NCBI RefSeq assembly: GCF_017315705.1
Contig: NZ_JAFLRF010000007.1
Span: 126,178 to 190,177 of the forward strand
DNA length: 64,000 bases
Direction of reading: 5' to 3'
DNA from: Trinickia mobilis
GTDB lineage: Bacteria; Pseudomonadota; Gammaproteobacteria; Burkholderiales; Burkholderiaceae
Below are positions 1 to 64,000 of the stretch, piece by piece. Under the pieces are notes generated by a model. The model did no database searches. It was not told the DNA's origin and saw only the letters and a program-made list of their open reading frames with translations. Position 1 is the first letter of the stretch. Each line of letters starts with the position of its first letter. The translations under genes and the position numbers were made by a program.

Positions 1-408
1 CAGCGCGCTCGCGTCGAGTCCCTTCAGAAGCGCCACGCGCCGCGTCAGGCTTTCGTTGAAATCCGCGATCTCGCCGCGCATCGAGGCCTCGGTGATCGCG
101 GCGACTTCGGCTTTCAGCCCGCAGAAATCGGCGATCTCGTCGATGCACTCGATCGTGATGAGCGTCGAATCCATGTCCATCGCGACGAGCCCGAAATCGT
201 GCAGCGTCTTGCCCGGTTCGACGAACGCGTAGTCGAGCGCATGCGCGCCGCAATAGACTTCGAGGTCCGCGCGCTGGGCCGGGTCGGCGCCTTCGATGCG
301 AAGCGCGAAGGCGTCGATGGGCGCGGAGCCGGTGCCGCGCGACAGCGCGACGAGCGGTTTGACGTGGGCAGCGGCCAAGGGCGCGGGGCTTTGGATGACG
401 AGATTCAT
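1..408 (-). CDS. serB: Phosphoserine phosphatase SerB, N-terminal part (cut by left edge)
   Basis: This HAD-superfamily enzyme hydrolyses L-phosphoserine to serine, the last step of serine biosynthesis, in the cytoplasm. Only the first 136 codons lie in the window and the gene runs off the left edge. After an N-terminal ACT-like stretch (about residues 1-70) comes HAD motif I, DMDSTLI, at residues 78-84, with the nucleophile Asp78 and the second acidic Asp80. The following segment (ECIDEIADFCGLK) is the typical SerB cap region. The start ATG at 408 gives the usual N-terminus MNLVIQSPAP. It is divergent from the P450 gene with 84 bases between them. The identification rests on motif I plus the characteristic sequence after it. 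Confidence 0.92.
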   Translation of the reverse strand, partial: MNLVIQSPAPLAAAHVKPLVALSRGTGSAPIDAFALRIEGADPAQRADLEVYCGAHALDYAFVEPGKTLHDFGLVAMDMDSTLITIECIDEIADFCGLKAEVAAITEASMRGEIADFNESLTRRVALLKGLDASAL

Positions 409-492
409 GGAAGGCGCGTGGGAGCGAAGGGCGCGAGCGGCGCGTGGAAAATCCGGCTATTGTAGCGGGTCGGTGTATGACGGAGACCGCCG

Positions 493-1737
493 ATGTGTCC
501 CGAGCCCCAAGCACAGCTGTCCGAGCGCAGCCGCGAACTGGCGCGCGCTTTCGATTTGCGGCATCTGAATGCGGCGTTCTACGCCGACCCGTATCCCGTC
601 TACGATGCACTGCGCACCTTCGAGCCCATCAAGCGCATGCCCGACGGCTCGCTCTTCCTGACACGCTACCGGGATGTGCAGGCGGTTTACCGCGACCCGA
701 GGACGTTCAGCTCCGACAAGACCGTCGAATTCAAGCCGAAGTACGGCGACTCGCCGCTGTACGAGCATCACACGACGAGCCTCGTCTTCAACGACCCGCC
801 ACTGCATACGCGCGTGCGAAAGCGAATTGCGGGCGCGCTGACCGCGCGCGCCATCGCGGCGATGGAGCCGGACCTCGTGCGGCTCGTCGACGGCTTGCTG
901 GACCGGGCGGCCGAGCGCGGCGCCTTCGATCTGATCTCGGACTTCGCCGCGGCGATTCCCGTCGAGATCATCGGCAATCTGCTCGCCGTGCCGCACGACG
1001 AACGCGCTCCGCTGCGCGACTGGTCGCTCGCGATCCTCGGCGCGCTCGAACCGGCGCCTAGCGCCGCGCAGCTCGAACGCGGCAACCGCGCGGTGACGGA
1101 GTTCGTCGATTATTTGGAGGGCTTGGTGGCGCGCCGCCGCCGCTCGCCCGGCGACCCGCAGCACGATGTGCTCACCCGGCTCATCGCCGGCGAGGCGGAC
1201 GGGGAGCGCTTGTCGGAGACGGAGCTGCTGCAGAACTGCATCTTCATCCTGAACGCCGGGCACGAGACGACCACCAACCTGATCGGCAACGGTCTCGTGA
1301 CGCTTGCGCAATGGCCCGGCGAACGTGCGTTGCTGTTGCGGGAGCCTGGGCTGATCGAATCGGCGGTCGAAGAATGCCTGCGCTTCGAGAGTTCGAACCA
1401 GCTCGGCAACCGGATCGCCACTGCGGATGCCGAAATCGGCGGCGTCGCGATCGCGCGCGGCACGCTGATCACGTTGTGCATCGGTGCGGCGAATCACGAT
1501 CCCGCGCAGTTCGAGGCGCCTGAGCATTTCTCGATTCGCCGCGCGCCGAATCGGCATCTCGCGTTCGGGTTCGGCATCCATCAATGCGCGGGGCTGTCGC
1601 TCGCGAGGCTCGAGGCGCGCGTTGCGATCGGGCGGTGCGTCGAACGATTTCCTGACTACCGGCTCGCGGGCGAGCCGGTACGAGGCGGACGCGCGCGCTT
1701 TCGCGGGTACGCGTCGGTGCCGTGCGAGGTGCGTTGA
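493..1737 (+). CDS. Cytochrome P450 (bacterial class I type)
   Basis: A 414-residue soluble cytochrome P450 monooxygenase of the usual bacterial length. Visible motifs are the I-helix oxygen-activation motif AGHETT (residues 255-260), the K-helix ExxR pair Glu294/Arg297, and the heme loop FGFGIHQCAG with the thiolate ligand Cys365. No redox partner is encoded next door, so ferredoxin and reductase must come from elsewhere. A Shine-Dalgarno GGAG lies 7 bases before the ATG at 493, which sets the start. The substrate cannot be read from sequence. The gene is convergent with the LysR gene downstream. Confidence 0.93.
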   Translation: MCPEPQAQLSERSRELARAFDLRHLNAAFYADPYPVYDALRTFEPIKRMPDGSLFLTRYRDVQAVYRDPRTFSSDKTVEFKPKYGDSPLYEHHTTSLVFNDPPLHTRVRKRIAGALTARAIAAMEPDLVRLVDGLLDRAAERGAFDLISDFAAAIPVEIIGNLLAVPHDERAPLRDWSLAILGALEPAPSAAQLERGNRAVTEFVDYLEGLVARRRRSPGDPQHDVLTRLIAGEADGERLSETELLQNCIFILNAGHETTTNLIGNGLVTLAQWPGERALLLREPGLIESAVEECLRFESSNQLGNRIATADAEIGGVAIARGTLITLCIGAANHDPAQFEAPEHFSIRRAPNRHLAFGFGIHQCAGLSLARLEARVAIGRCVERFPDYRLAGEPVRGGRARFRGYASVPCEVR

Positions 1738-1767
1738 CGGCGTCTTCGCGCGTCTGCGCATGAATCG

Positions 1768-2730
1768 CTACGCCGCTGCGCCCGTGCTCTGCGAATCCCA
1801 ATAGGGCGGATCGCCGAAATGCGCGGCGAGGAAGTCGATCAACGCGGTGGTTTTCGTCGGCACGAATGCGCGCGTCGGGTAGACCGCCCAGATCGCCACC
1901 GTTTCCGCGAGCGGGTAGGCCTCGAGCACGGGCACGAGCTTGCCGCTCGCGAGATAGCTGCCCACGTCCCACGTCGATTTGATCGCGAGGCCGAAGCCGG
2001 CGAGGAGGGCGTCGCGAATCACCTCGCCGTTATCGGTGGCGAGCCGCCCGCCGACACGCACGCTAACCGGCCCCGCAGGCGTGACGAACGACCAGTCGCG
2101 CTGGCCCGACAGCACGATGCACTCGTGGCGTGCGAGTTCCTCCGGATGATGCGGCACGCCGTGCGCCTCCAGATAAGCGGGCGCGCAGCAGATCACGCGC
2201 CGGTTCGCGGCGAGCTTGCGCGCGACGAGCGACGAATCCTTCAGCGCGCCGATCCGGATCGCGACGTCGACGCCTTCGTCGACGAGGTCGACGATCCGAT
2301 CCGACATCCGCAACTCGACCGACACGCCCGGGTAGCGCCGCAGGAATTCAGGAATGACCGGCGAGATGTGCTGGCGTCCGAACGACGACGTCATCGAGAC
2401 GCGCAGGCGCCCTTGCGGCTCGTCGCGCGCGCGGCCGACCGACGCGCGCGCGGCGTCCGCCGCGTCGAGAAGGGCCTGCGCGTGCTTGATGAATGCCTCA
2501 CCTTCTTGCGTGAGGCTCACGCGCCGCGTGGTTCGATGCAACAGGCGCGCGCCGAGCAGCCGTTCGAGATTGGCGAGCCGGGCGCTCGCGACCGCCGCCG
2601 ACAGTTCGAATTCCCGTCCCGCTGCGGACACGTTGGCGAGCAAAGCCGCGCGCAGGAAAAGCCCGACGTCGAGCAAATCGAGGCGGCTGCCGGCGCCGGC
2701 CGGGCCGGCCGGAAGCGAGGGCGTTTCCAT
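1768..2730 (-). CDS. LysR-family transcriptional regulator
   Basis: LysR-type regulator of about 320 residues. The N-terminal winged helix-turn-helix (roughly residues 20-80, with SAAVASARLANLERLLG and the typical LLHRTTRRVSLTQEG turn) is followed by a periplasmic-binding-protein-like effector domain. It belongs to the LTTR branch common in Burkholderia next to oxidoreductase genes. I place the start at ATG 2730 (METPSLP). An upstream ATG at 2745 is possible but lies inside the inverted repeat 2735-2758 that looks like the operator. The gene is divergent from the dehydrogenase at 2945, its likely target. Confidence 0.88.
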   Translation of the reverse strand: METPSLPAGPAGAGSRLDLLDVGLFLRAALLANVSAAGREFELSAAVASARLANLERLLGARLLHRTTRRVSLTQEGEAFIKHAQALLDAADAARASVGRARDEPQGRLRVSMTSSFGRQHISPVIPEFLRRYPGVSVELRMSDRIVDLVDEGVDVAIRIGALKDSSLVARKLAANRRVICCAPAYLEAHGVPHHPEELARHECIVLSGQRDWSFVTPAGPVSVRVGGRLATDNGEVIRDALLAGFGLAIKSTWDVGSYLASGKLVPVLEAYPLAETVAIWAVYPTRAFVPTKTTALIDFLAAHFGDPPYWDSQSTGAAA

Positions 2731-2734
2731 TATT

Positions 2735-2758
2735 CTGAAATCCAAGAAAATGTTTCAG
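2735..2758. promoter_or_regulatory. Inverted repeat, candidate LysR operator
   Basis: Perfect 6-bp arms CTGAAA (2735-2740) and TTTCAG (2753-2758) separated by 12 bases, in the divergent region between the LysR gene and the quinone-reductase-like gene. Position and symmetry fit autoregulation plus control of the neighbour; binding is inferred. Confidence 0.4.
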
Positions 2759-2894
2759 TGATTATGATGGTTTTCTCGGATGGCGGATCGCCCTACGATG
2801 CGGTCGATCCAACTCGCCACGCACGGCAACGAAGCGCCGCAGGGCGTTGTCCAAGTCCAGTCCTTAATCGATTGAAAACCCACCAGGAGCCCTC

Positions 2895-2948
2895 ATGAAC
2901 CATTCCCACGCTCGCTATCGTTCGCTGCCAGACAGGAGGCATCCATGA
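2895..2948 (+). CDS. Repeat-derived leader ORF, 17 codons, coupled to the next gene
   Basis: Short ORF MNHSHARYRSLPDRRHP with a Shine-Dalgarno (CAGGAG, 2884-2889) before its ATG. Its TGA stop overlaps the ATG of the dehydrogenase at 2945 (ATGA), the classic layout for translational coupling. The codons for HARYRSLP are one copy of the start-codon-proximal repeat (core 2905-2929). The dehydrogenase's own AGGAGG lies inside this ORF. Whether the peptide is made is unknown. Confidence 0.45.
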   Translation: MNHSHARYRSLPDRRHP

Positions 2949-3961
2949 AAGCCGTAGGTCTTTTCCGCTATCTGCCGATCGACCATCCGGAAGCCCTCAT
3001 CGACGTCGAGATCGACAAACCGCAGCCGAGCGGGCGCGATCTGCTCGTCAAAATCGAAGCGATCTCGGTCAATCCGGTGGACTACAAGGTGCGCGCGCCG
3101 AAGGACACCGTCGAAGCCGCGCCGCGCGTGCTCGGCTGGGATGCCGCGGGCATCGTCGAGGCAGTCGGCCCGGACGTCACGCTGTTCAAGCCCGGCGATC
3201 CCGTGTTCTACGCGGGCAGCATCACGCGGCCGGGAGCGAACAGCGAATACCACCTGGTCGACGAGCGCATCGTCGGCCGCAAGCCGGCGTCGCTCGACTT
3301 CGCGCAAGCCGCCGCGCTGCCGCTTACCGCGATCACCGCGTGGGAAGCGCTGTTCGACCGGCTGCGCGTGTCGCCGCAGGGCGCGGACGCGGGCAAGTCG
3401 GTGCTGATCGTCGGCGGCGCAGGCGGCGTCGGCTCGATCGGCATCCAGCTCGCCAAACAGCTTGCGAAGCTGACCGTGATCGCGACGGCCTCCCGCCCCG
3501 AATCGGCGAAATGGGCGCGCGAGCTGGGCGCCGACCACATCGTCGATCACTTCGGCGATGTCCCCGCGCAACTGAAGAACGCGGGCTTTGCCGAGGTCGA
3601 CTACGTCCTGATCTTCAACGACACCGACAAGCACTTCCCCGCGGCGGCGCAAGCGGTCCGTGCGCAGGGCGGCATCTGCACGATCGTCGAGAACGCGAAA
3701 CCGCTCGCAGTGGAGCTGCTTAAAACGAAGAGCGCGGCGTTTCACTGGGAATTCATGTTCACGCGCGCGATGTTCGGCACGCCGGACATGATCGAGCAGC
3801 ACAAGCTGCTCACGGAAGTCGCTCGGCTTGTCGATGCGGGCACGCTGCGCACGACGGTCGGCCGGAATCTCGGCCCGATCAACGCGGAAAATGTGCGGCG
3901 CGCGCATCAAATGCTCGAGGCAGGGCGCGCGATCGGCAAGCTGGTGCTGAGCGGATTTTGA
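2945..3961 (+). CDS. Zinc-type alcohol dehydrogenase-like protein / NADPH:quinone reductase (MDR family)
   Basis: Medium-chain dehydrogenase/reductase of 338 residues. The GroES-like N-terminal domain (about 1-125) has the sequence VNPVDYKVR and GWDAAGIVEAVG; the Rossmann domain starts at LIVGGAGGVGSIGIQLAK (about 156-173), a GxGxxG-type NADPH site. Catalytic zinc ligands are not obvious, so despite the usual family name it is probably a zinc-free quinone oxidoreductase. AGGAGG lies 7 bases before ATG 2945. It is divergent from the LysR gene and preceded by a coupled leader ORF made from a repeat. A long intergenic repeat follows directly after its stop. The physiological substrate is not known. 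Confidence 0.88.
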   Translation: MKAVGLFRYLPIDHPEALIDVEIDKPQPSGRDLLVKIEAISVNPVDYKVRAPKDTVEAAPRVLGWDAAGIVEAVGPDVTLFKPGDPVFYAGSITRPGANSEYHLVDERIVGRKPASLDFAQAAALPLTAITAWEALFDRLRVSPQGADAGKSVLIVGGAGGVGSIGIQLAKQLAKLTVIATASRPESAKWARELGADHIVDHFGDVPAQLKNAGFAEVDYVLIFNDTDKHFPAAAQAVRAQGGICTIVENAKPLAVELLKTKSAAFHWEFMFTRAMFGTPDMIEQHKLLTEVARLVDAGTLRTTVGRNLGPINAENVRRAHQMLEAGRAIGKLVLSGF

Positions 3962-3962
3962 A

Positions 3963-4068
3963 TGCCCCCAGACCTGTCGCTGCGCGCCAGGCCCCCCGAG
4001 GGGGTCAATCCCCCAGGGGGACTTCCTGCGGGGCGGAAAACTTGGGGCGGCCCAGCGTTTTCTTGAGG
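3963..4068 (+). repeat. Dispersed intergenic repeat, type II (post-stop), copy 1
   Basis: About 105 bases starting immediately after the dehydrogenase stop. They match 62050-62155 nearly base for base: GCCCCCAGACCTG, then two nested C/G-run hairpins (GCCCCCCGAGGGGG and CCCCCAGGGGG), then ACTTCCTGCGGGGCGG, AAAACTTGGGGCGGCCC and a TTTCTTGA end. The core 4009-4036 recurs at 18722-18748, 46399-46426 (inverted) and 62095-62122. Its strong hairpins and place after stops suggest transcription termination or mRNA 3' end protection, which is inference. Confidence 0.85.
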
Positions 4069-4142
4069 CGAACGCAAGCGGGGTAACACCCGATCGTCGG
4101 CCGGCGCCTTGCGGCCCGGTTGGCGTTAGACTGGAAGCGCAC

Positions 4143-4340
4143 ATGTACCGCCCCCACGCTCACTTACGTTCGCTGTCGACCGGAGTTAGCGCTTTAGCGC
4201 TTACTCCGGTCCCATGCAAAGCGCCCCCCGAGGGGGCCGATGCCTCCCTTGGGGCGGCCCCGCGGGAGGCAGCATGCATCCGGCCCGCACGGCCCGCATC
4301 GCGCATCGTGCGGCCGCACTACGAGGAGGTCACAGCATGA
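4143..4340 (+). CDS. Repeat-derived leader ORF, 65 codons, coupled to the next gene
   Basis: An ORF beginning MYRPHAHLRSLSTGVSALAL and ending in a TGA (4338-4340) that overlaps the ATG of the secreted-protein gene at 4337 as ATGA. GGAAG precedes its ATG by about 6 bases. It is built wholly from repeat modules: the HAHLRSL element (core 4153-4175), the 34-base hairpin 4178-4211 and a C/G-run segment related to the type II repeat. The same frame and the same ATGA junction occur at 2895-2948, so coupling may be shared. It may equally be an untranslated repeat. Confidence 0.35.
   Translation: MYRPHAHLRSLSTGVSALALTPVPCKAPPEGADASLGAAPREAACIRPARPASRIVRPHYEEVTA
4178..4211. repeat. 34-base hairpin module, copy 1
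   Basis: 16-bp arms around a TT loop (GACCGGAGTTAGCGCT / AGCGCTTACTCCGGTC) with one T:T mismatch. A second module with the same arm and loop lengths and related sequence lies at 53272-53305. Both lie between genes, upstream of a start codon. Confidence 0.75.
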
Positions 4341-4909
4341 GCCGTCGCCGAAAACCCAACGCCCGCCCCGCTTCCCGTTCCGCGGCCGTTGCCGCTGCCG
4401 CGCTGGCGGCGGGCATGTTCGCCGCCGCCGCGCACGCGGCGCCCCCGATCACCGTCACGTCGCAAGTGCCGCCGGACGGGCCGATCCAATACACCGTCAA
4501 GGTCACGTCGAAGCAATTCGGCAACTCGCAGGAGACCCGCACGATCAGCTCCGGCCAGACCGACGACTTCAACTGGAAGACCGTGCCGCCGGGCGGCCCC
4601 GTCGCCGCGACCGATCTGTGCCCGAACTACGCGTCGCTGCCGCTCGACGCGAACGGCGCGATGATCCGGCAGACGCAGATCCGCTTGGCGCCCGTCGTCG
4701 CGCAAGACGGCACGGCGACGGTGCAAATGAGCTTCCAGGCCCAGACGCCGCACGGCACGGCCGCCGTCAAGGCAGGCGGAAAACAGATTCAATGCCCGAA
4801 GAGCGTATCGATCTCCCAGATCGTGCGCTTCACGATGCCGACCAACGGCAGCGTGAAGACGCTCACGCTCTCGGACGGCTCGCAGGTGGCGGTGTCCGCC
4901 AAGCGCTGA
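4337..4909 (+). CDS. Secreted protein of unknown function
   Basis: A 190-residue protein with a basic N-terminus (MSRRRKPNARPASR), an alanine-rich hydrophobic stretch and an AHA/A signal-peptidase site near residue 35, so it is probably exported. The mature part is about 155 residues, rich in Thr, Ser and Gln, with two cysteines (in TDLCPNY and KQIQCPKS) that could form a disulfide in the periplasm. It resembles a Burkholderia family of unknown function (possibly DUF6013; from memory, not verified). GAGGAGGT at 4322-4329 sets the start. Its ATG overlaps the stop of the leader ORF. It is convergent with fetB. Confidence 0.75.
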   Translation: MSRRRKPNARPASRSAAVAAAALAAGMFAAAAHAAPPITVTSQVPPDGPIQYTVKVTSKQFGNSQETRTISSGQTDDFNWKTVPPGGPVAATDLCPNYASLPLDANGAMIRQTQIRLAPVVAQDGTATVQMSFQAQTPHGTAAVKAGGKQIQCPKSVSISQIVRFTMPTNGSVKTLTLSDGSQVAVSAKR

Positions 4910-4927
4910 CGAGGAGGGCGCAGCGCG

Positions 4928-5737
4928 CTACCGCCGCGCGCTGCGCTCGACCAGCCGCGACGCCAGGAACCGGTGCTCCGGCGAAAAGAGCCGCCGGTAT
5001 GTGAGCAGCACGGCGCCCACCGTGCCGAGGGCCGATGCGGCCGCGATCAGGAACATGATCACGATCTGATAGCGCACGGCCTGGAGCGGCGATTGCCCGG
5101 CGAGCACCTGGCCGGTCATCATCCCCGGCAGGCTCACGACGCCGACCACGGCCATCTGGTTCAAAGTCGGAATCATCCCGGCACGCACGGCCTGGCGCGC
5201 GGGCCCCTGCGCCGCTTCCCAGCGTGTCGCGCCGAGCGCGAGCGCCATGTCGACGCGGTCGCGCCGCGCGGTCAATTCCTCCGTCATCCGCTCGATGCCG
5301 AGCGACACGCCTGTCAGCGTATTGCCGAGGACCATGCCGAGAATCGGAATCGCGTATTGCGGCTCGTACCACGGATGGATGCGGATCACGACGAAGAGCC
5401 CGACCGCGGCGACGAGCCAGGAGCTGACCCAGATCGACGTGAGGCTGTCCGCGAGCTGGCCGCGATAGGTGCGCGCGCCGCGCTGCGAGCCGGCGAGGCC
5501 CGCGATGAGCGTCATCAGCGCCATCAGCGGCAGCACGACGTACCAGCGCGCGTTCGCGAACACCCAGCTGAGCACGTAGCCGATTGCAAGGAGCTGCACG
5601 ACGGTTCGCACGGCGGCCCACGCGAGCTTGCGCCCGAGGTCCAGCGACAGCGCGACCGACACCGCCCCGTTCACGACGATCAAAAGCGCCGCGATCGCGA
5701 CATCCCAAAGACTCAGGTCTTGCAGCACGCTGTTCAT
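4928..5737 (-). CDS. fetB: ABC exporter permease, FetB family
   Basis: A 269-residue inner-membrane permease with about seven predicted hydrophobic segments, of the YbbM/FetB (UPF0014) family, which in Escherichia coli exports iron together with FetA. Diagnostic sequences include RTVVQLLAIGYVLSWVF, the ALALGATRWEAA loop typical of ABC permease coupling helices, and NQMAVVGVVSLPGMMTGQVLAG. The ATG at 5737 overlaps the fetA stop by 4 bases, so the pair is one translationally coupled operon. Metal specificity is inferred from the family. Confidence 0.88.
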   Translation of the reverse strand: MNSVLQDLSLWDVAIAALLIVVNGAVSVALSLDLGRKLAWAAVRTVVQLLAIGYVLSWVFANARWYVVLPLMALMTLIAGLAGSQRGARTYRGQLADSLTSIWVSSWLVAAVGLFVVIRIHPWYEPQYAIPILGMVLGNTLTGVSLGIERMTEELTARRDRVDMALALGATRWEAAQGPARQAVRAGMIPTLNQMAVVGVVSLPGMMTGQVLAGQSPLQAVRYQIVIMFLIAAASALGTVGAVLLTYRRLFSPEHRFLASRLVERSARR

Positions 5738-6426
5738 CGCACGGCCGCCGGGACCGCGCCGAGCGTGCCGGCGCGCATCGACAGGCTGCGCTCGCTCATG
5801 CGCTCGGCCTGCGCCGGATCGTGCGAGACCCAGAGGTAGGCGCGCATGTCGCGAGCGGCCTCGAACCAGCGCGTGACGAGCCGTTCGATTTCGAGCGACG
5901 CCTGCGGGTCGAGCGACGCCGTCGGCTCGTCGAGCAGCAGCACTTCGGGCTCGAGCTGCAGCACGCGGATCAGCGCGGCGATCTGCGCTTCGCCGCCCGA
6001 CAGTTCGCTCGCCTGCTTGTCGAGAAAATCGGCAGCGCGTCCGGCCTGCGTTGCCAGCGTCGCGGCCCGCTCGCGGTCGAAGTGCACGTCGCGGTAGGCG
6101 GCGAGCGTGTACGGATAGCGCAGATTGTCTTCGACCGTGCCGTCGAGCATCGCCGGCCGCTGGCGGATGTAGGCGACGCTGCGCCGGTAGCGCGGAATCG
6201 CCGCGCGCTCGATGCGCCGGCCGTGCCACGCGACATAGCCCGCCGCGAGCGGATCGAGCAGCGCGAGCGCGCGCAGGAATACGCTTTTGCCCGACCCGGA
6301 CGGGCCGTTGATCGCGATGCGCTCGCCGGCGCGCAGCGCGCAGTCGGTCGGCGTGAGCAGCGTCTGTCCGCGCTGCGGATCGCGCCGGACGATGCCGTGT
6401 GCTTCGACTAGAGCAGAAGGCGTCAT
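5734..6426 (-). CDS. fetA: ABC exporter ATPase, FetA family
   Basis: A 230-residue ABC ATPase with Walker A GPSGSGKS, signature LSGGEAQ, Walker B VLLLDEPT and the switch His in WVSHD. It is the expected partner of the FetB permease, with which it overlaps by 4 bases, and is predicted to power metal (iron) efflux across the inner membrane. The start is taken at ATG 6426 (MTPSALVEAHG), which fits ABC domain length; an in-frame extension to 6537 adds a low-complexity stretch and is unlikely. It is divergent from the AsmA gene. Confidence 0.87.
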   Translation of the reverse strand: MTPSALVEAHGIVRRDPQRGQTLLTPTDCALRAGERIAINGPSGSGKSVFLRALALLDPLAAGYVAWHGRRIERAAIPRYRRSVAYIRQRPAMLDGTVEDNLRYPYTLAAYRDVHFDRERAATLATQAGRAADFLDKQASELSGGEAQIAALIRVLQLEPEVLLLDEPTASLDPQASLEIERLVTRWFEAARDMRAYLWVSHDPAQAERMSERSLSMRAGTLGAVPAAVR

Positions 6427-6587
6427 GAGTGTGGGAAGGCTTGATGAACGGCAACGGGAGCCGCGGCCGCCACGGTGGTTTCGTTGCGGCAGTGCGTCAT
6501 AATAAGCGCCCTTGGCCGGGCACGTGTGCTGCGGCACTGCATATCAACCTGAATTGAGACGGGCGTCAATCGAGCCCCAACTCGCTC

Positions 6588-8936
6588 ATGTCTTCAGAAA
6601 ACAAAAAAGACGGTGCAAGCGCCGCGGTTGCCGCGCGAAGCCTTCCGCGCGCGCTCGGCAAGATCGCCGCGAGCCTGCTCGCGATCGTTGTCGTTCTCAT
6701 TGCTGCGACGGTGATTTTCGCGTTGACGTTCGACTGGAACCGCGCGCGGCCATGGGTCGACGACAAGGTCACGCAGGCGATCGGACGGCCGTTCGCGATC
6801 AACGGCGACTTGCGCATCGGCTGGCGGCGTCCGGCCGGCGAATCAGGCTGGCGCGCGTGGGTGCCTTGGCCGCGCTTCACCGCGCAGAACATCACCGTCG
6901 GCAATCCGGACTGGGCCAAGTCGCCGCACTTCGCGACGCTCGACGAGATCGGCTTCGAGGTGGAGGTGCTGCCGCTCCTCGCGCATACGATCGTGATTCC
7001 GTCGATCGATCTCGTGAACCCGGCGGTCGACGTCGAACGGCTTGCCGACGGTCGCAACAACTGGACGTTCAAGCTGGCGTCCTCCAGCGGGCCGAGCACC
7101 TGGACGCTGCAGTTGCGCGACCTCGCGTTCGCGAAGGGCAGCGTTTCCGTGTCGGACGCGCAGAGCAAGGTCGACCTGCAGATCGGCATCGATACGCTCG
7201 GGCAGGCCGTACCGCTTGGGGACGTGCTGAAGGCGCAGGAGGCGTCGGCGCGGACGGCGTCGGCGCAGACGGTCGGCCAGCGCGGCGCGCAGCAGTTGGC
7301 GGCGCAGGCGAGCGCTGTCGCGGCAGCATCGGGCACTGCCGCGAACGGACAGCCCGCGCTGACATACGCGCTCGGCTGGACCGCGAAGGGCAGCTACAAC
7401 GGCACGGCGATTTCCGGCTCCGGCAAGCTCGGCAGCGTGCTCGCGCTGCAAGACGCCGCCCGGCCGTTTCCCCTGCAAGCCGGCGTGAGGATCGGCGACA
7501 CCCATCTCGCGCTCGTCGGCACGCTGACCGACCCGGCGCACCTCGCCGCCCTCGACCTGCGGCTCTGGCTCGCGGGCGCGAGCCTCTCGCATCTGTATTC
7601 GATCACCGGCATCACGCTGCCGCAGACGCCCCCCTATGCGACCGACGGACGCCTCATCGGCCGTTTCAAGGCCGGCGGCAACGAATTCACTTACGAGAAC
7701 TTCACGGGGCGGGTCGGCGGCAGCGATATCAACGGCTCGATGACCTACACGGGACGCGAGCCGCGACCGTTGCTGCAGGGCGAATTGGTATCGAACGTCC
7801 TGCAGTTCTCGGATCTGGCTCCGATCATCGGTGCCGACAGCAGCGCGAGCAAGGCCAAGCGCGGCGACACCGCGAAGCAGCCCGCCGGCCGCGTGCTGCC
7901 CGTCGAGCCGTTCCAGACCGACCGCTGGAAGGCGATCGACGCCGACGTGAAGTTCACCGGCAAGCGCATCGTCAAGAACCCGGATCTGCCGATCAGCGAC
8001 CTCTATGCGCACGTCGTGATGCAGGACGGCGTGCTGTCGCTCGAGCCGCTCAACTTCGGCGTGGCGGGCGGCACGCTGTCGTCGACCCTTCATCTCGACG
8101 GCAGCGCGGCGCCCCTCAAAGGACGCTTTTCGACTTCCGCGCGTCACTTGAAGCTCAAGCAACTGTTCCCGAACGTGAACACGATGCAGTCGGCGCTCGG
8201 CGAGGTGAACGGCGACGCGGCGCTGTCGGCCACGGGCAACTCGCCGGCGGCGCTTGCCGCGACCTCCAACGGCGAGGTGAAGGCGGTCGTGACCCAGGGC
8301 ACGATCAGCCGGTTCCTGATGGAGGCCGCGGGGCTCAACGTCGCCAACGTCGTCTATGAGAAGCTGTTCGGCGGCCAGGACGTGAAGATCAACTGCGCGG
8401 CGGCCGATTTCGTCGCGACCAACGGCGTGCTCGATTCGCGCGTGTTCGCACTCGATACCGAAGACGCCGTGATCAATATCGACGGCCACGTCGATCTGCG
8501 CGACGAGTCGATCGATCTCGGCATTCATCCGCACACGAAGGGCCTGCGCGTCATCACGCTGCGCTCGCCGCTCTACGTGAAGGGCACGTTCAAGGACCCG
8601 CACGTCGGGGTAAGCGCGGGCGCGCTGGCGCTGCGCGCGGGCGCGATGGTGGGGCTCGGCCTCATCAACCCGCTCGCCGCGCTGATTCCGCTGATCGCTC
8701 CGAGCAACAACCAGCCGCTGCGGTGCGACGACTTGCTCGCGCAGATGAAGCCGGCGCCGAGCGCGCTGCCGCCCGGCAAGAAAGAGCAGGCGAGCAAGCC
8801 GCCGTTCGCCGGTTCCGGGGCGCATGCGGCGCCGCCCGCCGCGCGTGGCCCATCGGGCGGTGCGCACAAGGCGTCCGCGGCAGCAGGCGCAGGCACGCTG
8901 AGCCCCGCCGAAGCTGCCCAGTACAAGGGGAGCTGA
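6588..8936 (+). CDS. AsmA family protein
   Basis: A 782-residue AsmA-like protein. One N-terminal transmembrane helix (about residues 23-45, AASLLAIVVVLIAATVIFAL) anchors a large periplasmic region, followed by the AsmA motifs FDWNRARPWVDDKVTQAIGRPFAI and, near the end, the conserved LGIHPHTKGLRVITLRSPLY-type beta segment. The family is linked to outer-membrane biogenesis and lipid transport between membranes (YhdP/TamB-like). An Ala/Gln-rich insert is present at about residues 215-255 and an Ala/Pro/Gly-rich tail at the end. No clear Shine-Dalgarno precedes ATG 6588. It is monocistronic as far as can be seen. Confidence 0.88.
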   Translation: MSSENKKDGASAAVAARSLPRALGKIAASLLAIVVVLIAATVIFALTFDWNRARPWVDDKVTQAIGRPFAINGDLRIGWRRPAGESGWRAWVPWPRFTAQNITVGNPDWAKSPHFATLDEIGFEVEVLPLLAHTIVIPSIDLVNPAVDVERLADGRNNWTFKLASSSGPSTWTLQLRDLAFAKGSVSVSDAQSKVDLQIGIDTLGQAVPLGDVLKAQEASARTASAQTVGQRGAQQLAAQASAVAAASGTAANGQPALTYALGWTAKGSYNGTAISGSGKLGSVLALQDAARPFPLQAGVRIGDTHLALVGTLTDPAHLAALDLRLWLAGASLSHLYSITGITLPQTPPYATDGRLIGRFKAGGNEFTYENFTGRVGGSDINGSMTYTGREPRPLLQGELVSNVLQFSDLAPIIGADSSASKAKRGDTAKQPAGRVLPVEPFQTDRWKAIDADVKFTGKRIVKNPDLPISDLYAHVVMQDGVLSLEPLNFGVAGGTLSSTLHLDGSAAPLKGRFSTSARHLKLKQLFPNVNTMQSALGEVNGDAALSATGNSPAALAATSNGEVKAVVTQGTISRFLMEAAGLNVANVVYEKLFGGQDVKINCAAADFVATNGVLDSRVFALDTEDAVINIDGHVDLRDESIDLGIHPHTKGLRVITLRSPLYVKGTFKDPHVGVSAGALALRAGAMVGLGLINPLAALIPLIAPSNNQPLRCDDLLAQMKPAPSALPPGKKEQASKPPFAGSGAHAAPPAARGPSGGAHKASAAAGAGTLSPAEAAQYKGS

Positions 8937-9086
8937 CGCGCGCTTCCGCCGTCACGCGCTTGTCTCATGCGGCATCCACATTGACGGAGCGGTGGCGGGC
9001 CCGGCGTCGGCCGTGGCGCCCGCTCGCGCCAAAAGCTTGCTAAAATAACCGGTTTTTCGCCGATCTATCATTCAAAGGGACGCGCC

Positions 9087-10679
<1,593 letters not shown>

Positions 10680-10720
10680 TTTCAGGCTTAGCCTGAAGCC
10701 ACCTGCTGGCGCAATTCAAG

Positions 10721-10755
10721 ACGGCGCGTGCGATCACTCGCACGCGCCGTTTTTC
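10721..10755 (+). terminator. Rho-independent terminator after the ABC-F gene
   Basis: Perfect 13-bp stem (10721-10733 with 10738-10750), loop TCAC, followed by a T run. A smaller perfect palindrome, TTCAGGCTTAGCCTGAA, sits right after the stop at 10681-10697. Confidence 0.9.
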
Positions 10756-10888
10756 TTGATCTCGCACAAAATGCGCGCCGTATGAATGCCGATCAATTGA
10801 TCGAGGCCAATGCGATTATTACGTATCACTAAGCACATCGTCGCTTGATAGCCGACGGATCGGGGCCTTGCTTTTGCCGCGCCGCCTC

Positions 10889-11092
10889 TCAGAGCTTGTC
10901 GTACTGAAAGCGCAAGGCGGTCCCCTCGCGCTCGATGCGCGCCCATACCGCGCGCTTTTCTTCGTCGCTCATGAAGACCCAGTTCGACACCTCGGCGGCG
11001 GTGCGGCCGCAGCCTTTGCAGATTTCGTCGAAGAGCGTCGAGCAGACGCCGATGCAAGGGCTGTCGGGCAGGGCGTGAAGGTTGGATGGCAT
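10889..11092 (-). CDS. DUF1289 domain protein
   Basis: A 67-residue small cytoplasmic protein with the DUF1289 cysteine pattern SPCIGVCSTLFDEICKGCGRT followed by E(V/I)xxWxxMSDEEKRAVW. The four cysteines suggest a metal site; the family's function is not known. ATG 11092 has AAAGG upstream on the reverse strand. An in-frame extension upstream reads as low-complexity sequence and is not supported. It stands alone, convergent with the terminator of the ABC-F gene and divergent from the pot operon. Confidence 0.85.
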   Translation of the reverse strand: MPSNLHALPDSPCIGVCSTLFDEICKGCGRTAAEVSNWVFMSDEEKRAVWARIEREGTALRFQYDKL

Positions 11093-11550
11093 CGAGGACC
11101 TTTCATTCGAGACGGGAGACCGGGAAGACCGCCATGTTAGCGCATGCGCGAGCTCGCCCGGCGGCGCTGAAAGCGAACCGCAGGTATTGGGCCCCGGGCC
11201 GGGCGCACGGCGTCGCGGCGTCAAGGCCGGCGGCCGGCCAAAACCGCCGCAAACTGCCCATTCTTGATTCCATGTCTTTTTTTGACGGTGGACAGGCCGC
11301 GATAACCCGATAAAATTGCGCCGGCTTCGCCTTTGGCGTGGCGCGAAGAACCGGTAAGGCGCCTGTCAGGCGGCAGCGGTTGCCGTGCGCTGTACCCTTT
11401 GCGCGACAACTTGGCGTTTTTTTAAAAAAGCACGATATTTAATGGTAGTTTTCGAGCTTTCAAAAGGGGGGCTGCCCGCTTCGCGGCAGGTAGGCGGCAG
11501 CACGGGCAAGGGTGTGGCATCGACCCGGTTCGAACGGGATGGAGAAGCGA
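11093..11550. other. Non-coding region upstream of the polyamine transporter operon
   Basis: 458 bases with no convincing gene. An A/T-tract (TTTTTTTAAAAAA, 11417-11429) followed by ATATTTAATGG stands out from the GC-rich surroundings and is the likeliest promoter region of potF, with TTGGCG at 11411 and TATTTA at 11436 as weak -35/-10 candidates (spacing 19). GGAG just before 11551 is the potF ribosome site. Confidence 0.5.
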
Positions 11551-12651
11551 ATGAAAGTAAAAATGGCGGCACAACTGGCAGCAGTGGCGTTGTGCGCGAC
11601 CGCGGCCTTGACGGCAAGCGCGAAGGACACGCAACTGAACGTGTACAACTGGTCGGACTACATCGCCAAGGACACGATTCCGAACTTCGAAAAGCAGACC
11701 GGCATCAAGGTCAGATACGACAACTACGACAGCGACGACACGCTGCAAGCCAAGCTCCTGACCGGCAATTCGGGCTACGACATCGTCGTGCCGACGAGCA
11801 ACTACGCAGGCAAGCAGATCGCCGCGAACATCTTCCAGCCGCTCGACAAATCGAAGCTGCCCAACCTCAAGTACCTCGATCCGTCGCTGATGGCGCTCGT
11901 CGCCGGTGCGGACCCGGGCAACAAGTACGCGGTGCCCTGGGCGTACGGCACGACCGGCCTCGGCTACAACGTGACGAAGGTCCAGCAGATCCTCGGCAAG
12001 GACGCGGCGCTCGATAACTGGGACATCCTGTTCAAGCCCGAAAACATCTCGAAGCTGAAGGCGTGCGGCGTCTCGGTCCTCGACGCGCCGGACCAGGTCT
12101 TCTCGGCCGCGCTGCACTACATCGGCAAGGATCCGAACAGCACGAATCCGGCCGACTATCGCGCGGCGCTCGTGATGCTGCAGAAGATCCGTCCGTACAT
12201 CACGCAGTTCAACTCGTCGGGCTATATCAACGACCTGGTGGGCGGCGACGTCTGCTTCGCGTACGGCTGGTCGGGCGACGTCGTGATCGCGAAGCACCGC
12301 GCGATCGAGGCGAAGAAGCCGTACAAGATCGAGTACTACATCCCGAAAGGCGGTGCGCCGGTCTGGTTCGACGTGATGGCGATTCCGAAGGACGCCGCGC
12401 ACAAGGACGCCGCGCTCCAGTGGATCAACTACATCGAGACGCCGCAAGTCCACGCGGCGATTACGAATGCGGTGTACTACCCGAGCGTGAACATGGAAGC
12501 GCGCAAGTACGTCGACAAGGACGTGGCGAACGATCCGGCCGTCTATCCGAGCCCCGACGTCATCAAGACGCTGTTCCTGCTTAAGCCGCTGCCGCCGGAG
12601 ATCCAGCGGCTCGAAACGCGGCTGTGGACGGAGTTCAAGTCGGGCCGCTAA
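11551..12651 (+). CDS. potF: Periplasmic putrescine/polyamine-binding protein (PotF/PotD family)
   Basis: A 366-residue solute-binding protein of a polyamine ABC importer. A cleavable signal peptide (MKVKMAAQLAAVALCATAAL, cut near ASA/K, residue 24) is followed by the family hallmark LNVYNWSDYIAKDTIPNFEKQTGIKV and by YDIVVPTSNY, VPWAYGTTGLGYN and CFAYGWSGDVVIA, which line the polyamine site in PotD/PotF. GGAG 8 bases before ATG 11551 chooses this start over in-frame ATGs at 11512 and 11539. It is first in potF-potG-potH-potI. A hairpin between potF and potG probably raises its expression above the membrane subunits. Confidence 0.93.
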   Translation: MKVKMAAQLAAVALCATAALTASAKDTQLNVYNWSDYIAKDTIPNFEKQTGIKVRYDNYDSDDTLQAKLLTGNSGYDIVVPTSNYAGKQIAANIFQPLDKSKLPNLKYLDPSLMALVAGADPGNKYAVPWAYGTTGLGYNVTKVQQILGKDAALDNWDILFKPENISKLKACGVSVLDAPDQVFSAALHYIGKDPNSTNPADYRAALVMLQKIRPYITQFNSSGYINDLVGGDVCFAYGWSGDVVIAKHRAIEAKKPYKIEYYIPKGGAPVWFDVMAIPKDAAHKDAALQWINYIETPQVHAAITNAVYYPSVNMEARKYVDKDVANDPAVYPSPDVIKTLFLLKPLPPEIQRLETRLWTEFKSGR

Positions 12652-12682
12652 GCCTATCGCCGCAATCCGGCAAGCGGTCATG

Positions 12683-12713
12683 AAGCCCTCGGTGCCGAAC
12701 CGGGGGCTTTGTT
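12683..12713 (+). terminator. Partial terminator / attenuator between potF and potG
   Basis: 10-bp stem AAGCCCTCGG / CCGGGGGCTT with one G:T pair and a 7-base loop, followed by TTGTT. Such intercistronic hairpins after binding-protein genes commonly stabilise the upstream message or reduce read-through to the transporter genes. Confidence 0.65.
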
Positions 12714-12743
12714 CGTCAAACGTGTGGAGTGAAGCCGCAAATC

Positions 12744-13904
12744 ATGAGTGACCAGTCGAGCGCGCTGGCAGGGACCGGCACGCCGTCCTTCGCCAATACT
12801 TCCGCCGCGGTGGCGGCGGACAACTTCGTGCAGATCGTCGACGTCGTGAAGAAGTTCGGCGAGTCGATCGCCGTCAAGAACGTCAATTTGTCGGTCGAGA
12901 AGGGCGAGCTCTTCGCCCTGCTCGGCAGTTCGGGCTGCGGCAAGTCGACCTTGCTGCGGATGCTCGCCGGCCTCGAGACGGCCACCTCGGGCAAGATCCT
13001 GATCGACGGCGAGGATCTCGCGCAGCTGCCGCCGTACCGGCGGCCGGTCAACATGATGTTCCAGTCTTACGCGCTCTTTCCGCACATGACGGTCGAATCG
13101 AACGTGGCATTCGGCTTGAAGCAGGAAGGCGTGCCGAAGGCCGAGTTGAAGGACCGCGTGCAGGCGGCGCTCGATCTCGTGCAGATGGGGCGTTTCGCCA
13201 AGCGCAAGCCGCATCAGCTCTCGGGCGGGCAGCAGCAGCGCGTCGCGCTCGCGCGTTCGCTCGTGAAGCGCCCGAAGGTGCTGCTTCTGGACGAGCCGAT
13301 GTCCGCGCTCGACAAGCAAATCCGCCAGCGCACGCAGATCGAGCTCGTCAATATTCTCGGCAAGGTCGGCGTCACCTGCATCATGGTCACGCACGATCAG
13401 GAAGAGGCGATGACGATGGCGAACCGCCTCGCCGTCATGAGCGAAGGCCAGATCGTCCAGATCGGCACGCCGCACGAAGTGTACGAATTCCCGAACACGC
13501 GGTTCTCGGCCGAGTTCATCGGCTCGACGAATCTGTTCGACGGCCACGTCGTCGAGGACGAGCCCGATCACGTGTTCGTCGAGACGACCGCATTATCGAC
13601 GCGTCTTTACGTGAACCACGGCATCACCGGGCCGCTCGGCATGCCGGTCACGATTTCGGTGCGCCCGGAGCGCATCGCGCTCACGCGCAAGCCGCCGGAA
13701 GGCGCGTACAACTGGGGGCACGGCACGATCTCGAACGTCGCGTACATGGGCGGCTATTCGCTCTATCACGTGAAGCTCGATTCGGGCAAGACCGTGATCG
13801 CGAACGTGTCGAGTCTCGCGCTCACCGAAATCGACTCGCCGACCTGGGGCGATGACATCTACGTGCGCTGGAGCGCGTCGGCAGGCGTGGTGCTGACGGC
13901 ATGA
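12744..13904 (+). CDS. potG: Polyamine ABC transporter ATPase
   Basis: A 386-residue importer ATPase. The ABC domain (about 30-260) has Walker A GSSGCGKST, the Q-loop MMFQSYALFPHMTV, signature LSGGQQQRVALARSLV, Walker B VLLLDEPMSALD and H-loop VTHDQEEAM; it is followed by a TOBE-type regulatory domain (about 290-386) as in PotA/PotG. It energises polyamine uptake with PotH and PotI. ATG 12744 is used; a GTG at 12729 is an in-frame alternative. The stop overlaps potH by 4 bases. Confidence 0.93.
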   Translation: MSDQSSALAGTGTPSFANTSAAVAADNFVQIVDVVKKFGESIAVKNVNLSVEKGELFALLGSSGCGKSTLLRMLAGLETATSGKILIDGEDLAQLPPYRRPVNMMFQSYALFPHMTVESNVAFGLKQEGVPKAELKDRVQAALDLVQMGRFAKRKPHQLSGGQQQRVALARSLVKRPKVLLLDEPMSALDKQIRQRTQIELVNILGKVGVTCIMVTHDQEEAMTMANRLAVMSEGQIVQIGTPHEVYEFPNTRFSAEFIGSTNLFDGHVVEDEPDHVFVETTALSTRLYVNHGITGPLGMPVTISVRPERIALTRKPPEGAYNWGHGTISNVAYMGGYSLYHVKLDSGKTVIANVSSLALTEIDSPTWGDDIYVRWSASAGVVLTA

Positions 13905-14830
13905 AAAGCGCTCTGACATCGTTCCTCACCTGGCCGGTGCGGCGCTTCAATCTGACGGGCGGCACCGCCGTCGTGGCGGGGCCGTTCATCTGGCTGCTGC
14001 TGTTCTTCTTCGTGCCGTTCCTGCTCGTCTTGAAGATCAGCTTCGCCGAGCTGCAGCTCGGCATTCCGCCGTACACGGAACTCGTAGCGATCCAGAACGG
14101 CGTCGTCCAGATTTCGCTGAACGTCGCCCACTACGCGTTCCTGTTGAGCGATAGCCTTTACTTCGCGACCTACGTGAACTCGGTCGTGGTGGCGGCGATC
14201 ACGACGCTCCTGTGCCTGCTGCTCGGCTATCCGATGGCGTACTACATCGCCCGCTCGAATCCGTCGACGCGCAACGTCCTGATGATGGCCGTGATGCTGC
14301 CGTTCTGGACGTCGTTCCTGATTCGCGTGTACGCGTGGATCGGCATCCTGAAGAACAACGGCTTGCTGAACAACTTCCTCATGTGGACGGGGATCATCCA
14401 TCAGCCGATCGAGCTCTATCACACCAACACCGCGGTCTATATCGGCATGGTCTATTCGTACCTGCCGTTTCTCGTCATGCCGCTCTACGCGCACCTCGTG
14501 AAGATGGACCTCACGCTGCTCGAGGCTGCCTACGACCTCGGCGCGAAGCCGTGGAAAGCGTTCCTGGCCATCACGCTGCCGCTGTCGAAGAACGGGATCA
14601 TCGCGGGCTGCCTGCTCGTGTTCATCCCGGCGGTGGGCGAGTACGTGATTCCGGAGCTGCTCGGCGGCGCGAACACGTTGATGATTGGCCGCGTGATGTG
14701 GAATGAATTTTTCAATAACGCGGACTGGCCGATGGCTTCGGCGGTGACGTGCGCGATGGTGCTGCTGTTGCTCGTGCCGATGGCGATGTTCCAGCACTTC
14801 CAGGCCAAGCAAATGGAAGAACGCCGATGA
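13901..14830 (+). CDS. potH: Polyamine ABC transporter permease 1
   Basis: A 309-residue inner-membrane permease with six predicted helices (the first at VAGPFIWLLLFFFVPFLLVLKI) and the EAA coupling loop at EAAYDLGAKPWKAFLAITLPLSKNG. The sequence PAVGEYVIPELLGGANTLMIG is typical of PotB/PotH proteins. Its start overlaps potG (ATGA) and its stop overlaps potI (ATGA), so the three are translationally coupled. It pairs with PotI to form the channel. Confidence 0.93.
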   Translation: MKSALTSFLTWPVRRFNLTGGTAVVAGPFIWLLLFFFVPFLLVLKISFAELQLGIPPYTELVAIQNGVVQISLNVAHYAFLLSDSLYFATYVNSVVVAAITTLLCLLLGYPMAYYIARSNPSTRNVLMMAVMLPFWTSFLIRVYAWIGILKNNGLLNNFLMWTGIIHQPIELYHTNTAVYIGMVYSYLPFLVMPLYAHLVKMDLTLLEAAYDLGAKPWKAFLAITLPLSKNGIIAGCLLVFIPAVGEYVIPELLGGANTLMIGRVMWNEFFNNADWPMASAVTCAMVLLLLVPMAMFQHFQAKQMEERR

Positions 14831-15672
14831 TCAAACCGAATCGCACCCTGCAAGTCGTCGCGCTCGGCATCGGCTTTGCTTTTCTGTATATCCCGATCCT
14901 CAGCCTGATCGTCTATTCGTTCAACGAGTCGCAGCTCGTCACGGTCTGGACGCGCTTCTCGACGCGCTGGTACGAAGCGCTCGTGACCGACGACGAGCTG
15001 ATCGCCGCGGCCTGGCTGTCGCTGCGCATCGGGTTGATGACGGCGTTCGCGTCGGTGATCATCGGCACGTGGGCCGGTTTCGTGCTGGCGCGCATGGGCC
15101 GCTTTCGCGGCTTCACGCTCTATACGGGGATGATCAACGCGCCGCTCGTGATTCCCGAGGTGATCCAGGGCATTTCGCTGCTCTTGCTCTTCATCGAGAT
15201 GGGCAAGTGGCTCGGCTGGCCGGAAGGCCGCGGGATCGTGACGATCTGGATCGGGCACGTGATGCTCTGTATCTCGTACGTCGCGATCATCGTGCAGTCG
15301 CGCGTGCGCGATCTGGATCCGTCGCTGGAAGAGGCCGCGCTCGATCTCGGCGCCACGCCGCTCAAGGTGTTCTTCGCGATCACGTTGCCGCTGATCTCGC
15401 AGGCGCTCGTGTCGGGGTGGCTCTTGTCGTTCACGCTGTCGATCGACGATCTGGTGCTGTCGGCTTTCTTGTCGGGACCTGGGTCCACGACGCTGCCGCT
15501 CGTCGTGTTCTCGCGCGTGCGGCTGGGGCTCAATCCCGAGATGAACGCATTGGCGACGCTGTTCATCGTCGTCGTGACGATCGGCGTGATCGGCGCCAAT
15601 CACTTCATGCTGCGCGCAGAGAAACGGCGCATGGCCGAAGAGCGGCGCATGGCCGAACTCGAAGTCGCTTAA
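14827..15672 (+). CDS. potI: Polyamine ABC transporter permease 2
   Basis: A 281-residue permease with six helices, the partner of PotH. The EAA loop reads EEAALDLGATPLKVFFAITLPLIS, and the PotC/PotI signature SFTLSIDDLVLSAFLSGPGSTTLPL is present. ATG 14827 overlaps the potH stop by 4 bases. It is the last gene of the operon, and its 3' end overlaps the end of the convergent efflux lipoprotein gene by 4 bases, with no terminator visible. Confidence 0.93.
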   Translation: MIKPNRTLQVVALGIGFAFLYIPILSLIVYSFNESQLVTVWTRFSTRWYEALVTDDELIAAAWLSLRIGLMTAFASVIIGTWAGFVLARMGRFRGFTLYTGMINAPLVIPEVIQGISLLLLFIEMGKWLGWPEGRGIVTIWIGHVMLCISYVAIIVQSRVRDLDPSLEEAALDLGATPLKVFFAITLPLISQALVSGWLLSFTLSIDDLVLSAFLSGPGSTTLPLVVFSRVRLGLNPEMNALATLFIVVVTIGVIGANHFMLRAEKRRMAEERRMAELEVA

Positions 15673-17125
15673 CTTGGGTGGATTGGCGGCTGGCCCATCG
15701 CTTGAAACAGCGCGGCCGTGTCGCTCAAACGCGCGCTCATATTGCGGATCTCGTCGAGCCGGGCGTTCTGGTACTGCTGCTCGCCCGAGCGCGCCGTCGA
15801 AATCGGCACGGCGCCAAGCCGGTAGCGCGCGGCGGTTTCGTCGTAGGCCTGCCGCGCGGCGCGCGCCGCGTCGCTCGACGCATCGAGCGCCTGTGCGTCG
15901 TGCTCGAGCGACGCGAGCGTATCCGCCACGTTCTCGAATGCCGACAGCACCGTCTGCTTGTACTGCAGCACCGCGGCGTCGTATGCATCGACGGCCGCGC
16001 GCCGCTGCGCGAGCAGGGCGCCGCCGTGGAAGATCGGCTGCGTGAGCGAGCCGCCGATGCTCCAGATCGCCCCCGCGCCCGAAAGCGCGAGCGGCCAGCT
16101 AAATCCGGCTTGCCCCATCGACGCCGTCAGCGACAGGCTCGGGAACATCTGCGCCGTCGCGACGCCGACGTCGGCTGCCGCCGCCTTCAACGCGGCGTCC
16201 GCCGCCTGGATGTCGGGCCGCGCGCGCAGCAGGTCCGACGGCACGGCGACCGGCACTTGCTCGGGCAAGTGCAGGTCGCGAGGTCGAGATCGGGCGGCGC
16301 GGCATCCGGGGTGCGGCCGAGCAGGACGGCGAGCGCATGGCGCGTCGCCGTCCGCTGCTGGCGCAGTCCTGGCAGGCCGGCTGCGAGCGCCGATGCGCTC
16401 TGCCGCGCATTCAGCGCATCGGCATGCGCGAGCGAACCGAGTTCGTAGCGCCGCTGCGCGTCCTGAGCCTGTTCATTCGCCAGTGCGACGAGCCGTTCGG
16501 TCGTCTCGATCTGCGCTTGCAGCGCCGCGGCGTTGATCGCGGCAGTCACGATGTTGGCGGCAAGCGCGCGCCGCGCGGCATCGAGCTGATACGCTTGCTG
16601 GTTCACGCGCGCGCCGAGCGCCGCGTTCGCAAGGCGCGCCGCGCCGAAGATATCGAACGTGTAGTGCGCCTGGATCTGCCCGGCGAACACGTTGTAGAGA
16701 ACCGTATTCGGACCGATTTCGGGAGTCCCGAGCGCGCGCTGGCGCGTGGCCTGTCCGCCGGCATCGATCTGCGGCAGCAGCGAGCTGCCGATCTGCGCGC
16801 GAAGCTGCTCATGTGCGGAGGCGAGCAGCTTGTCGGTGGCGGCGAGGGTCGGGCTGTTGCGCAGGCCTTCGTCGACGAGCGCATCGAGCGCGTCCGACTG
16901 GTACAGGCGCCACCACTCGGGCACCGGCTGTGCGCCCATTTCGAAGCGCTGCGCGACGCCCTGCGCGGCGACCGTTTGCGCGGGCTGCGCGCCGGCGCCG
17001 TAGTGAGCGGGCGAGGGCATCGCAGGCGGCTCGCCCGAGGGACCGAACGAGCACGCGGCAAGCGCGAACGCGGCGGCTGCAGCGACGGCCACGGCGGGCG
17101 CGGAGTGTCTTGGACAATTCGCCAT
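15669..17125 (-). pseudogene. RND efflux outer-membrane lipoprotein (OprM/NodT family), frameshifted
   Basis: The third component of the RND efflux system: an outer-membrane TolC-like channel lipoprotein. The N-terminal part starts at ATG 17125 with a lipobox (FALAACSFG) and runs in frame through LLGRTPDAAPPDLDL; the C-terminal part (LHLPEQVPVAVPSDLLRARP to the stop at 15669) continues in another frame. The total span is one base short of 486 codons. The break is at about 16278-16283, where CTC-GCGACC should read as codons for L-R-D; a single missing base explains it. As read, the protein stops at 16187 and lacks the second half of the barrel repeat. It may be a real null allele or a sequencing error. 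It lies 2 bases after the pump gene stop. Confidence 0.85.
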
Positions 17126-17127
17126 GG

Positions 17128-20100
17128 TCAATTCCCCGTGTGCGCGGTGGGCGACGCGGGCGGATCGCGCTCGTCGCGCCGCACCCGGAACGACGCTGCG
17201 TACAGTGCGGGTAGATAGAACAGCGTCAGCACCGTCGCGCTCGTGATGCCGCCCATCAGGGCAGTCGCCATCGGCCCGAAGAAGTTCGAGCGCAACAGCG
17301 GAATCAGCGCAAGCACTGCGGCCGCGGCGGTCAGCGTGATCGGGCGGAACCGCCGCACGGTCGCGCCGACGATCGCGTCGAAGCGCTGGTGTCCCGCCGC
17401 GATGTCCCGCTCGATCTGGTCGACGAGAATCACGGAGTTGCGCATGATGATCCCGAACATCGCGATCACGCCGAGCATCGCGACGAAACCGAACGGCTGG
17501 CCGAACAGCAGCAGCGTGCCGACCACGCCGATGAGCCCGAGCGGCGCGGTCAGGACGACCATCATCACACGCGCGAAGCTCTGCAACTGGATCATCAGGA
17601 GCGTCAGCACGGCGATCACCATCAGCGGCATCTGCGCGTTGATCGACGCCTGGCCCTTGCCGCTTTCCTCGACCGAGCCGCCGATCTCGATCCGGTAGCC
17701 GAGCGGCAGCGCGGCGCGCACGGGCGCGAGCGCATGATCGATGCGCTTCGTCACATCGATGCCTTGTGCGCGGCCCACGACGTCGGACTGCACGGTGATG
17801 GTCGGCTGGCGGTCGCGTTCCCAGATCACGCCGTATTCGAGGTCGTTGCGAAGATGGCCGAGCGAGCCGAGCGGCACCGGTCCGTTCGGCGTGGGCATCG
17901 CGAGGTTCACGAGATGCGAGGGATCGACGCGCTCGCGCTTCGGTGCGCGCAAATCGACGCTGATCAGCTTGTCGCGCTCGCGGTACTGGGTGACCGTGTA
18001 GCCCGAAAGCGTCATCGCGAGGAAGCTCGACACGTCTTCCGACGTGACGCCTACTTCGCGCGCCTTTTTCTGATCGATCTCGAAGCGCACCGAGCGCTCG
18101 GCGGGCTCGTCCCAATCGAACTGGACGCCGGTCGTGCGGTGGTCCGCGCGCATCGTCGCCGCGACTTTCTCGGCGATCGAGCGCACGGCGGCGATATCGT
18201 CGCCGCTCACGCGGAACTGAACGGGGTAGCCGACCGGCGGGCCGTTTTCGAGCCTTGATAAGCGCGTGCGGATGGCCGGGAAATGGTCGCGCAGCGTCGT
18301 GTCGAGCCAGCGCGCGAGCTTCTCGCGGTCTTCGACGGTCTTCGCGGTGATCACGAACTGCGCGAAGTTCGGCTGCGTGAGCTGCTGATCGAGCGGCAAG
18401 TAGAAACGCGGCGCGCCGGTGCCGACGAAGTCGACGAAATGATCGATCTCGGGGCGGCCCTTGAGCGTGGTTTCGATTCGCTGAGCCTGGCGCAGCGTCG
18501 CATCGAACGAGGCACCTTCGGGCAGCCGCACGTCGACGAGCAATTCAGGGCGGTCCGAGCTCGGGAAGAACTGCTGCGGCACGAGCGAGAAGCCGGCCAG
18601 CGCGAGGATGAAAAGCGCGACGGTGATCGCGAGCACGACGAAGCGTCGCTCGACGCACCACGAGATCCAGCCGCGCAGGCGCTGATAGAAGCGCGTGTCG
18701 TAAATATCGTGTTCGTGGTCGTCCCCCAAGGGGACTTCCTTCGGGGCGTCAGGCTCATGCGCGGCGCGCTTGCGCTCGGGCAGCAGGTGGTAGCCCAGCA
18801 GCGGAATCAGCACGACGGCCGCGAACCACGAAGCAATCAGCGCGATCGCCGACACCTCGAAGATCGAGCGCGTGTATTCGCCGGTGCTCGATTTGGCCAG
18901 CGCGATCGGCAGGAAGCCCGACACCGTGACGAGCGTGCCCGTCAGCATCGGAAACGCGGTGCTCGTGTAGGCGAACGCGGCCGCGCGCGTGCGTTTCCAG
19001 CCTTGTTCCAGCTTCACCGCCATCATCTCGACCGCGATGATGGCGTCGTCGACCAGGAGGCCGAGCGCGAGCACGAGCGTGCCGAGCGAAACTTTGTGCA
19101 GCCCGATGTCGAACACGTACATGCAAAGCGCGGTGACGGCGAGCACGACCGGAATCGAAATCACGACGACCATCCCGGTACGCACGCCCAACGACACGAG
19201 GCTCACGATCAGCACGATGCCCACCGCTTCGGCGACCGCTTCGAGAAAGTCGTTGACCGAATGCGAGACCGCGTGCGGCATGCTCGACACTTCGACGAGC
19301 TTGAGCCCCGCAGGAAGATGCGCGCGCAGTTCCGCGGCCTGCGCGTCGAGCGCACGGCCGAGCCGGATCACGTCGCCGCCCGGCTGCATCGTGAGGCCGA
19401 TGCCGAGCACCGCGTGGCCTTCGAAGCGCATCTGCGTCGACAGCGGGTCGTCGTAGCCGCGCTTGATCGTCGCGATGTCGCCGAGGCGGAACGAGCGCTG
19501 GTTGATCGTGATGAGCGTGTCGGCGAGTGCGTTGACGTCCTTGAACTGGCCGCTCGGGCGCACGAAGACGCGGTCGTCGAAGGTCGTGAACGTGCCTGCG
19601 GGCGAGACCGCGTTTTGCGCGTTGATCGCCTGCGCGAGCTGCTGCGGCGAGATGTTCAGGCGCGTCAGCTGCGTGTTCGGGACCTCGATGTAGAGGTGCT
19701 GGTTCGGGTCGCCGAAGTAGTCGACTTTCGCGACGCCCGGCACGCGCAGAAACACGGTGCGCAGTTCGTCCGCGTAGTCGTGCAGTTGCGCGGGCGAGAA
19801 GCCGTCGCCTTCGAGCGTGTAGATGTTCGTGTAGACGTCGCCGAACTCGTCGTTGAAGTAGGGGCCCTGGACGCCGGCCGGCAGCGTCGCGGCGATGTCG
19901 CCGACTTTCTTGCGCACCTGGTACCAGGTCTCGGGCACGTCCCTGGCGGGCGCCGAGTCCTTCATGTTGAAGAAGATCAGCGATTCGCCGGGGCGCGAGT
20001 AGCTGCGCAGGAAGTCGATGTTCGGAGTTTCCTGCAGCTTGCGGCCGATGCGGTCGGTGATCTGGTCCTGCATCTGGCGCGCGGTGGCGCCGGGCCAGAA

Positions 20101-20322
20101 CGTTTGGATCACCATCACGCGGAACGTGAAGGGGGGGTCTTCCGATTGTGCGAGCTGCGTATAGGCGAGGATGCCGAACAAGGTCGCGAGCGTGATCAGG
20201 AAGATCACGAGCGCCTGGTGCCGCAGCGCCCACGCGGATAAATTGAAGCGGCCTTCTTCATCGCCCGCGTGCGTGCGCGGGCCGGCCCGCTCGTCCGGGC
20301 CTTCGCGATCCACCGTGCTCAT
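17128..20322 (-). CDS. RND efflux pump, inner-membrane permease
   Basis: A 1064-residue resistance-nodulation-division antiporter, the usual length, with two repeats each of one helix, a large periplasmic domain and five to six helices. The proton-relay acidic pair is visible in GTLVLALGLLVDDAIIAVEMM (helix 4), and the second half holds the equivalent GVIAMFGIIMRNSVILVDQIE. The start is ATG 20322 (MSTVDREGPD), overlapping the adaptor stop by 4 bases. The long open frame that continues upstream of it is a GC artefact. The cytoplasmic loop between helices 6 and 7 contains APKEVPLGD, encoded by a copy of the intergenic repeat core (18722-18748). Substrates are unknown. Confidence 0.93.
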   Translation of the reverse strand: MSTVDREGPDERAGPRTHAGDEEGRFNLSAWALRHQALVIFLITLATLFGILAYTQLAQSEDPPFTFRVMVIQTFWPGATARQMQDQITDRIGRKLQETPNIDFLRSYSRPGESLIFFNMKDSAPARDVPETWYQVRKKVGDIAATLPAGVQGPYFNDEFGDVYTNIYTLEGDGFSPAQLHDYADELRTVFLRVPGVAKVDYFGDPNQHLYIEVPNTQLTRLNISPQQLAQAINAQNAVSPAGTFTTFDDRVFVRPSGQFKDVNALADTLITINQRSFRLGDIATIKRGYDDPLSTQMRFEGHAVLGIGLTMQPGGDVIRLGRALDAQAAELRAHLPAGLKLVEVSSMPHAVSHSVNDFLEAVAEAVGIVLIVSLVSLGVRTGMVVVISIPVVLAVTALCMYVFDIGLHKVSLGTLVLALGLLVDDAIIAVEMMAVKLEQGWKRTRAAAFAYTSTAFPMLTGTLVTVSGFLPIALAKSSTGEYTRSIFEVSAIALIASWFAAVVLIPLLGYHLLPERKRAAHEPDAPKEVPLGDDHEHDIYDTRFYQRLRGWISWCVERRFVVLAITVALFILALAGFSLVPQQFFPSSDRPELLVDVRLPEGASFDATLRQAQRIETTLKGRPEIDHFVDFVGTGAPRFYLPLDQQLTQPNFAQFVITAKTVEDREKLARWLDTTLRDHFPAIRTRLSRLENGPPVGYPVQFRVSGDDIAAVRSIAEKVAATMRADHRTTGVQFDWDEPAERSVRFEIDQKKAREVGVTSEDVSSFLAMTLSGYTVTQYRERDKLISVDLRAPKRERVDPSHLVNLAMPTPNGPVPLGSLGHLRNDLEYGVIWERDRQPTITVQSDVVGRAQGIDVTKRIDHALAPVRAALPLGYRIEIGGSVEESGKGQASINAQMPLMVIAVLTLLMIQLQSFARVMMVVLTAPLGLIGVVGTLLLFGQPFGFVAMLGVIAMFGIIMRNSVILVDQIERDIAAGHQRFDAIVGATVRRFRPITLTAAAAVLALIPLLRSNFFGPMATALMGGITSATVLTLFYLPALYAASFRVRRDERDPPASPTAHTGN
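18722..18748 (+). repeat. Type II repeat core inside the RND pump gene
   Basis: 27 bases (TCCCCCAAGGGGACTTCC then TTCGGGGCG) that match the intergenic repeat core at 62095-62121 with one difference. They lie inside a coding region and are read on the reverse strand in frame as PKEVPLGD, in the loop between helices 6 and 7 where an insertion is tolerated. Confidence 0.8.
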
Positions 20323-21494
20323 GATGCGAAGTCCTCGGGGTGCAGCGGCGCCATGACGCGCACTTTTTCTCCGGCGCTGACCGTATGCACGCCTTGCAGC
20401 ACAACGCGATCGCCATCGTTCAAGCCAGCGGAAACGGAGACGGTGCGTTCGTCGTAGCGCGAAACCTGCACGCGGCGCAGTTCGAGCGTGCCGGTGCTCG
20501 ACGTAGCGCCGCCCGGACGGACGATCCACACGGCCGGATCGGTGCCGTCGTGAAAGAGGGCGGTGGCGGGCAGCGTGAACGGATGCGCGTCGTTCGTCAC
20601 ACCGTCGAACGCGACGTCGGCGGTCATGCCGAGGCGCACGTCGGGGCTCGGCGCTTCGAGCGTGAGTTTCGTGCGATAGGTGCGGCTTTGCGGATCGGCA
20701 GCGGGCGACACTTCGCGCACGCGCGCAGTGAAGCGCTTGCCGGGCAATGCCGGCAGGGTGATCGTCGCCGTTCGGCCGACCGCGAGCGCCGCGAGCGCGC
20801 TTTCCGGCGCGTCGCCGACGATGTCGATATCGCCCGACCACGCGAGATGGTAAACAGCTTGACCGGCCGAGACGTTCTGCCCCGTGTCCGCGTCTTCGGC
20901 GGTGATGAAGCCCGCATGATCGGCGGCGAGCGTCGTGTATTGCAACTGGTTCTTCGCGAGGGCGAGTTGCTGCTGCGCCTGATCGCGCTGCGCGGCGGCT
21001 GAGGCGTATGCATTCTGAGTCTGTTCGAGCTGTGCGGGCGCAATCAGCTTTTCCTGCGCTTGCGCGGTATCGCGGTCGAGCTGCTGCTTGGCATAGACGA
21101 GCTGGTGCTGCGCGGCGTCGAGCTGTGCCTGCGCGCTCGCGACGTTCTTCTGCAGATCTTCCGGATCGAGATGAGCGACGATCTGCCCGGCCTTCACGGT
21201 GTCGCCGAGGCGCACCTGCCGGTCGACGATCTTGCCTGCGACGCGAAACGACAGCGGCGTGGAATAGCGCGCATCGACCTCGCCGGGCAGCGACGCGAGC
21301 GCAGGGCGTCCGTCCGGATGCACGGCGACGGCGACGACGGGGCGCGGCGCCGGCGCGGCCGTTTCCGTTTGATGACACCCGGCGAGCGCAATGGCGCCGC
21401 ACAGCGCAAGCGCCATGCCGCCTAGACGAATTCGGCTGACGAATGAAGGGTCGAGGCGATCGGGACGGCCAGGACGAAATGGGCGGATTGGCAT
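20319..21494 (-). CDS. RND efflux periplasmic adaptor (membrane fusion lipoprotein)
   Basis: A 391-residue HlyD/AcrA-type adaptor that bridges pump and outer-membrane channel. A lipoprotein signal (GGMALALCGAIALAGCHQ, lipobox LAGC) is followed by a biotinyl-lipoyl-like half (VRLGDTVKAGQIVAHLDPEDLQ), an alpha-helical coiled coil (AQAQLDAAQHQLVYAKQQLD and on), the second lipoyl half and beta-barrel (VGRTATITLPALPGKRFTARV). The start at 21494 (MPIRPF) is preferred; the upstream in-frame stretch is not signal-like. First gene of the efflux operon, transcribed from the region holding the palindrome 21651-21676. Confidence 0.9.
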   Translation of the reverse strand: MPIRPFRPGRPDRLDPSFVSRIRLGGMALALCGAIALAGCHQTETAAPAPRPVVAVAVHPDGRPALASLPGEVDARYSTPLSFRVAGKIVDRQVRLGDTVKAGQIVAHLDPEDLQKNVASAQAQLDAAQHQLVYAKQQLDRDTAQAQEKLIAPAQLEQTQNAYASAAAQRDQAQQQLALAKNQLQYTTLAADHAGFITAEDADTGQNVSAGQAVYHLAWSGDIDIVGDAPESALAALAVGRTATITLPALPGKRFTARVREVSPAADPQSRTYRTKLTLEAPSPDVRLGMTADVAFDGVTNDAHPFTLPATALFHDGTDPAVWIVRPGGATSSTGTLELRRVQVSRYDERTVSVSAGLNDGDRVVLQGVHTVSAGEKVRVMAPLHPEDFAS

Positions 21495-21650
21495 GCGCGC
21501 CGCGGGTGACGGGCGAAGACTCGGACGATTCACAGTGACACCATGGCTTACGAAAGCGAACGGATTCGACAAGCGGAAAAGGCCTGCCGCAGAGGCTTGC
21601 AGTAAGCGTTTCAAACGCCGCGCGCCCCATTGCCTCAAAATACGAACTGG

Positions 21651-21676
21651 ATTCTAATACACACTTGTATCTGAAT
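21651..21676. promoter_or_regulatory. Palindromic operator for the divergent TetR regulator
   Basis: A 26-base inverted repeat, ATTCTAATACA - CACT - TGTATCTGAAT, with 9 of 11 positions symmetric in each arm. It lies between the adaptor gene (start 21494) and the TetR gene (start 21718). TetR-family efflux repressors typically bind one such site to control both directions; binding here is inferred. Confidence 0.75.
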
Positions 21677-21717
21677 GCAAAGCTGAATCCGTCAGGCGCC
21701 GATGTAAAATTTGCCCC

Positions 21718-22338
21718 ATGACACGAAAACGATTGACCCGCGAACAGAGCAAGGACCAGACGCGCCAGCGTCTGCTCGATGCTGCCCTGACCATCTTCAC
21801 GAAGAAGGGATACGTCGCTGCGAGCGTCGAGGACATCGCCGCAGCGGCCGGTTACACGCGCGGTGCGTTCTATTCGAATTTCCGCGGCAAACCCGAGGTG
21901 CTGCTCGAGCTGCTCAGAGTCGATCACGAGCGCATGCAGTCGGAACTGCAAGACATCTTCGTGGAGGGGGCGACGCGCGAGCAGATGGAAGCGAACGTGC
22001 TGACCTACTACAGCCAGCTCTTTCGCGACAACAAGTGCTTCCTGCTCTGGGGCGAAGCGAAGCTGCAGGCGAGCCGCGACGCGAAATTCCGCACGCGTTT
22101 CAACGCGTTCATGCACGAAAAGCGCGAAGAGATGTCGGGCTATATCCGCACGTTCTCCGAGCGCGTCGGCACGCCGCTGCCGCTGCCGCCCGAGATGCTC
22201 GCAGTCGGCCTGATGGGCCTGTGCGACGGCGTGCAATCGCTCTATCTTTCCGACCCGCAGCACGTGACGGCCGAGTTGACGGAGTCGGTGCTGGCGGGGT
22301 TCTTCGCGAGAGTGGTGTTCGGGCGCAATCCGAGTTGA
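21718..22338 (+). CDS. TetR-family repressor of the efflux operon
   Basis: A 206-residue TetR regulator. The N-terminal DNA-binding domain is typical: TRQRLLDAALTIFTKKGYVAASVEDIAAAAGYTRGAFYSNFRGKPEVLLELL (about 14-66), with YTRGAFYSNF as the recognition helix as in AcrR-type efflux repressors. The ligand domain is TetR_C-like and rich in acidic residues. It is divergent from the RND operon with 223 bases between, containing a strong palindrome, which supports local repression of the pump and itself. No clear Shine-Dalgarno precedes ATG 21718. Confidence 0.9.
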   Translation: MTRKRLTREQSKDQTRQRLLDAALTIFTKKGYVAASVEDIAAAAGYTRGAFYSNFRGKPEVLLELLRVDHERMQSELQDIFVEGATREQMEANVLTYYSQLFRDNKCFLLWGEAKLQASRDAKFRTRFNAFMHEKREEMSGYIRTFSERVGTPLPLPPEMLAVGLMGLCDGVQSLYLSDPQHVTAELTESVLAGFFARVVFGRNPS

Positions 22339-22365
22339 GCGCCCGCGTGCTCTCTTTGCGCGGGT

Positions 22366-22596
22366 TCAGACGCTGATGCCCGGCCCGCAGTTGCTGCCGA
22401 TCAGCCGCGTCACCGATTCGATATCCGGATAGTCCTGCTCGGGCAGGCCGTCGAGAATCGATAGCAACTCGTTGCTCGCGCCCGCGTCGCGAGCGATCTC
22501 GACGAGCTGGTCCTTGTTTGCCGGATACGGCACCGCGCGCAACACGTCCGTGATTTGCAGGTCGATGGCTTCGGTCGGGATGTTCGATTTGCTCAT
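22366..22596 (-). CDS. DUF2795 domain protein
   Basis: A 76-residue acidic protein. The segment VLRAVPYPANKDQLVEIARDAGASNELLSILDGLPEQDYPDIESV matches the DUF2795 pattern seen in small stress-associated proteins; function is unknown. There is no signal peptide and one cysteine near the end. It is convergent with the TetR gene (28 bases between stops) and is probably monocistronic. Confidence 0.8.
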   Translation of the reverse strand: MSKSNIPTEAIDLQITDVLRAVPYPANKDQLVEIARDAGASNELLSILDGLPEQDYPDIESVTRLIGSNCGPGISV

Positions 22597-22657
22597 GTCG
22601 CGGTCCCATCCTCTGTGGTCGTGCTGCGCTTGGCCAGACTTTATGCCGGCAAGCGCT

Positions 22658-22918
22658 TCAGGTCTGTGCCTGCCGCTCGTGCGCGGCGAACTTGTGCGCG
22701 AGCCCCGTCGGCTTCGGCAGCCTGATGCGGGCCCAGCCGTCCGGCCGGATTGCGACGGCGTTCACGCCGGGAGCGGGAGGCGCGACGGGGGCGGCATTGG
22801 CGCGGTGGGCGAGGGCGGCGTCCCGCGCGATCAGGCCGTCGAGCGCGGTCGTGTGAACGGGTGCCGCGAAGCATGAAGCCGAGAGCAATGCCATGGCTGT
22901 CACTGTCGAGATTTTCAT
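22658..22918 (-). CDS. Small exported protein of unknown function
   Basis: An 86-residue protein with a signal peptide (MKISTVTAMALLSASCFAAP, cleavage near FAA/P) and a Pro/Ala-rich middle followed by NAVAIRPDGWARIRLPKPTGL. A very good Shine-Dalgarno, AAGGAGG, 8 bases before ATG 22918 supports translation. I do not recognise a family. It is in the same direction as the flanking DUF2795 and hydrolase genes. Confidence 0.6.
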   Translation of the reverse strand: MKISTVTAMALLSASCFAAPVHTTALDGLIARDAALAHRANAAPVAPPAPGVNAVAIRPDGWARIRLPKPTGLAHKFAAHERQAQT

Positions 22919-23026
22919 CGCTCGACCTCCTTCTCTATGCGCCGCCGCCGGTGCCATACCGGCCAGCACGCGCCGTGCTTGACGCGGACTCTCAGGTGGC
23001 CCGTTACGCAGTCCCTGACGCAGCCC

Positions 23027-24364
23027 TTAGCGCAGCACCTCGAAGCGCGCCCACGGCCACGACGGCCGGTCGCGCATATAACCGTTGAGCCAGTTCCATT
23101 GCGGATGGCGTTTCATGAACGCCTGCGCGTCGAACGGCCGCCCGCATGGGTGTCCCCAGCGCGCCCAGAACGCCAGGTCGCGCGCCATTTCGCTGTCGAC
23201 CACCTTGCCGTCGTTCGCGCCCCACGGGTTGAACGGACCCTGGTCCGAGCCGCCGAAGCGCGCGTCGTCGAGTTCGAGGTGCCCGCAAATCGTGCGAGAG
23301 CAAGGGTTGTCGGCGCGATCGAGATAGACGTCGTGATGGTCGGCCATCATCTCTTTGGCGAGATCGATGTCGATCTTGCCGTGGTGCATCTCCGCGAGCT
23401 GCATGAAGCGCAGGCGGCGCGCGCCGTTCTTTCGCACGTCCGTGAAGTCTTCGCCTTCGCCGATGCATTCCTGATTGCGGATCTTCAAATCCGTTGCGGT
23501 GTTGTAGCCGCTATAGAAACCGTCCTTCGTGCTCTCGAAGCCGGAGTAGTGCAGGCCGAGTTCGTAGCGCGCGACCTCGCCCGTCTTCCAGTCGCCGAGC
23601 AGCCAGCTATTCGCGTAGCCGCCGTTGTTCGAGATCGCGAACATCTCGCACCAGTCGCCGATGCTGTTCGCGTATTGCGTGGCGCGGCGCGAGCGGTAGA
23701 ACTCCGGCGCGCCCGCGGCGTTGTAGCCGGCGAAATTCGAGATCGTGGTCTCGGTGACCATCAAGCCGGCCGACGTGATCCAGAAATCGGTGAGGCTCGA
23801 AATGCAGCCGGGCAGGCCCTGCATCAGGATGCGGTGGCCCGACTCGGGGACGATGTCGAACACGACGTTGAACGCGTCGCCCGCGGCGTAGCGGTCCCAT
23901 GAGTTGTGCGCCATCACGATGCGGCCGTCGCGCGTCGCGCTGCCGGTCGCGATGAACGCGCTGCAATGATGCCCGCGCCGGCCGCGCCACGGCTTGATGC
24001 CGAGGCGGGGATCGCGCGCGGCGGCCTGGCTCGGCCACCAGCTTTGCAGCAAGTCCATATATCCGTTCCACGCGAGCACTTCTTCGAAGCGCAGCTTCGC
24101 GCCGTCGGCGATGCCCTGGATTTCGTCGGCGAATTCGGTGTCGAGCTTGGGAGCGAACTGCGCGACCGCAGCTTTCGTGAAGGTTTCGAAGTCTTCGCCC
24201 GTATCCCAGCGCGCCAGGTATTTGGCGGTGTGGATCGCGTTCCGTATCTCGGCTGCGAGGAGCTGGCCGTGTTGTTCGCCACGGTCGTAGGGTTCGCCTT
24301 CGATATGGACAAAGATCCAGCCGGCGTGATCGCGGCGCACGGCATCGAGGGAAGGTTCGCTCAT
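23027..24364 (-). CDS. Phospholipase-B-like / C45-type Ntn hydrolase
   Basis: A 445-residue protein resembling the phospholipase-B-like (PLBD) branch of N-terminal-nucleophile hydrolases, which self-cleave before a cysteine and act as amidases or acyl hydrolases. The likely nucleophile is Cys134 in GHHCSAFIATG, followed by GRIVMAHNSWD (compare the HSSW/HNTW segment of PLBD) and GLPGCISSLTDFWITSAGLMVTETTISNF, which tracks the conserved PLBD region closely. GGAG 7 bases upstream supports ATG 24364. No signal peptide is visible, unlike the lysosomal eukaryotic members, so it may be cytoplasmic. The substrate is unknown. Confidence 0.78.
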   Translation of the reverse strand: MSEPSLDAVRRDHAGWIFVHIEGEPYDRGEQHGQLLAAEIRNAIHTAKYLARWDTGEDFETFTKAAVAQFAPKLDTEFADEIQGIADGAKLRFEEVLAWNGYMDLLQSWWPSQAAARDPRLGIKPWRGRRGHHCSAFIATGSATRDGRIVMAHNSWDRYAAGDAFNVVFDIVPESGHRILMQGLPGCISSLTDFWITSAGLMVTETTISNFAGYNAAGAPEFYRSRRATQYANSIGDWCEMFAISNNGGYANSWLLGDWKTGEVARYELGLHYSGFESTKDGFYSGYNTATDLKIRNQECIGEGEDFTDVRKNGARRLRFMQLAEMHHGKIDIDLAKEMMADHHDVYLDRADNPCSRTICGHLELDDARFGGSDQGPFNPWGANDGKVVDSEMARDLAFWARWGHPCGRPFDAQAFMKRHPQWNWLNGYMRDRPSWPWARFEVLR

Positions 24365-24540
24365 CTTCGCTCCGAGATGATTGACTGCCGCGCGAGCGGC
24401 TTCGCTCGTCGTTGCAAACCCGGGCGCGGGGGCGCCGCACGGTTCTGAATCAATTGTAGAAAATATGCCACGCTTTGCCATCGCGCGCAGCGGGGATGGC
24501 GAGGTCTTGGCGTCGGCGGATGTGGCGGGAGGCTTGCGCA

Positions 24541-24560
24541 GGGGGCGTGAGCGCGCCCCC
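24541..24560. terminator. GC-rich hairpin after the ClC gene
   Basis: GGGGGC and GCCCCC arms around an 8-base loop, located just beyond the stop of the chloride transporter gene on the reverse strand. There is no T run, so it would be a weak or Rho-assisted terminator. Confidence 0.35.
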
Positions 24561-24571
24561 CTGGGAGGGCG

Positions 24572-26305
24572 TCAGAATGCCGGATTCATCCGACGGTACG
24601 CGTCGAGCAGCGCCGTCTTGTAGACCGCGCCGACGAGCTTCGGCTCGGCCGTGCTTTCGATCACCGGCAGCCGTTCGCCCTGGAACGCCATGAAATGCTG
24701 CAGCGCGACGCCGATCGGCATGTCGGGCGTGAGCACGTCGAACTGCTGCTGGAGGTAATCGGCGGCGGTGCACTCGGCGGTATCGCGCTTATCGAGCAGG
24801 TCGGAGGTGATGTCCTTCAATGCGACGACGCCGAGGAAGCAGCCGGCATCGTTGGTGACGTACAGATATTTCACCGGGTACTCGAGGAAGATGCGCGTCA
24901 TGTGATCGACGCTCGCGGAGAGCGGCACGACGGTTTCGGCGGGCTTGACCAGTTCGCGCAACAGCAGCGAGCGCAGCCGCAGGCGCTCCTGTTCGTCTTC
25001 GAGACGGCGCAGCGTGATCTCGTACATCGACGTCTTGCCGATCGCGCGTGAGACGAAGTACGCGACGATGCACGAGAGCATCAGCGGCAGCACGACCTGG
25101 TAGCTGAGCGTCATCTCGAAGATCATCAGGATCGCCATCAGCGGCGCCTGCGTCGCGCCGGCGAGAAACGCGCCCATGCCGACCATCGCATACGCATACG
25201 CGGCCGACGTGCCGTGCGGCCAGATCGCATGCGCCGCGATGCCGAACAGCGAGCCGAAGGTCGCGCCGACGAAGAGCGTCGGCGTGAACACCCCGCCGAC
25301 CGCGCCCGAACCCACGGTCGCCGCCGTCGCGATCAGCTTGAAGACGAGCACGGTGACGATCGCGGTCCAGGTCCAGGGCGAATGCAGGATGTGGTTGACG
25401 ACGCTATAGCCGTTGCCCCACACCTCGGGCACCCACACCGAGATCACGCCGACCACGAGACCGCCGAGCCCCAGCCGCAGCGGCAGCGGCAGGGGCAGGC
25501 GCTTGAACTGTTTCTTGGTCGCATCGAGCAGGTGCAGGAACTGCGGCGCGGCCGCGCCGCACAGCAAGCCGAGCGCGACGAAGAGCAGCACCTCGACGCC
25601 GGTGATCGCCGGAAACACGGGCATCTCGTACGGCGGCTTGTAGCGCGTGAACTCGCGCATCGTGATGTTGGCGACAACCGACGAGACGACGATCGGCCCG
25701 AAGCTCTCCATCGCGATCGAGCCGAGCACGATCTCGGTGACGAAGAACGCGCCGGCGATCGGCGCGCTGTAGGCCGACGTGATACCGGCCGCCGCGCCGC
25801 ACGCGACGAGCAGGCGCAGCCGCGCCGGATCGAAGTGCAGGATGCGCCCGACCGCCGAGGCGGCGAGCGCGGCCAGTTGCACCATCGAGCCTTCGCGGCC
25901 GATCGAGCCGCCGAACCCGATCGTGAAAAGCGACGAGATGCTGCGCCACAGGCTCTGCCAGATCGGCACCACGCCTTCGCCGATCGCGATCGCTTCCATG
26001 TAGTCGGAGTTCGCTTTCTTGTCGGCACCGCGGCGCGCGATCAGGAGCGCACAGCCGGCGAGGAGGCCGCCCGCGGCCGGCAGCCAGATGCGCACGGTCC
26101 ACGGCAGCGCGCGCGCCATCTCGACGAAGCTGCCGATCTTACCGGTGAAAAGCCATTGAAAGACGTCGATCCCCTGGCGAAACGCGATGGTCGCCAACGC
26201 GCCCAACACGCCGACGATCACGGACCAAACGAGCATCGTGTGCGCGTCGGAAAGTCGAAACAGTTCTTTGGCGCGGGTGCGCAGGCGGAGCAGGAATGAA
26301 AGCAC
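24572..26305 (-). CDS. ClC-family chloride channel/antiporter with C-terminal CBS pair
   Basis: A 577-residue membrane protein of the voltage-gated ClC family. The transport domain (about 20-430) shows the gating-glutamate motif GSIGREG with Glu138, and GSGAVGGVFTPTLF, the GxFxP anion-binding element. Two CBS domains follow (about 450-570, with VDHMTRIFLEYPVKYLYVTND and VLTPDMPIGVALQHFMAFQGERLPVIE), which in this family sense nucleotides. In SAPIAGAFFVTEIVLG the residue after Glu191 is Ile192, where ClcA of E. coli has the internal proton glutamate, so coupling to protons is uncertain. It is monocistronic. Confidence 0.9.
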   Translation of the reverse strand: MLSFLLRLRTRAKELFRLSDAHTMLVWSVIVGVLGALATIAFRQGIDVFQWLFTGKIGSFVEMARALPWTVRIWLPAAGGLLAGCALLIARRGADKKANSDYMEAIAIGEGVVPIWQSLWRSISSLFTIGFGGSIGREGSMVQLAALAASAVGRILHFDPARLRLLVACGAAAGITSAYSAPIAGAFFVTEIVLGSIAMESFGPIVVSSVVANITMREFTRYKPPYEMPVFPAITGVEVLLFVALGLLCGAAAPQFLHLLDATKKQFKRLPLPLPLRLGLGGLVVGVISVWVPEVWGNGYSVVNHILHSPWTWTAIVTVLVFKLIATAATVGSGAVGGVFTPTLFVGATFGSLFGIAAHAIWPHGTSAAYAYAMVGMGAFLAGATQAPLMAILMIFEMTLSYQVVLPLMLSCIVAYFVSRAIGKTSMYEITLRRLEDEQERLRLRSLLLRELVKPAETVVPLSASVDHMTRIFLEYPVKYLYVTNDAGCFLGVVALKDITSDLLDKRDTAECTAADYLQQQFDVLTPDMPIGVALQHFMAFQGERLPVIESTAEPKLVGAVYKTALLDAYRRMNPAF

Positions 26306-26433
26306 GGCTTGGGGCGGGGATCGTTATCGTTTCCGGGGCGAGCGCAAGGATAGCACCAGGCTAGGGTTCAAATGCGGGATCGGCGTTTTCTCCGTGCGGG
26401 CAGAGGCGGCTGAGCCGGAGGGTGCCCGCGACG

Positions 26434-27156
26434 TCAGCGGGCGGCTTTGTCGAGTTCCGGGTAGTGGCGGAAGATGCACGACTCGTTGTGTGACAGGCGC
26501 CTGGCGGATGCGAGGTACGCGGCGATGTTCGGGCGCGCCAAGACCGCGTCATGCAGCGCGGCGAGGCGCGGGTAGTGCTCGCCGAATCGCTTCATCGCGC
26601 GCGGGAACGCGTAATGCAGCCCGTCGATCAACTGGAACATCGACAAGTCCACGTAGGTCAGCGCGTTACCCGCCATGTGGCGGCCGCCGTGCGGGTTAAG
26701 CTCGAGCACGCGCTCGAAGTAGTGCATGAATTTCGGGAGGCGGTGGTCGATGAAATCGGTCGCGCGCGCCTTGGCCGCTTCCTTCTGCTCCTCGTAGTAC
26801 TGGCTGCTCGCCAGCGGATGGTGCGTGTCATGGACTTCGGTCACCATGTCCGCGATCGTGAGCTGCAGGCCGTGCACGACAAAGCGCGAATCGTCTTGCG
26901 GCGCGAGGCCGAGCCTCGGGCCGAGGTAGAGCAGGATGTTCGCGACATGCGAGACGATCAGGTCGCCGTCTTTCAGAAAAGGCGGGGCGAACGGCGGGTA
27001 GGGCTCGGTCTTGCTGTCCATGATCGACATCATCGCGCCGCTGCCGTCGTCGTCGCGCGCGATGTCGACATACGGCGCTTGCGCTTCTTCCAGCGCGAGC
27101 CGCACGAATTCGCCGCGGCCTTGCAGGCCGTCCCAGTAATAAAGTTCGTAAGCCAT
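26434..27156 (-). CDS. Glutathione S-transferase family protein
   Basis: A 240-residue cytosolic GST. The thioredoxin-like N-terminal domain begins ELYYWDGLQGRGEFVRLALEEA, where the Tyr and Arg positions resemble alpha/pi/sigma-type GSTs, and contains the cis-Pro region PPFAPPFLKDGD plus SHVANILLYL for glutathione binding. The C-terminal helical domain includes ALTYVDLSMFQLIDGL, the usual N-capping/hydrophobic staple region. GAGGACAAGAG precedes ATG 27156. It stands alone, with no regulator or substrate clue nearby. Confidence 0.88.
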   Translation of the reverse strand: MAYELYYWDGLQGRGEFVRLALEEAQAPYVDIARDDDGSGAMMSIMDSKTEPYPPFAPPFLKDGDLIVSHVANILLYLGPRLGLAPQDDSRFVVHGLQLTIADMVTEVHDTHHPLASSQYYEEQKEAAKARATDFIDHRLPKFMHYFERVLELNPHGGRHMAGNALTYVDLSMFQLIDGLHYAFPRAMKRFGEHYPRLAALHDAVLARPNIAAYLASARRLSHNESCIFRHYPELDKAAR

Positions 27157-27255
27157 CTCTTGTCCTCGCTGAAGTTTGCGGTGCGTGGCAACCGCGGGTC
27201 CGCATCGAACCACGGCAAGTATGAGCGTTCGAGCCCTCGCGCGCCGCAAGGACCT

Positions 27256-27305
27256 CCTGCAAACGCGCATGCCCCGCGCGAGGCGGGGCACAACCCGTTT
27301 GCAGG
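27256..27305. repeat. Two-tier perfect hairpin between yeiH-like and GST genes
   Basis: Outer arms CCTGCAAACG (27256-27265) and CGTTTGCAGG (27296-27305) pair perfectly; inner arms GCCCCGC (27271-27277) and GCGGGGC (27283-27289) also pair perfectly, with a GCGAG loop. It is 25 bases beyond the stop of the YeiH-like gene and upstream of nothing obvious on that strand except the GST gene. It may be a terminator without a T run or a structured RNA 3' end. Confidence 0.7.
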
Positions 27306-27330
27306 CGGCGTGCGCCGTGCCTCGGAACGC

Positions 27331-28422
27331 TTACGCGAACAAACGCTCCACGGCCCAGGTGATACCCAGCCCGCCGACGATCAGCCACACATACAGGATG
27401 AAGCCGGTCAGCAGTGCGCGCGGGCCCGCTTCGCGAATCTGCGACACGCGTGTTTCGATGCCGAGCGCGGTCATCGCCATCGTCAGCGCAAACGTGTCGA
27501 GCAAGTTGACCGTCTGCGTAGCGGCCTCCGGCAGCACATGCAGCGAGTTCACGACGACGCACGCGAGAAACCCGATCGCGAACCACGGCACGGCGAGCTT
27601 GCGCGGCTTGGCGGCGCGATGCGACGCATCATGCGACTCATGCGCGGCCGGCTGCTTCGCGCGGTTGAGCCACACGCCGAGCGCGAGCAGTACCGGCACG
27701 AGCAGCATGACGCGGGTCATCTTGACGATCGTCGCGACGTGGGTGGCTTCGCCGCTCACGTTGCTCGCCGCGCCGACCACCTGCGCGACCTCGTGGATCG
27801 TGCCGCCGAAAAAGAGGCCGGCGCCGAGCGTGTCGAGATGCAGCCAGCCCGCGCGATACAGCACCGGATAGAGGAACATCGACAGCGTGCCGAACAGCAC
27901 GACGCTGCCCACGGCCATCGCGCTCTTGTGCGGTTTCGACTGCAGCGTCGATTCGAACGCGAGCACGGCCGCCGCGCCGCAGATCGCGCTGCCGGCGGCG
28001 GTAAGGATCGCGGTGTCGCGGTCGAGCTTCATGAGCTTCATGCCGGCCCAGGTGCCGATCGCGAGCGTGCTGACGACGATCACCACCGATTCGACGAGAC
28101 CGGGCAGTCCGACTTGCGCGATTTCCTGCAGGCTCACGCGCAGCCCGAAGAACGCAACCGCGATGCGCAGCAGCTTGCGCGCCGAGAAGTTGACGCCCGC
28201 GGCCCAGCTGGCGGGCATGCCGTCGCGCAGCGCGTTGCCGTAAATCGCGCCGGCGACGATGCCGACGATCAGCGGGCTCATGCCGAGCCCGGCGATGGCG
28301 GGCAGCGATGCGACGCTCGTGACAGCCGCTGCGAACAGCGCGACGAACAGGATGCCGTTGAGCTGGCCGCGCATCGTCGATTCATGCGCGGCCAGCGGGG
28401 CGGAAAGGTGTGGGGTAGACAT
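27331..28422 (-). CDS. YeiH/UPF0324 family putative sulfate (anion) exporter
   Basis: A 363-residue inner-membrane protein with about ten hydrophobic segments, of the UPF0324 (YeiH) family. Typical sequences include PLIVGIVAGAIYGNALR, KLLRIAVAFFGLRVSLQEIAQVG, AAGSAICGAAAVLAFE and GGTIHEVAQVVGA. The family has been annotated as sulfate exporter without firm proof. ATG 28422 (MSTPHLSAPL) is chosen because the longer frame would extend into the promoter region. It is divergent from a LysR gene, the same arrangement as yeiH-yeiE in enterobacteria. Confidence 0.87.
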   Translation of the reverse strand: MSTPHLSAPLAAHESTMRGQLNGILFVALFAAAVTSVASLPAIAGLGMSPLIVGIVAGAIYGNALRDGMPASWAAGVNFSARKLLRIAVAFFGLRVSLQEIAQVGLPGLVESVVIVVSTLAIGTWAGMKLMKLDRDTAILTAAGSAICGAAAVLAFESTLQSKPHKSAMAVGSVVLFGTLSMFLYPVLYRAGWLHLDTLGAGLFFGGTIHEVAQVVGAASNVSGEATHVATIVKMTRVMLLVPVLLALGVWLNRAKQPAAHESHDASHRAAKPRKLAVPWFAIGFLACVVVNSLHVLPEAATQTVNLLDTFALTMAMTALGIETRVSQIREAGPRALLTGFILYVWLIVGGLGITWAVERLFA

Positions 28423-28467
28423 GATGTGGGTCTGGGTCGATTTCGATGGCCTAATCCTAGTTTGGTT

Positions 28468-28520
28468 ATATCGATATGAAAAATCGTCATTTGTGACGTA
28501 AAATATCGGCATACACGATA
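28468..28520. promoter_or_regulatory. LysR-type operator region between yeiH-like gene and its regulator
   Basis: Three symmetric elements in 53 bases: the palindrome ATATCGATAT (28468-28477), CGTCA-N4-TGACG (28485-28498), and ATCG-N7-CGAT (28505-28519), the last giving the T-N11-A spacing of LysR boxes. The region is AT-rich relative to its flanks. Autoregulation and control of the exporter gene are inferred. Confidence 0.55.
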
Positions 28521-28530
28521 GTTAGCCGCC

Positions 28531-29484
28531 ATGACCCCAGATCAGCTTATAACTTTCGCCGCCGTCGCCGAGCATCTGAACATCAGCCGCGCCGCCGTGG
28601 CGTTGCATCTGTCGCAACCGGCAGTGTCCGGGCAGCTGCGCCAGTTGCAGGAGGAATTCGGCGAGCCGCTGTACCAGCGCGACGGCCGGGGCGTTCGTCT
28701 CACGCCGAGCGGCGCGCAGCTCGCCGAATACGCGCAGCGGCTGCGCGACACGTACCGCCAAGCCCATGTGTATCGCGACGCGCTGCGCGGCCTCGAGCGC
28801 GGCACGCTGCGCGTCGGCGCAAGCACCACGCTCGCGAGCTATCTGCTGCCATACCTGATCGCCGACTTCCAGCGGCGCTTTCCCGAGATCTCGATTCAGA
28901 CGGCGGGCGGCAACACCGCCGATATCGTCAACTCGCTCGGCTCGCTCGATATCGCGATGATCGAAGGGCCGGTCGGGGCCGATCTGCCGCCCGGCACGGG
29001 GGTGCATCCGTGGGGCGAGGATGAAATCGTCGCGATCGTGCCGCGCGAGCATCCGCTGGCGCAGCGGGGGCCGGCAGAGGCGGAGGCTGAGGCAGCAGCG
29101 GGCAAGGCCGATACCCTTGAGCGCGCCGCGCGGCCGGCGCTGTCGGCGACGTTCGCCGAGCTCGCGGCACATCCGCTCGTACTGCGGGAAGAAGGGTCGG
29201 GCGTGCGTCAGCTCGTCGAGCGCGCGTTCTCGCGGCACGGCCTGCCGATGCGCGTGGCGCTCGAAGTCGCGGGCGTCGAAGGCGTGAAGGAGGCCGTGCG
29301 AGCGGGGATGGGCATCGGCTTCGTATCCGCGATGTCGATGCGGCACGAGGACGACGCGCTGTGCCGCGTCTCGCTTGGCCCGGCGCCGCTCACCCGGCGC
29401 TTTTCGATCCTGGTGCCGCACGAGAGCGCGCCGTCGCGCGCGGCCGAGCGGTTTCTGGAGCTGTGCCTCGCAGGTGCCGCCTGA
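28531..29484 (+). CDS. LysR-family regulator (YeiE/CbbR-like)
   Basis: A 317-residue LysR regulator. The winged helix domain is MTPDQLITFAAVAEHLNISRAAVALHLSQPAVSGQLRQLQEEFGEPLYQRDGRG, split here by meaning rather than by domain, and the effector domain begins at about residue 90 (GTLRVGASTTLASYLLP). An Ala/Glu-rich insert at about residues 178-210 is unusual. It is divergent from the YeiH-like exporter gene with operator-like repeats between them, so it is probably that gene's activator. Confidence 0.9.
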   Translation: MTPDQLITFAAVAEHLNISRAAVALHLSQPAVSGQLRQLQEEFGEPLYQRDGRGVRLTPSGAQLAEYAQRLRDTYRQAHVYRDALRGLERGTLRVGASTTLASYLLPYLIADFQRRFPEISIQTAGGNTADIVNSLGSLDIAMIEGPVGADLPPGTGVHPWGEDEIVAIVPREHPLAQRGPAEAEAEAAAGKADTLERAARPALSATFAELAAHPLVLREEGSGVRQLVERAFSRHGLPMRVALEVAGVEGVKEAVRAGMGIGFVSAMSMRHEDDALCRVSLGPAPLTRRFSILVPHESAPSRAAERFLELCLAGAA

Positions 29485-29576
29485 ACCGGACTAGGGATTT
29501 CCACTATGGCGCGGTGGCGCATGGGCGGCGCAATATCCGCCCATCCAGCGCATCGGCGCTTTTTTAAAGTCTACTG

Positions 29577-30392
29577 ATGGAACCGGTTCCAAGCGGTGGT
29601 TCGACGCGAATTCAGGGTCGAACGGGCAAGGCGGATGTCGTCATCGTCGCGAGTGCGTTCGGCGCCGACGCGATCCGGCGCGACGGTCATTTCGCATGGC
29701 TGGCCGCCGCGGCGGACGCCGGCGCGGCCGGCTTCGAAGTACGCCGCGAACTGTTCGGGTCCGCTGTCGAGGCGTCGTTCGACGGGCTCGCGCTGCTCGG
29801 GCACGCGATCGCGCGGCTCGGCATGTGGTCCGTGTATTCGACGCCCGATTCGCTCTATCGCGGCGACGGTTCGCTCGACCGCGCCGCGTTGACCGCCGCC
29901 GCCGCCCAGGCCGACGCGCTCGGCGCGCGCTTCGTCAAGCTGCAGCTCGGGTCGTTTGACGGACGGGCCGACGGCGATGGCATTTGCCGTGCCGTCGCCG
30001 GGGGGCGGGCGCGGCTCGTCGTCGAAAACGGCCAGCTGCCGGCGGGCGGGTTGCTGAGCCAGTTCGTCGGGCTGTTCGCGGGCCTCGAGCGCGAAGGCGC
30101 CGCGGGCGCGCTCGGGATGGCGTTCGACATCGGCAATTGGCAGTGGCCCGGCGAGGAGCCGCTTCGAGCCGCGAAGGCGCTTGCGCCGCATGTCGACTAC
30201 ATCCATTGCAAGGCCGTCGCAGGCGAGGGCGCGCGCCGCTTCGCCGCCGCGCCCGCCGCCGGCGATCCGTTGTGCGCCGGGATTTTTTCGCTGCTGCCCC
30301 GGCACGTGCCGCGCGGCATCGAATTTCCGTTCGATAGCGACTGCGTTGCCGCCGACGCCAAGCGGCGTGTCGCGTGGCTCGCCGACCTATGA
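29577..30392 (+). CDS. kguE: Sugar-phosphate isomerase/epimerase-like protein of the 2-ketogluconate operon
   Basis: A 271-residue TIM-barrel protein of the AP-endonuclease family 2 / sugar-phosphate isomerase-epimerase group. Conserved strand ends are visible in FVKLQLGSF, ARLVVENGQ, GMAFDIGNW and VDYIHCKAV, supplying the acidic and His residues for a divalent metal. It is first of kguE-kguK-kguT-kguD, the order known from Pseudomonas 2-ketogluconate catabolism, though its exact reaction is not established there. ATG 29577 is the only plausible start and its TG is part of a palindromic operator (29578-29591). No good Shine-Dalgarno is visible. Confidence 0.82.
   Translation: MEPVPSGGSTRIQGRTGKADVVIVASAFGADAIRRDGHFAWLAAAADAGAAGFEVRRELFGSAVEASFDGLALLGHAIARLGMWSVYSTPDSLYRGDGSLDRAALTAAAAQADALGARFVKLQLGSFDGRADGDGICRAVAGGRARLVVENGQLPAGGLLSQFVGLFAGLEREGAAGALGMAFDIGNWQWPGEEPLRAAKALAPHVDYIHCKAVAGEGARRFAAAPAAGDPLCAGIFSLLPRHVPRGIEFPFDSDCVAADAKRRVAWLADL
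29578..29591. promoter_or_regulatory. PtxS-type (LacI family) operator overlapping the kguE start codon
   Basis: Perfect 14-base palindrome TGGAACCGGTTCCA. From memory, PtxS of Pseudomonas binds TGAAACCGGTTTCA, which differs only at the third base of each arm. A ptxS-like gene closes this operon (34159-35241). The overlap with the ATG means repressor binding would block initiation or early elongation. Confidence 0.75.
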
Positions 30393-30414
30393 AAAAGCCT
30401 CCAGAAGGAGAAAC

Positions 30415-30477
30415 ATGACCCCCCCTCACGCTCACGTTCGTTCGCTGCCCCGTCCCCTTGGGGGGCAGGAGTCAACG
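30415..30477 (+). repeat. Start-proximal repeat (type I), in-frame before kguK
   Basis: An ATG at 30415 with a strong Shine-Dalgarno (AGAAGGAG) opens MTPPHAHVRSLPRPLGGQES, which runs in frame into the kguK ATG at 30478. Core sequence CTCACGCTCACGTTCGTTCG. The GGGGGGCAGGAG at its end supplies the ribosome site for the second ATG. kguK thus has two possible starts, one of them repeat-encoded. Confidence 0.75.
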
Positions 30478-31473
30478 ATGTCCACCCATCTCGACGTCCT
30501 CACGTACGGCGAAGCGATGACGATGTTCGTCGCGAACGAAACCGGGCCGCTAGCCGGCGTCGGTCAGTTCACGAAGCGCATCGCCGGCGCGGACCTGAAC
30601 GTCGCGATCGGCTTGTCGCGCCTCGGCTTCAAGGTCGGCTGGATGAGCCGCGTGGGGCAGGATTCGTTCGGCCAGTACGTGCTCGACACGCTCGCAACGG
30701 AAGGGATCGACGCGAGCCGCGTGACGGTCGATGCGCGCCATCCGACCGGCTTCCTGCTGAAGTCGAAGCACGACGACGGCAGAGACCCGGCCGTCGAGTA
30801 CTTCCGCAAGGGCTCGGCCGCGAGCCACTTGTCGCTCGAGGACTATGCCGCCGACTACGCGCTCGGCGCGCGTCACCTGCATCTGACGGGCGTGGCGCCT
30901 GCGATCTCGGCGTCCTCGCGCGAGCTTGCGTTCCATCTGGCGCGAGAAATGCGCGCAGCAGGCAAGACAATCTCGTTCGACCCGAATCTGCGGCCGACCT
31001 TGTGGCCGTCGCGCGAGGCGATGGCCGCGTCGCTCAATGCGCTCGCCGCGCTCGCCGACTGGGTGCTGCCGGGCATCGGCGAAGGCCGCACGCTGACCGG
31101 CTTCGACCAGCCCGAGGACATCGCGAGCTTCTACCTCGAGGCCGGCGCGCGCGGCGTGATCGTCAAGCTCGGCGCAGAGGGCGCGTATTTCCGCACCGGC
31201 GACTGCGACGGCGTGATTCCCGCGCAGCGAGTCGCGAACGTCGTCGACACGGTCGGCGCCGGCGATGGTTTCGCGGTCGGCGTCATCAGCGCGATGCTCG
31301 AGGGCCTCACGCTGCCGGCGGCCGTGGCGCGCGGCAACCGGATCGGCGCGCTCGCGATTCAGGTGAGCGGCGATTCGGAAGGCCTGCCGACGCGCACGGA
31401 GCTCGCGAGGCTCGAGCGCCTGGAGCGGCTCGGCGATGGCGGCGCCCGCGCCGAGACCGATGCCTTGGCTTGA
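30478..31473 (+). CDS. kguK: 2-Ketogluconate kinase (PfkB family)
   Basis: A 331-residue ribokinase/PfkB-family sugar kinase. It is predicted to phosphorylate 2-ketogluconate to the 6-phosphate in the cytoplasm. Visible are the PfkB first signature region (AGADLNVAIGLSRLGFKVGWMSRVG), the substrate segment and the ATP/anion-hole motif DTVGAGDGFAVG, with the catalytic Asp in GAGDGF. The relatedness to KDG kinases means 2-keto-3-deoxygluconate is an alternative substrate; the operon favours 2-ketogluconate. I use ATG 30478 (CAGGAG 6 bases before), matching homologue N-termini; the upstream in-frame ATG 30415 would add 21 repeat-encoded residues. Confidence 0.85.
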   Translation: MSTHLDVLTYGEAMTMFVANETGPLAGVGQFTKRIAGADLNVAIGLSRLGFKVGWMSRVGQDSFGQYVLDTLATEGIDASRVTVDARHPTGFLLKSKHDDGRDPAVEYFRKGSAASHLSLEDYAADYALGARHLHLTGVAPAISASSRELAFHLAREMRAAGKTISFDPNLRPTLWPSREAMAASLNALAALADWVLPGIGEGRTLTGFDQPEDIASFYLEAGARGVIVKLGAEGAYFRTGDCDGVIPAQRVANVVDTVGAGDGFAVGVISAMLEGLTLPAAVARGNRIGALAIQVSGDSEGLPTRTELARLERLERLGDGGARAETDALA

Positions 31474-31598
31474 CGCGCACCGCAGACCTTACCGATAACG
31501 CCAACAAGAGGCCGGCGAGCTCGGCGCAACCCACCGGTTCGCCTACGCTCAACGACACGGCTCGTTCGATTCCTCGACTCAAGACCTAGGAGACAACC

Positions 31599-32879
31599 AT
31601 GCCCGCAACGCTAGCCCCCCGCCGCTGGTGGGCGATCATGCCGATCGTTTTCATCACCTATAGCCTCGCCTACCTGGACCGCGCGAACTTCGGCTTCGCA
31701 TCGGCAGCCGGTATCAATCAGGATCTCGGCATCAGCAAAGGGCTCGCGTCGCTGATCGGCGCGCTGTTCTTTCTCGGCTACTTCTTCTTCCAGATCCCCG
31801 GCGCGATCTACGCCGAGCGGCGCAGCGTGAAGAAGCTCGTGTTCGTGAGCCTGATTCTGTGGGGCGCCTGCGCGGCGCTGACGGGCGTCGTGAGCAATAT
31901 CCCGTCGCTGATGGCGATCCGCTTCGTGCTCGGCGTCGTCGAGGCGGCCGTCCTGCCCGCGATGCTGATCTTCCTTTCCAACTGGTTCTCGAAGAGCGAA
32001 CGCTCGCGCGCGAACACCTTCCTGATCCTTGGCAATCCGGTGACGGTGCTGTGGATGTCGATCGTGTCCGGCTATCTCGTGCATTCGTTCGGCTGGCGCA
32101 ATATGTTTGTCGCCGAGGGCGTGCCGGCGATCGTCTGGGCCGTGTGCTGGTGGTTCATCGTGAAGGACAAGCCCGCGCAGGTGTCGTGGCTGTCCGATTC
32201 GGACAAGCGCGCGCTCGACGCCGTCCTCGCCGCCGAACAAGCCGCGATCAAGCCGGTGCGCAACTATCGCGAGGCGTTCAAGTCGCCCGCCGTCATCAAG
32301 CTGTGTGCGCAGTACTTCTGCTGGAGCATCGGCGTGTACGGCTTCGTGCTGTGGCTGCCGTCGATCCTGAAGAACGGGTCGACGCTCGGCATGGTCGAGA
32401 CGGGCTGGCTATCAGCGCTTCCGTATCTCGCGGCGACGATCGCGATGGTCGCCGTCTCGTGGGCCTCCGACAAGCTCGATGCGCGCAAGGCGTTCGTCTG
32501 GCCGTTCCTGCTCATCGGCGCAGCGGCGTTCGCGGCATCGTACGCGCTCGGCTCGACGCACTTCTGGACCTCGTACGCGCTGCTCGTGATCGCAGGCGCC
32601 GCGATGTACGCGCCATACGGGCCGTTCTTCGCGATCGTGCCGGAGCTGCTGCCGAAGAACGTCGCGGGCGGCGCGATGGCGCTCATCAACAGCATGGGCG
32701 CGCTCGGCTCGTTCGTCGGCTCGTATGTCGTCGGCTATCTGAACGGCGCGACGGGCTCGCCGGCGGCGTCGTATGCGTTCATGAGCGTCGCGCTCGTGGC
32801 GGCCGTGATCCTGACGCTCGCGGTGAAGGCGCGCGCTGTGTCGTCGCCCGAGCTGGCCGCTCACTTGCCAGGGAAATGA
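31599..32879 (+). CDS. kguT: 2-Ketogluconate MFS transporter
   Basis: A 426-residue major-facilitator transporter with twelve predicted helices, anion:cation symporter type. The N-terminal FITYSLAYLDRANFGFASAAGINQDLGI and the loop YAERRSVKKLVF between helices 2 and 3 are characteristic. It is predicted to import 2-ketogluconate with protons across the inner membrane. AGGAGA precedes ATG 31599. It is third in the kgu operon, 125 bases after kguK and 35 before kguD. Confidence 0.85.
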   Translation: MPATLAPRRWWAIMPIVFITYSLAYLDRANFGFASAAGINQDLGISKGLASLIGALFFLGYFFFQIPGAIYAERRSVKKLVFVSLILWGACAALTGVVSNIPSLMAIRFVLGVVEAAVLPAMLIFLSNWFSKSERSRANTFLILGNPVTVLWMSIVSGYLVHSFGWRNMFVAEGVPAIVWAVCWWFIVKDKPAQVSWLSDSDKRALDAVLAAEQAAIKPVRNYREAFKSPAVIKLCAQYFCWSIGVYGFVLWLPSILKNGSTLGMVETGWLSALPYLAATIAMVAVSWASDKLDARKAFVWPFLLIGAAAFAASYALGSTHFWTSYALLVIAGAAMYAPYGPFFAIVPELLPKNVAGGAMALINSMGALGSFVGSYVVGYLNGATGSPAASYAFMSVALVAAVILTLAVKARAVSSPELAAHLPGK

Positions 32880-32914
32880 CAACGACAAGGACAAGGCAAA
32901 CGAGAAGGACAACG

Positions 32915-33892
32915 ATGAAACCCAACATCCTCGCCTATAAGGCGCTGCCCGACGACGTGCTCGCCTATCTGCGCGAACACGCGGATGTCGTCACGCTCGA
33001 CGATGCGGCGCTCTCGCCCGGCACGCTCGCCGCCGCACTGAAAGACGCCGACGGCGCGATCGGCGCGAGCGTGAAGGTGACGCCCGCGATGCTCGAAGGC
33101 GCGACCCGGCTGAAAGCGCTGTCGACGATCTCCGTCGGCGTCGACCAGTTCGACGTCGACGACCTCACGCGGCGCGGCATCCTGCTCGCGCATACGCCGG
33201 ACGTGCTGACCGAATCGACCGCCGACACCGTGTTCGCGCTGATCCTCGCAAGCGCGCGGCGCGTCGTCGAACTGGCGGACTGGGTCAGGGCGGGGCAGTG
33301 GCAAAAGAGCGTCGGCGAGGCGCAGTTCGGCGTCGAAGTGCAGGGCAAGACGCTCGGCATCGTCGGACTTGGCCGCATCGGCGGAGCGCTCGCGCGGCGT
33401 GCGGCGCTCGGCTTCGACATGCGCGTGCTGTACACCAACCGCCACCCGAACGAAGCGGCAGAGCGTGCGTATGGGGCGAAACGCGTCGAGCTTGCGGAAT
33501 TGCTCGGCGCGGCCGATTTCGTGTGCCTGCAAGTGCCGCTGACGGCCGAGACCCGGCACCTGATCGGCGCTGCCGAACTCAAGGCGATGAAGCCGGGCGC
33601 GATCCTGATCAACACGTCGCGCGGCGCGATCGTCGACGAAGCCGCGCTGATCGAAGCATTGCGCCACGGCACGATCCTGGGCGCGGGTCTCGACGTGTTC
33701 GAGCGCGAACCGCTGGCGGCCGATTCACCGTTGCTGACGATGAAGAACGTGGTCGCGCTGCCGCACATCGGCTCGGCGACCCGCGAGACCCGTCACGCGA
33801 TGGCGCGCTGCGCGGCCGAGAACCTTGTCGCGGCGCTGGCGGGCACGCTCACGCGCAATATCGTCAACCGCGAGGTGTTGAAGCGGCCCTAA
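32915..33892 (+). CDS. kguD: 2-Ketogluconate reductase (D-2-hydroxyacid dehydrogenase family)
   Basis: A 325-residue NAD(P)H-dependent D-isomer 2-hydroxyacid dehydrogenase. The Rossmann fingerprint is GIVGLGRIGGALARRAAL (about 149-166); the catalytic Arg is in INTSRGAIVDEAAL, the Glu in DVFEREPL, and the His in LPHIGSATRETR, all present. In the kgu pathway the enzyme reduces 2-keto-6-phosphogluconate to 6-phosphogluconate, feeding the Entner-Doudoroff pathway. GAGAAGGAC precedes ATG 32915. A longer open frame upstream overlaps kguT out of frame and is not coding. A terminator follows at 33955. Confidence 0.87.
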   Translation: MKPNILAYKALPDDVLAYLREHADVVTLDDAALSPGTLAAALKDADGAIGASVKVTPAMLEGATRLKALSTISVGVDQFDVDDLTRRGILLAHTPDVLTESTADTVFALILASARRVVELADWVRAGQWQKSVGEAQFGVEVQGKTLGIVGLGRIGGALARRAALGFDMRVLYTNRHPNEAAERAYGAKRVELAELLGAADFVCLQVPLTAETRHLIGAAELKAMKPGAILINTSRGAIVDEAALIEALRHGTILGAGLDVFEREPLAADSPLLTMKNVVALPHIGSATRETRHAMARCAAENLVAALAGTLTRNIVNREVLKRP

Positions 33893-33954
33893 GCGGGTGC
33901 TTAAGTGGTGCCGGGTAGCGGCGTGCGCTATGATGCGCGCACTGATGCAGTTCG

Positions 33955-33978
33955 AAAGCGCGCCTACGGCGCGCTTTT
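33955..33978 (+). terminator. Rho-independent terminator after kguD
   Basis: Perfect 10-bp stem AAAGCGCGCC / GGCGCGCTTT with a TAC loop and a short T run. It separates the catabolic operon from ptxS, which therefore has its own promoter (TTGACA at 34050-34055 is a candidate -35). Confidence 0.85.
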
Positions 33979-34158
33979 GTCTATTTCGGCGCATAGTTGG
34001 CGCATGCCGCGGGCGATCCTCGCGCACGGGCGCCGCGCTGCCGCTTTGGGTTTGACAACGAGGAGTTTTCGGTTGGCTGATGTATTTCCGCACCTCTCCG
34101 ACTGCCGCCGCACGAGCCGCTCGTGCGCATGCGGCCGCGCCGCTCACGAGGCTGCGCG

Positions 34159-35241
34159 ATGAGCTACATGCGTACGGGCGCGCCGCGCCGCGCGACGATC
34201 AGCGATGTCGCGCGCGAAGCGGGCACGGGCAAGACGAGCGTCTCGCGCTATCTGAACGGCGAGACCAACGTGCTGTCGCTCGATTTGCGCGAGCGGATCG
34301 AAGCGGCGATCAAGCGGCTCGACTACCAGCCGAACCAGATGGCGCGTGGCCTGAAGCGCGGGCGCAACCGCCTGATCGGCATGCTCGTCGCCGACCTGAC
34401 GAACCCCTATACGGTCGAAGTGCTGCAAGGCGTCGAAGCCGCGTGCCAAGCGCTCGGCTACATGCCGCTCATCTGCCACGCCGCGAATGAAGTCGAGATG
34501 GAGCGGCGCTTTCTGCAGCTCTTGACGACATATCGGGTCGAAGGCGTGATCGTCAACGCGTTGGGCGTGAAGGACGAGGCGCTCAAGCCGCTGGGCGAGG
34601 GCGGGATTCCGGCGGTGCTCGTCGACCGCAAGGTGGCGGAGCTCGATGCCGATATCGTCGGGCTCGACAATGCCGAGGCTGTTCGGGCCGGCACGCAGCA
34701 TCTGCTCCGGCGGGGCTTCGACGAGATTTGCTTCGTCGTGCAGCCGTTCGAACGGGTCAGTTCGCGGCGCGTGCGCGAGGCCGCGTTTCGCGAGACGATC
34801 GACAATGCGGCACGCGCGGCCGACTCCGATGCAGCCGGGGGCGAGCCGCGTCCGCGAGGCGAGACGACGGTGCTCGATCTCGCCGACCCCGAAGCCGTGA
34901 TGCGCACGCACGCGGCGCTCGATCGCCGCATCGACGCGGCCGTCGACGGCTCCGGCAAGCGCCTGGCGCTGTTCGCGGCGAACGCGCCGGTCGCGCTGTC
35001 GCTCGCGCTGCATCTGAATTCGCACTACGGGCCGCGCTGGCAGGACCGCGTCGCGCTGATGTCGGTCGACGATCCCGAATGGGCCGAACTGACGGGCATC
35101 ACGACGATCCGCCAGCCGACCTATGCGATCGGCTATCGCGCGGTCGAATTCCTGCACGAGCGCATCGGCGGCGTGCTTTCCCCCACGCGTGAAGCGATGC
35201 TGCCGGGCGAGCTGGTCGTCAGGGGTTCGACGGCGCGCTAA
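34159..35241 (+). CDS. ptxS: LacI-family repressor of 2-ketogluconate catabolism
   Basis: A 360-residue LacI/GalR regulator. The N-terminal helix-turn-helix reads ATISDVAREAGTGKTSVSRYLNGETN with the hinge helix QMARGLKRGRN, followed by a sugar-binding periplasmic-type domain (IGMLVADLTNPYTVEVLQGVEAA onwards). Its place at the end of the kgu operon and the PtxS-like operator at the operon start identify it. In Pseudomonas, PtxS is released by 2-ketogluconate; the same is inferred here. ATG 34159 has GAGG upstream. It follows a terminator, so it is transcribed separately. Confidence 0.85.
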   Translation: MSYMRTGAPRRATISDVAREAGTGKTSVSRYLNGETNVLSLDLRERIEAAIKRLDYQPNQMARGLKRGRNRLIGMLVADLTNPYTVEVLQGVEAACQALGYMPLICHAANEVEMERRFLQLLTTYRVEGVIVNALGVKDEALKPLGEGGIPAVLVDRKVAELDADIVGLDNAEAVRAGTQHLLRRGFDEICFVVQPFERVSSRRVREAAFRETIDNAARAADSDAAGGEPRPRGETTVLDLADPEAVMRTHAALDRRIDAAVDGSGKRLALFAANAPVALSLALHLNSHYGPRWQDRVALMSVDDPEWAELTGITTIRQPTYAIGYRAVEFLHERIGGVLSPTREAMLPGELVVRGSTAR

Positions 35242-35334
35242 GCGCCTGCCGCCTCGCGCTTTTCGTCAAGGGTGTGATCGATCGAAGCATCGATCACCGC
35301 ATCGACAACCGCTTCGACACCAACAAGGACGTTC

Positions 35335-36165
35335 ATGGTTGCACCGCTCACGCTCATTTGCCTCACGATCGCGACGCTCTTCGTCGCGGCATTGCCCGTC
35401 GTGCTGTATTGGCGGCTGCGGGTGCCGATGGCGTTCGATAAGCGCTACGCGATCGCAGGCATCGCCGTGTTCGCGCTCTTCGCGATGGTGATCGAGCGCG
35501 GGCTCAACAGCTATCTGTTGAGCCGCAACCCGATGACCGCGATGTGGCTCATGAACCCGGTCGTGTTCGTCACCTACGGCGCGCTGATCGCAGGCGTATG
35601 CGAGGAGGTGGGGCGCTGGCTCGGCATGCGCTGGCTCATGAGGCAGCGCGGCGCCGCTCCTCTTTCGGAGCACCGCTCCGACGGCCCCGCGCTCAGCTAC
35701 GGCCTGGGCCACGGCGGCGCGGAGGCTTGGCTCGTCGGTGTGACGGTGCAGTTGCAGTGGATCGTGTACGCGGTGCTCGCGAGCCACGGCAAGCTCGATC
35801 CCGGCATGACGGACCTGCCCGACGAAACGGTGATGCGCATTCACTTGCTGCTCTCGACGCTGTCGGTGCCGATGGCGCTGATCTTCGTGCTGGAACGCAC
35901 GGCGGCGCTCGTGTTTCAGATCGGGCTGTCGGTGCTCATGTGGCGCGGCCTGCGGGCCGGCTGGCGCGGCATCCTGCCGCTCGCGATCGTCGTGCACGCG
36001 CTGATCGACGTGCCCGCCGCGCTGTTTCAGGCGGGCAAGCTGCCGCTCGTCGCGGTGGACGGCGCATACGCGCTGGGCGCGATCGTAGTGGCCGGCGTGC
36101 TGACCAAGATTTGCCGGCGTCCCGCGCAAGGCGATGCCGGCGCGGCTGCGAAGGCGGTGGTCTAA
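35335..36165 (+). CDS. YhfC-like intramembrane metalloprotease (CPBP-related)
   Basis: A 276-residue membrane protein with about seven hydrophobic segments. The CPBP-type putative active-site motifs are all present: EEVGR in GALIAGVCEEVGRWLG, the GLGHGGAEA segment, and HALIDVPAAL in a late helix, giving the Glu-Glu and two His residues expected for metal binding. YhfC family members are of unknown biological role. AAGGAC lies before ATG 35335. It follows ptxS by 93 bases but has no evident link to sugar metabolism. Confidence 0.82.
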   Translation: MVAPLTLICLTIATLFVAALPVVLYWRLRVPMAFDKRYAIAGIAVFALFAMVIERGLNSYLLSRNPMTAMWLMNPVVFVTYGALIAGVCEEVGRWLGMRWLMRQRGAAPLSEHRSDGPALSYGLGHGGAEAWLVGVTVQLQWIVYAVLASHGKLDPGMTDLPDETVMRIHLLLSTLSVPMALIFVLERTAALVFQIGLSVLMWRGLRAGWRGILPLAIVVHALIDVPAALFQAGKLPLVAVDGAYALGAIVVAGVLTKICRRPAQGDAGAAAKAVV

Positions 36166-36218
36166 GGCGGGCTTTAACGCGCGAAAGAGCGAACACTGAG
36201 GCGATCACGAAAACGACG

Positions 36219-36584
36219 ATGGAAGCCTATCAATACGAATGCGCGAGTGCGGACTTCGAGGAGCTGGCGCGCGTCGTCAGCGACCTCTTCCCCGAGCAGA
36301 CGCGCTTTGTGGAACAGCCCGCCGAGGACGGCACGCCGACTTTGTCGATCCAGTGGGTCGCGATGCGGTTCGGCTCGACGGCCAAGCGCATCGCGATGGA
36401 AGTGCGTATCGAGCCGCCCGCGCTCGCACGCTATCGCGCGACGCCGCCGCGTGCGCGCGGCCGCAGTTTCGCGGTGCTGCGCGCGTACGTGGAAGCGATG
36501 CTCGGTTCGCTCGAAGAGCAGTATGCGAAGGGCGAAGCGGTGCCGCGCGAAGTGACGATCGAACTCGCGGACGAATTCGCGTGA
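36219..36584 (+). CDS. Small cytoplasmic protein of unknown function (possibly DUF3022)
   Basis: A 121-residue acidic protein without signal or membrane segments. It reads as a compact alpha/beta domain: ASADFEELARVVSDLFPEQTRFVEQ, then TLSIQWVAMRFGSTAKRIAMEVRIEP. It resembles a Burkholderia family annotated DUF3022 (from memory, not checked). Translation is inferred from codon pattern and position; no good Shine-Dalgarno precedes ATG 36219. It is convergent with the PGDYG-domain gene. Confidence 0.7.
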   Translation: MEAYQYECASADFEELARVVSDLFPEQTRFVEQPAEDGTPTLSIQWVAMRFGSTAKRIAMEVRIEPPALARYRATPPRARGRSFAVLRAYVEAMLGSLEEQYAKGEAVPREVTIELADEFA

Positions 36585-36622
36585 CGCGCGCCGCAGCGCG
36601 CGTGTTTTGCCGCGCGACGCCT

Positions 36623-37057
36623 TCAGTCAGTCCGACGGTAAACCTTCGCGAAGCGCTGCGCCTGCACGACGCCGTAGTCGCCGGGCGCGTACTGCATGAC
36701 CCAATCCCCGGCGATGCCGCGCAGCACGTCGCCTGCGGCTGAGCGCGCGATCGAGAACGGCGCGTCCATCCGCTTGGCGAGCACCACTGCCGGGCGATTG
36801 CGATACGGGCCAGGCTCGCCATGAGCGAGCGCCGGCGCGGCAGGCTGGTACTTCGCGTCGAAGCGCTCGCGCGAGACCACCCAGCGCTCGCCGGTCGATC
36901 CCGTAATCAGCGCGTCGCCGCGCGCGTAGCGGTTCGGTCCTTCGAGGCTCATCAGTTCGCCCTCGCCGCAAGCAAATTCGACGGCGACGGTTTCATCCTT
37001 GATATAGCGCTGCGCAGCAGGATCGTTGCGCAAGTCGACGTCTTTCAGTTCGATCAT
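36623..37057 (-). CDS. PGDYG-domain protein
   Basis: A 144-residue cytoplasmic protein containing the namesake PGDYG motif near its end (GDWVMQYAPGDYGVVQAQRFAKVYR) and an internal repeat-like element (VAVEFACGEGELMSLEGPNRYARGDALITG). Family members are small proteins of unknown function. ATG 37057 is chosen since the upstream open frame overlaps a terminator hairpin and is low complexity. It is separated from the Spy-like gene by that terminator. Confidence 0.75.
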   Translation of the reverse strand: MIELKDVDLRNDPAAQRYIKDETVAVEFACGEGELMSLEGPNRYARGDALITGSTGERWVVSRERFDAKYQPAAPALAHGEPGPYRNRPAVVLAKRMDAPFSIARSAAGDVLRGIAGDWVMQYAPGDYGVVQAQRFAKVYRRTD

Positions 37058-37106
37058 CGGAAGCGGAAAAAAAGGGGGAGTGACGGGGCGAGAGGCATGG
37101 GACACG

Positions 37107-37132
37107 AAAACGCCCGCCAAGAGAGGCGGGCG
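37107..37132 (-). terminator. Terminator after the Spy-like gene
   Basis: CGCCCGCC / GGCGGGCG 8-bp stem with a 6-base loop; on the reverse strand it is followed by TTTTC, so it terminates transcription coming from the Spy-like gene. Confidence 0.8.
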
Positions 37133-37220
37133 TTCATGGCAAGGCATCGGCGCCAATCGCAGCGCAGGCACACAGGGCGTCTAGTCACCTGCCGGGCTGC
37201 GCATCGGCGCCCTCAACGCA

Positions 37221-37688
37221 TTACTGCTGCGCCGGCTTCGCCGTGTGGCCCTTGTGGCCGCCATGCTCCTCGCCGTGCTGGCGGAACGTCTCGTCGGCGA
37301 CCTTCTTCTGATCCGGAGAGAACGAGCTGTAAAGCGGCTCGAACGCGGCAACGAGCTTGGTCATGCCGTCCGCATGCGCCTGCGCGATTTGCGTGTATTG
37401 CTTCATGTCGTCGAGCGCGGACAGGTCCTTGTCAGCCATCCGCTGACGGTACAGGTCGCCCATCGTCTCGCCGTTCTGGCGCATCACGTCGGCAAACTGC
37501 TGCCACTGCGTTTCCTGAGCCGGCGTGATCTTCAATTCCGAATGCAGCATCGCAATGCGTTGTTCGACCCGCGCCTCGTGGCCCGCCGTGGCCGATGCAG
37601 CGACCGGCGTCGCGGCCGGCGCCGAAGCCTGGGCGAAAGCGCCGCTCATGGCGAAGGTGGAAGCGAGGATAACCAGTGCTTTTTTCAT
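37221..37688 (-). CDS. Spy/CpxP-like periplasmic protein (LTXXQ family)
   Basis: A 155-residue secreted protein. The signal peptide MKKALVILASTFAMSGAFAQA is cleaved near residue 19. The mature protein is helical, with ELKITPAQETQWQQFADVMRQ and FEPLYSSFSPDQKKVADETF, the two LTPxQ-type turns of the Spy/CpxP fold, and a His-rich tail (GEEHGGHKGH) that may bind metal. Family members are periplasmic chaperones or stress sensors. AGGAG precedes ATG 37688. A terminator follows its stop. Confidence 0.82.
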   Translation of the reverse strand: MKKALVILASTFAMSGAFAQASAPAATPVAASATAGHEARVEQRIAMLHSELKITPAQETQWQQFADVMRQNGETMGDLYRQRMADKDLSALDDMKQYTQIAQAHADGMTKLVAAFEPLYSSFSPDQKKVADETFRQHGEEHGGHKGHTAKPAQQ

Positions 37689-38081
37689 CGAAACTCCTCT
37701 TGACGTGTGGGATGGAACCCCGGCGAAGCGAGTGCGGTGCCGTTTGGCACGGCCTCTTGCACCAGCGCTCTTCGCCGATCGCGCTATTTGTATCACGATA
37801 ATTCCCCATTACGGCCACAATGCGACAACTGCTTACAACCGAAACGAACTACAACTTAAAACCGCTGGGACCGCGAATCGACTCGTCTGCATGGAAATTT
37901 CCGTGGCCGGTGCCGGACAACCGGAAGCGCCCCACGGAAAGGACATTGAAAGCCGACAGCGCTTGCCGGTGTCGGCCGGTGTTCCGGGTCGTTTTATATT
38001 ACAGTGATCATCTTTCGGCGAGCGAACCGGCGATTTTCCAATCGACGGCGTTCGCGCAAAACAGCAACTGAGAGGACGACG
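37689..38081. other. Non-coding divergent region
   Basis: 393 bases between the Spy-like gene and the PanE-like gene, both starting outward. It is less GC-rich than its surroundings and must contain both promoters. CGTTTTATATTACAGTG around 37992-38008 is the best -10-like stretch for panE. A small hairpin CCGACA/TGTCGG lies at 37953-37975. An open frame 37820-38071 shows no coding features. Confidence 0.5.
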
Positions 38082-39032
38082 ATGCGAATTCTCGTAGTGG
38101 GCGCCGGAGCGACCGGCGGATATTTCGGCGGCCGGATGGCGCTCGCCGGTCAGGATGTGACGTTTCTCGTGCGCGAGAAGCGCGCCGCGGAGCTGAAACA
38201 GTCGGGGCTCGTCATCAAGAGCCCGAAGGGCGACGCCACGCTGACGAACGTCCAGACGGTGCTCGCCGATCGCATCCACGCGCCTTACGATCTCGTGCTC
38301 CTCAGTTGCAAGGCCTACGATCTCGACAACGCCATCGAGTCGTTCGCGCCCGCAGTCGGCCCGTCGACCGTGATCCTCCCGCTGCTCAACGGCATGCGCC
38401 ATCTGGATGTGCTGCGCGAGCGCTTCGGCGCATCGAGCGTGGTGGGCGGCATCTGCCTGATCTCGGCGACGCTCGATGCGAACCGCGCGATTGTCCAGAT
38501 GACGGACATGCACGCGATCGGCTTCGGCGAACTCGACGGTACGCGCTCCGAGCGCGTGGCCGCGATTGCAAAGGCGCTCGGCGCGGGCGGCTTCGACGTC
38601 GATGCGAGCGAAACCATCGTGCAGCAAATGTGGGAGAAGTGGGTCTTCCTCGCGACGCTCGCCGCGAGCACGTGCCTGTTCCGCGCGACCATCGGCGACA
38701 TTCTGAACGCGCCCGACGGCCATGCCGCGATCGCCGCCATCCTCGCCGAATGCAGCGCGATCGCGCAGGCCAACGGCTATCCGGTCCGGCAGCCGTTTGC
38801 CGAGCGCACGAAAGGGCCGCTGTTCGGGCCGGGGTCGCCGCTGTCGGCGTCGATGATGCGCGATATCGAGAACGGTCAACGCACCGAGGGCGATCACGTG
38901 CTGGGCGACTTGCTCGCCCGCGCGAATGGCGCTTCGCAAGCGGACGGCGGGCTGTCGATTCTGCGCATCGCATATAACCACGTGAAGGCCTACGAAGCGC
39001 GGCGCTCGCGCACAGCAGCCACGGCGGCATAA
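38082..39032 (+). CDS. 2-Dehydropantoate 2-reductase family protein (PanE/ApbA)
   Basis: A 316-residue NADPH-dependent ketopantoate reductase-like protein. The Rossmann motif is at the very start, MRILVVGAGATGGYFGGRMA, followed by LVREKRAAELKQSGL, the conserved LLSCKAYDLDNAIESF with the catalytic-Lys segment, LLNGMRHLDVL, and the C-terminal helical domain with SASMMRDIENGQRTEGDHVLG (catalytic Glu region). It could be the pantothenate enzyme or a paralogue acting on other 2-keto acids, as Burkholderia carry several. GAGAGGACG precedes ATG 38082. Confidence 0.85.
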   Translation: MRILVVGAGATGGYFGGRMALAGQDVTFLVREKRAAELKQSGLVIKSPKGDATLTNVQTVLADRIHAPYDLVLLSCKAYDLDNAIESFAPAVGPSTVILPLLNGMRHLDVLRERFGASSVVGGICLISATLDANRAIVQMTDMHAIGFGELDGTRSERVAAIAKALGAGGFDVDASETIVQQMWEKWVFLATLAASTCLFRATIGDILNAPDGHAAIAAILAECSAIAQANGYPVRQPFAERTKGPLFGPGSPLSASMMRDIENGQRTEGDHVLGDLLARANGASQADGGLSILRIAYNHVKAYEARRSRTAATAA

Positions 39033-39082
39033 CGCCGGGCGATAATCCGGTTCTTCCTACCTCCAGCCCGGCTTTTCCCTAG

Positions 39083-39547
39083 ATGAGACCTCCGCGCCTC
39101 GACCAGCTCGACGAACTCGACCGCAACCTGGTTGCTTTGCTTCAGGCCAACGCGCGCGAAAGCGTCGCGAATCTCGCGCGCCAGCTGGGCGTCGCGCGGA
39201 CCACCGTGATCGCTCGCATCGAGCGGCTCGAACGCACGAACGTGATCGCGGGCTACAGCGTGCGCCTCGGCCAGGACGTGCTCGATGCGAGCATCTACGC
39301 GTACGTCGGCATCATCCTCGCGCCGAAGTTCGGAGCGGATGTGTTGAAGCGCCTCTCGAAGATGCCGGAGGTGCAGCTGCTGTGCGCGGTCAGTGGCGAG
39401 TTCGACTACGTCGCGTGGCTGCGCGCCGATTCGCCCGACCGCCTCAACGACTTGCTCGATCAGATCGGCGGGCTCGAAGGTGTCGAGCGCACGACGACGT
39501 CGATCATCCTCGCGCGCAAGATCGATCGCGGGATGATCGGCGGATAG
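39083..39547 (+). CDS. Lrp/AsnC-family regulator
   Basis: A 154-residue feast-famine regulator. The helix-turn-helix (LDELDRNLVALLQANARESVANLARQLGVARTTVIARIERLERTNVI, split over about residues 8-58) is followed by the RAM/ligand-binding domain (YAYVGIILAPKFGADVLKRL and CAVSGEFDYVAWL). Lrp-type proteins bind amino acids and form octamers. It follows the PanE-like gene by 50 bases in the same direction and may be co-transcribed. Its targets are unknown. Confidence 0.88.
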   Translation: MRPPRLDQLDELDRNLVALLQANARESVANLARQLGVARTTVIARIERLERTNVIAGYSVRLGQDVLDASIYAYVGIILAPKFGADVLKRLSKMPEVQLLCAVSGEFDYVAWLRADSPDRLNDLLDQIGGLEGVERTTTSIILARKIDRGMIGG

Positions 39548-39701
39548 GCGTTTCTCGCTGCGGCGCCGGCAAATAGACCAAAACCCAACACCCGACCGTC
39601 GAACACGGTTTCGACGCGGCGCAAGGGCGGCGAAGCCGCGGAGTGAAGTTCGCTGCTCATCGTGGCTCTCCGGCCGCGCTTGACTTGTCCATCGGGCGTC
39701 G

Positions 39702-40283
39702 TCAGCCTGCGAGCGCCGCGAGTACTTCGCCGGATTGCCGGACGAGACCGAGCCTCGGGAAGATGTAATTGAGCGACGCATGGTGATGCTCGGGCGCGGC
39801 GCAGCTCATTGCGTCCTCGATGAGCACCAGCGAGTACCCGTGCTCGTGCGCGGCGCGGGCCGTCGACTCGACGCCGATGTTCGTCGAAATCCCGCCGAGC
39901 ACGATGGTCTCGATGCCGCGACGCCGCAATTGCAGGTCGAGCTCGGTGCCGTAAAAAGCGCTCCATTGGCGCTTCGTGATCTTGATGTCACGCTCCTCCA
40001 CCGCCAGTTCGGCGGGGAAGTCCCACCAGTTCGAGGGGAGTCCGCCGGGGGGAAGCGCTGCGGGCTGATCGACGGGCTGCTTCAGTGCATCGCCGAAGTC
40101 GGCGCTCCAGCCCACCCGGACCAGGACGACTGGCGCATTCGCTTCCCGGAAGCGTTTCGCGAGCGTTGCCGCGGTAGCCACCACGGCAACGCCTGGGCGG
40201 GGTGCTTTCCCGAATCCGAGAATGCCCTGCTGAAGATCGATCAGAACGAGGGCGGTAGTCTTGGGGTCAAGTTTCTGCAACAT
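39702..40283 (-). CDS. Isochorismatase-family hydrolase, catalytic Cys replaced by Gly
   Basis: A 193-residue alpha/beta hydrolase of the isochorismatase-like family. The catalytic Asp is in [12 protein letters not shown] and the Lys in [14 protein letters not shown]. At the third position, where amidohydrolase members have a Cys nucleophile, the sequence is [16 protein letters not shown], i.e. Gly. Glycine at this position is also seen in true isochorismatases, so the enzyme is unlikely to be a cysteine amidase. It is divergent from a TetR gene, with an operator-like inverted repeat in the 64-base gap. Substrate unknown. Confidence 0.83.
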
Positions 40284-40320
40284 GATGGTCTTCCGTTGAA
40301 AGCGATGAGCCGCTGGTGTA

Positions 40321-40340
40321 TTGTGAGGGGGTGCTCACAA
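40321..40340. promoter_or_regulatory. Inverted repeat, candidate TetR operator
   Basis: Perfect TTGTGAG-N6-CTCACAA at 40321-40340, only 7 bases before the TetR start codon, and a third half-site CTCACAA at 40359-40365 inside the gene. Placed to repress both the regulator and the divergent hydrolase; inferred. Confidence 0.65.
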
Positions 40341-40347
40341 ATAGTGT

Positions 40348-41082
40348 ATGAGGATGAACTCACAAAAGTCAACGCCGAATCCTGGCGAGGCGAAGGCGCC
40401 GCGCCGCGCCCGCGGTCATGCGCGGGTCGCGTCGTTGCTGGAAGCCGCAGGCGCGGAGTTCGCCGAAAAAGGATACGAAGCAACGACGATGACAGCGATC
40501 GCCGCGCGCGCGGAGTCGTCGATCGGTTCGCTTTACCAGTTCTTTCCGACGAAAGAGCAGGTCGCAGGTACGCTGATCGAGCAATACGTGACCGAGCTCG
40601 AGGCAGCGTTCGACCGGCTGAGCGAGGAGGTGCCGTCGCTTGACGCATCGGTCGTTGCGGGCCGGCTGACGACGTTGTTCGTGGCGTTTCGCGCGACGCA
40701 CCCCGCTTTCGTGGTGCTGGCCGACGCGCATGATGTCGTGCTGCCTGGCGCCACCGGCGTGCGCGAAAGATTGCGCAAGGGAATCGCCTCCGTGCTGGCC
40801 GCCCTCGCGCCGCGACTGTCCGCGAAAGAGGCTTTGTTCCGGGCCGTGGTCGTCCAGCATCTTATGAAGGCAGCCGTCGCGCTGAGCCACGATGCGAGCG
40901 TGGCCGGCCGCCACGCGGCGATGCTGGAGTTCCAGCGCGTGGTGCAGCACTACCTCGAGGACGTGATGGAAGCACGGTGTGGCCGACAGACCGGCGGAGC
41001 GCAGCGAGGCGCGGCGCGCAAGGGGCGTTCCCCTTCGCACAACGGCGCCGGTCCGAAGAGCAAGGGCAAGGAAAAGCCGTAG
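40348..41082 (+). CDS. TetR-family regulator
   Basis: A 244-residue TetR regulator. The DNA-binding domain is RVASLLEAAGAEFAEKGYEATTMTAIAARAESSIGSLYQFFPTKEQVAGTL (about 27-77), with IGSLYQFF as recognition helix. The C-terminal domain resembles TetR_C_17-like ligand domains, and the last 35 residues form a basic, low-complexity Arg/Gly/Lys tail that is not typical of the family. ATG 40348 or 40354 could start it. It is divergent from the isochorismatase-like gene, its probable target. Confidence 0.88.
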   Translation: MRMNSQKSTPNPGEAKAPRRARGHARVASLLEAAGAEFAEKGYEATTMTAIAARAESSIGSLYQFFPTKEQVAGTLIEQYVTELEAAFDRLSEEVPSLDASVVAGRLTTLFVAFRATHPAFVVLADAHDVVLPGATGVRERLRKGIASVLAALAPRLSAKEALFRAVVVQHLMKAAVALSHDASVAGRHAAMLEFQRVVQHYLEDVMEARCGRQTGGAQRGAARKGRSPSHNGAGPKSKGKEKP

Positions 41083-41162
41083 AGCCAGATACCGTTTGCG
41101 GTTCGTTCACGACGACAGCGCTGCCGCGCCGCCGCCCGCGTTTGCACAATTTTTACACGTTT

Positions 41163-41198
41163 TCGTCATAGTGACGATTTGCCTCGTCATTATGACGA
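41163..41198. promoter_or_regulatory. Two tandem 15-bp palindromes upstream of the saccharopine-dehydrogenase-like gene
   Basis: TCGTCATAGTGACGA (41163-41177) and TCGTCATTATGACGA (41184-41198), 21 bases apart start to start, i.e. two helical turns. The layout TCGTCA-N3-TGACGA resembles FadR/VanR-type GntR operators. No GntR gene adjoins; the cognate regulator is unknown. Confidence 0.7.
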
Positions 41199-41339
41199 AA
41201 TTCGCAGTCAGAGCGCAGCACTTTGCGTCTATAAACTGTTTTTGCGCATCCCTACACTGTGTGCAGAGTTTCCACCCGCTGCCTTGTGCCGCAGGCGGCG
41301 GCAACCATCCACGACACGCAGAACAATCAGGAGAAGCGC

Positions 41340-42437
41340 ATGAAAGTTGCCATCGTCGGTGCCGGTCTGATCGGCCACACCATTGCCCACATGCTGCGGG
41401 AGACCGGCGAGTACGAAGTCGTTGCATTCGATCGCGATCCGCACGCGCTTGCCAAGCTCGCCGCCCAGGGCATCCCCACCGAACGCGTCGATTCGGCCGA
41501 CGCCAACGCGATTCAGAACGCCGTGCAAGGCTTCGACGCGCTCGTCAACGCGTTGCCGTACTACCTCGCGGTGAACGTGGCTGCGGCGGCGAAGGCCGCG
41601 GGCGTCCACTATTTCGACCTCACCGAGGACGTGCGCGCGACCAACGCGATCCGCAGCCTCGCCGACGGCGCGACGCATGCGTTCATGCCGCAGTGCGGGC
41701 TCGCGCCGGGCTTCATCGGCATTGCCGCGCACGAACTGGCGAACCGCTTCTCAGAGATCCGCGAAGTGAAGATGCGGGTCGGTGCGTTGCCGGAGTTTCC
41801 GACCAACGCGCTCAAGTACAACCTGACCTGGAGTGTCGACGGCCTCATCAACGAATACTGCCAGCCGTGCGAAGCGATTCGCGACGGCCGCTCGCAATGG
41901 GTTCAGCCGCTCGAAGGCCTCGAGCATTTCTCGCTCGACGGCATCGAGTACGAAGCGTTCAATACGTCGGGCGGCCTCGGCACGCTGTGCGAGACGCTGT
42001 CCGGCCGTGTCGAATCGCTCGACTACAAGTCGGTCCGCTATCCCGGCCACCGCGCGCTGATCCAGTTCCTGCTCGAAGAGCTGCGTCTGTCGAGCGATCG
42101 TGACACGCTCAAGTCGATCATGCGCCGGGCGGTGCCGTCGACCGCGCAAGACGTCGTGCTGATCTTCGTCACCGTGACGGGCATGCGCGACGGCCAGCTC
42201 GTGCAGGACGTGTTCACGCGCAAGATCTTTGCGAAGACCGTGTGCGGCGTGCCGATGAGCGCGATTCAAATCACCACGGCGGGCGCGATGTGCGCGGTGC
42301 TCGACCTGTTCCGCGAAAAGAAGCTGCCGCAAAGCGGTTTCGTGCGCCAGGAGCAAGTGTCGTTGCGCGACTTCCTCGACAATCGCTTCGGCAAGCTGTA
42401 CGAAGGCGCGACGCTCGAGGCGATGGCGACGGCTTGA
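41340..42437 (+). CDS. Saccharopine-dehydrogenase-family protein (possible L-lysine dehydrogenase)
   Basis: A 365-residue NAD(P)-dependent oxidoreductase. The Rossmann domain opens with KVAIVGAGLIGHTIAHML, followed by VVAFDRDPHAL, and the saccharopine dehydrogenase C-terminal domain begins about residue 120 (MPQCGLAPGFIGIAAHELANRF). Sequence and length are close to lysine 6-dehydrogenase and carboxynorspermidine-type enzymes; which substrate is used cannot be told. AGGAGA precedes ATG 41340. Two tandem palindromes upstream suggest tight regulation. It is convergent with the P-loop kinase gene. Confidence 0.82.
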   Translation: MKVAIVGAGLIGHTIAHMLRETGEYEVVAFDRDPHALAKLAAQGIPTERVDSADANAIQNAVQGFDALVNALPYYLAVNVAAAAKAAGVHYFDLTEDVRATNAIRSLADGATHAFMPQCGLAPGFIGIAAHELANRFSEIREVKMRVGALPEFPTNALKYNLTWSVDGLINEYCQPCEAIRDGRSQWVQPLEGLEHFSLDGIEYEAFNTSGGLGTLCETLSGRVESLDYKSVRYPGHRALIQFLLEELRLSSDRDTLKSIMRRAVPSTAQDVVLIFVTVTGMRDGQLVQDVFTRKIFAKTVCGVPMSAIQITTAGAMCAVLDLFREKKLPQSGFVRQEQVSLRDFLDNRFGKLYEGATLEAMATA

Positions 42438-42464
42438 GCATGAATGCCGCGGTGGAGCGCGGCG

Positions 42465-43085
42465 TCAGGCGGGCCCCGGCGGCAGGATCGTTGCCGGCCG
42501 CGACGGCATCTGCACGATCTCGCGCAGCAGCGCGTCGAAATCGGCCGCGCTCGGCGCGGTGTTGTCGAACATGATGAGACCAACGCGCGCCGTGCCGCCC
42601 GGCACGAAGCGGCGCTGCCGGTACTCGTCCCAGTGCGCGAGCTTGTACGCATCGTTCGGATTGGCGCGAGCGACGATGCGTGCATGCGCGGTCTCTTCCG
42701 ACGTCAGCACCCAGACGATGCGGATCACGACGTCGTCCGCGACACCGAGCCATTGACGGTCGAAAAGCCGGCGGTCGCGAATCTCGCGCGAAAGCGGCCC
42801 GATCACGACTGTGCTGATGCCGAGTTCGAGATTCTCGCGAGCCGTATCGATGAGGCCCCGGTACTCGGGATCGCGCAGATGCTGGAGAAAAAGCGGGCTG
42901 TCGCGGTCGTTGGGGTCGCCGGTCAGCGCCTGCATGGCGGCGGCGCTGTAGTGTCCGTAGAGCGTGTCCTTGTCGAGCAGGCAGAATGCGCTGCCCGTCG
43001 TGCGCATGAGCGGCCCGATCAGGCGCTTGGCGATCGTCGTCTTGCCCGTGCCCGCGTGACCGCACAGAAAAACCAGATAGGTCAC
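42465..43085 (-). CDS. P-loop ATP-binding kinase-like protein
   Basis: A 206-residue P-loop protein of the AAA_33 / zeta-toxin-like kinase type. Walker A GHAGTGKT is at residues 9-16. A Lys-Asp-containing segment (FCLLDKDTLYG) and TVVIGPLSREIRDRRLFD are consistent with small-molecule kinases. The start is GTG 43085, which overlaps the cydX stop as GTGA, so its translation is probably coupled to cydX. The substrate is unknown. The pairing with an orphan cydX is unusual. Confidence 0.75.
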   Translation of the reverse strand: MTYLVFLCGHAGTGKTTIAKRLIGPLMRTTGSAFCLLDKDTLYGHYSAAAMQALTGDPNDRDSPLFLQHLRDPEYRGLIDTARENLELGISTVVIGPLSREIRDRRLFDRQWLGVADDVVIRIVWVLTSEETAHARIVARANPNDAYKLAHWDEYRQRRFVPGGTARVGLIMFDNTAPSAADFDALLREIVQMPSRPATILPPGPA

Positions 43086-43234
43086 GAGTGCTTGTCCTTG
43101 GAGTCGTCCGCCTGAGCATCGGCGCCTTCGACGGCATCGTGCGCGAAGGTATCGTTCGCATCGAGCCACATCACGTTGATGATGCCGAAGCCGAGTGCGA
43201 CGCCGATGCCGAGGATCCAGGCGAAATACCACAT
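43082..43234 (-). CDS. cydX: Cytochrome bd oxidase small subunit CydX (orphan)
   Basis: A 50-residue single-helix membrane protein. MWYFAWILGIGVALGFGIINVMWLD matches the CydX/YbgT pattern MWYFAWILG... that stabilises the heme d site of cytochrome bd oxidase. The C-terminal 25 residues are acidic and polar (HDAVEGADAQADDSKDKHS), longer than in E. coli (37 residues). No cydA or cydB lies in this window; in this position cydX is instead coupled by GTGA overlap to a P-loop protein gene. Confidence 0.85.
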   Translation of the reverse strand: MWYFAWILGIGVALGFGIINVMWLDANDTFAHDAVEGADAQADDSKDKHS

Positions 43235-43485
43235 GGCGGTCTCCTTGAGGTGGGTTCTGCGGCGCTGCCCGCCGCCGTGCGCCGGAGTGCGGGATGACAG
43301 CATGGGGCCGCGGCGGCAAGCCCAGCGCGGCGTCGCCGGGGACGCCGGATGCACGTTCGATCATGATCAAGAACGCCTTGCCGCGCAAGAGGGAAGGGTC
43401 TACGCGGCTGTGTGCGCCACCGGATGCACGCGCGGACGGCGAGCCGCTACACTCTCTCGCATTCGACGCCGACGACGGGAACAGC

Positions 43486-43953
43486 ATGCGCGGGCATTGG
43501 GCAGGCAAGGCGAGGGCGGCGGTGCGCCCGAGCACGGCGGGGACGATCGCGGCGGCACTCGTCGCCGCTTCGGCGGTCTTGGCCGGCTGCGCGGCGACGC
43601 CTGCGGCACCCGTGGCGTTCAGGCCGGTGCCGGTCGAACGCATCCTCAAGCCGGATGTCACGCAGCCGGCCGCCGGCAAAGTCGCCGTCGACGTGCGCCG
43701 CGAGCGCACCGACAACGTGATCGTGCGGTTTCGCGACGCGCTCGTTTACGTCGACGGCGTGCAGGTCACGGATCTGCAAAACGGCGAGCATGTCGTGTTC
43801 TATCTGAGCCCGGGCGTGCACCGGCTGGCGGTGTCGACACAGTTCGATCCGGTGATCGAGATTCGCTTTACGGTCGATGCCCGCTATACGAACGTCGCGA
43901 GCGTCGCGTTCGACAAGGACCATCGCGTCGGTTTGCGGCGCGTGCCGCATTAG
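43486..43953 (+). CDS. Lipoprotein of unknown function
   Basis: A 155-residue predicted lipoprotein. The signal TIAAALVAASAVLAGCAATP carries a lipobox (LAGC). The mature domain has an all-beta look (VAVDVRRERTDNVIVRFRDALVYVDGVQVTDL, then VVFYLSPGVHRLAVST), similar to PEGA-like folds. An in-frame extension upstream to 43294 is not signal-like and ATG 43486 is preferred. It stands alone, divergent from cydX. Confidence 0.72.
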   Translation: MRGHWAGKARAAVRPSTAGTIAAALVAASAVLAGCAATPAAPVAFRPVPVERILKPDVTQPAAGKVAVDVRRERTDNVIVRFRDALVYVDGVQVTDLQNGEHVVFYLSPGVHRLAVSTQFDPVIEIRFTVDARYTNVASVAFDKDHRVGLRRVPH

Positions 43954-44095
43954 CGAGCCGTTGCGGCGGGTTTCGGGGCGGATGCATTCAGACATTGCGG
44001 CAAGTCAGCGCGCCTTTGCACGCGGCTCGCCGCGCCTTTGCGCTAACATGCGGCCGCTTGTCGTGCGAGCGCCCATCCTCGAGGAGGGTCATCCG

Positions 44096-44665
44096 ATGAA
44101 CTCAGCCAGCCACGCAAAACACCATCTGATCGAGCGTTTCGGGCTGATCCCGCATCCCGAAGGCGGCCACTACCGCGAGACGCATCGCGATCCCGCGCGC
44201 GTCGCTCGGATCACGGGCACGAGCGACGGGGAGCGCAGCGGGGCGACCGATGCTTCGCGTTGTGCGTCGACCTGCATCTACTACATGCTCTGCGACGGCG
44301 CGTATTCGGCGTGGCACCGGATTCGCTCCGACGAGGTCTGGCATTTCTACGCCGGCGACCCGCTCGATGTGCACGTGCTCGATGCCGCCGGGCAGCTCGT
44401 CACGCACCGGCTCGGCAATGCGCTGGTTCGCGACGACGCGGTCTTTCAGGCCGTCGTGCCGGCCGGGTGCTGGTTTGCCGCGCAATGTCCCGCTCTCGCG
44501 GATCAGGCGGATCTGGCGGGTGCGGCCGGTTTCGCGCTCGTCGGCTGCACGGTTGCGCCCGGATTCGAGTTCAGCGAGTTCGAACTGGCCGACGCCGAGG
44601 CACTGGCCGCCGCGCATCCGAGCCACGCAGAACTGATCCGGCGCCTCGCGCCGCGCGCACCGTGA
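44096..44665 (+). CDS. Cupin protein (DUF985 / cupin_5 family)
   Basis: A 189-residue cupin with the DUF985 hallmarks: HHLIERFGLIPHPEGGHYRETHRD at the start, TCIYYMLCDGAYSAWHRIRSDEVWHFYAGDPLDVHVLD in the middle and GCTVAPGFEFSEFELAD near the end. His and Glu residues of the first cupin motif are in place, suggesting a small-molecule or metal site. The function of this family is not established. GAGGAGGGT before ATG 44096 sets the start. It is convergent with hpaR over a 304-base gap. Confidence 0.85.
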   Translation: MNSASHAKHHLIERFGLIPHPEGGHYRETHRDPARVARITGTSDGERSGATDASRCASTCIYYMLCDGAYSAWHRIRSDEVWHFYAGDPLDVHVLDAAGQLVTHRLGNALVRDDAVFQAVVPAGCWFAAQCPALADQADLAGAAGFALVGCTVAPGFEFSEFELADAEALAAAHPSHAELIRRLAPRAP

Positions 44666-44969
44666 CAATCTTGGATATCCAGCTCGTGACCAGTCCATTG
44701 CGAACGTAAGAGTCGCGAGCCGAAAATGCATCGGCCACCTCGGCCGATTCTCCCTTGAACGTACGTGCCAGGGCATTATTATGATTTTTGATAACGCCTA
44801 ACGAAAAATAGATAATTAAATTATGCATTAAAGTGATGCGGCTAGGGTGTTGCACACCCGGCGCAGACGAAGTTCCGCGTCGTATCTTGAACGCGGCCGA
44901 TATGGCGAGCTGCGGGGAATGTTCAGTTGCGTGCGGTACGGAGCCGCAGCAGGTGCGGCCCCGCGTGCG
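44666..44969. other. AT-rich non-coding gap between convergent genes
   Basis: 304 bases with no supported gene. About 60 bases at 44775-44835 are markedly AT-rich (GATAATTAAATTATGCATTAAAG), unlike everything around. An open frame on the reverse strand (44571-44855) lacks a ribosome site and overlaps the cupin gene, so it is not called. No terminator hairpin with a T run is visible. Confidence 0.5.
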
Positions 44970-45485
44970 TCAAGCGGGCGTTCGTGCCGCGCGGGCGCGT
45001 GGGCGGCGCTGCTCGGCGGCCGCAGCCGCAGTCGCTTCCTCGCCGTCGTTGCGCGGCAATACAGCAATCATGCGGTCGAGAAGCTGATACGTTTCATTGA
45101 GCGTGCTCGTGCCGAGGCGCGCTTCGAGAAGCTGGTATTGGGCGTCGACGCGCGGGCCGATCTGCGCGACCAGCTCCGTGCTCTTGGGCGTCAGCGTCAC
45201 GATGAGCTTGCGCTGGTCGGCGAGCGGGCGCATGCGCCGGATCAGGCCATCGCGCTCCATACGCTCCAGCACGCCGGTCAGGCTCGGGCTCAGGATGCAG
45301 CACAGCTTCGCGATCTGGCCCGCTTCGAGTTCGCGCGACGGCTGCGCGTCGAGCGTGCGGATGATGCGCCACTGCTGCTCGGTCAGCGAAAACTCGTTGA
45401 GGATCGGGCGGAACATGCCCATCAGCGTTTCGCGCGCCTGCAGAAGCAGCATCGCGAGATTGCGGTGGTCGAACTGGCGGGTCAT
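44970..45485 (-). CDS. hpaR: MarR-family repressor of homoprotocatechuate degradation HpaR
   Basis: A 171-residue MarR-type regulator. The sequence RETLMGMFRPILNEFSLTEQQWRIIRTLDAQPSRELEAGQIAKLCCILSPSLTGVLERMERDGLIRR is characteristic of HpaR, with the wing at PLADQRKLIVTLT. HpaR represses the meta-cleavage operon until 4-hydroxyphenylacetate or homoprotocatechuate is bound. A basic Arg/Ala-rich tail follows the domain. It is divergent from hpaG1 with an inverted repeat between them. Confidence 0.9.
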   Translation of the reverse strand: MTRQFDHRNLAMLLLQARETLMGMFRPILNEFSLTEQQWRIIRTLDAQPSRELEAGQIAKLCCILSPSLTGVLERMERDGLIRRMRPLADQRKLIVTLTPKSTELVAQIGPRVDAQYQLLEARLGTSTLNETYQLLDRMIAVLPRNDGEEATAAAAAEQRRPRARAARTPA

Positions 45486-45576
45486 GGCTTTGGACGGAAA
45501 GGCGATGGCGAAATCTTATCAGGGACGCCGCATGCCGCATACCGCAATCAACTATCGGCGGATTCGCTTGCCTATG

Positions 45577-45590
45577 ATTAACATATTAAT
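45577..45590. promoter_or_regulatory. Candidate HpaR operator
   Basis: ATTAACATATTAAT, perfect 5-bp arms with a 4-base spacer, in the AT-rich divergent region between hpaR (start 45485) and hpaG1 (start 45639). MarR-family operators are typically such short AT-rich palindromes. Confidence 0.55.
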
Positions 45591-45638
45591 TACTATGTTC
45601 CGGGAACCCATCCTGCCGACGAGCAAGGAGTCAAGCCG

Positions 45639-46457
45639 ATGAGACTTTCTGTGGTGACCGACAAGGCCGGGCGCACGGCGCGCGGCGAGGTCGAGTTGAA
45701 AAGCGTCTATGGGGCGCTCTTGAATTTCCGCAGCGCGTTGACCGCGCTGGGCGACGCGGTCAACGCGGCGCCGTACGGCAAGCCGCCGCAAGCGCCGATC
45801 CTCTATATCAAGCCCGCGAACACCTACGCGCACGACGGCGCTCTGGTCGCGGTGCCGGACGGCGTCGGCGAACTCGAAATCGGCGCGACGCTCGGCGTAG
45901 TGTTCGGCCGTCGCGCCACGCGCGTAACGGCCGCCGACGCGCTCGGCTACGTGCTCGGCTACACGGTCGTCAGCGACGTCGGCGTGCCGCATCCGAACTA
46001 TTACCGACCGGCCGTGCGCTTCAAGTGCCGCGACGGCTTCTGCCCGATCGGCCCGTCTGTGGTCGCGCGCGACGCGGTGCGCGATCCGGATCGTCTGTCG
46101 CTCACCGTGCGCGTAAACGGCGAAACCAGGCTGGAGACGAATACCGGCGACCTCGTGCGTCCTGTCGCGCAACTGATCGCAGACGTGACGTCGTTCATGT
46201 CGCTCGACGCCGGCGATGTGCTGCTGATCGGCGTGCCGGCCAATGTGCCGCGCGCTCGCACGGGCGACATGGTTGAGATCGCCATCGGCGAAGTGGGCAC
46301 GCTTACGCATACGCTCGTGACGGAGAAGATTGACGACCCCGACGCTCACTATCGTTCGCTGCCCCGCGAAGAAAGTCCCGCGCCTCGCAGGACGTCCCCC
46401 GCCCCGCAGGAAGTCCCTTTGGGGGATTGGGGGATTGGGGGAAGGGAGGCACGATGA
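45639..46457 (+). CDS. hpaG1: HpaG N-terminal-type subunit (homoprotocatechuate isomerase/decarboxylase), with repeat-encoded C-terminal tail
   Basis: A 272-residue fumarylacetoacetate-hydrolase-fold protein. Starting MRLSVVTDKAGRTARGEVELKSVYGALLNFR, it matches the N-terminal half of bifunctional HpaG, which acts after ring cleavage (OPET decarboxylase / HHDD isomerase). The conserved domain ends near GTLTHTLVTEKI (about residue 232). The last 41 residues (DDPDAHYRSLP to the stop) are encoded by the dispersed repeat, and the TGA overlaps the hpaG2 ATG. Homologues, as I recall them, end about where the repeat begins. AAGGAG precedes ATG 45639. First gene of the hpa operon. Confidence 0.87.
   Translation: MRLSVVTDKAGRTARGEVELKSVYGALLNFRSALTALGDAVNAAPYGKPPQAPILYIKPANTYAHDGALVAVPDGVGELEIGATLGVVFGRRATRVTAADALGYVLGYTVVSDVGVPHPNYYRPAVRFKCRDGFCPIGPSVVARDAVRDPDRLSLTVRVNGETRLETNTGDLVRPVAQLIADVTSFMSLDAGDVLLIGVPANVPRARTGDMVEIAIGEVGTLTHTLVTEKIDDPDAHYRSLPREESPAPRRTSPAPQEVPLGDWGIGGREAR
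46333..46453 (+). repeat. Composite repeat at the hpaG1-hpaG2 junction
   Basis: GACCCCGACGCTCACTATCG and following is a type I element (core 46338-46363); 46399-46426 is the inverted type II core (CCGCCCCGCAGGAAGTCCC, then TTTGGGGGA). The whole is read in frame with hpaG1 as its tail and ends with GGGAGG, the ribosome site of hpaG2. This copy joins both repeat types. Confidence 0.82.
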
Positions 46458-47218
46458 AAACGGCACGTGTGGCATTCAACGGCGCGGTGCACACCGCCAC
46501 GCCCGCGGGCGACGATCTGATCCGCCTCGACACCGGGCGCGTGCTCGCCGAGCGCGACGTGATCTGGCTGCCGCCCGTCGAGCCGCGCACGGCCTTCGCG
46601 CTCGGCCTGAACTATGCCGACCATGCGAAGGAACTCGCGTTCAAGGCGCCCGAAGAGCCGCTCATTTTCCTGAAAGGCCCGAACACGTTCGTCGGCCATC
46701 GCGCGCAGACAGTGCGCCCGGTCGACGCGACTTACATGCACTACGAGTGCGAACTCGCAGTGGTGATCGGCAAGACGGCTCGCCGCGTGTCGCGCGAAGA
46801 CGCCGACGAGTACGTCCGTGGCTACACCGTGGCGAACGATTACGCGATCCGCGACTACCTCGAAAACTACTACCGCCCGAACCTGCGCGTGAAGAACCGC
46901 GATACCTGCACGCCGCTCGGGCCGTGGCTAGTCGATCGCGACGACGTGCCGGACCCGATGAACCTCACGCTCTCCACGTTCGTCAACGGCGTCAAGACGC
47001 AGCAAGGCTCGACGCACGACATGATTTTCGACATTGCGTCGCTGATCGAAACCCTCAGCAGCTTCATGACGCTCTCGCCGGGCGACGTGATCCTGACGGG
47101 CACGCCGGAAGGGCTCGCCGATACGAAACCGGGCGACGAGGTCGTGACCGAGATCGAAGGTGTCGGCCGGCTCGTCAATTCGATCGTGAGTGAAACCGAT
47201 TACTACCGCGCGGGCTGA
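46454..47218 (+). CDS. hpaG2: HpaG C-terminal-type subunit (OPET decarboxylase / HHDD isomerase)
   Basis: A 254-residue FAH-fold protein corresponding to the other half of HpaG. Metal-binding acidic residues are in THYECELAVVIGK-like MHYECELAVVIGK, and the catalytic loop region NDYAIRDYLENYYRPNLRVKNRDTCTPLGPWL is conserved. With HpaG1 it decarboxylates and isomerises 5-oxopent-3-ene-1,2,5-tricarboxylate in the homoprotocatechuate route. ATG 46454 overlaps the hpaG1 stop by 4 bases; GGGAGG just upstream is part of the repeat. Confidence 0.9.
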   Translation: MKTARVAFNGAVHTATPAGDDLIRLDTGRVLAERDVIWLPPVEPRTAFALGLNYADHAKELAFKAPEEPLIFLKGPNTFVGHRAQTVRPVDATYMHYECELAVVIGKTARRVSREDADEYVRGYTVANDYAIRDYLENYYRPNLRVKNRDTCTPLGPWLVDRDDVPDPMNLTLSTFVNGVKTQQGSTHDMIFDIASLIETLSSFMTLSPGDVILTGTPEGLADTKPGDEVVTEIEGVGRLVNSIVSETDYYRAG

Positions 47219-47242
47219 CGGCGTCGGCGCAAGGAGCCAACG

Positions 47243-48706
47243 ATGACCATCAAACACTGGATCGACGGCAGGCAAGTCGAGAGCCGCGAGACCTTCATCA
47301 CCTACAACCCGGCGACCGGCGAGGAAATCACGGCGGTTGCGTCGGGCGGCGAGACCGAGATCGATCTCGCAGTGCGGGCCGCGAAAGAGGCGTTCCCGAA
47401 ATGGGCGAACACGCCCGCAAAGGAGCGCGCGAAGCGGATGCGCAAGCTCGCCGAGCTGATCGACCAGCACGTGCCGGAACTCGCCGCGCTCGAAACGCGG
47501 GATACGGGCCTGCCGATCTCGCAGACCAGGAAGCAGCTGATTCCGCGCGCGTCCGAGAACTTCAACTTCTTCGCCGAAGTGTGCGTGCAGATGAACGGCC
47601 GCACTTACCCGGTCGACGATCAGATGCTGAACTACACGCTATATCAGCCGGTCGGCGTGTGCGCGCTCGTGTCGCCGTGGAACGTGCCGTTCATGACGGC
47701 GACGTGGAAAACCGCGCCGTGCCTCGCGCTCGGCAATACGGCGGTGATGAAGATGTCGGAGCTGTCGCCGCTCACCGCGGATCAGCTCGGCATGCTGGCA
47801 TTGGAGGCGGGGATTCCGCCCGGCGTGTTCAACGTCGTGCAGGGCTACGGCGCGACGGCCGGCGATGCGCTCGTGCGTCACCCCGATGTGCGCGCCGTGT
47901 CGTTTACGGGCGGCACGGCCACCGGCAAGAAGATCATGGAAAGCGCGGGCCTCAAGAAGTATTCGATGGAGCTCGGCGGCAAGTCGCCGGTGCTGATCTT
48001 CGACGATGCGGATCTCGACCGCGCGCTCGATGCGTCGCTCTTCACGATCTTCTCGATCAACGGCGAGCGCTGCACGGCGGGTTCGCGCATCTTCATCCAA
48101 CGCTCGATCTACGACGAATTCGTGCTCAAGTTCGCGGAGCGTGCGAACCGCCTGATCGTCGGCGATCCGGCCGACGAGAGAACGAACCTCGGCGCGATGA
48201 TCACGCGCGCGCACTGGGAGAAGGTCACCGGCTACATCCGCCTCGGCGAACAGGAAGGCGCGAAGATCCTCGCGGGCGGCGCCGACAAGCCAGCCGGCCT
48301 GCCCGCCCATCTCAAGAACGGCAACTTCGTGCAGCCGACCGTGCTCGCCGGCGTCGACAACCGGATGCGCATCGCGCAGGAAGAGATCTTCGGGCCGGTC
48401 GCGTGCCTGATCCCGTTCGATAACGAAGACGATGGCCTGCGCCTCGCGAACGAGACGCAGTACGGGCTCTCGTCGTACATCTGGACGCAGGATGTCGGCA
48501 AGGTCCACCGCTTGGCGCGCGGCATCGAAGCGGGCATGGTGTTCGTCAACAGCCAGAACGTGCGCGACCTGCGCCAGCCGTTCGGCGGCGTGAAGGCGTC
48601 AGGCACCGGGCGCGAAGGCGGCGAATACAGCTTCGAAGTGTTCGCGGAAGTGAAGAACGTCTGCATCTCGATGGGCAGCCATCACATTCCGAAGTGGGGC
48701 GTTTGA
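47243..48706 (+). CDS. hpaE: 5-Carboxymethyl-2-hydroxymuconate semialdehyde dehydrogenase
   Basis: A 487-residue NAD-dependent aldehyde dehydrogenase. The cofactor motif is FTGGTATGKKIMESA, the catalytic Glu lies in KKYSMELGGKSPVLIFDDAD and the nucleophile Cys in INGERCTAGSRIF. It oxidises the ring-cleavage product CHMS to the dicarboxylate. The position between hpaG2 and hpaD matches known hpa operons. AAGGAG precedes ATG 47243, 24 bases after hpaG2. Confidence 0.92.
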   Translation: MTIKHWIDGRQVESRETFITYNPATGEEITAVASGGETEIDLAVRAAKEAFPKWANTPAKERAKRMRKLAELIDQHVPELAALETRDTGLPISQTRKQLIPRASENFNFFAEVCVQMNGRTYPVDDQMLNYTLYQPVGVCALVSPWNVPFMTATWKTAPCLALGNTAVMKMSELSPLTADQLGMLALEAGIPPGVFNVVQGYGATAGDALVRHPDVRAVSFTGGTATGKKIMESAGLKKYSMELGGKSPVLIFDDADLDRALDASLFTIFSINGERCTAGSRIFIQRSIYDEFVLKFAERANRLIVGDPADERTNLGAMITRAHWEKVTGYIRLGEQEGAKILAGGADKPAGLPAHLKNGNFVQPTVLAGVDNRMRIAQEEIFGPVACLIPFDNEDDGLRLANETQYGLSSYIWTQDVGKVHRLARGIEAGMVFVNSQNVRDLRQPFGGVKASGTGREGGEYSFEVFAEVKNVCISMGSHHIPKWGV

Positions 48707-48728
48707 CGGTTTCACCGGAGACAGAACG

Positions 48729-49577
48729 ATGGGTAAGCTTTCCATAGCCGCCAAGATCACGCACGTGCCTTCGATGTATCTGTCCGAGTTGCCAGGCCGG
48801 CACCACGGCTGCCGGCAGGCCGCGATCGACGGGCACAAGTTCATCGGCGAGCGATGCCGCGAGCTGGGCGTCGATACGATCGTCGTGTCCGACACGCACT
48901 GGCTCGTCAATGCCGGCTACCACGTGAACTGCAACTCGCGTTTCGCGGGCACGTACACGAGCAACGAGCTGCCGCACTTCATCAAGAACATGACGTACGC
49001 GTATCCGGGCAACCCGGAGCTCGGGCGCCTGATCGCGGCGACGGCGACCGGGCACGGCGTGTTCACGCGCGCTCACGAGATCGACAGCCTCGAGCTCGAA
49101 TACGGCACACTCGTGCCGATGCGCTACATGAACGGCGATCAGCACTTCAAGGTGGTCTCGATCGCGGGCTGGTGCGCGTGGCACCCGCTCGACGAGAGCC
49201 GGCGCTTCGGCGCGGCGCTGAAGGAGGCGATCGAGGCGAGCGATTCGAACGTGGCGTTTTTCGCGAGCGGGTCGCTGTCGCACCGCTTCAACGACAACAA
49301 CAGCCCGGAAGAAGCGATCCACATGATCAGCCGCGAGTTTTTCCGGCAAGTGGACGAGCGCGTCGTGGAGCTGTGGAAGAAGGGCGACTTCGCGACGTTC
49401 TGCAAGATGTTGCCGGAGTACAACCTGCATTGCTTCGGCGAAGGCGGCATGCACGATACGGCGATGCTGCTCGGCCTGCTCGGTTGGGATGCGTACGACA
49501 AGCCGGTCGAGATCGTCACCGGCTACTTCGCGAGTTCGGGCACCGGGCAGATCAACGCGATCTTTCCACTGCCTTGA
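48729..49577 (+). CDS. hpaD: 3,4-Dihydroxyphenylacetate 2,3-dioxygenase
   Basis: A 282-residue class III (LigB-type) extradiol dioxygenase that opens the homoprotocatechuate ring using non-heme Fe(II). The sequence KLSIAAKITHVPSMYLSELPGRHHGCRQAAIDGHK, IVVSDTHWLVNAGYHVN and NVAFFASGSLSHRFND is typical of HpaD and carries the His-rich and Glu residues of the iron site. Length equals the family norm. GGAGAC precedes ATG 48729, 22 bases after hpaE. Confidence 0.93.
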   Translation: MGKLSIAAKITHVPSMYLSELPGRHHGCRQAAIDGHKFIGERCRELGVDTIVVSDTHWLVNAGYHVNCNSRFAGTYTSNELPHFIKNMTYAYPGNPELGRLIAATATGHGVFTRAHEIDSLELEYGTLVPMRYMNGDQHFKVVSIAGWCAWHPLDESRRFGAALKEAIEASDSNVAFFASGSLSHRFNDNNSPEEAIHMISREFFRQVDERVVELWKKGDFATFCKMLPEYNLHCFGEGGMHDTAMLLGLLGWDAYDKPVEIVTGYFASSGTGQINAIFPLP

Positions 49578-49622
49578 ACACGCTCGGTCCCTTAAGCGCC
49601 ATTGAATAACAGGAGCCTCGCC

Positions 49623-50014
49623 ATGCCTCACATCATCGTCGAATACACCGACAACCTGGGCCCCGGCGCGCGCATCCCGGCGCTCTTGAAGACGATCAAC
49701 GACACGCTGATCGCGCAGGACGGCGCGTTTCCGATCGGCGGCATCCGCTCGCGCGCATTCGAGTTGCACGACTCCGCGTGGCCGATGGCGCAGAAGATGA
49801 CGCGTTCGTGCACATCACGCTGAAAATCGGCGCCGGCCGCAGCGACGCGGTGAAGAAGAAAACCTGCGACGCGCTGTTCGAAGCCGTCAAGGCGCACTTT
49901 GCCGATGTTTTTGCGAAGCGTTATCTGGCGCTGTCGATGGAGCTGATCGAGTTCGGCGAAAGCGGCACATACAAGCACAACAACATTCACGCGCGCTACC
50001 AGCGCGCCTCCTGA
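49623..50014 (+). pseudogene. hpaF: 5-Carboxymethyl-2-hydroxymuconate isomerase, frameshifted
   Basis: A 4-OT-related isomerase of about 130 residues. The first frame reads MPHIIVEYTDNLGPGARIP through GGIRSRAFELHDS, with the catalytic Pro2; the rest (RVADGAEDDAFVHITLKIGAGRSD to the stop at 50014) is one frame away. The total is one base short of 131 codons; the break is at 49773-49774, where GACTCCGCG should code D-Y-R, e.g. with one base missing after GACT. As read, the product stops at 49823. AGGAG precedes ATG 49623. It may be a true mutation, which would block the pathway, or a base-call error. Confidence 0.87.
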
Positions 50015-50068
50015 GCCGCCCTGAACGCCAGGTTCGGGCTTAAATCATCCATTGGGGAATCGCACATC

Positions 50069-50872
50069 ATGCTGAGCCAAGGCACGATCGAACTGCTGGC
50101 GCGAAAGCTCCACCAAGCCGAGCAGAATCGCGAGCAGATTCGGCAGATCTCGCTCGACCATCCGGACATCACGATCGACGACGCGTACGCGATCCAACGC
50201 GAGTGGGTCGCCTTGAAAATCGCCGAAGGGCGTGTCTTGAAGGGGCACAAGATCGGGCTGACGTCGAAGGCGATGCAGTACACGTCGCAGATCGACGAGC
50301 CGGATTTCGGCGCACTGCTCGACGACATGTTTTTTGCCGAAGGCGGCACGGTGCGCGTCGATCGCTTCATCGTGCCGCGCGTCGAAGTCGAACTCGCGTT
50401 CGTGCTCGGCAAGCGCTTGAAAGGCCCGAACTGCACGATCTTCGATGTCTACGACGCCGTCGATTACGTCACGCCCGCGCTCGAGATCATCGACGCGCGC
50501 AGCCATTCTATCGACCCGGAAACGAAGCGTCCGCGCAAGGTGTTCGACACGATCGCCGACAACGCCGCGAACGCAGGCGTCGTGCTCGGCGGCCGGCCCG
50601 TGCGGCCGCACGACGTCGACTTGCGCTGGGTCGCGGCGATCATGTCGCGCAATGGCGTCGTCGAGGAAACGGGCGTCGCGGCGGGGGTGCTCAATCATCC
50701 GGCGAACGGCGTGGCGTGGCTCGCGAACAAGCTCGCGCCGTTCGACGTCGCGCTGGAGCCGGGGCAGGTGATTCTCGGCGGCTCGTTTACGCGGCCATGC
50801 GCGGCGAGAAAGGGCGACACGTTCAATGTGGACTACGGCCCGCTCGGCACCATCAACTGTTATTTCGGTTAA
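50069..50872 (+). CDS. hpaH: 2-Oxo-hept-4-ene-1,7-dioate hydratase
   Basis: A 267-residue hydratase of the FAH-related family that hydrates the oxo-heptenedioate intermediate. The sequence [31 protein letters not shown] is highly conserved in HpaH, and [11 protein letters not shown] plus EIIDARSH supply the acidic metal-binding residues. GGGGAATCG precedes ATG 50069, 54 bases after hpaF. The next step, the aldolase HpaI, is not encoded after it in this window. Confidence 0.92.
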
Positions 50873-50983
50873 GCCGTTCGTCACCGAGGCGCGCGACAGG
50901 CAGCGCCTCCGATGTTGAAGCGCCGAACCGACGAGGCAGGGCGCCCAGCAGACTCGACCTATCGATGCCGTGCAGCAGCCAAC

Positions 50984-51018
50984 CCGCCCGCCTTGGCCTT
51001 CGCTGGCCGGGCGGGCGG
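50984..51018. terminator. Hairpin between hpaH and the GntR gene
   Basis: CCGCCCGCC / GGCGGGCGG 9-bp outer stem with an inner GGCC/GGCC stem, placed just beyond the GntR stop and 112 bases after hpaH. No T run on either side; it could act as a bidirectional terminator. Confidence 0.5.
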
Positions 51019-51020
51019 AC

Positions 51021-51716
51021 TCACGACTCCGATCCCACCTGCATCACCGCATCCCGCTTATCGAGCAAGTGCTGCCGCAGAATTTCCGCGAGCCGCTTGC
51101 CGTCGCGCGCTTCGAGCGCCTTCAGCATTTCCTCGTGGTCGTGCACCGCGCTGTCCCACTTCTGCGCATGGAAGTTCGAACGAAAGCGCAGTGCCTGCAG
51201 CCGCCGGTTGATCGACACATACATCTGACGCAGTACCGAATTGCGCGCGGCTTCGTTGATCCGGTTGTGAATCTCGTGGTTGCGGCTGTAGTAGCCGGGC
51301 AGGTCGTTCTGCGTGCGGCATGCCAGCATCGCGTAATGCAGCGCCTTGATCTCCGCGAGTTCGGCCGGCGTGATGCGCTGGCACGCCAGCTCGCCTGAGA
51401 ACGCCTCCAGGCCGCTCATCACCTCGAAGGTCTCCCAGATTTCCGCATCGCTCATCTTCGAAACCGTCGCGCCGCGGTTCTGCGAGATCTCGATCAACCC
51501 TTCCGCCGCGAGCACCTTCAGCGCTTCGCGCAGCGGCGTGCGCGAAATGCCGAGCCGCTCGCACAGTTCGCGCTCATTGAGCTTCGTGCCCGGCGCGAGC
51601 ACGCCTTCGACGATGAATTCGCGCAGATGGTCGACCACGGTGTCGTGCAGGCGCTGCCGCTCGAGCTTCGGCAGGAGCCGCAGCGGAGCACTGGCTTCGG
51701 AGTTGGACGATTGCAT
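51021..51716 (-). CDS. GntR-family (FCD/FadR-type) regulator
   Basis: A 231-residue GntR regulator. The winged helix reads LHDTVVDHLREFIVEGVLAPGTKLNERELCERLGISRTPLREALKVLAAEGLIE; the FCD ligand domain has the metal-site histidines (SRNHEIHNRINEAA and HDHEEMLKALEARD). Such regulators sense small carboxylates. AGAGG precedes ATG 51716; an in-frame extension to 51860 would run into the operator region. It is divergent from the aminotransferase gene. Confidence 0.89.
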   Translation of the reverse strand: MQSSNSEASAPLRLLPKLERQRLHDTVVDHLREFIVEGVLAPGTKLNERELCERLGISRTPLREALKVLAAEGLIEISQNRGATVSKMSDAEIWETFEVMSGLEAFSGELACQRITPAELAEIKALHYAMLACRTQNDLPGYYSRNHEIHNRINEAARNSVLRQMYVSINRRLQALRFRSNFHAQKWDSAVHDHEEMLKALEARDGKRLAEILRQHLLDKRDAVMQVGSES

Positions 51717-51850
51717 GCAAAATCCTCTAGCAAAGGTTCCGTATATTTTACCGCAGGCCTCATTTTTCGCGCGAGAACCCGTGTCGGGAATACCCTTAGT
51801 CAATATCCGAAATTCTGCTTTCCTCGCGCCGATGTCACTGCTAAAGTATT

Positions 51851-51867
51851 TTGAATGCAAAATTCAA
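51851..51867. promoter_or_regulatory. Inverted repeat, candidate GntR operator
   Basis: Perfect TTGAAT-N5-ATTCAA, 26 bases before the aminotransferase start and 134 before the GntR start. Likely site for local control, inferred from position and symmetry. Confidence 0.55.
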
Positions 51868-51892
51868 TTGAGCTTCATGTGAGGAGAACAAG

Positions 51893-53113
51893 GTGCTGAC
51901 ACTCGATTTCCATCCTGCCGGACGTCATTTTTTGCAAATCCCGGGTCCGAGCCCGGTGCCCGATCGCATCCTGCGGGCGATGAGCTACCCGACGATCGAC
52001 CATCGCGGTCCCGAGTTCGGGGCGCTCGGGCTGCAAGTGCTGGCGGGCATCAAGAAAATCTTCAAGACGCAACACCCGGTGGTGATCTATCCGGCGTCGG
52101 GCACGGGCGCTTGGGAAGCGGCGCTCTCGAACACGCTGAGCCCAGGTGACACCGTCCTCATGTACGAGACAGGGCACTTTGCGACGCTCTGGAAGAAGAT
52201 GGCGGAGAAGCTCGATCTCAAGCCCGAGTTCCTCGGCCTGCCGGGCATCGAAGGGTGGCGCCGCGGGGTCGACGCCGAGCGGATCGAAGCGCGTCTGCGT
52301 GCGGACACGGCGCGCACGATCAAGGCGGTGTGCGTCGTGCACAACGAGACGTCGACCGGCGTCACGTCGAACATCGCGGCGGTGCGGCAGGCGATCGACG
52401 CGGCGGGGCATCCGGCGCTGCTGTTGGTCGACACGATCTCCGGTCTTGCGTCGGCCGACTATCGGCATGACGAGTGGGGTGTCGACGTGACGGTATCCGG
52501 CTCGCAGAAGGGACTGATGCTGCCGCCCGGCATCAGCTTCAACGCGATCTCGCCCAAGGCGATCGAAGCGAGCAAGACGGCAAAGTTGCCGCGCAGCTTC
52601 TGGGATTGGAGCGAGATCGTCGAAATGAACAAGACCGGCTACTGGCCGTACACGCCGAACACCAATCTCCTCTATGGCCTGGCCGAATCGATCGAGATGA
52701 TTCTCGGCGAAGGGCTCGACAACGTATTCGCGCGCCATCAGCGCCTCGCCGAGGCGTGCCGCCGTGCGGTGCGCGCGTGGGGGCTCGAGATCCAGTGCGT
52801 CGATCCCGCTGTCTACAGCCCGGTGCTCACCGGCGTGATGACGCCGGAAGGCATCGATGCCGACGCGGTGCGCAAGACGATCTACGAGCGCTTCGACATG
52901 TCGCTCGGCACCGGGCTCGGCAAGCTGAAAGGGCGCATGTTCCGCATCGGCCATCTCGGCGACTGCAACGACCTCACGCTGATGGCGACGCTGTCCGGCT
53001 GCGAGATGGGCCTGAAGATTGCGGGGGTGCCGTTGGCGGCGAGCGGCGCGATTGCGGCGATGGATTACCTCGGATCGAACGCCGCGAAGCCGAACTTGAA
53101 AGCGGCCGCGTAA
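51893..53113 (+). CDS. Class V aminotransferase (serine/alanine-glyoxylate type)
   Basis: A 406-residue PLP-dependent aminotransferase close to serine-glyoxylate aminotransferase. The pyridoxal lysine is in VSGSQKGLMLPPG; the substrate/PLP segment is IPGPSPVPDRILRAMSYPTIDHRGPEF, and HNETSTGVTSNI and LLVDTISGLAS carry the PLP-ring contacts. It would convert glyoxylate with an amino donor to glycine. The start is GTG 51893 with GAGGAG upstream. It is followed by a transporter and a large 2-hydroxyacid dehydrogenase. Confidence 0.88.
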   Translation: MLTLDFHPAGRHFLQIPGPSPVPDRILRAMSYPTIDHRGPEFGALGLQVLAGIKKIFKTQHPVVIYPASGTGAWEAALSNTLSPGDTVLMYETGHFATLWKKMAEKLDLKPEFLGLPGIEGWRRGVDAERIEARLRADTARTIKAVCVVHNETSTGVTSNIAAVRQAIDAAGHPALLLVDTISGLASADYRHDEWGVDVTVSGSQKGLMLPPGISFNAISPKAIEASKTAKLPRSFWDWSEIVEMNKTGYWPYTPNTNLLYGLAESIEMILGEGLDNVFARHQRLAEACRRAVRAWGLEIQCVDPAVYSPVLTGVMTPEGIDADAVRKTIYERFDMSLGTGLGKLKGRMFRIGHLGDCNDLTLMATLSGCEMGLKIAGVPLAASGAIAAMDYLGSNAAKPNLKAAA

Positions 53114-53271
53114 GCCGCGCGAGCGCCGGGTGCGCCCGCGACCGCAAGCGGCGCGTGCAGCAACGCCCGCGCCCCGATTCTTTATCACCGCCCGCAGAGG
53201 CCGGCCGTGGCCGATCGAGCTGTCGGCCACGCGATAGCTTTGCATGGGATCGGGCTAAGTGCTCTGCACGA

Positions 53272-53305
53272 GTTCGGAGTCAGTGCTAAAGCACTGACTC
53301 CGAAC
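53272..53305. repeat. 34-base hairpin module, copy 2
   Basis: Perfect 16-bp arms (GTTCGGAGTCAGTGCT / AGCACTGACTCCGAAC) around an AA loop, 41 bases before the MFS gene. It shares arm length, loop length and sequence pattern with 4178-4211. A partial third copy of its inner arm, AGCTAAAGCGCTAAG, follows at 53310. Confidence 0.8.
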
Positions 53306-53346
53306 GACAGCTAAAGCGCTAAGCCCGTTCGACACGGAGACAGACG

Positions 53347-54615
53347 ATGAAACGCATTCGTGCGAGCAGTATCGTGTTGTTGATGTTGTGTGTGATGTAT
53401 TTCATAACGTATCTGGACCGCGTGAACGTCAGCACTGCCGCAGCGGGGTTCGGCAAGGAGTTCGGTCTCTCGAAGACGGAGATCGGGCTCGTCTTTTCCG
53501 CGTTCGCGTATCCGTATCTCGTGTTCCAGATCATCGGCGGCTGGGTCAGCGACCGCTTCGGCGCGCGCAAGACGCTGATCTTCTGCGGCGCGCTGTGGGC
53601 GTCCGCGACGGTGCTGACCGGCTTCGCGGGCGGCCTCTTCTCGCTGCTGGCCGCGCGCGTGCTGCTCGGGCTCGGCGAGGGCGCGACCTTCCCCGCGTCG
53701 ACCGCGGCGATGTCGCGCTGGGTCGCGAAGGAAAAGCGCGGCTTTGCGCAAGGCATCACGCACGCGGCGTCGCGCGTGGGCAATGCGGCGGCGCCTGCGG
53801 CCGTGGTCCTGGTGATGACCACCTACGGCTGGCGCGAGTCGTTCTATGCGTGCGCGGCGTTGAGCTTTGTCTGGGTGGTCGTCTGGGCGATGACCTTCAC
53901 GGAATATCCGAAGGACCATCCGCGCATCACGCCGCAGGAACTCGCCGCGCTGCCGGCGCCGAAACCGAAGGCGGCGAAGGTGCCGTGGGCCAAGCTCTTC
54001 AAGCGCATGGCGCCCGTCACGATCGTCTATTTCTGCTATGGCTGGACGCTCTGGCTTTTTCTGAGCTGGATTCCGCAGTACTTCCTGCACAGCTACCACC
54101 TAAACCTGCAAAAGTCGGCGCTGTTTGCGTCGAGCGTGTTCTTCGCCGGCGTGCTCGGCGACACGCTCGGCGGCATCGTGACCGACAAGATCCTCACGCG
54201 CACCGGCAGCCTGAAGCGCGCGCGCAGCTGGATGGTCGCGATCTGCATGATGCTGACGCTGCTGTCGTTGATACCGCTCTTTCTGTCGCACGACATCTAC
54301 GTGTCGCTGGCTTCGCTGTCAGCGGGCTTTTTCTTCTCGGAGATGACGATCGGGCCGATGTGGGCGATTCCGATGGACATCGCGCCGGAACATTCGGGCA
54401 CCGCAAGCGGCATGATGAACACGGGCTCGGCGCTCGCGGCAATTCTGTCGCCGGTATTGTCCGGATTCCTGATTGACAGATTCGGCAGTTGGGATCTGCC
54501 GTTCTTCGGCAGCATGCTGCTGATGGGCGTCGGCGTCGTGCTCGCGTTCCGGATGCAGCCGGAGAGCAAGTTTGCCGTCGATCCCGCGGGGCCTGTCGGC
54601 GAATTGCGCGCGTAG
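53347..54615 (+). CDS. MFS transporter (anion:cation symporter type)
   Basis: A 422-residue major-facilitator protein with twelve helices. The first helix YFITYLDRVNVSTAAAGFG is typical of the ACS family, and GGWVSDRFGARKTL is the loop 2-3 motif. Members take up sugar acids, glucarate, galactonate or other organic anions. It stands between a glyoxylate-type aminotransferase and a 2-hydroxyacid dehydrogenase, so a hydroxy acid is the likely cargo; this is inference. CGGAG precedes ATG 53347. Confidence 0.88.
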   Translation: MKRIRASSIVLLMLCVMYFITYLDRVNVSTAAAGFGKEFGLSKTEIGLVFSAFAYPYLVFQIIGGWVSDRFGARKTLIFCGALWASATVLTGFAGGLFSLLAARVLLGLGEGATFPASTAAMSRWVAKEKRGFAQGITHAASRVGNAAAPAAVVLVMTTYGWRESFYACAALSFVWVVVWAMTFTEYPKDHPRITPQELAALPAPKPKAAKVPWAKLFKRMAPVTIVYFCYGWTLWLFLSWIPQYFLHSYHLNLQKSALFASSVFFAGVLGDTLGGIVTDKILTRTGSLKRARSWMVAICMMLTLLSLIPLFLSHDIYVSLASLSAGFFFSEMTIGPMWAIPMDIAPEHSGTASGMMNTGSALAAILSPVLSGFLIDRFGSWDLPFFGSMLLMGVGVVLAFRMQPESKFAVDPAGPVGELRA

Positions 54616-54660
54616 CCGGCTGCGCGCGACTCCCGAACATTCAGCGCTAGTAGGAGTGTC

Positions 54661-57600
54661 ATGAAACAGCCTGTTGCTTCGCTCGTGGCCCAACCGATCA
54701 AGCTGGTCCCGCCCGCCGCCCGGCACGCCGGGTCGCTTGCCGCGAAGCTCGCGAAAGAACTGCGCGGCGATGTCTTCTTCGACGCCGCGAGCCGCGGACG
54801 CTATGCGACCGATGCGTCGATCTATCAAATCATGCCGATCGGCGTGGCGGTGCCGCGCGATCAGGCCGATGCGCTCATCGCGCTCGACATCGCGCGCGAC
54901 TTGAAAGTGCCGGTCCTCGCGCGCGGCGCCGGCACGAGCCAATGCGGGCAGACGGTCGCCGAGGCGCTCGTCGTCGACACCAGCAAATGGCTCAACGCGG
55001 TCGTCGATTTCGATGCCGCCGCGCGCACGGTGACGGTCGAGCCGGGGATCGTGCTCGATCACCTGAACGCATGGCTCAAGCCGCACGGGCTGTGGTTTCC
55101 CGTCGATGTTTCGACAGCCGCGCAATGCACGATCGGCGGGATGGCGGGCAACAACTCCTGCGGCTCGCGCTCGATCGAGTACGGCAACATGGTGCACAAC
55201 GTGCGGTCGATCGATGCAGTGCTCGCGGACGGCTCGCAGCACCGCTTCGGACCGTTGGCCGAAGCGAGCGGCGCGCCGCGCATGCAGGAGATCGTCGCGG
55301 CGCTCACGCGCATCGCGACACGCGAGCGGCAGGAAATCGTCGAGAAGATGCCGAAGGTGCTGCGGCGCGTCGCGGGCTACAACCTCGACCTGTTCGATTG
55401 CCAGAATCCGCGCGCCTACACCGACGACGGCTCGGCAAATCTCGCGCACCTGCTGGTCGGCTCGGAGGGCACGCTCGCCTACAGCCGTCAACTGACGCTC
55501 AAGCTCGCGCCGCTGCCGGCGCACAAAGTGCTCGGCGTCGTGAACTTCCCGACGTTCCATCAGGCGATGGACCTGACGCAGCACATCGTCAAGCTCGGGC
55601 CGACGGCAGTCGAATTGGTCGACCGTACGATGATCGATCTCGCGATCGGCAATCCGGCGTTTCGCCCCGTGATCCAAAGTGCGCTGACCGGCAATCCGCA
55701 GGTGATCCTTCTCGTGGAGTTCGCAGGGGAGGATCGCAACCTGCCGTTTGCGCAACTCGACCGGCTCGCCGAATTGATGGGCGACCTCGGCCTGCCGGAT
55801 TCGGTCGTGAAGATGCCCGACGCCGGCGCGCAGAAAGCGCTGTGGGAAGTCCGCAAGGCCGGCCTGAACATCATGATGAGCATGCGCGGCGACGGCAAGC
55901 CGGTGTCGTTCATCGAGGATTGTGCGGTGCCGCTCGAGCATCTCGCGCAGTACACGAGCCGCCTCACCGATGTCTTCCACAAGCACGGCACCGAAGGCAC
56001 CTGGTACGCGCACGCAAGCGTGGGGACGTTGCACGTGCGGCCGATTCTCGACATGCGCCGCGACGGCGCACAGAAAATGCGCGCGATCGCCGAAGAGGCC
56101 GCCGCGCTCGTGCGCGAATACAAGGGCGCGTTTTCTGGCGAGCACGGCGACGGACTGTGCCGCGGCGAGTGGGTCGCGTGGCAGTACGGTCCGCGCATCA
56201 ACGAAGCATTTCGCGAGATCAAGCGGCTCTTCGATCCGGAGAACCGCTTCAATCCGGACAAGATCGTGAACCCGCCGAAGATGGACGACGCAGCGAACTT
56301 CCGTTTCGCGCCAGGCTATCGCGAAGCGGCGCTCACGCCCGCGCTCGACTGGTCGGCATGGAACGTGGCGCGCGATCCGCTGACGGGGGAGGAGACCGCG
56401 CCGGGTACGGGCGGCGACCTGTCGGCCGGGCTCGCGAAAGCGGTCGAGATGTGCAACAACAACGGCCATTGCCGCAAGTTCGATGCGGGCACGATGTGTC
56501 CGAGCTATCGCGTGACGAAGGACGAGCAGCACGTCACGCGCGGCCGCGCGAATACGCTGCGGCTCGCGATCTCCGGTCAGCTCGGGCAGGAAGGGCTCGC
56601 GAGTTCCGAGGTCAAGGACGTGCTCGGTCTGTGCGTGTCGTGCAAGGGCTGCAAGCGCGATTGTCCGACCGGCGTCGATATGGCGCGCGTCAAGATCGAA
56701 GCGCGTGCCGCTTGGGCGAACCGGCACGGCATCCCGCTGCGCGACACGATGGTGGCCTTCATGCCGCGCTATGCGCCGCTTGCGAGCCGTTTCGGCTCGG
56801 CAATCGGGCTCGCCGAATCGGTGCCGGGTCTGTCGAATCTCGTGAAGCGTGCGTTGGGGTTCGCGCCGCAACGATCGCTGCCGCGTTTTGCAAAGCCGTT
56901 CCTCGAAAGCGCGCAAACATCGCTGCCGTTGCGCGAAGACGGCAACGAAGTGCTGCTCTTCGTCGATACGTTCAATAACTACCTGGAGCCCGGCAATGCG
57001 CGTGCCGCGCAACGCGTGCTCGCAGCCGCGGGCTATACGGTGCATTTGAGCGCGCGCGCCGACGGCAGGCCGCTCTGCTGCGGGCGCACGTTCCTCGCGG
57101 CGGGACTGGTCGACGAGGCGAAGGCCGAAGCACGCCGCACGCTGGATGCGCTCAAGCCTTTCGTGGAACGCGGCGTGCCGATCGTCGGTCTGGAGCCGTC
57201 GTGCCTGCTGTCGCTGCGCGACGAGTTTCTCGGCTATGGCTACGGCGACGAGGCCATGCGCCTCGCTGAACAAGCGTTCCTCTTCGAGGAGTTCCTGGTT
57301 CGCGAGCAAAAGGCAGGGCGGCTCGAACTCGATCTGAAGGCGCTGAGTGCGCGTCAGGCGCTGGTGCACGGCCACTGCCATCAAAAGGCGTTCGACGCGT
57401 TCAGCCCCGTTCAGGCCGTGCTGAAGTGGATTCCCGAACTCGACGTCTCGACCGTCGAGTCTTCCTGCTGCGGAATGGCCGGCAGCTTCGGCTACGAGGC
57501 CGAACACTACGCGACGTCGATGGCGATGGGCGAGCTGTCGCTGCTCCCGGCGGTGCGCAAGGCCGGCGCCGACGTGCTCATCGTCGCCGACGGTACGAGC

Positions 57601-57699
57601 TGCCGGCATCAGATTCACGACGGGGCGAAGCGGCAGGCCGTTCACGTGGCGCGTGTACTCGAAGCGGCGTTGATGGACGAGGCCGCGCGGTTGTTGTGA
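54661..57699 (+). CDS. FAD-linked and Fe-S 2-hydroxyacid dehydrogenase (YdiJ / D-2-hydroxyglutarate dehydrogenase type)
   Basis: A 1012-residue three-part enzyme. The FAD-binding PCMH domain (about 45-270, VPVLARGAGTSQCGQ, GGMAGNNSCGSRSIEYG) and FAD-oxidase C-terminal domain (to about 540, FSGEHGDGLCRGEW) are followed by Fe-S motifs CNNNGHCRKFDAGTMCPSYR (598-617) and CVSCKGCKRDCP (about 658-669) and two CCG domains (CCGRTF about 806, CCGMAG about 936). It oxidises a D-2-hydroxyacid and passes electrons to the quinone pool or cytochromes. Candidates are D-lactate, D-2-hydroxyglutarate or glycolate; the neighbours hint at glycolate. AGGAG precedes ATG 54661. Confidence 0.88.
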   Translation: MKQPVASLVAQPIKLVPPAARHAGSLAAKLAKELRGDVFFDAASRGRYATDASIYQIMPIGVAVPRDQADALIALDIARDLKVPVLARGAGTSQCGQTVAEALVVDTSKWLNAVVDFDAAARTVTVEPGIVLDHLNAWLKPHGLWFPVDVSTAAQCTIGGMAGNNSCGSRSIEYGNMVHNVRSIDAVLADGSQHRFGPLAEASGAPRMQEIVAALTRIATRERQEIVEKMPKVLRRVAGYNLDLFDCQNPRAYTDDGSANLAHLLVGSEGTLAYSRQLTLKLAPLPAHKVLGVVNFPTFHQAMDLTQHIVKLGPTAVELVDRTMIDLAIGNPAFRPVIQSALTGNPQVILLVEFAGEDRNLPFAQLDRLAELMGDLGLPDSVVKMPDAGAQKALWEVRKAGLNIMMSMRGDGKPVSFIEDCAVPLEHLAQYTSRLTDVFHKHGTEGTWYAHASVGTLHVRPILDMRRDGAQKMRAIAEEAAALVREYKGAFSGEHGDGLCRGEWVAWQYGPRINEAFREIKRLFDPENRFNPDKIVNPPKMDDAANFRFAPGYREAALTPALDWSAWNVARDPLTGEETAPGTGGDLSAGLAKAVEMCNNNGHCRKFDAGTMCPSYRVTKDEQHVTRGRANTLRLAISGQLGQEGLASSEVKDVLGLCVSCKGCKRDCPTGVDMARVKIEARAAWANRHGIPLRDTMVAFMPRYAPLASRFGSAIGLAESVPGLSNLVKRALGFAPQRSLPRFAKPFLESAQTSLPLREDGNEVLLFVDTFNNYLEPGNARAAQRVLAAAGYTVHLSARADGRPLCCGRTFLAAGLVDEAKAEARRTLDALKPFVERGVPIVGLEPSCLLSLRDEFLGYGYGDEAMRLAEQAFLFEEFLVREQKAGRLELDLKALSARQALVHGHCHQKAFDAFSPVQAVLKWIPELDVSTVESSCCGMAGSFGYEAEHYATSMAMGELSLLPAVRKAGADVLIVADGTSCRHQIHDGAKRQAVHVARVLEAALMDEAARLL

Positions 57700-57797
57700 T
57701 TCGAACCTCTGCCTGACCATGCTGGCGGCGATGTCGCGGCTTATCCGCGAATCCCGCCGGTTCTTTTAATGGATCGCAGCGCAGGCAGCGGAATTCG

Positions 57798-59666
57798 CTA
57801 GGTCGCGCTGACGGCTGTCGCAGGCGCTGCCTCGTGCGCAGCGCCGATCGCCCAGACCGAGACGCCGGCCGCGTCGATATCGAAACGCTGGTGCGTATCG
57901 ACTAGCCAGCGAGGGTCGTCGCTCGCCACGTCGAAGCGCACGCCGCCGGTTTCGAGCCGCACATAGCGCTCGCCGCGGCGCAATTCGACGGCCTCGACCG
58001 TTCCCGTGTGCGCGCCATCGTGCGACGCGCAGATCGCATGCGACGACACGCGCCACATCACGCGCTGACCGGCAGCGAGCGCTTCGTCCGCCATCGGCAC
58101 CACCAGATCGCGGCCGATCTGCACTTGTCCCGGTGCGCGCACGATCCCTTCGCCGATATTGCTCAAGCCGAGCAGGTCGGCCACGCGCATCGTGGCGGGC
58201 TTCTCGAACACGGTTTCGATCGGACCCGCTTGCAGCAGGCGGCCATGTTCGATGACGAGCACTTCGTCGGCAAGCAGCGCGGCCTCGTCCGGATCGTGCG
58301 TGACGGTGATCGTCACGGCGGCGATCTCGCGCTGCAGTGCCCGCAGCGACTGCTGCAGGCGACGGCGGCGCGGCGTATCGAGCGCAGCGAACGGCTCGTC
58401 GAAAAGCAGCAACTGACTGTGCTGCGTGAGCGCGCGCGCGAGCGCCACGCGCTGCCGCTGGCCGAACGACAGTTCGTGCGGCAGACGCGCGACCAGCGTC
58501 GCGAGCCCGAGGTGCTCGACCCAGTAGCGCGCGCCGGCCGTGTCGGCATCGACAGGAAAGGCGAGTTGCTGCGCGACGGTCATATGCGGGAACAGGCCGT
58601 AATCCTGCGGCATGTAGCCGATCCGGCGGCGCTCGGGCGGCAGCGCGCCGAGATCGGTCGCGCCGAGCCGCAGCGTGCCGCCCTCGTTGCGCTCGAGCCC
58701 CGCGATCACGCGCAGCGCGAGCGACTTGCCGGAACCCGAGGGTCCGATGATCGCGAGCCGGCGCGTCGCGGCCGTGTAGGCGACGTCGAGATCGAACGAA
58801 CCGAGGCGGCGGGTCAAACGGAACGTGAGCTGCAGATCGTCGGCGGCGGCGCGCGGCGCGCGTCCTAGCGGCGACTCCGGGTCATCGCCATTGTCGGCGG
58901 GCAGCACGCCGATGCGCTGACGTCGGGTATAGATCGACAGCGCCGCGCAGACGATCGCGATCGCGAGCGTCGGCAACAGGAGCGGCATCATCGCCGGCAA
59001 GCCCTGGCCGCCGAACACGACATACGTATAAACCGGCAGCGAATACGGGTGATACGCGACCATCACGGTCGCGCCGAACTCGCCGAACGCGCGCAGCCAC
59101 GCGAGCGCGAGGCCGGCCCGGATCGCGGGCCACGCGACCGGCAGCGTGACCCGGAAAAAGCGGCTGCCCGCGTGATGGCCGAGCGTCGCGGCGACGTCGT
59201 CCAGCACCGGATCGACGGCGGCGAACGCCGATTTCGCGGCGATGATCAGGAACGGCGCCGCAACGAACGTTTCCGCGAGGACAATGCCCGCGAACGAATC
59301 GGTGAGGATGCCGCCGGTCATGCGGCCGACCGGGCTATACGGCCCGAGCAGGAACAGCAGCAGCACGCCGCTCGTGAGCGGCGGCAGCGCGAGCGGCAAC
59401 TGCACGACGAAGCCGAGCAGCGCCGTCTTGCGCGAACTGGAGCGCGCGAGGAAATACCCAAGCGGCACGCCGCCCACCAGAATGACGAGGGACGCGACGC
59501 TCGCGCTCGCCGCCGACACGCCGACCGCGGACCAGGTTGCCCGCCAGTCGACGTTCGCCCAGTCGGCGTTCCCCAGCTGCGGCACGCTCGCGACAAACGG
59601 CGCACACAGGTACGCGGCGAGCAGCGCGGCAAGCCAGAAGAGGGGGCGGGCGGCGAGTGACTTCAT
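57798..59666 (-). CDS. Oxyanion ABC transporter, permease fused to ATPase (molybdate/tungstate type)
   Basis: A 622-residue fusion. Residues 1-250 form a five- to six-helix ModB/WtpB-like permease (VQLPLALPPLTSGVLLLF, then DDVAATLGHHAGSRFFRVTLPVAWPAIRAG, the EAA-like loop). Residues about 280-500 form the ATPase: Walker A GPSGSGKS (about 307), signature LSFGQRQ, Walker B LLLFDEPF, H-loop VTHDPDEAA. A TOBE/MOP-like end follows (about 540-600). The signature has F in place of the usual G. The binding protein lies upstream. It could import molybdate, tungstate or sulfate. Confidence 0.87.
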   Translation of the reverse strand: MKSLAARPLFWLAALLAAYLCAPFVASVPQLGNADWANVDWRATWSAVGVSAASASVASLVILVGGVPLGYFLARSSSRKTALLGFVVQLPLALPPLTSGVLLLFLLGPYSPVGRMTGGILTDSFAGIVLAETFVAAPFLIIAAKSAFAAVDPVLDDVAATLGHHAGSRFFRVTLPVAWPAIRAGLALAWLRAFGEFGATVMVAYHPYSLPVYTYVVFGGQGLPAMMPLLLPTLAIAIVCAALSIYTRRQRIGVLPADNGDDPESPLGRAPRAAADDLQLTFRLTRRLGSFDLDVAYTAATRRLAIIGPSGSGKSLALRVIAGLERNEGGTLRLGATDLGALPPERRRIGYMPQDYGLFPHMTVAQQLAFPVDADTAGARYWVEHLGLATLVARLPHELSFGQRQRVALARALTQHSQLLLFDEPFAALDTPRRRRLQQSLRALQREIAAVTITVTHDPDEAALLADEVLVIEHGRLLQAGPIETVFEKPATMRVADLLGLSNIGEGIVRAPGQVQIGRDLVVPMADEALAAGQRVMWRVSSHAICASHDGAHTGTVEAVELRRGERYVRLETGGVRFDVASDDPRWLVDTHQRFDIDAAGVSVWAIGAAHEAAPATAVSAT

Positions 59667-59705
59667 GACTTCCCGATCGATGCCGGCAAGGCGGGCGCCG
59701 TGAGC

Positions 59706-60581
59706 TTACGGCGCCGCATCGATCACGGCTTGCACCGGCGACGGAATCGCCTCGGTGCTGCCGGTGACGACCGGCTTGACGACCTCGACGCCATGCTCCG
59801 CAAGCAGCGCGCGGCCCTTCGCGCTCAACAGGAAATCGATGAAGCGTGAGGCGCCCGTCGCGTTTTGCGCGTCGTTGAGTATCGTCAGCGTGTAGCTCGC
59901 CTTCGCTTGCAGTTCAGGCGCGGGACGGATCGCGGGAATCTTCAGGTCGGAGGTCTCGGTCGAGTAGAAGAAGCCCGCATCGAGCTGCCCGGACTGCAGG
60001 CGTCCGACGAGGGTCTCCTCGGGCAGGACCTGCGACGGGTTCTCGGTATCGCCGAGCGTCTTCCGGACGAGGTCGGGCTGGCGATAGAGATCGGCGGCCT
60101 TGGTCACCATCTCGACGGTGAACGCGCCTTTCGGATCGAGCTTCGGATCGGTGCGGCCGATGCGGATGCCCGGCTCCTGCAGCACCTGGTCCCAGCGCTT
60201 GGTCTTGAAGTCCGCGGCGAACTTGCTCTTCGGGTCGTAGCCGATCATGAGCGGCGACTCGGCGAAGTTGACGTACCAGCTCACATGGTCGCCGTTGGCC
60301 GCGCCCATCAGGCTCGTGTTGACCTTCGGGCTGGCGCTGATGAACACGTCGCCGCGGCGCAGCTTGCCTTTGATCTCATTGGCGATCTTGTTCGACCCTG
60401 CCGCGTAGCCGCGGAATTGCAGCCCCGTTTCCTTTTCGAAGGCGGGACCGACGCTGCGCTCCATCAGATTGACGAGCGACCCGGCGTACAGCACGTTGAC
60501 TGTCTCCCCTTGCGCGTAGGCCGGCGCTGCCGAGACGGCACCGGCAATGAGCGCGGCGGCGGCCGCCAACTTGCGAATCAT
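59706..60581 (-). CDS. Periplasmic oxyanion-binding protein (WtpA/ModA type)
   Basis: A 291-residue solute-binding protein with a signal peptide (MIRKLAAAAALIAGAVSAAP, cut near AYA/Q). The mature protein starts ETVNVLYAGSLVNLMERSVGPAFEKETG, which matches the WtpA-type FHAGSL pattern and its Ser anion ligand; GDVFISASPKVN is the next ligand loop. It is the partner of the fused permease-ATPase 39 bases downstream. AGGAG before ATG 60581 sets the start. Molybdate/tungstate is the best guess. Confidence 0.86.
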   Translation of the reverse strand: MIRKLAAAAALIAGAVSAAPAYAQGETVNVLYAGSLVNLMERSVGPAFEKETGLQFRGYAAGSNKIANEIKGKLRRGDVFISASPKVNTSLMGAANGDHVSWYVNFAESPLMIGYDPKSKFAADFKTKRWDQVLQEPGIRIGRTDPKLDPKGAFTVEMVTKAADLYRQPDLVRKTLGDTENPSQVLPEETLVGRLQSGQLDAGFFYSTETSDLKIPAIRPAPELQAKASYTLTILNDAQNATGASRFIDFLLSAKGRALLAEHGVEVVKPVVTGSTEAIPSPVQAVIDAAP

Positions 60582-60596
60582 TGTTTTTCTCCTTGG

Positions 60597-60620
60597 CGTT
60601 ATAAAGGACGCAATATTACG
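60597..60620. promoter_or_regulatory. Candidate Mo-box-like operator
   Basis: CGTTATA-N10-TATTACG, an inverted repeat with one mismatch, 15 bases before the binding-protein start (reverse strand). CGTAATATATG recurs at 60723. ModE sites, as I recall them, are built from CGnTATAT-type arms; the match is only partial. It might also be promoter sequence. Confidence 0.3.
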
Positions 60621-60868
60621 CTCGCCAGGCAGCTTTTCGCATGCGTCAGGCAGGCCTTTGAAATATCAGGATCAATATGTTGCATAGGGTGTGGCGAGCG
60701 CGATGCCGGCTTATGCGTCGAGCGTAATATATGCGGCGACATAGCGGTAGCCCGGAATGCCCGTACTGATGAGAAGAAGAGGTGCGGCGATGCACGCCGC
60801 CTCAGGCTGTCTTAAACTGCGGCTCTTCGATTGCCGCCGTTTTCCCGTCTCCTTTCAGGCCAAGCCCC

Positions 60869-61363
60869 ATGTTCTCCGCATCTGTCGACGCCCAGTTGCC
60901 CAAAGCCGAGCTGTACCAGGAACTCGCCGCCCAGGCTCGCGCGCTGATCGGCGGCGAAACCAGCCGGATCGCGAACGCCGCCAACTTTGCCGCGCTCGTG
61001 TTCAACGCGCTGCCCGATCTCAACTGGGCGGGCTTTTACTTCTTCGACGGGAACGAGCTCGTCGTCGGTCCGTTCCAGGGCAAGCCCGCTTGCGTACGCA
61101 TCGCGCTCGGCAAGGGCGTCTGCGGAACGGCTGCGGAGGCGCGCCGCACGCAGGTCGTGCGCGACGTGCATCAGTTCGCGGGGCACATCGCCTGCGATTC
61201 TGCCTCGCAATCGGAGATCGTCGTGCCGCTCGTCGACGCCGACGGCAAGCTGATCGGCGTCTGGGACGTCGACAGCCCGCTGCTAGCGCGTTTCGACGAC
61301 GACGACGCGAAGGGGATGGAGGCGCTGTGCCAAGTCTTTGTCGAAGCGGGCTGGGCTGCGTAA
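60869..61363 (+). CDS. msrC: Free methionine-(R)-sulfoxide reductase (GAF domain)
   Basis: A 164-residue single GAF-domain enzyme that reduces free Met-R-SO in the cytoplasm. Three conserved cysteines are present: ACVRIALG, GVCGTAAE and HIACDSASQSEI, the set used by E. coli YebR/MsrC for catalysis and resolution. The conserved LNWAGFYFFDGNELVVGPFQGKPAC and GVWDVDSPLLARFD complete the signature. ATG 60869 is used; the in-frame extension to 60782 is unlikely. It is divergent from the oxyanion transporter. Confidence 0.92.
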   Translation: MFSASVDAQLPKAELYQELAAQARALIGGETSRIANAANFAALVFNALPDLNWAGFYFFDGNELVVGPFQGKPACVRIALGKGVCGTAAEARRTQVVRDVHQFAGHIACDSASQSEIVVPLVDADGKLIGVWDVDSPLLARFDDDDAKGMEALCQVFVEAGWAA

Positions 61364-61406
61364 CTGGGGTGGTGCAAGGTGAGGGGGTGCAGCGCAATCT
61401 CATTTC

Positions 61407-61421
61407 TAGACGACCGGTCTA
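61407..61421. promoter_or_regulatory. TetR operator, copy 1 (upstream of the regulator)
   Basis: TAGACGACCGGTCTA: arms TAGAC/GTCTA with a 5-base spacer, 23 bases before the TetR start. Identical or near-identical sites occur twice before the yqhD-like gene. Confidence 0.8.
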
Positions 61422-61444
61422 ATTTTCGGTTATCATCCGTTCCC

Positions 61445-62047
61445 ATGAAATCCGCGAACGCCGCCGAAATGCGGCAGCACATCCTCGACACCGCGCGTCC
61501 GATCATGCTCGGCAAGGGCTTTTCGGCGGTCGGCTTGAACGAGATCCTGAGCGCCGCCGGCATCCCGAAGGGCTCCTTCTATCACTACTTCGGATCGAAG
61601 GAAGCGTTCGGCGAGGCGTTGCTCGAAGGCTATTTCACCGGCTATCTCGAACGCATGGACGAACTGCTGGTGCGTCAGGACGGCACCGCCGCCGAGCGGC
61701 TGATGAGCTACTGGGACGATTGGCGCAACGACCAGGAAAGCGACGATGCTGCCTGCAAGTGTCTGGTCGTCAAGCTCGGCGCGGAAGTGTGCGATCTGTC
61801 GGAACCGATGTGCGCCGTGCTGCAGGACGGCACCGAACGGATCGTCGCCCGGATTGCCGAATGCATCGAGGCGGGCGCGGCGGACGGCTCGCTGAAAGGT
61901 ATCGACGATGCGCATCGCACCGCCGCGACGCTCTATGAGCTATGGCTCGGCGCGACGCTCCTGGACAAGATCGGCTACCGCCGCCAGCCGCTGGACGCCG
62001 CCATGGCGACCACGCGCATCATCCTCAACCTTCCCGGACCGCTTTAA
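61445..62047 (+). CDS. TetR-family regulator (NemR/YcdC-like) of the YqhD-type reductase
   Basis: A 200-residue TetR regulator. The DNA-binding domain is AAEMRQHILDTARPIMLGKGFSAVGLNEILSAAGIPKGSFYHYFGSKEAFGEALL (split at about 7-60), with IPKGSFYHYF as recognition helix. The ligand domain has cysteines in DAACKCLVV, EVCDLSEPMCAVL and AECIEAG, reminiscent of the electrophile-sensing NemR. It lies upstream of the aldehyde reductase gene and its own promoter carries the same operator. Reactive-aldehyde sensing is inferred. Confidence 0.9.
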   Translation: MKSANAAEMRQHILDTARPIMLGKGFSAVGLNEILSAAGIPKGSFYHYFGSKEAFGEALLEGYFTGYLERMDELLVRQDGTAAERLMSYWDDWRNDQESDDAACKCLVVKLGAEVCDLSEPMCAVLQDGTERIVARIAECIEAGAADGSLKGIDDAHRTAATLYELWLGATLLDKIGYRRQPLDAAMATTRIILNLPGPL

Positions 62048-62049
62048 TA

Positions 62050-62155
62050 GCGCCCCCAGACCTGCCGCTGCGCGTCAGGCCCCCGAGGGGGCAATCCCCC
62101 AAGGGGACTTCCTGCGGGGCGGAAAACTTGGGGCGGCCCGGCGGTTTCTTGAAAG
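62050..62155 (+). repeat. Dispersed intergenic repeat, type II (post-stop), copy 2
   Basis: About 105 bases beginning directly after the TetR stop, nearly identical to 3963-4068, including GCCCCCAGACCTG, the two C/G-run hairpins, the core 62095-62122 and CTTGGGGCGGCCC. Both copies start within 3 bases of a stop codon and have the same orientation relative to the upstream gene. Confidence 0.88.
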
Positions 62156-62157
62156 AC

Positions 62158-62190
62158 TAGGCGGGCGCGCCCGCCTATGAAGTTTTTTTT
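62158..62190 (+). terminator. Terminator after the TetR gene and repeat
   Basis: Perfect 20-base palindrome TAGGCGGGCGCGCCCGCCTA followed after 5 bases by eight T. Separates the regulator transcript from the yqhD-like promoter. Confidence 0.8.
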
Positions 62191-62201
62191 GCCGCAAAGG
62201 C

Positions 62202-62235
62202 GAGACGACCGGTCTAATCGTAGACGACCAGTCTA
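62202..62235. promoter_or_regulatory. TetR operators, copies 2 and 3 (upstream of the yqhD-like gene)
   Basis: GAGACGACCGGTCTA (62202-62216) and TAGACGACCAGTCTA (62221-62235), 19 bases apart, immediately before the reductase start region. They share ANACGACCnGTCTAAT with copy 1 at 61407. Confidence 0.82.
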
Positions 62236-62254
62236 ATTGATGGAGAAATACCTG

Positions 62255-63412
62255 ATGCAGAATTTCGACTACTACAACCCCACCCGCATCGTTTTCGGCC
62301 AAGGAGCGATCGGCCAGCTGAACGACCTCGTGCCAGCTGCGGCGCGCGTGCTCGTGCTGTACGGCGGCACGAGCGCGAAGAAGAACGGCACGCTCGACGA
62401 GGTCAAGGCGGCGCTCGGCGCGCGCGAGATCCGCGAGTTCGGCGGCATCGAGCCGAACCCGACATTCGAGACGCTGATGGAGGCCGTCGCCGTCGTGCGC
62501 CGCGAGAAGCTCGACTTCCTGCTGGCGGTGGGCGGCGGCTCGGTGATCGACGGCACGAAGTTCATCGCCGCCGCGGTGCATTTCGAAGGCGACCCTTGGA
62601 CGATCCTCGAAACGCACGGTGCGAACGTCACCGGCGCGTTGCCGCTCGGCGCCGTGCTGACGCTGCCCGCCACGGGCTCCGAAATGAACAATGGCGCGGT
62701 GGTCACGAGACGGGCGACGCAAGCGAAGCTCGCGTTCCGCCACGAATCGGTGTTCCCGCAGTTTTCGGTCCTCGATCCGACCAAGACCTACACGCTGCCC
62801 CCGCGGCAGATCGCCAACGGCGTGGTCGACGCCTTCACGCACATCGTCGAGCAATACCTGACCTATCCGGCGAACGGCCTCGCGCAGGACCGCTTTGCCG
62901 AAGGGCTGCTGCAGACGCTGATCGACATCGGCCCGAAGGCGCTCGCGCATCCAGACGACTATGCCGTTCGCGCGAATTTGATGTGGGTTGCGACGCTTGC
63001 GCTGAACGGACTGATCGGCGCCGGTGTGCCGCAAGACTGGGCGACGCACATGATCGGTCACGAGCTGACCGCGCGCTACGACATCGATCACGCGCGCACG
63101 CTCGCGATCGTGCTGCCGTCGATGCTCCAGGTCCGGCGCGACAGCAAGCGCGCGAAGCTCTTGCAATACGCCGAGCGCGTTTGGCAGATCACGTCGGGCA
63201 ACGACGATGCACGCATCGACGAAGCGATTGGCCGCACGCGCGCCTTCTTCGAGAGCCTCGGCGTGAAGACGCGCCTGCCCGACTACAACGTCGGCGCGGA
63301 CGCGATCGACGCCCTCGTCGCGCAACTGGAGGTGCACGGCATGACGCAGCTCGGCGAGCGCGAGGACATCACGCTCGACGTCAGCCGGCGCGTGCTCGAA
63401 GCGAGCCTGTAA
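62255..63412 (+). CDS. yqhD: NADPH-dependent aldehyde reductase, YqhD-like (iron-type ADH family)
   Basis: A 385-residue group III alcohol dehydrogenase, very close to E. coli YqhD, which reduces reactive aldehydes. NADPH site: AVGGGSVIDGTKFIAAA. Metal ligands: Asp and His in GVVDAFTHIVEQY, and His residues in HMIGHELTARYDIDHARTLA. The C-terminal MTQLGEREDITLDVSRRVLEASL is diagnostic. The start is ATG 62255 (GGAG 9 bases before), giving MQNFDYYNPTRI like YqhD; ATG 62240 lies upstream. Two operators for the neighbouring TetR protein precede it, so induction by electrophiles or aldehydes is likely. Confidence 0.93.
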   Translation: MQNFDYYNPTRIVFGQGAIGQLNDLVPAAARVLVLYGGTSAKKNGTLDEVKAALGAREIREFGGIEPNPTFETLMEAVAVVRREKLDFLLAVGGGSVIDGTKFIAAAVHFEGDPWTILETHGANVTGALPLGAVLTLPATGSEMNNGAVVTRRATQAKLAFRHESVFPQFSVLDPTKTYTLPPRQIANGVVDAFTHIVEQYLTYPANGLAQDRFAEGLLQTLIDIGPKALAHPDDYAVRANLMWVATLALNGLIGAGVPQDWATHMIGHELTARYDIDHARTLAIVLPSMLQVRRDSKRAKLLQYAERVWQITSGNDDARIDEAIGRTRAFFESLGVKTRLPDYNVGADAIDALVAQLEVHGMTQLGEREDITLDVSRRVLEASL

Positions 63413-63428
63413 GTCGCGTCGAGCGGGC

Positions 63429-63542
63429 ATGTTGAACGGCCACCAGATCGCCGACGTGCTGACGTTCATTCGCGCGGGCCGGAACAACCAGGCGCCGGCC
63501 GTCGCCGCGGCCGACGCCGCGAAGCTGCGCAAGCTTCGCTAG
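63429..63542 (+). pseudogene. Remnant of a cytochrome c C-terminus
   Basis: 38 codons reading MLNGHQIADVLTFIRAGRNN and ending QAPAVAAADAAKLRKLR, which is the C-terminal helix and tail pattern of dehydrogenase-associated cytochrome c proteins (QIADVLTFIR...APAV...). No CXXCH heme motif or earlier part of the protein is found upstream, where the yqhD-like gene ends 16 bases before. It is therefore a decayed fragment, left by a deletion at this junction. Its stop overlaps the GGDEF gene stop (CTAG). Confidence 0.7.
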
Positions 63543-64000
63543 GCGCGTAAGTCGAATGCGTCCCGGTCCGACGCTTGGCCGTTGCCGGCGCGTGCGCGCG
63601 CGCGCCACACCGGGCTCGCCTTGATGCGGCCGCATTCCTTGGCCTCATACATCGCAGCGTCGGCCTTGCGGACCAGATCGTCGGCCGTCTCGTTCGGTTC
63701 GAGCACCGCGACGCCGCAACTTGCCGTCATCCGATACGGCTCTTCGTGCAGCAGGACGGGCTCGCCCAACGCGCTGTCGAGTTGGCGGACGATCAGCGCC
63801 GCCGCGTCGCCCGCATTCGGCTCGGTCGTTTGCACCAGCACCAGGAACTCGTCGCCGCCGACGCGCCCGATCCGTCCGCACTCGCCGGCCGCGAAGCGCA
63901 GACACTCGGCGAGCGCGGCGAGCACGGCATCCCCCGCCTGATGCCCGTGCGTATCGTTGAGTTGCTTCAAGTTGTCGAGGTCGACGAAGATCACCGCGAC
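63539..64000 (-). CDS. GGDEF-domain protein, C-terminal part (cut by right edge)
   Basis: The last 153 residues of a probable diguanylate cyclase. VIFVDLDNLKQLNDTHGHQAGDAVLAAL is the metal-binding start of the domain and RVGGDEFLVLV the intact GGDEF active site, followed by CGVAVLEPNETADDLVRKADAAMYEAKECGR, the typical end. The RxxD inhibitory site is not seen upstream of GGDEF. The N-terminal sensor part lies beyond the window. The stop overlaps the cytochrome c remnant. Confidence 0.9.
   Translation of the reverse strand, partial: VAVIFVDLDNLKQLNDTHGHQAGDAVLAALAECLRFAAGECGRIGRVGGDEFLVLVQTTEPNAGDAAALIVRQLDSALGEPVLLHEEPYRMTASCGVAVLEPNETADDLVRKADAAMYEAKECGRIKASPVWRARARAGNGQASDRDAFDLRA

Follow-up and report, generated by a model that had tools for sequence, protein, structure and literature searches.

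A 27-nucleotide palindromic repeat, probably mobile, in an RND pump gene of Trinickia mobilis and in other genes of Burkholderiales

The DNA analysed here (hereafter the window) is a stretch of 64,000 nucleotides from Trinickia mobilis. The genome that holds it, G000, is a draft of 8.0 Mb in 123 contigs, and two further Trinickia genomes, G001 and G002 (the latter in 3 contigs), were compared with it. On its minus strand the window carries a gene for an RND pump, whose 1064-aa product belongs to the AcrB family (ACR_tran, E 1.9e-148), and a 27-nt segment of this gene recurs elsewhere in the window:

3994..4066, minus strand: intergenic long form of the repeat, with its core at 4010-4033 (core search)
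17128..20322, minus strand: RND pump gene (ACR_tran), recipient of the insert (domain match, relatives, alignment with MexK)
18722..18748, minus strand: 27-nt unit of the probably mobile repeat in the pump gene, read as APKEVPLGD (27-nt gain relative to G001 and G002)
46361..46441, plus strand: nested array of 2 left pieces, a core at 46402-46425 and 2 right pieces (core and piece search)
62080..62152, minus strand: intergenic long form of the repeat, with a 27-nt core at 62095-62121 (core search)

The core of the pump copy, CCCCGAAGGAAGTCCCCTTGGGGG, occupies 18723-18746 on the minus strand. Searched with up to 3 mismatches, it occurs in the window at 4010, 18723, 46402 and 62096, against a maximum of 0 in 100 shuffles, and Rfam has no family in the window. 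A sequence-only reading of this DNA had noticed the 27 bases in the pump gene, and they are indeed there, with one mismatch (96% identity) to the intergenic copy at 62095-62121; its view of them as a fragment of a "type II" element gave way to that of a 27-nt module. The in-frame translation that it described stands as APKEVPLGD, pump residues 526-534, in the context ...KRAAHEPD-APKEVPLGD-DHEHDIY.... Alignment with MexK, together with what we take to be the topology of RND pumps, puts these residues in a variable cytoplasmic segment after TM6 and before TM7. The same reading had seen this peptide in the tail of a second protein, which it named HpaG1, and APQEVPLGD is present in the C-terminal tail of that upstream ORF (stop at 46457). 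Most of this tail (...APQEVPLGDWGIGGREAR*), directly before the next start codon, is encoded by the nested array at 46361..46441.

PKEVPLGD was found in none of 80 named pump relatives (the best 80 of 366 in the scan), nor was the segment in the pumps of G002 and G001 (G001 shares its species record with one of the 80). The outcome that the sequence-only reading had set against its own proposal, a segment present in all orthologues, is thus not what we found. Relative to both G001 and G002, the pump gene differs by exactly 27 nt; more distant pumps have loop-length differences from other causes too. Given this absence from relatives and the exact size of the difference, the copy was gained in this lineage, and the alignments identify it as a recent gain. 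That the segment is instead ancestral and was lost in relatives, or is an assembly error, is extremely unlikely: G000 is a draft assembly and loop length at this site also varies in a few other pumps (e.g. L048, L076, L079, L092), but none of the 80 relatives has the segment, and copies in two other genes, purL and hisC, are present in the separate genome G001.

We then counted the repeat across G000, as the sequence-only reading had proposed for copies within genes. With up to 2 mismatches the core was found at 54 places (reversed control 0), and the left 18 bases had 95 matches (reversed control 4), the copy number of G000 being the highest among the genomes with counts examined. Twelve genes hold 14 of the 54 places, namely those for the RND pump, an S10 peptidase, purL, mutL (three copies), pepP, fdhA, murD, rlmI, recG, dinB, hisC and an amidohydrolase, and the other 40 lie outside these listed genes. 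At the site that is occupied in G371, decayed copies were also found in two kdpB-like genes of G000, bringing the total to at least 14 genes with the unit. The names purL, murD, recG, mutL, fdhA, dinB and hisC rest on matches above NCBIfam cut-offs; rlmI and pepP are the best NCBIfam matches, below cut-offs, with pepP also identified by Pfam. The S10 and amidohydrolase genes, like etfA, kdpA and hutD below, were named by Pfam, and kdpB is our reading of a P-type ATPase match. Separately, 14 of the 56 own-genome cores have GGAGGC, with a start codon after it, in the 60 nt that follow them, often as ...GGGGGACGGGAGGCATCATG (cases include L002, L003, L004, L008, L011, L013, L015, L016, L026, L037, L038 and window positions 46402-46456), and the longer repeat seems, from its sequence, to provide the next gene with its ribosome-binding site.

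Comparison of filled genes with their empty relatives bears out, in many genes, the earlier suggestion that the repeat can enter genes and be tolerated in frame. An exact 27-nt gain relative to at least one relative was found in 10 genes: those for the RND pump, purL, recG, fdhA, hisC, the amidohydrolase, etfA (G002), kdpA (G263), kdpB (G371) and hutD (G001). For two etfA relatives the pairwise gap counts were 21 net and 29, and the multiple alignment gives 27 at the site. Larger gains were seen in dinB (54 nt relative to both relatives), rlmI (81 nt) and the S10 gene (54 nt relative to one relative and 27 relative to the other, which retains a decayed unit). murD differs by 51 and 57 nt, and mutL and pepP are irregular, which indicates that later slippage or decay also occurs; some form of the unit is present in mutL of all three genomes, so no empty mutL site was seen. 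The insertions are of different ages, since the purL, hisC and amidohydrolase copies are common to G000 and G001 and absent in G002. Three etfA copies of G002 (L203, L204, L209) have the unit at the same site, implying insertion before the duplications or spread by conversion, and kdpA contains a single unit in G263 but a tandem pair in G296. Movement between strains of a single species was not observed, which counts against a mobile repeat.

After removal of CGCCCC...GGGGGR, the joined flanks match the nearest empty relative at 46 to 57 of 60 bases in ten genes. Scanning the register gave nearly equal mismatch counts at offsets 0 (85) and +1 (84), a flat minimum that leaves about one base of uncertainty in the ends. 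The insertion point is usually purine^C, and units are found in both orientations. Filled and empty sites also occur between genes: two intergenic repeat contexts in Burkholderiaceae had 11 filled and 4 empty sites, and 5 filled and 3 empty sites, respectively. In G442, from another family, the CATTCCGG...CCGGAATC hairpin was filled twice and empty twice, including one pair with identical flanks, in which CATTCCGGCG^CAAGCCGGAATC is empty in L287 and L290 has the same sequence plus the 27-nt unit. A palindrome similar to CATTCCGG...CCGGAATC is, we believe, the one called dRS3 in Neisseria. In all, three families (f1, f5, f46) of the order yielded filled and empty pairs. In two genera the unit lies at nearly the same spot in the loop of a CTTTTCTTTG...CAAAGAAAAG hairpin (L005 of G000 and L213 of G026).

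Two forms of target duplication were considered and rejected. A 3-bp GAC duplication fits the pump, purL and etfA and fails at Rhs sites of G040 (TAC^GAC), in fdhA and in kdpA; a 2-bp AC/GC duplication is incompatible with kdpA and one intergenic copy (L250). Neither recG nor the L290/L287 hairpin pair requires any duplication, and the apparent RC repeat at most other sites arises because a terminal purine meets the C of the target. Judged from these junctions, a 27-nt unit inserted without target duplication fits best, with an uncertainty of one base.

Some copies have 19-nt left pieces and 8-nt right pieces at their sides, and one of each adds up to a 27-nt unit, as though one unit were inserted in the middle of another. 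Left pieces accompany 16 of the 56 cores in own-genome loci, and each of these 16 also has right pieces, as do 2 of the 40 cores without left pieces (Fisher p 3.7e-12, for copies that are not independent). The numbers of left and right pieces are equal in 12 of 18 cases and unequal in 6, with 0 left and 9 right as the extreme (L029). Nested units enter genes too, since the 54-nt gain in dinB is a nested pair; composite 54-nt forms may themselves be copied, in which case not all nested copies are independent. Tandem 27-nt arrays are present in several families. As single-stranded DNA the hairpin is only modestly stable (z of -2.3 and -1.8 for the two strands), and the nested 60-mer has a z of -0.02, which weighs against the mobile-repeat reading.

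The arrays, the variable numbers of 8-nt right pieces (as in L029) and the irregular MutL and PepP indicate that slippage acts on the unit, and it could be asked whether any dedicated enzyme is needed: hairpin-provoked template switching or slippage during replication might copy the unit between loci, with help from conversion. We consider this rather unlikely as a full account. Random template switching should leave ragged ends, but identical 27-nt boundaries are found at unrelated sites in f1, f5 and f46, some of them without an earlier copy. Likewise, the sequence-only reading had left the choice between a mobile repeat and gene conversion. Mobility gains support, and conversion alone does not, because exact 27-nt gains occur at sites without an earlier copy; conversion and slippage may homogenise or expand existing copies.

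Reading frames were compared in a convenience set of 20 genes with a copy, taking the frame of the main core; 16 of these genes were also compared with relatives, and SURF1, CobS, AMP-binding and IS3-type transposase genes contribute to frame use only. Five of the six frames are used, in both orientations, with 9 genes reading APxEVPLG, 4 RPxGSPLG, 3 SPxGTSxGA, 2 VPQGDFLRG and 2 PPxGLPxG. The coding count excludes copies at 5' ends (L030, L010:2299) or immediately before start codons, as well as doubtful open frames (L008, L037, L248, L287, L289, L299, L301), of which L008 and L289 would use the sixth frame. All six frames are free of stops in the A, C and G variants of the unit, whereas the T variant has a single stop, in one frame; its five cores found in G000 all scored as non-coding. 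In G040 (L210), four T-variant units lie at YD-repeat sites of Rhs-like sequence, each giving an in-frame TAG stop. The use of five frames in both orientations means that no peptide is favoured. Selection of the nonapeptide as a useful linker or tag could have driven its spread, and 9 of the 20 genes do share the APxEVPLG frame, but the other genes spread over further frames, and 40 of the 54 places in G000 lie outside the listed genes. Frame use led us to reject this explanation, which we regard as very unlikely.

Beyond Trinickia, a copy with at most 1 mismatch was found in 6 of 61 genomes in a sample of relatives and in 74 of 398 genomes of the family, representing 6 of 25 genera (G000 included in both; reversed controls 0). 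An exact 23-base match with one free base was found in 15 of 250 genomes, from 10 of 51 sampled families of the order (reversed control 0). The patchy presence is compatible with horizontal spread or repeated loss.

Taken together, these results make it likely that the segment at 18722-18748 represents one copy of a mobile mini-repeat, palindromic and 27 nt long (approximately CGCCCCGNAGGAAGTCCCCTTGGGGGR), that makes clean gains, would be moved in trans and is tolerated in frame. Its best reading is a very small non-autonomous mobile element akin to cyanobacterial SDRs, REPs and Rickettsia RPEs. Copies stand at unrelated sites as clean additions of 27 nt in either orientation, often at purine^C and with no need for target duplication, and their landing sites include genes, hairpin loops of different repeats and the midst of copies already present. 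Because the gain is nine codons without a stop, coding insertions survive where the protein tolerates a linker; in the pump, the linker lies in a cytoplasmic loop of variable length. Beyond precise insertion, we infer the mechanism: the unit carries no gene and would be moved in trans, probably in the form of folded single strands, by a DNA-processing enzyme that is encoded at another locus.

Y1_Tnp, the one enzyme family sought, had a match in 15 of 16 genomes. In G000 the sole match is degenerate: this protein, which is conserved in relatives, has MPGAVQ where the intact relative L316 has MPNHLH (HUH), LPRQVQ being found in others, and the Y of its later RYIELNP motif is replaced by V. None of nine Burkholderiaceae loci examined for this protein (G000 and 8 other carriers) holds a copy of the repeat. 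RAYT-like proteins without the HUH and tyrosine motifs were seen in the Burkholderiaceae examined at L188, L187, L191 and L309-L314, and their sequences suggest that the degenerate protein may be a domesticated transposase. Further Y1 matches were found in G002, G026 and G274.

A REP-type element moved on single-stranded DNA by a RAYT or an IS200/IS605 Y1 (HUH) transposase, now or recently, is possible but doubtful. The small size, imperfect palindrome, lack of target duplication and hairpin-loop targets resemble HUH chemistry, and strong Y1 matches (L184 in G002, L305 in G441, L306 in G274) lie in loci with core copies, at 65 bp from the copy in G002, at ~600 bp in G441 and with the copy apparently inside the element in G274. 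However, G000 has the most copies of the genomes counted and only the degenerate protein, G040 has no Y1_Tnp match despite four repeat copies, and in G274 the IS looks like a target rather than a source. A RAYT was rejected as the mobiliser in G000, whose only Y1_Tnp protein is degenerate, with no copies in its 3.3-kb locus. Also rejected as a RAYT-REP pair was the Y1 gene by a copy in G002, which we read, from its sequence, as an IS200/IS605 element with a divergent TnpB-like gene. In L306 (G274:C3), what looks like an IS200/IS605 right end contains, at position 1427, a variant unit ending GTGGCCTTGGGCC; G000 has nine occurrences of this variant's left half.

Our tentative proposal, which we consider possible but less likely than not, is that the repeat belongs to a self-contained class of 27-nt mobile DNA in many families of Burkholderiales, inserted as folded single strands by a non-RAYT enzyme into hairpin loops and purine^C sites without duplication, with nine stop-free codons and self-nesting. 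If this is true, a stop-free length of nine codons lets DNA enter housekeeping proteins and grow by nesting in itself. A palindromic 27-base repeat has been copied into new places in Trinickia and other Burkholderiales, working genes included, adding nine harmless-looking residues, as known repeats, mostly of greater length, do in other bacteria. It gives rise to nine-residue insertions in housekeeping proteins and can mislead the annotation and alignment of Burkholderiales sequences. Its filled and empty pairs, sharp 27-nt ends, nesting and insertions in selectable genes (purL, hisC) make its ends, targets and enzyme directly testable. Other very small mobile repeats are known, and this unit would be about as small as any precisely inserting element known to us.

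In the open-licence literature, the two peptides and two core strings had no match, and the repeat is undescribed in titles and abstracts among the matches listed for Burkholderia/Burkholderiales short repeats, REP/RAYT, in-frame or nested insertion and small mobile repeats. MITEs are defined by a DDE transposase, terminal inverted repeats and target-site duplication; our unit has no target-site duplication and is 27 nt long, against 70-300 bp. Cyanobacterial SDRs reach ~27 bp, are the nearest in size and share with our unit its smallness, clean presence or absence between relatives and tandem copies. Excerpts of the literature describe them as dispersed repeats of ~20 bp, perhaps mobile and also tandem (Elhai et al. 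2008, as cited in PMC2884548; cited also in PMC3116915), and compared with SDRs, known here by this description only, our unit has another sequence and belongs to another phylum. The enterobacterial repeats RU-1 to RU-3, intergenic and mobile and also found in frame in annotated genes, are much longer, at 103-168 bp against 27 nt (excerpt of PMC2759123). Palindromic GC-rich repeats of B. pseudomallei are described, in an excerpt, as recombination junctions of 5-16 bp (PMC12326997).

REPs of the GTAG and CGTC superfamilies are palindromes of 20-40 bp, some of them inside genes, many of which serve DNA synthesis and repair, and CGTC REPs seem to have no dedicated transposase (Di Nocera et al. 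2013, PMC3733652, in excerpt; "Burkholderia" is absent from its text). Our unit is similarly a short imperfect palindrome in the 20-40 nt range with many dispersed copies, including those in mutL, recG and dinB. However, its stem starts with G-C pairs, whereas CGTC REP stems are 8-9 bp with AT as first and second pair (same excerpt). Its right end GAC reads CGTC on the other strand when G follows, and other copies end GGC, GAT or GAA, such that the right-end tetranucleotide is not fixed. Moreover, its units are head to tail and nested, unlike the head-to-head dimers of REPs, and the intact HUH/Y1 RAYT gene flanked by repeats that marks REP/RAYT systems is absent from G000. REPINs are non-autonomous, miniature, hairpin-folding REP doublets in RAYT-containing genomes (PMC3116915, in excerpt), whereas ours are single units and the sole RAYT-like protein found in G000 is degenerate. 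Closest in coding behaviour are the Rickettsia RPEs, palindromic repeats in frame in genes likely encoding functional proteins, with more than half of the intragenic inserts reported being dimers or groups coding for 20-30 residues (PMC3733652, in excerpt). Like RPEs, known here by description only, our unit is an in-frame gain in genes of known function that is absent from orthologues, here of nine codons. The fixed nine-codon unit, self-nesting and distribution set this repeat apart from known small repeats, SDRs, REPs and RPEs being compared by description.
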